Origin: Ruminococcus sp.
GTDB lineage: Bacteria > Bacillota > Clostridia > Oscillospirales > Ruminococcaceae
Direction of reading: 5' to 3'
Assembly: GCA_017622635.1 (NCBI GenBank)
Contig: JAGAQS010000010.1
Coordinates: 1 to 24,367, forward strand
Length of the DNA stretch: 24,367 bases
Shown here piece after piece: positions 1-24,367 of the stretch. Position 1 is the first letter of the stretch. Each line of letters starts with the position of its first letter. The notes under the pieces were generated by a model. It searched no databases and had not been told where the DNA came from. It saw only the letters and a list, made by a program, of their open reading frames with translations. Position numbers and translations under genes: made by a program.

Positions 1-2
1 AA

Positions 3-32
3 GGAGATGTTGAACAGGAGTTGAAATTATAG
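3..32 (+). CDS. Possible 3' tail of an upstream gene (partial)
   Basis: One plus-strand frame is open from the left edge and ends at a TAG after GDVEQELKL. Only nine residues are visible, so neither the gene nor its function can be recognised. iscS commonly precedes iscU, but this tail does not look like a typical IscS C-terminus. It may be only a chance open frame. Confidence 0.2.
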   Translation, partial: GDVEQELKL

Positions 33-310
33 TCGGATATGGATAAATGCTGACAAAAATACGCAGACATAAAAGAATATTTTCAGGATAGGATATTTTC
101 CTGACATAAGCGGATATTGCATCAGACAATATATCCGAAGATACCAGAATTTATAACAGCCATGGTATAGTTCGTGCTGACTTTACAGCAGGCGGAACTG
201 CGGAAATGAAGCCCTTGCCGGCTGAAATATTACGGCATAACAACGAGACAGTACTCTGTGGGTGCAGTTGGTCAATGGTAATGTAACTAAAATTTATATT
301 ATAATTAATA
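33..310. other. Gene-free, structure-rich intergenic stretch
   Basis: No ORF here has a credible start and ribosome site. A 58-codon frame without a good start lies at 110-286 (+) and may be decayed coding sequence. Several short inverted repeats are visible: CGGATATTG (111-119) against a CAAT-ATATCCG block ending at 137, TCAGGA/TCCTGA around 83-104, TGCTG/CAGCA and TGCCG/CGGCA between about 175 and 240, and AACTGC/GCAGTT bracketing the last of these. The stretch could be a non-coding RNA, a decayed element or plain spacer; I recognise no known RNA family in it. Confidence 0.4.
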
Positions 311-313
311 ATG

Positions 314-320
314 AAAGGAG
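314..320 (+). promoter_or_regulatory. Shine-Dalgarno separated from iscU by an insert
   Basis: AAAGGAG is a good ribosome-binding sequence, but no adequate ORF follows it directly. The only downstream ATG at normal spacing opens no real gene. The iscU starts at 522/525 have no such sequence in the 20 bases before them. If the block at 323-508 plus one AGAA copy is removed, AAAGGAG falls 11 bases before the ATG at 522. Confidence 0.5.
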
Positions 321-322
321 AA

Positions 323-508
323 GCTACTCAGAAAGTTACAATATGCACAGAAACGCAATTGTAACGATGTACCGTAGGCTATACGGGAATTTACGCCTGT
401 GGACTGTACAGGAACTTGTGAGTAGATTATATTTTTTATAATCAAAAGCATACAGGTTGAAACAGGAATTTTCTCAATATGGGTATTTTTGTCCATGTTT
501 TGAGTAGC
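323..508. mobile_element. MITE-like 186-bp block with terminal inverted repeats
   Basis: The block begins GCTACTCA (323-330) and ends with its exact reverse complement TGAGTAGC (501-508). The match continues imperfectly inward, to about 10 of 12 positions. It is flanked on both sides by AGAA (319-322 and 509-512), as expected for a 4-bp target duplication. Inside are perfect hairpins: GTTACAAT/ATTGTAAC (335-342/358-365), CCGTA/TACGG (372-376/382-386), CCTGT/ACAGG (396-400/408-412) and GATTATA/TATAATC (425-431/437-443). A third copy of the end motif (TGAGTAG, 419-425) could pair with the left end. It contains no transposase. It could instead be a structured regulatory RNA; copies elsewhere in the genome would decide. 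Confidence 0.45.
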
Positions 509-524
509 AGAATGATATATTATG

Positions 525-938
525 ATGTACAGTGAAAAGGTTCTTGACCATTTTTCAAATCCGAGAAATGTCGGCGAAATTGAAAACGCTGACGGTGTAG
601 GCGAAATCGGTAACGCAAAATGTGGTGACATTATGAAAATGTACCTCAAGATAGACAATGGCATTATTACAGATGCCAAATTCAAGACATTCGGTTGCGG
701 TGCGGCTGTTGCCACTTCCTCAATGGCTACCGAACTTATCAAAGGCAAGTCAATTGACGATGCACTTAAACTTACAAACGACGCTGTTGTTGAGGCTCTT
801 GACGGACTTCCTGCCGTAAAGGTACACTGTTCTGTACTCGCTGAACAGGCAGTACGTTCAGCACTGTCCGACTACTACACAAGACAGGGTATTGACCCGC
901 TTCCCATTGTCGGAGAAATCAAAGAACCCGAAGAATAA
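525..938 (+). CDS. iscU: IscU/NifU-type Fe-S cluster scaffold protein
   Basis: A 137-residue protein covering the NifU N-terminal (IscU) scaffold domain in full. Numbered from the tandem ATG at 522, the three cluster-ligand cysteines and their helpers are Cys34 with Asp36 (NAKCGD), Cys59 (FGCGAA) and His102-Cys103 (VHCSVL). The family assembles [2Fe-2S]/[4Fe-4S] clusters in the cytoplasm from sulfur supplied by the cysteine desulfurase IscS and passes them to apo-proteins. Clostridial members usually start MYSEKV, which favours the second ATG (525); the stop at 513-515 excludes anything upstream of 522. No iscS or iscR is visible in the window, and the start lacks a normal ribosome site because of the block at 323-508. 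The gene is followed one base later by an acetyltransferase. Confidence 0.9.
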   Translation: MYSEKVLDHFSNPRNVGEIENADGVGEIGNAKCGDIMKMYLKIDNGIITDAKFKTFGCGAAVATSSMATELIKGKSIDDALKLTNDAVVEALDGLPAVKVHCSVLAEQAVRSALSDYYTRQGIDPLPIVGEIKEPEE

Positions 939-939
939 T

Positions 940-1407
940 ATGCAGATTAAGGTTGAAAGAGCAGATTTAAAAGATATCAAAGAACTTGTTGATATAAGGC
1001 TTGAATATCTTACAGAAGATTATGGAAGTCTTACTGACATTCAGATTCAAAAAATCAGAAATCAACTTCCCGTATATTATCAGAACCACCTGAATAAAGA
1101 TTTATTTGTATATGTCGTAAAGACAGAAAAAATAATATCATGTTGTTTTCTTCTTGTATCGGAAAAACCTGCGAATCCGAGTTTTATTGGCGGAAAAACG
1201 GGAACTGTTATGAATGTATATACAAAACCCGATTTCAGAAGAAAAGGTATTGCAGGAAAAATAATGGAATTTTTAATTTCTGACGCAAGGAAAATGAATC
1301 TTGATTTTGTTGAACTGAAATCAACAGATAGTGGCTATAATCTTTATAAATCCGTTGGTTTTGAAGATGTTCTTTCAAAATATCACAATATGAAAATTAT
1401 TTTTTAA
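940..1407 (+). CDS. GNAT-family N-acetyltransferase
   Basis: A 155-residue single-domain protein. The acetyl-CoA binding signature is visible as MNVYTKPDFRRKGIAGKIM (about residues 85-105), with the R-x-x-G-x-A pyrophosphate-binding loop, followed by a helix and the late YKSVGFE motif typical of GNAT enzymes. The substrate (amine, amino acid or protein N-terminus) cannot be told from sequence. The start was set at ATG 940, one base after the iscU stop; an in-frame extension to 892 would only read through the end of iscU. With almost no spacer and no strong ribosome site, translation is probably coupled to iscU. A strong hairpin terminator follows immediately. Confidence 0.8.
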   Translation: MQIKVERADLKDIKELVDIRLEYLTEDYGSLTDIQIQKIRNQLPVYYQNHLNKDLFVYVVKTEKIISCCFLLVSEKPANPSFIGGKTGTVMNVYTKPDFRRKGIAGKIMEFLISDARKMNLDFVELKSTDSGYNLYKSVGFEDVLSKYHNMKIIF

Positions 1408-1408
1408 A

Positions 1409-1441
1409 ATATCCGCACAGTTTTTTATGCTGTGCGGATAT
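1409..1441. terminator. Strong hairpin terminator between convergent genes
   Basis: A perfect 12-bp stem, ATATCCGCACAG / CTGTGCGGATAT, with a 9-base loop lies just after the GNAT stop. A T-rich run (CTGTTTTTATTTT) follows on the plus strand, and the minus-strand exit reads TTTAAAAA. It probably ends iscU-GNAT transcription and may also serve the lipoprotein operon arriving from the other side. Confidence 0.85.
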
Positions 1442-1447
1442 CTGTTT

Positions 1448-2620
1448 TTATTTTATCTGTTCAAGACAGGTATTGTAAATTTCGTCGTATGTCATATTTT
1501 CGTCTCTTTCAATGTAATCATTGTCTGCGGAGTAGATTTTGTTTGCGGGGTAAGTACCTATAAACTTTGAATCATCATGGGATATAGCTGCCGCATAAGT
1601 GCTGACACCGTCTTTGATAATCATAAAGTAGTCATAATCTTTATATTCAGGGAAAAAGTTTTCAAGTTCTTTTTCCAACTGACTTATAAAATCGTCGCTT
1701 ACATTGTAGTTTTTGCCTGTGTCGGAAGATATAATGCAGTCAGGTATTTCAACGCCCTGTTCGTCAAGCGTTACAAGTGCGGAATTGGCTGCTTTATAAA
1801 TTGTTGCAGTAATTGAATTTATACTTGTCTGTTTTGACTTCTTTACATATCCCATCATAGAAAGGTCGGTTTTCCAGCCCTCACCGTCAATATAGTACAT
1901 GATAAGTTCCTGTTCATAGGTATCCTTTTCACCGTTTTCGTTTTCGGATTCAAACTTACAGTTGACAATATATCCGTCACCGATTTCAAAGTACGGTTTT
2001 ATCTCCGAAATGTCACCAATATCGGACATATATTTTTCAAGTTCTTCGTAATCTATGTTTTCACTGCCGTTTTCTTCTATATAGTCACTTATAACCTGAA
2101 GTCCGCCATACATTTCATTAATAGCTTCGGTGTAGTATTCGTCTAAAGGCTCTTCGGAAATAATTTCAACAAGACGTATACTTTCATTTGATGTATCATA
2201 CATCTCGTTAGTATACTCATCAAGTGAAACGCCATTCATTTCCGCCATAAGTTCAAAAACATTGTAATATCTGTCGGGAATTGTTAGTTTAATCATTCCC
2301 TCAACGTCCTTGTTGTTCATGCACTCCAAAAGTTTTTCTATTGCCTCTTCATAAGAACCGTCGGCGGACAGATTTTCAGACGGTTCGTCTGTATTTTCCG
2401 TTTCGCTGATTTCTTCTTCTGTGATTTCATCTGTTTCGGATTCAACGGTTTCTTCCGTTGTTTCCTCTGTTACTTCTTCTGTAGTCACTTCTTCTGTGAT
2501 TTCCTCAGAAAAGGACGACACGGAAGATTCTTCCGAAACTTCATCTGCCACGTCGTTTCCGCATGATGCAAATGAACACAATACCGCCGTAAATGTGAGT
2601 AATGCAATAAATTTTTTCAT
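1448..2620 (-). CDS. Secreted lipoprotein with acidic Thr/Glu-rich spacer (paralogue A)
   Basis: A 390-residue protein of unknown function. It has a lipoprotein signal peptide with the lipobox FASC (lipidated Cys20), then a Glu/Thr/Ser-rich low-complexity spacer (about residues 23-85) that likely reaches through the cell wall. The globular part begins near SYEEAIEKLLECMNNKDVE and includes YYIDGEGWKTD. A late segment, TIYKAANSALVTLDEQGVEIP, resembles the pilin-like extracellular modules seen in Ruminococcus surface proteins (resemblance only). A ribosome site AAGAGG precedes the ATG. It lies 18 bp after a paralogue with the same layout (same signal peptide, shared GEGWK motif, matching C-terminus with YDEIYNTCLEQIK versus YEEDYQICLDKIK), so the two form a tandem duplication and probably one transcript. 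Confidence 0.85.
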   Translation of the reverse strand: MKKFIALLTFTAVLCSFASCGNDVADEVSEESSVSSFSEEITEEVTTEEVTEETTEETVESETDEITEEEISETENTDEPSENLSADGSYEEAIEKLLECMNNKDVEGMIKLTIPDRYYNVFELMAEMNGVSLDEYTNEMYDTSNESIRLVEIISEEPLDEYYTEAINEMYGGLQVISDYIEENGSENIDYEELEKYMSDIGDISEIKPYFEIGDGYIVNCKFESENENGEKDTYEQELIMYYIDGEGWKTDLSMMGYVKKSKQTSINSITATIYKAANSALVTLDEQGVEIPDCIISSDTGKNYNVSDDFISQLEKELENFFPEYKDYDYFMIIKDGVSTYAAAISHDDSKFIGTYPANKIYSADNDYIERDENMTYDEIYNTCLEQIK

Positions 2621-2638
2621 AATAAATGACCTCTTTTT

Positions 2639-3763
2639 CTATTTTATTTTATCAAGACAAATCTGATAATCTTCTTCATATGAAAGTATAACACGTCTAT
2701 CTTCTGTATATTTATACTTGTCGGGAAACGAACTGAAAGACTTTGTTTTTCCCTCGTACTCACCGCTTACATTTGAAATCTCACCGTTTTCTACAACAAT
2801 AAAGTATTGAAGATTGGGCCTTTTCTGATAATATTCACTTATACCGTTTACAAAATTGTCCGCAAACTCACTGCTTACATTGTAATTTTTACTGCTGTCT
2901 GACGAAACAATAAAATTTTCGGATTCTGTTCCGATTTCGGAAAGAACGGTTTCCGCTGAATTATATATATATTCGGTTTCCTGACACACCGCCTCTTTTT
3001 CATTTTCATATATCTGAGGTATAAGCCAGAAGTCTATTTTCCAGCCCTCACCGTCGATATAATAGAGTATAAATTCCCAGTCTATAAGTGGTTCATAATC
3101 CTCCCACGGACAATTATCAGTAGGTTCACGGGAAAGCGTACAGGTGAGTTTTACAGCGTTTTCCACATGAAAATATGTATCTGGCTGATACTGTGCCTCT
3201 GATACGATATTTTTCAGTTCATCTGTATTTTCAGCACCGTTCTGTTCAATATATTTACCTATAGTCTGAAATTGTCCGTAGTTGTCGTCAAACAGGGATA
3301 TATAATCCTGTGCAAGAGGTTCTGCCGAGTCAATACTGAAAAGCCTGAAATTTTTAAAGGGGTCTGCCGGCTCTTCTAAAAATTGGAAACACGGTGGTTC
3401 AAGTATTTCTTTTTCGTAAAGTAATTTTAGAGTATCACAGTATTTGTCGGGATAGGATACTTTCAATATACCGTCTATGTCTTCATTGACTGAACATTCA
3501 AAGAATTTGTCCAATACTTCCTGATATTCGGCAGTTTCTTCTGTTGTTTCAACGGTGGTTTCTTCTTCCATTACTTCTTCTGTGATAGTTTCTTCTTCCG
3601 TAGTCATTTCTTCGGTGGTTGTTTCTTCTGTAGTTGTTTCTTCTTCCGTTACTTCCTCCGTAACAGAAGATTCTTCAGAAATTTCTTCGGCAACGTCGTT
3701 TCCGCACGATACAAACGAACATAATATTGCCGTAAAGGCAAATACAGAAATAAATTTTTTCAT
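2639..3763 (-). CDS. Secreted lipoprotein with acidic Thr/Glu-rich spacer (paralogue B)
   Basis: A 374-residue lipoprotein of unknown function and first gene of the tandem pair. The start is ATG 3763, which has AAAGAGG at good spacing and gives a signal peptide almost identical to that of its partner (lipobox FVSC, Cys20); the longer frame from 3814 would place charged residues before it. The spacer is rich in ETTTE/EEVTEE-type repeats (about residues 25-75). The globular domain shares the SVNEDIDGILK, YYIDGEGWKID and ISSD.GKNYNVS-like segments with paralogue A but has diverged considerably, for example by a Cys/Pro-containing insert around LTCTLSREPTDNCPW. It is transcribed divergently from the xylanase gene. 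A role in surface sensing or binding is possible, but nothing proves it. Confidence 0.85.
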   Translation of the reverse strand: MKKFISVFAFTAILCSFVSCGNDVAEEISEESSVTEEVTEEETTTEETTTEEMTTEEETITEEVMEEETTVETTEETAEYQEVLDKFFECSVNEDIDGILKVSYPDKYCDTLKLLYEKEILEPPCFQFLEEPADPFKNFRLFSIDSAEPLAQDYISLFDDNYGQFQTIGKYIEQNGAENTDELKNIVSEAQYQPDTYFHVENAVKLTCTLSREPTDNCPWEDYEPLIDWEFILYYIDGEGWKIDFWLIPQIYENEKEAVCQETEYIYNSAETVLSEIGTESENFIVSSDSSKNYNVSSEFADNFVNGISEYYQKRPNLQYFIVVENGEISNVSGEYEGKTKSFSSFPDKYKYTEDRRVILSYEEDYQICLDKIK

Positions 3764-3791
3764 AATAATAAACCTCTTTGGATTTTTTTTA

Positions 3792-3820
3792 ATTATATCA
3801 TATCTATATAACATTTACAA
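3792..3820 (-). promoter_or_regulatory. Sigma-A-like promoter of the lipoprotein pair
   Basis: On the minus strand, TTGTAA and TATAAT are separated by exactly 17 bases and lie about 30 bp upstream of the start of the first lipoprotein gene. Confidence 0.6.
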
Positions 3821-3888
3821 TTACATTTTGATTACAAATATTTACATTTAACAATTCAAAAAAAATTCATATTTTTTCACGAATATTA

Positions 3889-3917
3889 TTGACAATCCCA
3901 ATATAATATGGTAAAAT
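3889..3917 (+). promoter_or_regulatory. Sigma-A-like promoter of the xylanase gene
   Basis: TTGACA is followed after 17 bases by TAAAAT (5 of 6 matches). The -10 lies about 50 bp before the xylanase start, whose ribosome site is GGAGGG at 3954-3959. The space between the two divergent promoters is only about 70 bp, so a regulator bound here could affect both directions; no clear operator palindrome was found. Confidence 0.7.
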
Positions 3918-3966
3918 AACAATACAATATAACATATCGTAAATATTATATACGGAGGGCTAAAAA

Positions 3967-5949
3967 ATGAAAAAAAAGCATTTCAAAAACCTGCTTGCAG
4001 GTACAGTCAGTGCAGTTATGATGTGTTCAACCGCGTCGGCTGTATATGCAGAGGATTCTTCAACAGGTACGGCAACAGAAGGAAAGATTATTTATTCATC
4101 TGATTTTGAGGACGGCGATGTTTCGGCTTTTTCGGCAAGAAATGAGAATGATACAACTGTTATTTCAGCAAGTGAGGATAATGCAGTAAGCGGTAAGAAA
4201 TCACTTTGTGCAAGCGGTCGCTCTCAGTCTTGGAACGGTCCGGCTTTCAGTCTTGAAGGTAAGTGTCAGTCCGGTAAAGCTTATCTTTTGAGCTGTAAGG
4301 TGATGGGACAATACTATACAAGTAATACTTTAAGTATGCAGTATACAGATTCCAAAGGTAAAGAACATTATGACAATTTACAGGCAGTTAACGGTAATGG
4401 CTGGCAGGAAATAAAAGACCTTAAAATTACGTTCGCTGACGGTGCTACAAATGTTCAGTTATATTTTGAGGGTGGGTCAGATAATATCTATATCGATGAT
4501 TTTGTACTCAAGGAAGCTCCCGTTCATGATATTCAGCAGGATATCGCTTCCCTTAAAGACGTATACAGCGGATATTTCAAAGTAGGTACTGCGGTGACTG
4601 CCAAAGAACTTTCTCCGCAGTCTACCAAAGACCTGATTTTGAAACAATTCAACAGCATAACAGCAGGCAACGAGCTTAAACCTGATGCTATTCTTGACAA
4701 AGATGCAAGCCTTGCACTCGCACAGTCAGGCGACGACGAAAATCCACAGGTAAGTCTTGAAAGTGCAAGGTCTATACTTAACTTTGCACGGGACAACAAT
4801 ATTCCCGTAAGAGGACACGTTCTTGTATGGCACCAGCAGACTCCGGAATGGTTCTTCAAAGAAAACTATGACGAAAACGGTGACTGGGTTTCAAAGGAAA
4901 AAATGCTTGTCCGTATGGAAAACTACATAAAGAACGTTTTCGATGCTGTAAAGACTGAATATCCTGATGTTGATTTTTACGCATGGGACGTTGTAAACGA
5001 ATGTCTTAAAGATAACGGCTCACCGCGTGACCCCGGATTCCCTGCACAGAGCAATAATTATCAGTCTTCTCCATGGGTTCAGATTTTCGGTGACAATTCA
5101 TTCATAAAACCTGCTTTTGAGTTTGCAAAGAAATATGCTCCTGAGGGAACCAAGCTTTATTATAACGACTATAACGAATATATGGACAAAAAAGATGCTA
5201 TTGTAGCACTGACCGAAGAAATAAATTCCGACGGTCACTATATAGACGGCATAGGTATGCAGTCTCATCTTGATGCACGTTCAGGCAGTGATGCTTTTCC
5301 GTCCGCAAGTATGTATAAAAAGGCACTTGACCAGTTCTGTGCAACAGGTCTTGATGTTCAGATTACAGAACTTGACGCAACAGTAAACGGAAACGATGAG
5401 GAGAGTTTCAAGAAGCAGGCACAGTATTACAGCGATATTATGGACGCTATCGTTGAACACAAGGACGATATATCCGCCGTTGTATTCTGGGGAACAACCG
5501 ACGACCAGAGCTGGAGAGCTTCGGGCTATCCGCTTCTCTTCAATGAGGATTACTCCGCAAAAGAGTCTTTCTATTCAATAGTTGACGACATTGAACCTCT
5601 GGAAACTACCACAACTACAACAAACTCTACAGAATCATCTACTACGACAACAACTACTACAACCACTACAGGTACAACAGACCCCACAAATACACCTGCA
5701 CGTTTATATGGTGATGCTGACTCAGACGGAGAAGTAAATATAAATGATGCTGTACTTATAATGCAGTCAATCGCAAATCCCGATAAATATCATCTTTCCG
5801 AAGACGGCAAACTTTGTGCCGATACTGTTGACAACGGTGGCGGTATCACAAACGCTGATGCCTTAGCAATTCAGTATGTTGAATCAAAGACAATAACACC
5901 CGCCGATTTCCCGATTACTTCGGCACAGCTTGACGAACTCAGTAAATAA
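3967..5949 (+). CDS. Cellulosomal endo-1,4-beta-xylanase (CBM22-GH10-dockerin)
   Basis: A 660-residue secreted modular enzyme that cleaves internal beta-1,4 bonds of xylan. Modules in order: signal peptide (1 to about 28, ending SAVYA); a CBM22-like xylan-binding domain (about 38-185, with SGKKSLCASGRSQSW and the terminal DNIYIDDFVLKE strand); and a GH10 barrel (about 190-545). Catalytic motifs are present: the acid/base Glu345 in WDVVNE and the nucleophile Glu468 in VQITELD, plus GNELKPD, GHVLVWHQQTPEW and the late WGTTDDQSW. A Thr-rich linker (546-577) leads to a C-terminal type I dockerin (579-660) with repeats GDADSDGEVNINDA and ADTVDNGGGITNADA followed by LAIQ. The dockerin should anchor the enzyme to a cohesin scaffoldin. 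The second calcium loop is longer and glycine-rich, as in R. flavefaciens dockerins. The gene appears monocistronic, with its own promoter and terminator. Confidence 0.96.
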   Translation: MKKKHFKNLLAGTVSAVMMCSTASAVYAEDSSTGTATEGKIIYSSDFEDGDVSAFSARNENDTTVISASEDNAVSGKKSLCASGRSQSWNGPAFSLEGKCQSGKAYLLSCKVMGQYYTSNTLSMQYTDSKGKEHYDNLQAVNGNGWQEIKDLKITFADGATNVQLYFEGGSDNIYIDDFVLKEAPVHDIQQDIASLKDVYSGYFKVGTAVTAKELSPQSTKDLILKQFNSITAGNELKPDAILDKDASLALAQSGDDENPQVSLESARSILNFARDNNIPVRGHVLVWHQQTPEWFFKENYDENGDWVSKEKMLVRMENYIKNVFDAVKTEYPDVDFYAWDVVNECLKDNGSPRDPGFPAQSNNYQSSPWVQIFGDNSFIKPAFEFAKKYAPEGTKLYYNDYNEYMDKKDAIVALTEEINSDGHYIDGIGMQSHLDARSGSDAFPSASMYKKALDQFCATGLDVQITELDATVNGNDEESFKKQAQYYSDIMDAIVEHKDDISAVVFWGTTDDQSWRASGYPLLFNEDYSAKESFYSIVDDIEPLETTTTTTNSTESSTTTTTTTTTTGTTDPTNTPARLYGDADSDGEVNINDAVLIMQSIANPDKYHLSEDGKLCADTVDNGGGITNADALAIQYVESKTITPADFPITSAQLDELSK

Positions 5950-5954
5950 TTAAC

Positions 5955-5986
5955 AAAGGCGTACTTGAAAAAGTACGCCTTTTTTT
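5955..5986 (+). terminator. Rho-independent terminator of the xylanase gene
   Basis: A perfect stem AAAGGCGTACTT / AAGTACGCCTTT closes over a GAAA loop and runs into a T tract directly after the xylanase stop. The mirror-image A/T composition may also let it stop proS transcription coming from the other side. Confidence 0.9.
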
Positions 5987-5995
5987 ATAAATTTA

Positions 5996-7438
5996 TTAAT
6001 AAGCTTTGCCCCAGTAAACCATATATTTTGCAGGTTTTCCGCAACATATACATTTATCTGAAAGCTGTTCATGTTCAAAGGGAATACATCTTGAACCGAC
6101 ACCTGTCTTTTCCTTTACTCCGTCCTCACAGGCTTCGTCACCGCACCACATTGCTTTAATAAAGCCGTCGCCTTTTTCTTCGAGGGTCTTTGAAATTTCG
6201 TCAAGTGTCGTACAGGCATATGTTCTGTTTTTCTGATTTTCAAGAGCCTTGTTGTACATTCCGTCGTGAGCCTCTTTGAGTTTCTGCTGTACGGTTGTTT
6301 CAAGTTCGTCAAGTGATACTGTAACTTTTTCACCGTTCCAGCGTGAAGCGATTACACACTGTCCGTTTTCGATATCCTTAGGACCAATCTCCACACGTAC
6401 AGGTACGCCTTTCATTTCGTATTCGGCAAATTTCCAGCCCGGAGAATTTTCGCTGTCGTCAAGCTTTACACGGATATTAATATCAGAAAGACGTTTTTTA
6501 AGTTCGTTTGCCTTGTCAAGAACGCCGTCCTTGTGCTGTGCAATCGGAATAATAACAGCCTGTACAGGTGCAACGGCAGGCGGAAGAACAAGACCGTTAT
6601 TGTCGCCGTGGGTCATGATAACCGCACCGATAAGACGTGTTGTAACGCCCCAGCTTGTCTGGTGGGGGTTAACTCTCTTATTTGACTTGTCGGTATATTC
6701 AATGCCGAAAGCTTTGGCGAAACCGTCACCGAAATAATGTGAAGTACCTGCCTGTAAAGCTTTACCGTCATGCATGAGTGCTTCTATTGCATAAGTTGAA
6801 ACAGCACCTGCGAATTTGTCACTTTCCGTCTTTTTACCCTTTACAACAGGCATTGCAAGTGATTCTTCACAGAACTGTGCATATACATTAAGCATTCTCT
6901 CTGTTTCCTCGATAGCTTCTTCAGCAGTTGCATGGATTGTGTGACCCTCCTGCCACAGAAATTCCCTTGAACGCAGGAACGGGCGTGTGGTTTTTTCCCA
7001 GCGTACAACGCTTACCCACTGATTGTAAAGTTTAGGCAGGTCACGGTATGAGTGAACAATATTGGCATAGTGTTCACAGAAAAGCGTTTCGGAAGTAGGA
7101 CGCACACAGAGTCTTTCTTCAAGCTTTTCGTTTCCGCCGTGAGTTACCCACGCAACTTCGGGGGCAAAACCTTCCACGTGGTCTTTTTCTTTCTGTAAAA
7201 GACTTTCGGGAATAAACATAGGCATACAAACATTTTCGTGTCCTGTAGCCTTGAACATTCCGTCAAGAATCTTCTGAATGTTTTCCCATACGGCATATCC
7301 GTAAGGACGGATTACCATACAGCCCTTAACGCTTGTATATTCTACAAGTTCGGCTTTTTTGCAGATATCGGTGTACCACTGTGCAAAATCCTCGTCCATT
7401 GAGGTAATTTCAGTGACCATTTTTTTATCCTTTGCCAT
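5996..7438 (-). CDS. proS: Prolyl-tRNA synthetase, archaeal/eukaryal-type (class IIa)
   Basis: A 480-residue cytoplasmic enzyme that charges tRNA-Pro with proline. It has the short ProS type 3 architecture: no INS editing domain between motifs 2 and 3. It shows motif 2 ([23 protein letters not shown] region, about 145-168), the proline/ATP-site segment [11 protein letters not shown], the motif 3 region [13 protein letters not shown] (near 270-285), an anticodon-binding domain (from AVIIPIAQ) and the C-terminal zinc-type extension with Cys residues in [10 protein letters not shown] and [10 protein letters not shown]. It ends with the characteristic tyrosine (WGKAY). A ribosome site AAGAGG precedes ATG 7438. 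The short leader from a consensus promoter leaves no room for a T-box, which some clostridial synthetase genes carry. Confidence 0.95.
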
Positions 7439-7470
7439 ATAAAAACCTCTTTTCTGATATTTTATACAAC

Positions 7471-7499
7471 ATTATAGCACTTTTTCATAATAATGTCAA
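7471..7499 (-). promoter_or_regulatory. Consensus promoter of proS
   Basis: The minus strand reads TTGACA, 17 bases, TATAAT: a full match to the sigma-A consensus. Transcription would begin only some 25 bp before the proS start codon, implying a short 5' leader and strong constitutive expression. Confidence 0.85.
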
Positions 7500-7501
7500 A
7501 C

Positions 7502-7534
7502 AAAAAAACAGACCTGTATATAAATACAGGTCTG
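7502..7534 (-). terminator. Terminator of the small-gene pair
   Basis: The minus strand carries CAGACCTGTA / TACAGGTCTG around a 6-base loop, followed by seven Ts. It lies 10 bp after the stop of the 66-aa gene and directly before the proS promoter, insulating the two units. Confidence 0.9.
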
Positions 7535-7544
7535 CCCGAAAAGA

Positions 7545-7745
7545 TTAATAATTTAAACCTCTTCTTCTGAGTTCTTTTTCAGCTACGTCTTTTATTCTTT
7601 GGTCGACATCATAATTATATTTATTTTCGTCCCACCATTGCTGAAGTTTATAATCCGATGCCTGTCTGAAAATAGCTGCATATTTTTTCGGAATTTCTTC
7701 ACCAATATAATCGTTGACTGAATTTAATACATCAAAAAATCCCAT
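7545..7745 (-). CDS. Small hypothetical protein, 66 aa
   Basis: A highly charged, soluble and probably helical 66-residue protein with no signal peptide or membrane segment. It includes paired tryptophans (LQQWWDENK) and an Arg/Glu-rich tail ending LRRRGLNY. I do not recognise the family. It is convincingly a gene: AAAGGAGGTGA sits at ideal distance before the ATG, and a strong terminator follows its stop. It is the second gene of a two-gene unit, 21 bp behind a 51-residue membrane peptide gene. Confidence 0.75.
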   Translation of the reverse strand: MGFFDVLNSVNDYIGEEIPKKYAAIFRQASDYKLQQWWDENKYNYDVDQRIKDVAEKELRRRGLNY

Positions 7746-7766
7746 GTTTTCTCACCTCCTTTAATT

Positions 7767-7922
7767 TTAATTTTTTGATACTGAATATAAAAATCCAATA
7801 GTCATAGCCAATTCGTCGATTACGGGTATTGAATCAGGGACAAAGAAGTTTATTATTGTTACAAGTCCCTTTAACTGCCATGGCAGAAAAGCATAAATAA
7901 CGGTTATTATAATAAGTGCCAT
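7767..7922 (-). CDS. Small hydrophobic protein, 51 aa
   Basis: A 51-codon gene easily missed because of its size. The product is mostly hydrophobic: a first segment MALIIITVIYAFLPW and a second around FFVPDSIPVIDELAMTIGFLY. The FVPDSIPVID stretch weakly recalls the core of DUF1232/YkvA proteins (typically D-x-IPD-x-IPV-x-G), but this is not enough for an assignment. Support for a real gene comes from GGGAGG at good spacing before ATG 7922, a plausible promoter upstream and a following small gene with its own strong ribosome site. It is likely membrane-associated; function unknown. Confidence 0.7.
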   Translation of the reverse strand: MALIIITVIYAFLPWQLKGLVTIINFFVPDSIPVIDELAMTIGFLYSVSKN

Positions 7923-7965
7923 TTAAACCTCCCTTGTTTTTCACCATGTTTAAATCACTGAAATA

Positions 7966-7994
7966 ATAATATCATATAAATCCAAAAATGTCTA
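7966..7994 (-). promoter_or_regulatory. Promoter of the small-gene pair
   Basis: On the minus strand TAGACA and TATTAT (each 5 of 6 consensus matches) are spaced by 17 bases, about 45 bp upstream of the 51-aa gene. Confidence 0.55.
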
Positions 7995-8057
7995 TTCCAA
8001 ACATTTCCTGAAAAATTTTTATTTTCATAACTGTTTCATATTGACAGAATTTTATAT

Positions 8058-8096
8058 AAAAAACTTCCTGTTATTTTATCATACCACAGGAAGTTT
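8058..8096 (-). terminator. Terminator after the TPM-like gene
   Basis: An 11-bp stem AAACTTCCTGT / ACAGGAAGTTT with a 14-base loop leads into a T run on the minus strand, about 20 bp after the stop of the gene at 8117-9031. Confidence 0.8.
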
Positions 8097-8116
8097 TACA
8101 TTATTTAAGCATATTA

Positions 8117-9031
8117 TTATCTGTGCCGTCCGCCACCGCCGTGACCACCGCTGTGACTGTGACCGCCTCCGCCACCGCTTCGGCTTCCGCCACCGCTGTT
8201 TGTTTCTATTTTGCGTTTTGTGGTGTAAGTACGGATAAATGAATCTGTTTTACGGTGGAAAACTGTTTTTTCGTGTTTTATGTATACGCTTGAATTCTGA
8301 CTTTTCTTGAATCTGTATCTGTGCTTTGTTACAAAATACACGATTAAGGCAGTTATAGTACCTATTAAAAGACAAGCAACAAGAATCACCAGATTGAATA
8401 CAATCGGTTTATTCTCCGAAACAACAAATTCACCGTTTTTCATAAACATATATTTCCCTGACGACTCGTCATGGTAATATTCAAGGGGATTTGGTTTTGT
8501 ATTTCCGTATGTTTTCAGTGTACTTAAAAATGCGTCAACAGCGTTTTCTATATCGTCGGAATATACCGTCTGCTGTGACGACGGAAGATATTTATTTATA
8601 TAGTCAAACATTCTGTCAATGTCTTTTTTATAAATCAGTACAGCCTTTCCGCTTGTTGATATGTAGTCATAAGCGGGAGATTTTCCCGACAAATCCATAT
8701 AATAGAATACACCGTCAGTATCTTCACCGTAAATCTCATCATAGAAGTCGTCGGCAAAACATTCAATTTCGTAGTCACTGCGGTACGGGTCATTTTTTCC
8801 TGCAATATATACGAATATGTTCATTTCCAGTTTTTCGGCTGTTTCCCGTACAAGTCCGGTTATTTCGTCGGAATTTTCCACAAGTCCCGTATTGTCGAGA
8901 ATACCGCTGTTTGCAGAATTGCCGTCAAAACCCTTTGCAACGTCTGTCTTTGCCGACGACTGCACAACAAGCAGTACTGCCATTAATATGACAAGTACGA
9001 TATTTATTATAATTAAAACGGATTTTTTCAT
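8117..9031 (-). CDS. TPM-domain-like membrane protein with Gly/His-rich tail
   Basis: A 304-residue membrane protein. An N-terminal hydrophobic anchor or uncleaved signal (residues 4-24) is followed by an extracytoplasmic domain whose pattern (GLVENSDEITGLVRETAEKLEMNIFVYIAG, then GVFYYMDLSGKS and YINKYLPS) fits the TPM/YgcG-like fold, then a second membrane helix (near 208-230) and a basic cytoplasmic part ending in an SGGGGGHSHSGGHGGGG-type tail. Gly/Ser-rich C-termini are common in this family; here the histidines could bind metal. Its ATG overlaps the stop of the upstream zinc-ribbon gene by one base (TAATG), so the two are translationally coupled and likely act together at the membrane. 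The exact function is unknown. Confidence 0.75.
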   Translation of the reverse strand: MKKSVLIIINIVLVILMAVLLVVQSSAKTDVAKGFDGNSANSGILDNTGLVENSDEITGLVRETAEKLEMNIFVYIAGKNDPYRSDYEIECFADDFYDEIYGEDTDGVFYYMDLSGKSPAYDYISTSGKAVLIYKKDIDRMFDYINKYLPSSQQTVYSDDIENAVDAFLSTLKTYGNTKPNPLEYYHDESSGKYMFMKNGEFVVSENKPIVFNLVILVACLLIGTITALIVYFVTKHRYRFKKSQNSSVYIKHEKTVFHRKTDSFIRTYTTKRKIETNSGGGSRSGGGGGHSHSGGHGGGGRHR

Positions 9032-10089
9032 TAAAGAAATGCACCCCCCAGAAGAAATCCCACAACCGCTACAGCCAGACCTATTGCAGTGCTGAAAAGT
9101 TTCAATTTTGTCTTGTCAAGAGGCGGAGTACCTGCGAGTTTTCCCGTCTGTCCGTTCATTGCAAATTCGTACATTTTGTCATTGTATTTATACGTCATGA
9201 ACCACACGGGCAACATTATATATTGCCACTTTGTACTCATTATATTATATGATTCACTGTTTACGGAAACAGAAGAATATCCCGTTATACTGTCATGTAC
9301 AAGTTTTCTTCCCGCTTCTGAAGCCCTTTCACGTATTCTCGGAAAAACGTCAGGCTTGTCAACGTCAAATTTATCGGCAAAAAAACCGCTGAAATATGAC
9401 ATTGAAAAATCTTTCAAATCATTGTAGTCATAAGGTTCTATTGACTCCATAAGCAAATCTTCAATCTTGCTTTCAGCGTCGGCAGGAATACCGTCCGCCG
9501 ATATGTCCGCCTGACGTATTACACTGAATTCCTTTGTTTCTGTATACCTGTAATCGCCCGATGTCCACGAACGTACCTGTTTGCCGATTGCACTGAGGTC
9601 TGCTTTCATATTACAGTCGGCAATCCAGAAAGGTACATAAAGTCCCGTCATTTTTTCAATCTGTTCCTGTGACTTGAAATCTTCGGGTATAAACCATTTG
9701 TCTTTTGTCCAGTCCTTAAAACAGTTTACGGCGTTTTCCCTTGTATACTGAAAACCTATTAATTTATCGGGTTTATATTTTCCCGTAAGTTTTCCTGCGA
9801 GTATTATCGGATTGTGACAGTAATAACAGAAAAGTGCGGTTTGCTGGTCGTCTGCCATTATGTCAGCACCACAGCTTGCACAGTGGTAAAGATTTGTATG
9901 CTCTTCAAAATTCTGCTGTTCCTGCAACTCCTCCGCACTCGGTGACGTGTTTTCCGTTTCAGCGTTTATTTCCTGCATTTCTTCAAGCGTAAATTCACTT
10001 GAACAGTATTCACAGCCGAATTTCTGCGTGTCGGGCATGAATTTCAGGTTGGCGTTACAGTTCGGACATTTATATTCTGTTGATTCCAA
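9031..10089 (-). CDS. Zinc-ribbon membrane protein (TFIIB-type ribbon)
   Basis: A 352-residue protein with two tetra-cysteine zinc ribbons: Cys8-x2-Cys11 with Cys26-x2-Cys29, and Cys70-x2-Cys73 with Cys88-x2-Cys91, separated by an acidic Glu/Gln-rich linker. A long soluble region follows (YVPFWIADCNMKADL and LPVWFMTYKYNDKMYEFAMNG are typical of the family), then a C-terminal membrane segment (about 330-352) ending the protein. The start codon is a TTG at 10087-10089, placed 10 bases after AAGGAG; the nearby ATG is out of frame and stops at once. Such proteins often sit next to TPM or SPFH membrane proteins, as here. The role is unknown; a metal-dependent membrane quality-control function is only a guess. 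Confidence 0.75.
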   Translation of the reverse strand: MESTEYKCPNCNANLKFMPDTQKFGCEYCSSEFTLEEMQEINAETENTSPSAEELQEQQNFEEHTNLYHCASCGADIMADDQQTALFCYYCHNPIILAGKLTGKYKPDKLIGFQYTRENAVNCFKDWTKDKWFIPEDFKSQEQIEKMTGLYVPFWIADCNMKADLSAIGKQVRSWTSGDYRYTETKEFSVIRQADISADGIPADAESKIEDLLMESIEPYDYNDLKDFSMSYFSGFFADKFDVDKPDVFPRIRERASEAGRKLVHDSITGYSSVSVNSESYNIMSTKWQYIMLPVWFMTYKYNDKMYEFAMNGQTGKLAGTPPLDKTKLKLFSTAIGLAVAVVGFLLGGAFL

Positions 10090-10122
10090 TTGATTTCATC
10101 TCCTTTTATTATTGCTTTTATA

Positions 10123-10151
10123 AATATACCATATTCGTAATTCTTTTGCAA
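10123..10151 (-). promoter_or_regulatory. Promoter of the zinc-ribbon/TPM pair
   Basis: The minus strand has TTGCAA, 17 bases, TATATT, with the -10 about 35 bp upstream of the TTG start. Confidence 0.5.
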
Positions 10152-10275
10152 TAGAAATCAATAAATATATTTTAATTTTTTCAGAATGAAACGTGAGATA
10201 ATGAGAGAAAGTGAGAAAAAATAAGAGAATTAAAGAGATTTTATGATATAGATTAAAAAAAAGTTGTTTTACCCC
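10152..10275. other. Gene-free spacer with purine-rich tract
   Basis: The spacer between the divergent zinc-ribbon and rplM promoters has no ORF. On the plus strand, 10195-10243 is almost pure purine/T with loosely repeated GAGA blocks about 8-10 bases apart, ending some 30 bp before the rplM -35. It might act as an upstream activating (UP-like) element, but this is not established. Confidence 0.4.
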
Positions 10276-10304
10276 TTGACAAACTGTTTTTTATCATGTA
10301 TAAT
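10276..10304 (+). promoter_or_regulatory. Consensus promoter of rplM-rpsI
   Basis: TTGACA, 17 bases, TATAAT on the plus strand: a full consensus match, as expected for a highly expressed ribosomal protein operon. Confidence 0.9.
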
Positions 10305-10310
10305 AATACC

Positions 10311-10390
10311 TGTCACTGCGTGGAAAACACGCCGGAAACCTCGCAAACTGCTGATTTACGCCGTTTGTGTTTCCGTTACCAATATTTTAC
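10311..10390 (+). ncRNA. Structured rplM leader (probable L13 autoregulatory leader)
   Basis: The roughly 95-base untranslated leader can fold into two hairpins: GCGTG-GAAAA-CACGC (10318-10332), and a longer one with CGGAAA/TTTCCG outside and CGCAAAC/GTTTGTG inside (10333-10375). The ribosome site AGGAGG (10391-10396) follows directly. Firmicutes rplM operons commonly carry an L13-binding leader in this position. The assignment rests on position and folding; I have not matched it to the Rfam L13 leader model. Confidence 0.55.
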
Positions 10391-10404
10391 AGGAGGAATT
10401 TTTT

Positions 10405-10833
10405 ATGTCAACTACACTGACAAAGCCTGCTGACGTAAAGCGTACATGGTATATCCTTGATGCAGAAGGACAGCCACTCGGACGTGTTGCAGCTAAGGCA
10501 GCTCATATTCTCAGAGGCAAACACAAGCCTACATTTACTCCCAACGTAGACTGCGGAGACCACGTTATTATTATTAACTGTGATAAGGCTATCCTTACAG
10601 GCAAGAAGCTTGAACAGAAAAAGTATTACTGGCATACAGGCTGGATTGGCGGTCTCAAGTCCATTTCTTACAAGGATATGATGGCTAATCAGGCAGACAG
10701 AGCTATGATGATTGCCGTAAATGGTATGCTTCCCAACAATACTCTCGGCAGAGCTCAGCTCAAGAGACTCAGAACTTACAAGGGTGCAGAACACAATCAG
10801 GCTGCTCAGAAACCCGTTGTTTACGAATATTAA
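10405..10833 (+). CDS. rplM: 50S ribosomal protein L13
   Basis: A 142-residue ribosomal protein of full family length. Recognisable L13 segments are RTWYILDAEGQPLGRVAAKAA, LRGKHKPTFTPNVDCGD, the late NGMLPNNTLGRAQLKRLRTY and the terminal HNQAAQKP. L13 binds 23S rRNA early in large-subunit assembly. The start is ATG 10405, which has AGGAGG 8 bases upstream; the frame is open back to 10264 but that part is promoter and leader. It is the first gene of the rplM-rpsI operon, 18 bp before rpsI, and is probably controlled through its leader. Confidence 0.98.
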   Translation: MSTTLTKPADVKRTWYILDAEGQPLGRVAAKAAHILRGKHKPTFTPNVDCGDHVIIINCDKAILTGKKLEQKKYYWHTGWIGGLKSISYKDMMANQADRAMMIAVNGMLPNNTLGRAQLKRLRTYKGAEHNQAAQKPVVYEY

Positions 10834-10851
10834 TAAAGGAGGCGCTTTAAA

Positions 10852-11253
10852 ATGTACGAATCAAAAGTTAAATACTACTACGGAACAGGCAGAAGAAAGC
10901 ACTCCGTTGCAAGAGTAAGAATCTATCCCGGTTCCGGTAACGTTACAATCAACGGCAGAGGTATCGACGATTATTTCGGTCTTGAAACTCTCAAGCTTAT
11001 CGCACGTCAGCCCCTCGCCCTTACAGATAACCTCGACAAGTTCGATATCGTTTGTACAGTTGCAGGCGGTGGCGTAACAGGTCAGGCTGGTGCAATCAGA
11101 CACGGTCTTTCAAGAGCATTACTTGAATTTGACCCCGAACTCCGCCCCACTCTCAAAAAGGCTGGTTTCCTCACCCGTGACCCGAGAATGAAGGAAAGAA
11201 AGAAGTACGGTCTCAAGGCTGCACGTCGTGCTCCTCAGTTCTCAAAGAGATAA
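10852..11253 (+). CDS. rpsI: 30S ribosomal protein S9
   Basis: A 133-residue protein with the S9 hallmarks: [21 protein letters not shown] near the start, [24 protein letters not shown] in the middle and the basic C-terminal tail ending APQFSKR, which in the ribosome reaches the P-site tRNA. The ribosome site AAAGGAGG lies before ATG 10852. The conserved rplM-rpsI pairing is intact, and a terminator follows about 40 bp after the stop. Confidence 0.98.
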
Positions 11254-11292
11254 TCAGACACCTATTATTTGGACAATCAAAAAAATACTTTT

Positions 11293-11326
11293 AATCGCTC
11301 TGTATTATGCAGAGCGATTTCTTTAA
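11293..11326 (+). terminator. Terminator of rplM-rpsI
   Basis: A 10-bp stem AATCGCTCTG / CAGAGCGATT with a 7-base loop is followed by TTCTTT. The tail is less T-rich than in the other terminators of the window. Confidence 0.75.
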
Positions 11327-11472
11327 GTAGATTAAACAATGTCACTTAAATTCTGTAAATTCAAATTCACACCCAAAACAACACCCAAAGATTATTTTAA
11401 TATAAGTATTTCAATACACTTTCCTATATCCTTACGGTTCTGTTTATAAGTGGAATGACCATAAAATAAAAG

Positions 11473-11493
11473 GGACGGTTTTAAAAACCGTCC
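11473..11493 (-). terminator. Terminator of the heat-shock operon
   Basis: GGACGGTT / AACCGTCC forms a stem over a short T/A loop, about 5 bp after the dnaJ stop on the minus strand. A run of seven Ts follows on the plus side; the minus-strand exit is CCCTTTTATTTT, so it may work in both directions. Confidence 0.75.
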
Positions 11494-11498
11494 TTTTT

Positions 11499-12653
11499 TT
11501 ACAGGTCAAATTTTTTCTTGAGTTTTTCAAAGAAACTCTGACGTTTTGCATAGTTCTTTTCTGATAAAGATGCTTCAAATTCTTTAAGCAGGTCTTTTTG
11601 TTTTTTAGTAAGATTTTTCGGAACTTCAACGTAAATCTTGACATACTGGTTTCCTCTGTCTGTACGGTGAAGTTTTTTTACCCCCTTGCCTTTCAGACGG
11701 AAAACAGTACCCGTCTGAGTTCCCTCACTGATATTGTACTTTACATCTCCGTCAATAGTAGGAACGGTTATTTCAGCACCGAGAACAGCTTCCATATAAG
11801 TAACGGGAATATCGCAATGTATATCAAATCCCTCACGTCTGAAAATGGGGTGAGACTTTACAGATACAGTTATAAGAAGGTCACCCGAAGGTCCTCCGTT
11901 CACACCGCAGTCACCCTGACCGCTGAGACGCATTGGCTGACCGTCGGCAATACCTGCCGGAATATCAACCGAAACTGTTTTCTGTACTCTGAGTCTGCCC
12001 ACACCGTGACATTTCTGACAGGGATTTTTTATAATTTTACCCTTGCCTGAACAGTGCGGACACGGTTTTGTTGAGGAAATAGCACCGAAAGGTGTACGCT
12101 GAGTTGTTTTTACAGAACCACGTCCCTGACAGTCCGGACATATTTCCGAACTTGACGCACCGTCCGCACCCGTACCCTTACAGGAATCACATACACTCAT
12201 ACGGTTTATTTTTATTTCCTTTTTTATACCATTGCAAGCGTCCATAAAGTTGATAATAACGGACTCCTGAATGTCTGCACCACGTCTTGGAGCATTGGCG
12301 TTTGAACGTGTGCTTCCTCCGCCAAATCCGAAACCGCCGAATATATTATCAAATATATCACCGAAATCACCGAAACCGCCCATTCCGCTGAAACCGTCCA
12401 TTCCACCGCCACCGCTGTAACTTGGGTCTACTCCTGCGTGTCCGAACTGGTCGTAACGTTTTCTTTTTTCGGGGTCTGAAAGTACTTCATTAGCCTCGTT
12501 TATTTCCTGAAACTTTTCAACATATGAGGGGTCATCGGGGTGTAAGTCGGGGTGATTTTCCCTTGCTTTCTTTCTGAAAGCCTTTTTTATTTCGTCCTCT
12601 GTAGCACCTTTCTGTATGCCGAGGACTTCATAGTAATCTCTTTTTTCAGCCAT
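11499..12653 (-). CDS. dnaJ: Chaperone DnaJ (Hsp40)
   Basis: A 384-residue co-chaperone that delivers unfolded protein to DnaK and stimulates its ATPase. It has an N-terminal J domain with HPD at residues 34-36, a Gly/Phe-rich region (GGGGMDGFSGMGGFGDFGDIF), and a zinc-binding domain with all four CxxCxGxG repeats (CDSCKGTG, CPDCQGRG, CPHCSGKG, CQKCHGVG). The two C-terminal substrate-binding beta domains follow (from TVSVDIPAGI), then a Lys-rich end. The start is ATG 12653 with GGAGAAG upstream; the extra 16 codons back to 12701 are spacer. It is the last gene of hrcA-grpE-dnaK-dnaJ. Confidence 0.97.
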   Translation of the reverse strand: MAEKRDYYEVLGIQKGATEDEIKKAFRKKARENHPDLHPDDPSYVEKFQEINEANEVLSDPEKRKRYDQFGHAGVDPSYSGGGGMDGFSGMGGFGDFGDIFDNIFGGFGFGGGSTRSNANAPRRGADIQESVIINFMDACNGIKKEIKINRMSVCDSCKGTGADGASSSEICPDCQGRGSVKTTQRTPFGAISSTKPCPHCSGKGKIIKNPCQKCHGVGRLRVQKTVSVDIPAGIADGQPMRLSGQGDCGVNGGPSGDLLITVSVKSHPIFRREGFDIHCDIPVTYMEAVLGAEITVPTIDGDVKYNISEGTQTGTVFRLKGKGVKKLHRTDRGNQYVKIYVEVPKNLTKKQKDLLKEFEASLSEKNYAKRQSFFEKLKKKFDL

Positions 12654-12698
12654 AATACTTCTCCATTCTGAAGTTATCCAAATATTCCATATAAACAC

Positions 12699-12728
12699 CA
12701 CAAGGGCGAAAGAAATTTCCGCCCCGTG
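12699..12728 (-). other. Hairpin between dnaK and dnaJ
   Basis: A GC-rich inverted repeat, GGGCG/CGCCC extended by CAC/GTG across one mismatch on each side, lies in the dnaK-dnaJ gap. It has no T run after it on the minus strand, so it is not a full terminator. It could be an RNA-processing or stability element, or a partial attenuator lowering dnaJ relative to dnaK. Confidence 0.5.
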
Positions 12729-12748
12729 ATATAATATTTATTTTTTTA

Positions 12749-14602
12749 TCAGACCTCTGTGAAATCAGCATCAACAACGCCGTCATCATCTGAAGAATTG
12801 TTCTGCTGTTCAGAAGCTTCTTTTGTGAACTGTGATGGGTCAATTCCCTCTGCACCGTTGGGGTTAGCCTGCTGGTAAACCTTTGCGGAAAGGTCGTAAA
12901 AAGCTTTCTGGAGTTCTTCCTTGAGTGACTTTATTTCACTTGCATTGTTAGCCTCAATAGCGGACTTGAGTGATGCACACTTGCTTTCGATATTTGCCTT
13001 TTCGTCTGCGGAAACCTTGTCACCAAAATCTGTGAGTGCCTTTTCACACTGGAATACGAGGTTTTCAGCTTCGTTCTTTGTGTCAACTTCTTCACGACGC
13101 TTTTTATCCTCTGCCGCATACTGTTCAGCTTCCTTTACAGCCTTGTCGATATCGTCCTTGGACATATTTGTTGAAGCTGTGATTGAGATATTCTGTTCCT
13201 TGCCTGTTCCCAAATCCTTTGCGGAAACGTGAACAATACCGTTCTGGTCGATATCGAAAGTAACTTCAATCTGGGGGATTCCTCTCGGAGCGGGAGCGAT
13301 ACCGTCAAGACGGAAAGTACCGAGCTGTTTGTTGTCCTTTGCGAACTCACGTTCACCCTGAAGTACGTTGATATCAACGGCAGGCTGATTGTCTGCATAT
13401 GTTGAGAACACCTGTGACTTCTTTGTAGGAATTGTTGTATTTCTTTCAATCATTCTTGTGCATACACCGCCTGCTGTCTCGATACCGAGTGAAAGCGGAG
13501 TAACATCAAGGAGGAGGAGACCGTTTTTAACGTCACCGCCGAGTACACCGCCCTGATATGCAGCACCGAGTGCAACACATTCGTCGGGGTTGATGCCCTT
13601 GAACGGGTCTTTGCCGATAAGCTTCTTTACTGCGTCCTGAACAGCAGGGATTCTTGATGAACCACCAACCATAAGAACCTTGTTGAGTTCTGATGCACTA
13701 AGACCACTATCACTGAGTGCCTGCTTTACAGGTCCCATTGTAGCTTCAACGAGGTCTGCTGTGAGTTCGTTGAACATAGCACGTGTAAGAGTGAGGTCAA
13801 GGTGTTTCGGAGTGCCTGTAGCGTCTACAGTGATGAACGGGATATTTATATTTGAAGTTGTTGTTGAAGAAAGTTCAATCTTTGACTTTTCAGCAGCGTC
13901 TTTAAGCCTCTGAGCAGCCATCTTGTCAGCTGAGAGGTCAACGCCCTCTGCCTTTTTAAATTCTTCAACCATCCAGTTTATAATTCTCTGGTCGAAATCG
14001 TCACCGCCGAGGTGGTTGTTACCTGCTGTAGCGAGAACCTGCTGAACATCTTCGCCCATTTCAATAATCGAAACGTCGAACGTACCACCGCCGAGGTCGT
14101 AAACCATAACAGTCTGTTCTTCTTCCTTGTCGATACCATATGAAAGAGCTGCGGCTGTAGGTTCGTTGATAATACGCTTTACAGTAAGACCTGCAATCTG
14201 TCCTGCGTCCTTTGTAGCCTGTCTCTGTGAGTCTGTGAAGTAAGCAGGAACTGTGATAACGGCTTCTGTAACAGGTTCACCGATATATGCTTCAGCGTCA
14301 GCCTTGAGTTTCTGGAGAACCATGGCGGAAATTTCCTGAGGAGTATATTTTTTACCGTCAATTTCAACCTTGTAATCAGAACCCATATGTCTTTTGATAG
14401 AAGAAACAGTTCTGTCGTGGTTTGTGATTGCCTGTCTCTTTGCAACCTGACCGACAAGTCTTTCACCGTTGTTTGTGAAAGCAACGACTGACGGTGTTGT
14501 TCTTGCACCCTCGCTGTTCGGGATAACTACAGCGTTACCGCCTTCCATAACAGCTACACAAGAGTTTGTTGTACCTAAGTCAATACCGATAATTTTTCCC
14601 AT
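12749..14602 (-). CDS. dnaK: Chaperone DnaK (Hsp70)
   Basis: A 617-residue ATP-dependent chaperone, full length. The nucleotide-binding domain shows [13 protein letters not shown] at the N-terminus, then [29 protein letters not shown] and [14 protein letters not shown]. The hydrophobic linker [15 protein letters not shown] leads into the substrate-binding beta domain, followed by a helical lid and the disordered acidic tail [13 protein letters not shown]. Like other Gram-positive DnaKs it lacks the extra segment of proteobacterial DnaK near the N-terminus. The ribosome site AGGAGG is at good spacing. It lies between grpE and dnaJ in the CIRCE-controlled operon. Confidence 0.98.
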
Positions 14603-14646
14603 AATAAATTCCTCCTAAGAAAATATAATCTTTGTAAGTTTGTGAA

Positions 14647-15204
14647 TTATATTGCAACCGCAACCATTGCGGGTCTTATAAGCTTGTCACCGATTTTATA
14701 GCCTTTCTGGAAAACGGTACATATATGATTTGAAGCATAGTCCGTGCCGTCCTGCTGGCTTATGGCGTTGTGAATGTTGGGGTCAAATTCAGCACCGAGT
14801 GCCTCGACTTCCGTTACATTCATTTTATTGAGGAAGTCTTTAAGCTGATTGAAAATCATAACCATACCGTTTTTGAAATTTTCGTCGGCACATTCCGCCT
14901 CAATCGAACGTTCAAAACTGTCGATAACGGGGAGAAGATTTTCAATGCACTTTGCAGAAGCATTGCTGTAAGTTTCTGTCTTTTCCTTTGCCGTACGTTT
15001 GCGGTAGTTGTCATATTCTGCAAAGAGTCTTATATATTTGTTGTTTGCCTCATTGAGAGCGTCCTCAAGAGCCGCATACTCTGTAGCGGTATCGTTGTAC
15101 TCACTTACAGCGTCATCTTCGTCTGTAGTTTCTTTCAGAGATTCTTCGTTGATATCCTCAGCGGATTCTTCAACGGTTTCTTCTGTATTTTTATTCTCGT
15201 CCAT
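14647..15204 (-). CDS. grpE: Nucleotide exchange factor GrpE
   Basis: A 185-residue protein that releases ADP from DnaK. The N-terminal ~45 residues are acidic and disordered (ENKNTEETVEESAED), followed by a long coiled-coil helix (YAALEDALNEANNKYIRLFAEYDNYRKRTAKEK) and the compact beta domain with EFDPNIHNAI and the conserved end VFQKGYKIGDKLIRPAMVAVA. A strong AAAGGAG ribosome site precedes the start. It lies 24 bp after hrcA and 44 bp before dnaK in the same operon. Confidence 0.97.
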   Translation of the reverse strand: MDENKNTEETVEESAEDINEESLKETTDEDDAVSEYNDTATEYAALEDALNEANNKYIRLFAEYDNYRKRTAKEKTETYSNASAKCIENLLPVIDSFERSIEAECADENFKNGMVMIFNQLKDFLNKMNVTEVEALGAEFDPNIHNAISQQDGTDYASNHICTVFQKGYKIGDKLIRPAMVAVAI

Positions 15205-15228
15205 CGCTGATGCTCCTTTCTTTAACTG

Positions 15229-16275
15229 CTAATCTGTGTCGGCAGTTGTGTCTGTTACTATAATATCTTCATCATCTCCGGACATCAGATAAGAGATTTT
15301 CTGTGTCAGGTATTCAATGTAAGGAATTATTTTTTTGTAGTCAACACGCATAGGACCTATAATTCCGAGTGAACCGGCTTCCTTGTTGCCCTTGCGGTAT
15401 TTTGAAACAATAAGACTTGAATTTCCTATAGCAAAGCTGTCTGTTTCGGAACTGAACTTAACCTGAATACCGCTAAAAGTTTCTTCAAGCAAATCGGCAA
15501 GTCCGTTTTTGTGTTCAATAAACCTGACAACTTCCATTTTGTCGAGTTCGTCGCATGAAAGAAGTTTTTCACTTCCGCTTACTGTAAGTTCCTGCTGACG
15601 CAAATCTTCCGAAAGTTCACAAAGTCCCATAACAAGCGGAGAGAGCGACACCATATAAGCACTTACTGCCGCAACCATTTTGTCGAACATTTCTTCTGAA
15701 AGTTCCTCAACAGAAACACCGCTGAGGTTTTCTTCTATATAATGTGTAAAAAATTCAAGCTGTTCATGGTTGAGGTCAAATTCAAGCCTGCAAGCCTTGT
15801 TTTTTATGCTTCCGTTTGAAGTTATCAGCAGAATAACATAAAGTCTTTTACCTGTGGGGATAACCTCAACTTTTGAAATCACCGAAAATCTCGGTACAGA
15901 ATTTGTAACCACTGCCGCACACTGTGTAATTTCGGTAAGAGCCGCAGCGGCGTTCTGTATAAGAAGTTCTTCGGGAGTATCCTTACCGCCCAGCATTTTA
16001 TCGAGACGGCACTTTTCCTCATCGGACAATGCCGACGGGTTCATAAGTTCGTCTATATACAGTCTGTAACCTGCGAAAGTAGGTATTCTGCCTGCGGAGG
16101 TGTGAGGCTGTTCGAGATAGCCGAGCTGTTCAAGAGTCGCCATGTCATTTCTGATAGTTGCGGCGGAAACATTTATATTGTCAAGCTTAGAGATTGCTTT
16201 TGAGCCGACGGGTTCACCTGTTCTGATGTATTCGTCAACCACAGCAGCGAGTATTTTCAGCTTTCTGCTGTTCAC
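15229..16275 (-). CDS. hrcA: Heat-inducible transcription repressor HrcA
   Basis: A 348-residue repressor of class I heat-shock genes, which needs the GroE chaperonin to fold in its active form. The N-terminal winged helix contains VSAATIRNDMATLEQLGYLEQPHTSAGR, the family's DNA-binding signature, followed by IPTFAGYRLYIDELM. The rest is the GAF-like dimer region ending with SLGIIGPMRVDYKKIIPYIEYL. The start codon is GTG (16273-16275), with GAAAGG 11 bases upstream. As the first gene of its operon, directly behind a CIRCE element, it is autoregulated. groESL is not in the window. Confidence 0.97.
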   Translation of the reverse strand: MNSRKLKILAAVVDEYIRTGEPVGSKAISKLDNINVSAATIRNDMATLEQLGYLEQPHTSAGRIPTFAGYRLYIDELMNPSALSDEEKCRLDKMLGGKDTPEELLIQNAAAALTEITQCAAVVTNSVPRFSVISKVEVIPTGKRLYVILLITSNGSIKNKACRLEFDLNHEQLEFFTHYIEENLSGVSVEELSEEMFDKMVAAVSAYMVSLSPLVMGLCELSEDLRQQELTVSGSEKLLSCDELDKMEVVRFIEHKNGLADLLEETFSGIQVKFSSETDSFAIGNSSLIVSKYRKGNKEAGSLGIIGPMRVDYKKIIPYIEYLTQKISYLMSGDDEDIIVTDTTADTD

Positions 16276-16298
16276 GGTTTACACAACCTTTCGCTTAT

Positions 16299-16325
16299 TT
16301 AGCACTCCCACTCTTTGAGTGCTAA
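16299..16325 (-). promoter_or_regulatory. CIRCE operator (HrcA binding site)
   Basis: The sequence TTAGCACTC-N9-GAGTGCTAA is a perfect match to the CIRCE consensus. It begins 4 bp downstream of the -10 and so covers the transcription start, where bound HrcA blocks RNA polymerase until heat stress titrates GroEL away. Confidence 0.98.
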
Positions 16326-16329
16326 GTAT

Positions 16330-16358
16330 AATTTATCACTATTATTTCACTTTGTCAA
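16330..16358 (-). promoter_or_regulatory. Promoter of the hrcA operon
   Basis: The minus strand has TTGACA, 17 bases, TAAATT. The -35 is perfect, the -10 is weak (4 of 6), and CIRCE follows immediately. Confidence 0.8.
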
Positions 16359-16451
16359 GCGTTTTATTCATTTTCGTCCTTTTTTACTAAAACTGATATA
16401 TGCATCATCATAAATATGGTAATTTTTAAATAAAAATATCCGTCACAAAGA

Positions 16452-16481
16452 ACAGCTCCCCCGTTGTAAAGAGAGAGCTGT
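16452..16481 (-). terminator. Likely terminator of the transport operon
   Basis: ACAGCTC / GAGCTGT pair across a 16-base loop about 50 bp after the stop of the solute-binding protein gene. The following minus-strand sequence, TTCTTTGTG then ATTTTTATTT, is only moderately T-rich, so termination may be incomplete. Confidence 0.5.
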
Positions 16482-16533
16482 CCCCTGTAAAAAAGGAGGT
16501 TAATATATATTAAATCAAGATTTCATAATTAAA

Positions 16534-18960
16534 TCAGGACTGTTCACTGATGAGAATACCTACACGGCTCTGAATCTTGTCAATAGCCTGCTGTGAATCC
16601 GCTTCACCCTTGAAATACTTTGTTACTTCTTCAACGACTATTTCTCTTACATCGTCCGAGAAACCACCTGTCACCCTGTCGGCTTTTTTTATATAATCAA
16701 CAACAAAGTCCTTCTGTTCCTTTGTAAGAGGTTTTACATTTATTTCCTTGCCGTTTATAAAATAGGTGTTATCATATTCTACTTTTTTTCCGTTCTCGTC
16801 AAGATAGTATGGCTTTGACATGGATTCTTCGGCTTTTTTTTCAAATGCTGATACAAGTGACGGAAGTTCAGAGGAGTACTGATTGTTTGTCTGATACTCC
16901 TCAGTGAAAAATTCCTTTATGAATGCCCAGCAGGCATCTTTTGACTGTGAACTTTCAAGAACAGCCATAGAGTTGTTGAATGAAAGTATTGCACCGTTTC
17001 CGTCATTTGACGGTATACCGACAAGTGTTATATCATCGTTGAAATAAGCGTCTTTTTCTACTCCGTATTCTGTAAATGTATAGAGGTTTACAGTATCCAG
17101 CAGAGCTTTGTCGTTGAGTAATAATGTATCCTGCTCATTCCAGTAAGCTTCTATTTCGTCCTGAGAAGCGTTTTCCCAGTCAATTTCCTCATCTTCGTCG
17201 GGGAACTCATTGCAGAACTCAAGTACCTTTTTGAAATCGTCTGAATCAAAATGACATTCAGCCTTTTCATAGTCAATGAATTTATCCACCATAGAACCGC
17301 ATATCAGCTCAAAAGCTGACTCTTTCGAATTTCCGTAACGGCAAAGCTGCATATCGGGGTGTTCGTGATAAGTGTCAATCATTTCGTCAAGAGTCCAGTT
17401 TTCCTTGTCAAAGAATTTTGTCTTGCACGCCATAGTGGTAACACCGAAAGAAGGTGACAATGAGTAAAGTTTTCCGTCAATTTTGCTTGCACTGAGAACG
17501 TTCGGCATAATATCATCTGCGGACAGGTCAGCGTCTTTTTCAAGATAAGTTGAAAGGTCTGTAAAAGTTCCTTTCGGTGCAAGTTCTGATATCAGGCTGT
17601 AATCATATGTTACAATCATATCGGGGGCATTTCCCGAAACAATGTCCATTTTAAGCTGTTTCGAGGCTGAATTTATCATCTTTTCCTTTTCGTCGTCATA
17701 TTCATCGTACTTGCTGTAATCTGCTATTTTTATTCTGTAGTCTGTATGTGACTTGTTGAAGTCGGTAATTCTGGAAGTAATTGCCGAATCGCTGTAAAGC
17801 ATACCGAGTGTAATTACAGTCTGGTTTGCGAGTTCGTCGGCACTGCGTTTTGTAAGACGTGCAAATCCCGAAGTATTGCTTGTATAGTCCTGCAAATATA
17901 CAATAAAGTCACCGTCGTCAAGACCTATTACGGAACGTACCGAATCGCCTGTAATATCGGAATCAATCCAGTTTATTATTTCAACGGGTTTTTTGTCCTT
18001 GTCAATACCGTAAAGACCTGCCTGAGTACTTGTAAATAAAGTATATTCGCCTGTACCCGTACTAATGCTGTTTATACCTGATATTTCAGAATTTTCAAGA
18101 CTTACGTTCACACTGTCGTCGGAAAATTTCTTTGCCTCTATATCAATATACTCCAGTGCTTCACCGTTACTGCCGTAACCTGCACATACAACGTTACCGT
18201 CAGAATCATTTCCGAAATAATTTATCCAGTGTGTATCACTGCCCACATCAATTTTACCTGTGATTTCACCGTCCTCTTTAAGAATACAGTAAGTTTCTTC
18301 TTCTCCGCTGAGTGACAGAATAATGTTTCCGTCCGAGCAGGCTGTTATATCTCTTACGGATATACGCATATCTTCTGAATCTTCGCTGTATTCTTCAACG
18401 TTTGTAACAGGATTTTCAGAAATTATTTTACCGTCCGAACCGAGCTTATAGAGTGTATATGAATATTCAGCCGCTTTATTCATGGCTTCATAGTCAAAAT
18501 TTTTATAGTCAAAATCAGGGTCGTCATAGTCGGGAATTTTGAAGTCACCATAGTCAATAATTGTCAGAAGTGCATATATAGAGCCGTCGGGAGCAACTGT
18601 AGTCCTGATATAGGACTGAGAATTTTCAGGTTTCTGGAAATCAAGTGAAATTTCATTGAAACCGCTGAAATCCACGTCGGTAAGATAAAGCTTTGTGTTG
18701 CCGTTACTGTCACCGCCTGTTATAAGAACCTGAGAAGTACCTTTTATAAGGAACATCTGTTCAACGTATTCGGCAGGGATTTCCGTTTCTATATCAATTG
18801 AACTGTACGAATTTGTTATTGTTTCCTTTGCGGTCTGTTCAGCTTGTGAATTTGAACTGTTTTCACCGTCATTTTTCTTTTCTCCGCATGAATATGCCGA
18901 AAATACCATTGCAACGGCAAGTACTCCTGTTACTGAACGTGTGATAAGTGAATTTTTCAT
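16534..18960 (-). CDS. Lipoprotein: propeller-like domain fused to ABC solute-binding protein
   Basis: An 808-residue lipoprotein, about twice the usual length of a sugar-binding protein. The signal peptide ends in AYSC (Cys25), slightly off the usual lipobox because of the Tyr, and is followed by a polar Ser/Asn/Glu linker. Residues ~45-390 contain repeated beta-rich blades of the form [APDGSIYALLTI / ACSDGNIILSLSG / DSDGNVVCAGYG / DDGDFIVYLQDY], consistent with a beta-propeller. From about residue 390 a family 1 extracellular solute-binding domain follows: TLGMLYSDSAITSRITDFNKSH, VSGNAPDMIVTYD, DGKLYSLSPSFGVTT, KDACWAFIKEFFTEEY and the terminal AIDKIQSRVGILISEQ. It is the last gene of the transport operon and very likely delivers substrate to the two permeases. 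What the propeller binds is unknown. Confidence 0.85.
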   Translation of the reverse strand: MKNSLITRSVTGVLAVAMVFSAYSCGEKKNDGENSSNSQAEQTAKETITNSYSSIDIETEIPAEYVEQMFLIKGTSQVLITGGDSNGNTKLYLTDVDFSGFNEISLDFQKPENSQSYIRTTVAPDGSIYALLTIIDYGDFKIPDYDDPDFDYKNFDYEAMNKAAEYSYTLYKLGSDGKIISENPVTNVEEYSEDSEDMRISVRDITACSDGNIILSLSGEEETYCILKEDGEITGKIDVGSDTHWINYFGNDSDGNVVCAGYGSNGEALEYIDIEAKKFSDDSVNVSLENSEISGINSISTGTGEYTLFTSTQAGLYGIDKDKKPVEIINWIDSDITGDSVRSVIGLDDGDFIVYLQDYTSNTSGFARLTKRSADELANQTVITLGMLYSDSAITSRITDFNKSHTDYRIKIADYSKYDEYDDEKEKMINSASKQLKMDIVSGNAPDMIVTYDYSLISELAPKGTFTDLSTYLEKDADLSADDIMPNVLSASKIDGKLYSLSPSFGVTTMACKTKFFDKENWTLDEMIDTYHEHPDMQLCRYGNSKESAFELICGSMVDKFIDYEKAECHFDSDDFKKVLEFCNEFPDEDEEIDWENASQDEIEAYWNEQDTLLLNDKALLDTVNLYTFTEYGVEKDAYFNDDITLVGIPSNDGNGAILSFNNSMAVLESSQSKDACWAFIKEFFTEEYQTNNQYSSELPSLVSAFEKKAEESMSKPYYLDENGKKVEYDNTYFINGKEINVKPLTKEQKDFVVDYIKKADRVTGGFSDDVREIVVEEVTKYFKGEADSQQAIDKIQSRVGILISEQS

Positions 18961-18992
18961 AATATACTAACCTCTTTCTGTATTTATTTATA

Positions 18993-20138
18993 TTATACTT
19001 TCTTTTGTCTGAATTTTTCTTTTATATCTCTCCGCCGTCTGTCTATGAATATTGACACAGCACGCATGACAGCGGATTTCTTTTTCTTTAAGAATTTTAT
19101 CAGTAAAATTATAAGCCATATAACCGTAACAACGGGAACGGCAAAAATCAACCGTCTGAAAAAATATATAAACGACAACTTAAATTCAACAAGGCGTGAC
19201 GCATTTTCCCAGTACGGATAATTTATACTTTTCTTTACAATGGCATAGTCTGATATTTTCTTAAAAGCCTTTGCCCTTGCCGACGGTGAAAAACGTACAC
19301 TGTTCTTTACTATTGAACACTTGTCCTTGTATTCTTCCGAAAACTGTGTCTTTACTGCATTGTACGCAAAATTTTCAACGGGGTCGGGCAGTACCGTTTC
19401 ATAACAGGTTATGCCCTTAAAACCCGTTACAACAGGTGTATCAGTAATATCTTCGGCAGTAATTTCAGCAGTAGTTTCCGAACCGTCCGAAAGCATTGAA
19501 AGACTTGACGCACCGTCATATGATATGTATATTTTCGGAAGTTTTCCGGCACAGTGTTTTTCGGGTTTTGTGTCGGGAATTTCGGTAACGCCCGAAATGT
19601 AGAATTTCACACCGTTTATATAAAGGTTCATTCCGCTTACTTCATACGAACCATACAGCGACCACGCAAGATTTTTGTCAATAACCGCACCGTCCTGCAT
19701 TAAATCATTATCACCGAAAAATGCACCGTTCACAAGTTCAAGGTTTCGGAAAAGAAAGAAGTCTCCGCCTACTGCCGTAAGTTCCGCATCACTTTTTCCA
19801 ATCAAATCGCCTTTCACCGTAACCGTACCCACTGACGAACTGTAAGCATCTGCAAAAGGAAGTTTCCCCTCCTCCACGGAAAAAGATGCATTCTGCAATT
19901 CTTTTATAAGACCTGCACGGACTGCGTTGAGTGAATCGGTATCAAAACCCGAATCATCTGTAAAAAACGTGCTTACCTGTGCAAAATGTTCACTGCTGTC
20001 ATTTTTCCAGCGGTCAGCCGTATAGTTATACTGCTGTGACTTTGCCATAGAGTTCCCGACGATTGTAAGTATACATATCACCGTTACCGCAACAGCATTT
20101 ACAGCTGTTATAACTGCGTGTTTTATTCTGAATTTCAT
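18993..20138 (-). CDS. MacB/FtsX-like extracytoplasmic domain protein with two membrane helices
   Basis: A 381-residue protein with an N-terminal membrane helix (about 6-28), a ~290-residue extracytoplasmic domain and one or two C-terminal helices (LSFIYFFRRLIFAVPVVTVIWLIILLIKFL) followed by a very basic tail. The outer domain has the pattern of the MacB periplasmic core domain (FFLFRNLELVNGAFFGDNDLMQDGAVIDKNLAWSLYGS, then NLYINGVKFYISGV). True MacB/FtsX permeases have four helices and partner with an ATPase; both the extra helices and the ATPase are missing here. The start is ATG 20138 with GGTGG at good spacing; an alternative GTG at 20147 adds three residues. It follows the HlyD-like gene by 13 bp, as in efflux operons where MFP and MacB work together. 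Confidence 0.75.
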   Translation of the reverse strand: MKFRIKHAVITAVNAVAVTVICILTIVGNSMAKSQQYNYTADRWKNDSSEHFAQVSTFFTDDSGFDTDSLNAVRAGLIKELQNASFSVEEGKLPFADAYSSSVGTVTVKGDLIGKSDAELTAVGGDFFLFRNLELVNGAFFGDNDLMQDGAVIDKNLAWSLYGSYEVSGMNLYINGVKFYISGVTEIPDTKPEKHCAGKLPKIYISYDGASSLSMLSDGSETTAEITAEDITDTPVVTGFKGITCYETVLPDPVENFAYNAVKTQFSEEYKDKCSIVKNSVRFSPSARAKAFKKISDYAIVKKSINYPYWENASRLVEFKLSFIYFFRRLIFAVPVVTVIWLIILLIKFLKKKKSAVMRAVSIFIDRRRRDIKEKFRQKKV

Positions 20139-20151
20139 AAAGACCACCGCC

Positions 20152-21918
20152 TTATTTGTCTTTCATGCGTACCTGGTCTTTAGGTTTTACAGGCTTGCTT
20201 GCCGTCGTTATAACATAATCATTCGGATTTATACCGCCCTGTACCGCACTTGAAATCTCGTCGGAGGCAAGCACCTCAACATCTACCCTTTCGGCAAAAT
20301 ATCTGTTTCCGAGCGGTGAACTTTTTGAATTTACAACAAGAACAAAATAACCATTGTTGTCCTTGTATACCGCACTTTTCGGGACAATAGCGTCATAATT
20401 TCCGCTTCCACACGGAATTGACAGGTCAAGCATAGAACCTGTGCTTACATCACCCGTAACCGAAAATTTAAGTATTCTGTTTTTAGAACCTGCTTTTGTA
20501 TCGTTTTTTATTTCCGTAAGAACCGCTGTAACGTCGCCGTCCCAGTTGTTGACGACTTCCGCTTCAACGCCTTTTTTTATTTTCTTTGCCTTTTCTGCGT
20601 CTACAGTAAGTTCAACGGTGTATCCCTCGTCCGCAATGTCTATCACTGCAAGCGGTGTGTCTGGTACGGTTTCCTCACCCGGCTTGACGTTTATCGCACT
20701 TACTATACCGCTGTACTTTGATTTTATTTCAGTGACAGCGTTTTCCTTTTTTATTTTTTCAATTTTTTTCTTCAGGTTGTCTACTTCTTTTTTCTTTGCC
20801 TCAATTTCAAGGGTGTTTGTCTTACTCAGTAAATCATTTTCATTTTTTGACTTTGTAAGTGATGCAATAAGTTCTTCAAGGGCGTGCTGTTTTGCCTGTA
20901 CGTCTGCGTCGTAATCCTCAATTGACATTCCCGAACCCGTTCCCTGTGTTGCCTCATAACCTGCAATCTGTGCATTAAGATAATCTATATCATTCTGAAT
21001 ACCGGAAAGCTGATTTACAAGGTCATTCCTTATATTGTTTTTTTCCGATTCATATTCATTGCGTGCATTGTTTCTTATTTCTTCCTTTGCATCTGCGTCT
21101 GCTTTGAGTTCGTTTATATCATACAACATATTATTATCTTGTGAAGTTGTTTCTTCTTCGGAAGATTCATCTTTATTTTCCGTATTGTTTCCACCTGCTC
21201 CCGTAAGCATCTGTGAATAGAGGGAATAGGCTGAATTATAGTCGTTTTCGGCATTTGAATAATTATTGTACAGTGATATAAGATTTCCGACATATTCAAC
21301 TGACGCTGTTGAATAATCATTTGTGACTATGGCTGTAATTTTGGACTGTATTTTTTCAAGAATATCTGATTTTCTCATCAGTTCACTTTTATTGCTTGTG
21401 TAGTCATATAAAGCCTGTTCGACAGAACCTGAATTTGCAATTGCATTGTTTCTCTTTGCAATAGCTGTGTTGAGGTCTTCACGTGCGTTTGTTATAGCCT
21501 GATTTTCGGCTGTATAGTCAGCAGGAACACCGAGAAGTGCTTTCTGATATTCAAGCTCAAGGGTAATGAGTTCGGACTGTGCCGTTTCAAGTTCTTCACT
21601 TTCTTCCGTGCCTACCGTAAAAAGCACATCATCTTTCTTTACTTCCTGACCTGTTTTAATCATAACTGTATCAATAGTCTTGTTTCCGTCTGCCTTTACT
21701 TCATAAGACTGATTTGACTCAACCAGACCGCTTCCCCTTACACGTTCCGTCAGTTTTCCCGACATTGCACGTTCAGTTGTGATTTCTGAAAGTGACCTGT
21801 TCATAATTGTATTTGAAAGCAGTGTGAGAACAAGCATGACCGCAAGAAAAATAATAAGTACTGTCTTTATGATTTCTCTTTTTCTGCCTGAACTGTAGTC
21901 TTTTTTTTCTTCGTTCAT
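20152..21918 (-). CDS. HlyD/MacA-type membrane fusion protein with long coiled coil
   Basis: A 588-residue periplasmic-adaptor-type protein: a single N-terminal membrane helix (about 16-37), a first half lipoyl-like domain (ESNQSYEVKADGNKTIDTVMIKTGQEVKKDDVLFTVG), then some 280 residues of predicted coiled-coil hairpin interrupted by a Gly/Asn/Glu-rich loop (TGAGGNNTENKDESSEEETTSQDNN). The second lipoyl half follows (SKYSGIVSAINVKPGEETVPDTPLAVI) with beta-barrel and membrane-proximal domains (YTVELTVDAEKAKKIKKGVEAEV through RVDVEVLASDE). In Gram-positives such proteins usually pair with MacB-like ABC exporters. Here the gene follows a MalF/MalG permease pair by 15 bp and is preceded by AAGGAGA. 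Confidence 0.87.
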   Translation of the reverse strand: MNEEKKDYSSGRKREIIKTVLIIFLAVMLVLTLLSNTIMNRSLSEITTERAMSGKLTERVRGSGLVESNQSYEVKADGNKTIDTVMIKTGQEVKKDDVLFTVGTEESEELETAQSELITLELEYQKALLGVPADYTAENQAITNAREDLNTAIAKRNNAIANSGSVEQALYDYTSNKSELMRKSDILEKIQSKITAIVTNDYSTASVEYVGNLISLYNNYSNAENDYNSAYSLYSQMLTGAGGNNTENKDESSEEETTSQDNNMLYDINELKADADAKEEIRNNARNEYESEKNNIRNDLVNQLSGIQNDIDYLNAQIAGYEATQGTGSGMSIEDYDADVQAKQHALEELIASLTKSKNENDLLSKTNTLEIEAKKKEVDNLKKKIEKIKKENAVTEIKSKYSGIVSAINVKPGEETVPDTPLAVIDIADEGYTVELTVDAEKAKKIKKGVEAEVVNNWDGDVTAVLTEIKNDTKAGSKNRILKFSVTGDVSTGSMLDLSIPCGSGNYDAIVPKSAVYKDNNGYFVLVVNSKSSPLGNRYFAERVDVEVLASDEISSAVQGGINPNDYVITTASKPVKPKDQVRMKDK

Positions 21919-21933
21919 AAAAAAATATCTCCT

Positions 21934-22902
21934 TTATCCTTTTATTCCGCCTGAATACGTAATCCCCTCAACGAGATAATCTTCACCGTAAAGGAACATC
22001 AGTATTGTCGGTATCATATATACAACCCCTACCGCAAACGCAAGACCGATGTCACCCGTGTTAATCTGTGAGAGGAACACTGAAAGCGGGTGCAGTTCTG
22101 AATCTTTCATAAGTATAATAGGCTGTTCAACCATGTTCCAGTAGTCAATAAATACAAGCATACCTATTGAAACCAATGCACTTTTACAAAGCGGAAGAAA
22201 TATCTGTGTCATAATCTGCCATTCGTTCGCACCGTCAAGCTTTGCCGCCTCAACATATGAAACGGGAATCCTACGCATTACCTTTGTAAGCAGAAATACA
22301 CTGAAAGGTGAAAATATTCCAGGCAGAATTATTGCAAGACGCTGTTTCAGTGAAATTATTGTTGTATCTTCCATGATTTTCATTTCAGAAAGCGTTCTCC
22401 ATATACCTGTATTATTTATCTCTTCAAGAAATCCCAGTTTGTCGGCAACAAGATAATTCGGTACAAGTGTTACCTGATACGGCATAAGCATGAGTATTAT
22501 GTAAACAAAGAATATCAGATTTTTCACTTTGCCGTTGTATCTTGAAAATCCGTATGAAGTCAGAACGGCAACGGCAAGCTGAAACAACGTAATCGGTACT
22601 GTGAGTATAACAGAGTTCCAGAATTTGAAAAGATATTCGGGGTTCTTGAAAAGTACTTCCTTATACTGTGAAACGGTTGCCTTGTCGGGAATGAATTTCA
22701 GATTTACATTTTCAGATATGAAAACTTTCTTTTCACTTGACATATTGCCGAGCATTGCACCGTAGTTTGCGGATATTTCACTTGATGTCATGAAAGAATT
22801 GGCTATTGTAAGTACCGTCGGCATTATAAAAAGTATTGCGGAAACACATATAAAAACCGTAAGAATCATATTGAAAACCAATGTTTTCTTTTTTGCTTTC
22901 AT
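21934..22902 (-). CDS. Carbohydrate ABC transporter permease, MalG-type
   Basis: A 322-residue inner-membrane permease with about six helices. The cytoplasmic EAA loop that docks the ATPase is clear: EAAKLDGANEWQIMTQIFLPLCKS. The N-terminal FNMILTVFICVSAILFIMPTVLTIANSF helix and the NSVILTVPITLFQLAVAVLTSYGFSR segment fit the CUT1 MalG family. It is longer than the usual ~280 residues because of two inserts, one after the first helix (MSSEKKVFISENVNLKFIPD region) and one before the EAA loop (GIWRTLSEMKIMEDTT). Its start codon overlaps the stop of the MalF-type gene by one base (TGATG), showing coupling. Confidence 0.9.
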   Translation of the reverse strand: MKAKKKTLVFNMILTVFICVSAILFIMPTVLTIANSFMTSSEISANYGAMLGNMSSEKKVFISENVNLKFIPDKATVSQYKEVLFKNPEYLFKFWNSVILTVPITLFQLAVAVLTSYGFSRYNGKVKNLIFFVYIILMLMPYQVTLVPNYLVADKLGFLEEINNTGIWRTLSEMKIMEDTTIISLKQRLAIILPGIFSPFSVFLLTKVMRRIPVSYVEAAKLDGANEWQIMTQIFLPLCKSALVSIGMLVFIDYWNMVEQPIILMKDSELHPLSVFLSQINTGDIGLAFAVGVVYMIPTILMFLYGEDYLVEGITYSGGIKG

Positions 22903-23789
22903 CAGTTTTCCACATCCTTTCCGAAAATATGCTCCGAAACAAGAAGAACCGCTATTATCACAATCATTACAAGTGAAAACAATACTGCCGCCGCAGACAA
23001 TTTCTGATAGTCAAGGGAGTTAAATGTATTGTTCATGAAATGCTGTAACATATAGAGTCTGTCAACAGGGTAGTCGCCTATAAGCAGGTATATTTCACGG
23101 AAAATCTTGAATGAATTGATAAGCGAAAGTATAAGTACAAAAAGTATTGTCGGGGACAGATAACGCAGTTTTATGTGAAAGAACTGGTACGCCCTGCTTG
23201 CCCCCTCAAGTTCCGCAACTTCAAGTATGTCTTTCGGAATACCTCCCAGTGCCGACATGAAAAGTATCATGTTATAACCTATATTCTTCCACAGAAACAT
23301 AAGTATTATTACAAACATTCCGTGTGAAGATTCAAGCCAGCTGACAGGAGTACCGCCGAATTTCTCGATTATCTGGTTGACCGTTCCGTGATTGTGGAAA
23401 ATTACCTGCCACACCAGTACTACCGAAGCAGTCGGAACCATAAGCGGACTGAGGAAAAATGTCCTGAAAATACTTTTTCCCATGATGTTTCTTTCCAGTA
23501 TTACGGCAAGTCCCAGCGGAATCACCACCGCAAGCGGTACGGCTATCACCGAGAAAAAAGCAGTGTTCTTTGACGCTGTTATGAAAGCGGTGTTTTTCAT
23601 GAGTGCCTTGTAGTTGTCAAGCTGTACAAATTCCTTTGCTATGGTATTGTTTATAAAAGAATAATACACCACTATCCCGAACGGTATCAGAAAAAATATA
23701 AGTACACCCACAAGGCTCGGAACAATACAGGCATTGCTGAAAATCTTTTCACCCCGTCTTCCGCACTGGTTTTTTGAATTTTTCTTCAT
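22902..23789 (-). CDS. Carbohydrate ABC transporter permease, MalF-type
   Basis: A 295-residue inner-membrane permease of the CUT1 family with about six helices. The N-terminal FSNACIVPSLVGVLIFFLIPFGIVVYYSF helix is typical. The EAA loop reads EVAELEGASRAYQFFHIKLRYLSP, in which the usual EAA is EVA and the usual final LP is replaced by YLSP. It is the first gene of the transport operon. The ribosome site AGAAGG is 12 or more bases from the ATG, so initiation may be weak. No ATPase gene is present in this operon; a shared MsmK/MsiK-like ATPase elsewhere would have to power the pair. Confidence 0.9.
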   Translation of the reverse strand: MKKNSKNQCGRRGEKIFSNACIVPSLVGVLIFFLIPFGIVVYYSFINNTIAKEFVQLDNYKALMKNTAFITASKNTAFFSVIAVPLAVVIPLGLAVILERNIMGKSIFRTFFLSPLMVPTASVVLVWQVIFHNHGTVNQIIEKFGGTPVSWLESSHGMFVIILMFLWKNIGYNMILFMSALGGIPKDILEVAELEGASRAYQFFHIKLRYLSPTILFVLILSLINSFKIFREIYLLIGDYPVDRLYMLQHFMNNTFNSLDYQKLSAAAVLFSLVMIVIIAVLLVSEHIFGKDVEN

Positions 23790-23827
23790 ATTTTATCACA
23801 ACCTTCTGCAAAATATATACTGTCCCT

Positions 23828-23833
23828 ATTATA
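23828..23833 (-). promoter_or_regulatory. Putative -10 box of the transport operon
   Basis: The minus strand has TATAAT about 40 bp before the first permease gene. No good -35 stands at 16-18 bases upstream (ACTTTT at best), which suggests dependence on an activator. CTGTC/GACAG arms (23820-23824 and 23857-23861) flank the box and could be an operator. Confidence 0.4.
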
Positions 23834-23918
23834 TAACACCGTCTGAAATAAAAAGTGACAGTGTATAAGGATATTTTTTTGTTTTTACAAAATAATCCCA
23901 ACCTTTCGCATGAAAAAA

Positions 23919-23966
23919 ACTTTCATTTATACTTTCATTTATACTTTCATTTATACTTTCATATAT
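23919..23966. repeat. Four tandem copies of a 12-bp repeat
   Basis: Three perfect copies of ACTTTCATTTAT are followed by a fourth reading ACTTTCATATAT (minus strand: ATAAATGAAAGT units). An ATGAAA-N5-TTTCAT inverted repeat overlaps the first copy (23910-23926). The array begins roughly 85 bp upstream of the putative -10 of the transport operon. It could be a regulator-binding array or simple slippage. Confidence 0.9.
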
Positions 23967-24221
23967 AAGTGATTATAAAGGACAAAAAAGACGAAGAAAA
24001 TATATATTTTTTTCTTTTTACTTTTATCTGCTTATATTATAATTATTATATCATATATTTCTTTATTTTTAAAGTACAAAATCTTATTATTTTCTTAATG
24101 ATTATATTTTACTGTTTTAATATTTATAATAACTGAAATTCCATTATAAACATTTATAGTATATATTATATTGAAATAAAAGTCAATAGTCTGTTTTAAA
24201 TAAATTTTAATGTCTATATAC
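23967..24221. other. Very AT-rich gene-free spacer
   Basis: No ORF of substance on either strand. The DNA is nearly all A/T with runs of T and A, plausibly bent or easily melted. It contains TATACT close to the palindrome at 24222-24241, possibly the -10 of the XRE gene, but no convincing -35. Confidence 0.5.
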
Positions 24222-24241
24222 TTTAATTGTATACAATTAAA
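24222..24241. promoter_or_regulatory. Perfect 20-bp palindrome before the XRE gene
   Basis: The two halves TTTAATTGTA and TACAATTAAA are exact reverse complements. The site lies just downstream of a TATACT box and its last base is the first A of the AGGAGG ribosome site. This placement suits an operator for autoregulation by the dimeric XRE protein encoded next to it, or an RNA hairpin shielding the ribosome site. Confidence 0.6.
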
Positions 24242-24254
24242 GGAGGTTTTTATT

Positions 24255-24367
24255 ATGAGTAAAATAGCCATAGAAACAGGCAGACGAATCAGAAACTACA
24301 GGGTTCAGATGAATATGAGTCAGGAAACTTTTGCAGAAAAATGCGGTCTGCACCCCACTTACATAGG
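24255..24367 (+). CDS. XRE-family helix-turn-helix regulator (partial, 3' end missing)
   Basis: The first 37 codons of a gene that runs off the right edge. The visible part is the start of an XRE/Cro-C1 type HTH: GRRIRNYRVQMNMSQETFAEKCGLHPTYIG, with the conserved MSQE turn into helix 2 and the recognition-helix start LHPTYIG. AGGAGG precedes ATG 24255 at ideal distance. It is transcribed away from the transport operon and preceded by a palindrome. Any effector domain lies outside the window, so its target is unknown; the divergent transport operon is one candidate. Confidence 0.85.
   Translation, partial: MSKIAIETGRRIRNYRVQMNMSQETFAEKCGLHPTYI

Follow-up and report, generated by a model that had tools for sequence, protein, structure and literature searches.

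Why should importer-type permeases share an operon with a membrane fusion protein (MFP) and a MacB-like protein? MFPs are known as parts of exporters. In the window, by which we mean the whole 24,367-nucleotide stretch of Ruminococcus sp. DNA that was analysed, five minus-strand open reading frames (ORFs) lie between 16534 and 23789, separated by intergenic distances of -1, 15, 4 and 32 bp:

22902..23789, minus strand: MalF/UgpA-type permease gene, first in the operon (295 aa; BPD_transp_1, E 4.7e-17)
21934..22902, minus strand: MalG-type permease with an EAA coupling loop, of the module MalG group (322 aa; BPD_transp_1, E 7e-15)
20152..21918, minus strand: MFP of MacA/HlyD type (588 aa; HlyD_3, E 9.2e-8)
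18993..20147, minus strand: MacB-type ectodomain flanked by two transmembrane (TM) helices (384 aa; MacB_PCD, E 5.3e-9)
16534..18960, minus strand: lipoprotein with a C-terminal solute-binding protein (SBP) domain (808 aa; SBP_bac_1, E 3e-8)
16490-16443, minus strand: terminator-like hairpin of 20 pairs from the terminator scan, directly 3′ of the last gene

A preliminary description of this DNA had reported five same-strand genes with gaps of -1 to 32 bp that combine MalF/MalG permeases, an MFP, a MacB-like protein and a solute-binding lipoprotein with no ATPase inside the operon. ORF coordinates and Pfam matches bear this out, and none of the five operon proteins (0/5) matched an ATPase family with Pfam or further family profiles. 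As to the possibility, also raised there, that the operon is split, the terminator scan found no minus-strand terminator-like site in the operon interior and the promoter scan was uninformative. Scan totals did not rise above shuffles, either for terminators (5 found against 6.7 expected) or for promoters (32 against 25.8, sd 5.5), and promoters within the operon are therefore neither shown nor excluded. Gene order, which had been proposed as a check, is kept as malF-malG-MFP-MacB-like-SBP in 13 close Ruminococcus-type loci as far as their contigs extend (L011 starts within malG and L012 stops within the SBP gene), and order variants occur among further relatives. The gene that follows the module is hrcA in 12 of these 13 loci; in L005 it is truncated by the contig end.

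Beyond these 13 loci, which were left out of the count, the presence of an MFP gene follows the MalG score against the module profile. At 200 bits or more, an MFP match lies on the same strand within 6.5 kb in 78 of 79 loci, and in the sole exception (L296) the contig stops 145 bp past MalG. MFP matches accompany all six MalG genes scoring 170-200 bits (those in L302 and L307 are short and weak), 3/6 at 145-170 bits, 0/5 at 120-145 bits and 1/34 below 120 bits. The one locus flagged among the 39 below 145 bits, L151, is a paralogue beside a module. Altogether, 88 counted MalG rows from 83 genomes have a nearby MFP match, one row being the paralogue beside the L151 module. No MFP or MacB-like match was found in any of 32 generic MalG regions (20, plus L255-L257 and L308-L316).

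Searches that started from the MacB-like protein gave a similar picture. Among 69 loci whose MacB-like protein is of window type (≥140 bits; one pair among them, L006 and L045, is probably the same contig), module MalF/MalG genes lie alongside in 67, and the remaining two, L062 and L144, are cut by a contig edge so that they start within the MFP gene. This count speaks against the possibility, raised in the preliminary description, that the MFP and MacB-like genes occur elsewhere with complete MacB ATPases and adjoin the permeases only by chance. Because the 69 loci were found via the MacB-like protein, its presence in them is by construction, and a permease-started search, which added 21 further loci from a class draw with a group B MalG query, is the fairer test. 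An MFP match was present in 20 of these 21, the exception again being L296; the matches are short or weak in L301, L302, L303 and L307, and the first three of these have no Pfam match. MacB-like matches were found in 13/21. Seven loci have an MFP match and no recognised MacB-like gene (L286, L299, L301, L302, L303, L306 and L307), of which L286 is truncated by the contig end and L299 has an unscored 407-aa ORF at the MacB-like position. Order variants include MalF-MalG-MacB-like-MFP (L061, L067 and L069), MFP-MacB-like-MalF-MalG (L253) and an SBP gene in front (L053 and L063). Taken together, the 67/69 MacB-like loci and the MalG-score split argue against a chance arrangement, and they confirm that the gene set behaves as one conserved, inherited hybrid unit.

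How widely is this unit distributed? A search with a window protein gave matches at E≤1e-3 in 47 of the 297 family genomes (35 at E≤1e-14, 12 weak). The group B MalG query matched 65 of 391 genomes in the class draw at E≤1e-42, of which 47 are module-type (borderline included) and 18 generic, as read from the table; a class draw with profile A1 (61/391, E≤1e-10) caught window-type proteins and canonical MacB alike, and no count was taken from it. For the phylum draw, the table was read as showing module-type MalG in 8 of 398 genomes, one of them that of the window. Protein searches with one relative's MacB-like protein reached Butyrivibrio, and with another's Desulfitobacterium, Desulfosporosinus and relatives. 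Loci with module MalG and an MFP span at least 18 family labels, groups that were assigned in the search (f1, f5, f11, f25, f26, f28, f30, f31, f39, f43, f44, f46, f57, f70, f84, f89, f109 and f157), and in these groups an MFP has been inherited together with importer-type permeases. A quick MalG tree of 71 sequences, built with no bootstrap, sets 40 module sequences apart from 31 generic ones at a single branch with an SH-aLRT of 87, which lies under the tool's 95 mark and is moderate support, several generic branches being long; window-type MalG forms one group (SH-aLRT 99). The grouping is favoured by the choice of module rows, which were picked by HMM score >150.

The MFP itself scores above the cut-off of HlyD_3 and, at 76.6 bits, below the 94.9 cut-off of RND_mfp, and MacA accounts for both of its PDB matches (E 0.0014 and 0.0027). 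Its two lipoyl half-motifs are separated by ~295 residues; in group A this stretch has a median length of 314 residues (range 171-464), in group B of 128 (range 94-140). Two segments stand out by their conservation:

21781..21879, minus strand: MFP residues 14-46, best-conserved part of the MFP, comprising the TM helix and a juxtamembrane signature
20155..20388, minus strand: MFP residues 511-588, C-terminal membrane-proximal signature, conserved

Mean identity to the window over residues 14-46 is 57% in group A (n=52), 34% in group B (n=9) and 16% in canonical MFPs (n=13); over residues 511-588 the corresponding values are 52% (n=52), 34% (n=9) and 20% (n=14). The inter-lipoyl region, by comparison, averages 21% identity in group A. 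Since the TM segment is the best-conserved part of the protein, its sequence suggests that it takes part in an intramembrane contact. Both permeases match BPD_transp_1, as expected of CUT1 type I importers. The EAA region of MalG aligns with those of the solved permeases AlgM2 and SugB, an alignment made for MalG only; MalF was judged by its conserved positions. Module-specific residues are scattered through MalF and MalG, and form runs close to the start of MalG and within the final third of each protein. Together, the permease and MFP signatures are the pattern that a dedicated contact would leave, and they are not proof of one.

The MacB-like protein carries the MacB periplasmic core domain, by Pfam and by structural match to the MacB ectodomain fold. 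The structure model of the window protein has two TM helices and lacks both an ATPase and the FtsX-type three-helix C-terminus, so that it does not have the FtsX-type 4-TM permease form of MacAB and YknXYZ; most window-type MacB-like proteins have two hydrophobic segments, versus four in canonical MacB. The earlier reading of a MacB-type part is to be corrected in that this is a 2-TM ectodomain protein and not a working MacB. The GTG at 20147 is likely three codons early, since a relative starts at the in-frame ATG, and translation probably begins at that codon.

In the lipoprotein, an all-beta N-terminal domain (~residues 42-372) precedes the SBP (~380-806). The C-terminal half has the sugar-SBP fold that characterises CUT1 importers, and rows matching in the structure comparison span mainly this half. 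The N-terminal domain matched nothing in Pfam at E≤0.1; by its strand pattern it looks like a beta-propeller, a putative fold. An SBP gene was found by profile within 7 kb of 55 of the 69 MacB-like loci, sometimes several in tandem (L049 has four full copies and one truncated); the profile finds none within 7 kb in the other 14, among them L069, which is truncated by a contig end. There is little sugar signal from flanking genes: a scan of 96 of 150 listed proteins matched 135 families, and the 25 commonest include GH9 (2), CBM_3 (2), dockerin (2) and GH77 (1). An attempt to derive the substrate from flanking genes was dropped, as even the top family, HATPase_c, occurred in only 5/96 proteins, one of them an Hsp90. 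Two modules of genome G1016 are flanked by sensor kinases.

The absence of an ATPase, to which the preliminary description had drawn attention, stands for the operon and probably has an ordinary explanation, since some relatives carry a MalK-type ATPase in the operon and the window genome carries an orphan. L163-L166 and L169-L171 each have an ATPase gene directly 3′ of that for the MacB-like protein, and all five of those examined (L163, L164, L165, L166 and L170) have OB_MalK and TOBE_2 domains and score above the NCBI UgpC cut-off. In G987, the one MalG (in two halves, E≤1e-5) and the one OB_MalK found both lie within the module. The window genome (completeness 69%) has just one OB_MalK gene, an orphan on another contig that scores above the UgpC cut-off; in 13.8 kb around it, no permease was recognised by profiles. 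The orphan has D77, R104, E110 and K154, the same residues, compared by numbering without alignment, as at the four positions (77, 104, 110 and 154) probed by mutation in Bacillus subtilis MsmX (PMC7658222). OB_MalK was found in 54 of 55 module genomes examined, a subset of the known module genomes; in the other, G237, a genome profile search found the module and no OB_MalK. We infer that the orphan is the candidate motor that would power the module permeases, resembling in this the shared orphan multitask ATPases of CUT1 importers, MsmX and MsmK (PMC7658222, PMC11466899).

The reading to which we give somewhat better than even chances is that the module is a CUT1-type importer joined to an extracytoplasmic adaptor derived from MacAB. 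A surface lipoprotein SBP, or several in tandem, would bring solute to MalF/MalG, and a MalK/MsmX-type ATPase common to other importers in the genome would bind the EAA loops and power uptake. A specific TM contact would anchor the MFP to the permease, and the MacB-like protein would act as a 2-TM ectodomain platform with no motor of its own that assembles with the MFP on the outer face. The resulting ring or stalk of MFP and MacB-like protein could bridge the membrane-wall zone and either position SBPs or gate access to the permease. On this scheme the proteins would form one complex, with an oligomeric MFP and import as its direction; an oligosaccharide or similar solute as substrate is the least certain step.

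The permease pair and SBP fold are shared with CUT1 importers of the MalFGK2, UgpABCE and MsmEFGK types, and the MalK/UgpC-type ATPase, in the operon of some relatives and an orphan here, would be a further likeness. CUT1 importers are not known to have an MFP or MacB-like partner. Titles and abstract openings in the open-access literature searched describe no importer with MFP and MacB parts. More tentatively, and with the odds against it, the module may represent a separate class of envelope machine, in which a MalFGK2 engine, acting through a dedicated TM contact, drives a MacA ring together with a MacB ectodomain that has no motor, these two spanning the Gram-positive periplasm-wall zone as a tripartite-style import conduit with interchangeable SBPs or as a mechanotransmission device. 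The gene set, present in a gut-type bacterium and in many Gram-positives, suggests an unexplained uptake or envelope machine. Should the complex form, it would reveal the way in which monoderm bacteria transport or detect large solutes between membrane and wall, and would give a role to the unexplained transporter C of Clostridium thermocellum and its disputed SBP.

Judged by its genes, the transporter C cluster is a member of the hybrid-module group. The SBP of L288, on a contig of 3,843,301 bases, is identical to CbpC (PDB 7x0o) over 437 aligned residues, and the genes follow on one strand as SBP, a 283-aa ORF, MalF, MalG, an MFP region and a 473-aa MacB_PCD protein. The cluster thus shares with the window its SBP, MalF, MalG, MFP region and MacB-like gene. 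It differs in that the SBP (460 aa) lacks the N-terminal beta domain, the MacB-like protein has 473 aa, the MFP region consists in this assembly of two overlapping ORFs in different frames, and the 283-aa ORF separates SBP and malF. From its start, we take this ORF to encode a MoxR-type AAA protein. In the literature examined, transporter C is described as a sugar transporter and not as a MacAB hybrid; the legend of Fig. 1 in Yan et al. 2022 (PMC9601137) has an "acra" gene among the transporter clusters, the cluster being unstated in the text. CbpC has been taken as a sugar-binding or sugar-transport protein (PMC8303734, PMC3492117, PMC3990059, PMC7471329, PMC3130646), is up-regulated on xylose (PMC7471329), and is credited with sub-micromolar sugar binding in an earlier study, as tabulated in PMC11212667. 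In PMC9601137, an extra loop blocks the CbpC pocket, ITC/NMR showed no binding of the sugars tested, and inactivating transporter C left growth on glucose, cellobiose and Avicel normal. The CbpC data weigh against the importer reading, as do the 14 of 69 loci in which no SBP gene was recognised, the weak sugar signal of the flanking genes, G237, the MFP matches that Pfam does not recognise in L301-L303, and the permease relatives in which no MacB-like gene was recognised. They also bear on the idea of the preliminary description that the coiled coil and MacB-like domain might hand long oligosaccharides through the cell wall, which is speculative. If the complex forms, C. thermocellum, a cellulose degrader for which gene inactivation is published (PMC9601137), would offer a testable system.

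The blocked pocket, unbound sugars and normal growth of the mutant would also fit a device for mechanotransmission or sensing, in which ATP-driven MalFGK2 motion passes via the MFP TM helix to the MacB-like and MFP ectodomains, so as to affect the envelope or signal that ligand is bound, the SBPs serving as sensors. Likewise consistent with this are the far better conservation of the TM and membrane-proximal parts of the MFP than of its inter-lipoyl region, the finding that the SpMacB ATPase is stimulated by full-length SpMacA and not by variants without the TM helix and cytoplasmic region (PMC5985334), and the sensor kinases beside the two G1016 modules. However, MalG retains an import-type EAA loop, SBP genes lie near 55 of 69 loci and are tandem in some, and kinases near the module are few, as the HATPase_c count indicates. 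We consider such a device unlikely.

A transporter for export or detoxification, in which MalFG or a separate LolD-type ATPase would join the MFP and MacB-like protein in clearing molecules from the membrane-wall zone, much as in YknXYZ, is less probable still. Its attraction is that an MFP and a MacB ectodomain are pump families: the MacA-type MFP and the MacB ectodomain fold are shared by the window with MacAB-TolC, YknWXYZ and Spr0693-0695, and Gram-positive MFPs with MacB homologues are described for YknXYZ and Spr0693-0695 (PMC5985334), a precedent that makes the earlier statement that an MFP in a Gram-positive importer operon has no obvious use too strong. One module (L052) adjoins a canonical MFP-ATPase-MacB operon, and another (L078) has upstream a 238-aa ATPase with no OB_MalK or TOBE match. 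Unlike those pumps, the window has importer-type permeases and no 4-TM MacB, and no LolD-type ATPase, fused or neighbouring, was found in its operon. A LolD-type partner is disfavoured as the main reading, because the in-operon ATPases examined are of MalK/UgpC type and window-type MacB-like proteins have none of the FtsX helices through which coupling to LolD-type ATPases occurs; the frequent SBP genes also argue against export. Finally, a remnant efflux pump lying by chance next to a sugar importer, a view that could appeal to the window being one genome and to the MacB-like protein having no motor, is so improbable that we reject it, as the 88 MalG rows with a nearby MFP match split sharply from generic permeases and permease-started searches again reach loci with an MFP.

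Upstream of malF, by inspection of the sequence, the 12-base unit CTTTCATTTATA is repeated in tandem roughly four times within an A+T-rich stretch (window 23920–23967), the final repeat being imperfect. Between the module and hrcA, inspection also revealed an inverted repeat, TTAGCACTC-N9-GAGTGCTAA (window 16299–16325), a candidate CIRCE operator of HrcA, whose consensus it fits.

Elsewhere in the window, the following features were recorded:

1448–3814, minus strand, two adjacent ORFs of similar size (390 and 391 aa)

3967–5949, strand opposite the module, a xylanase-type enzyme of family GH10 that also carries CBM_4_9, assigned by Pfam

A Pfam scan of the 390-aa and 391-aa ORFs gave no match at E≤1e-3.

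Among related loci, three of the Butyrivibrio-type family (L148, L150 and L153) encode a protein of ~730–750 aa directly upstream of malF, preceded in L148 and L150 by a 301-aa protein, with similar sizes across the three loci. When the L148 pair (L148:14272–17338) was scanned against Pfam, the larger protein had no match and the 301-aa protein matched ABC_tran. In L052, a canonical MFP-ATPase-MacB operon, whose MacB has four hydrophobic segments, lies immediately upstream of the module (L052:2258–6113).

A single module in L049 is followed by tandem SBP genes, four complete and one cut (L049:1–9619), and L293 carries two consecutive module permease pairs with a MacB-like match behind each (L293:4473–15437). 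In the Clostridium thermocellum CbpC ("transporter C") cluster, the MFP region appears, in this assembly, as two overlapping ORFs in different frames (L288:6634–7987).
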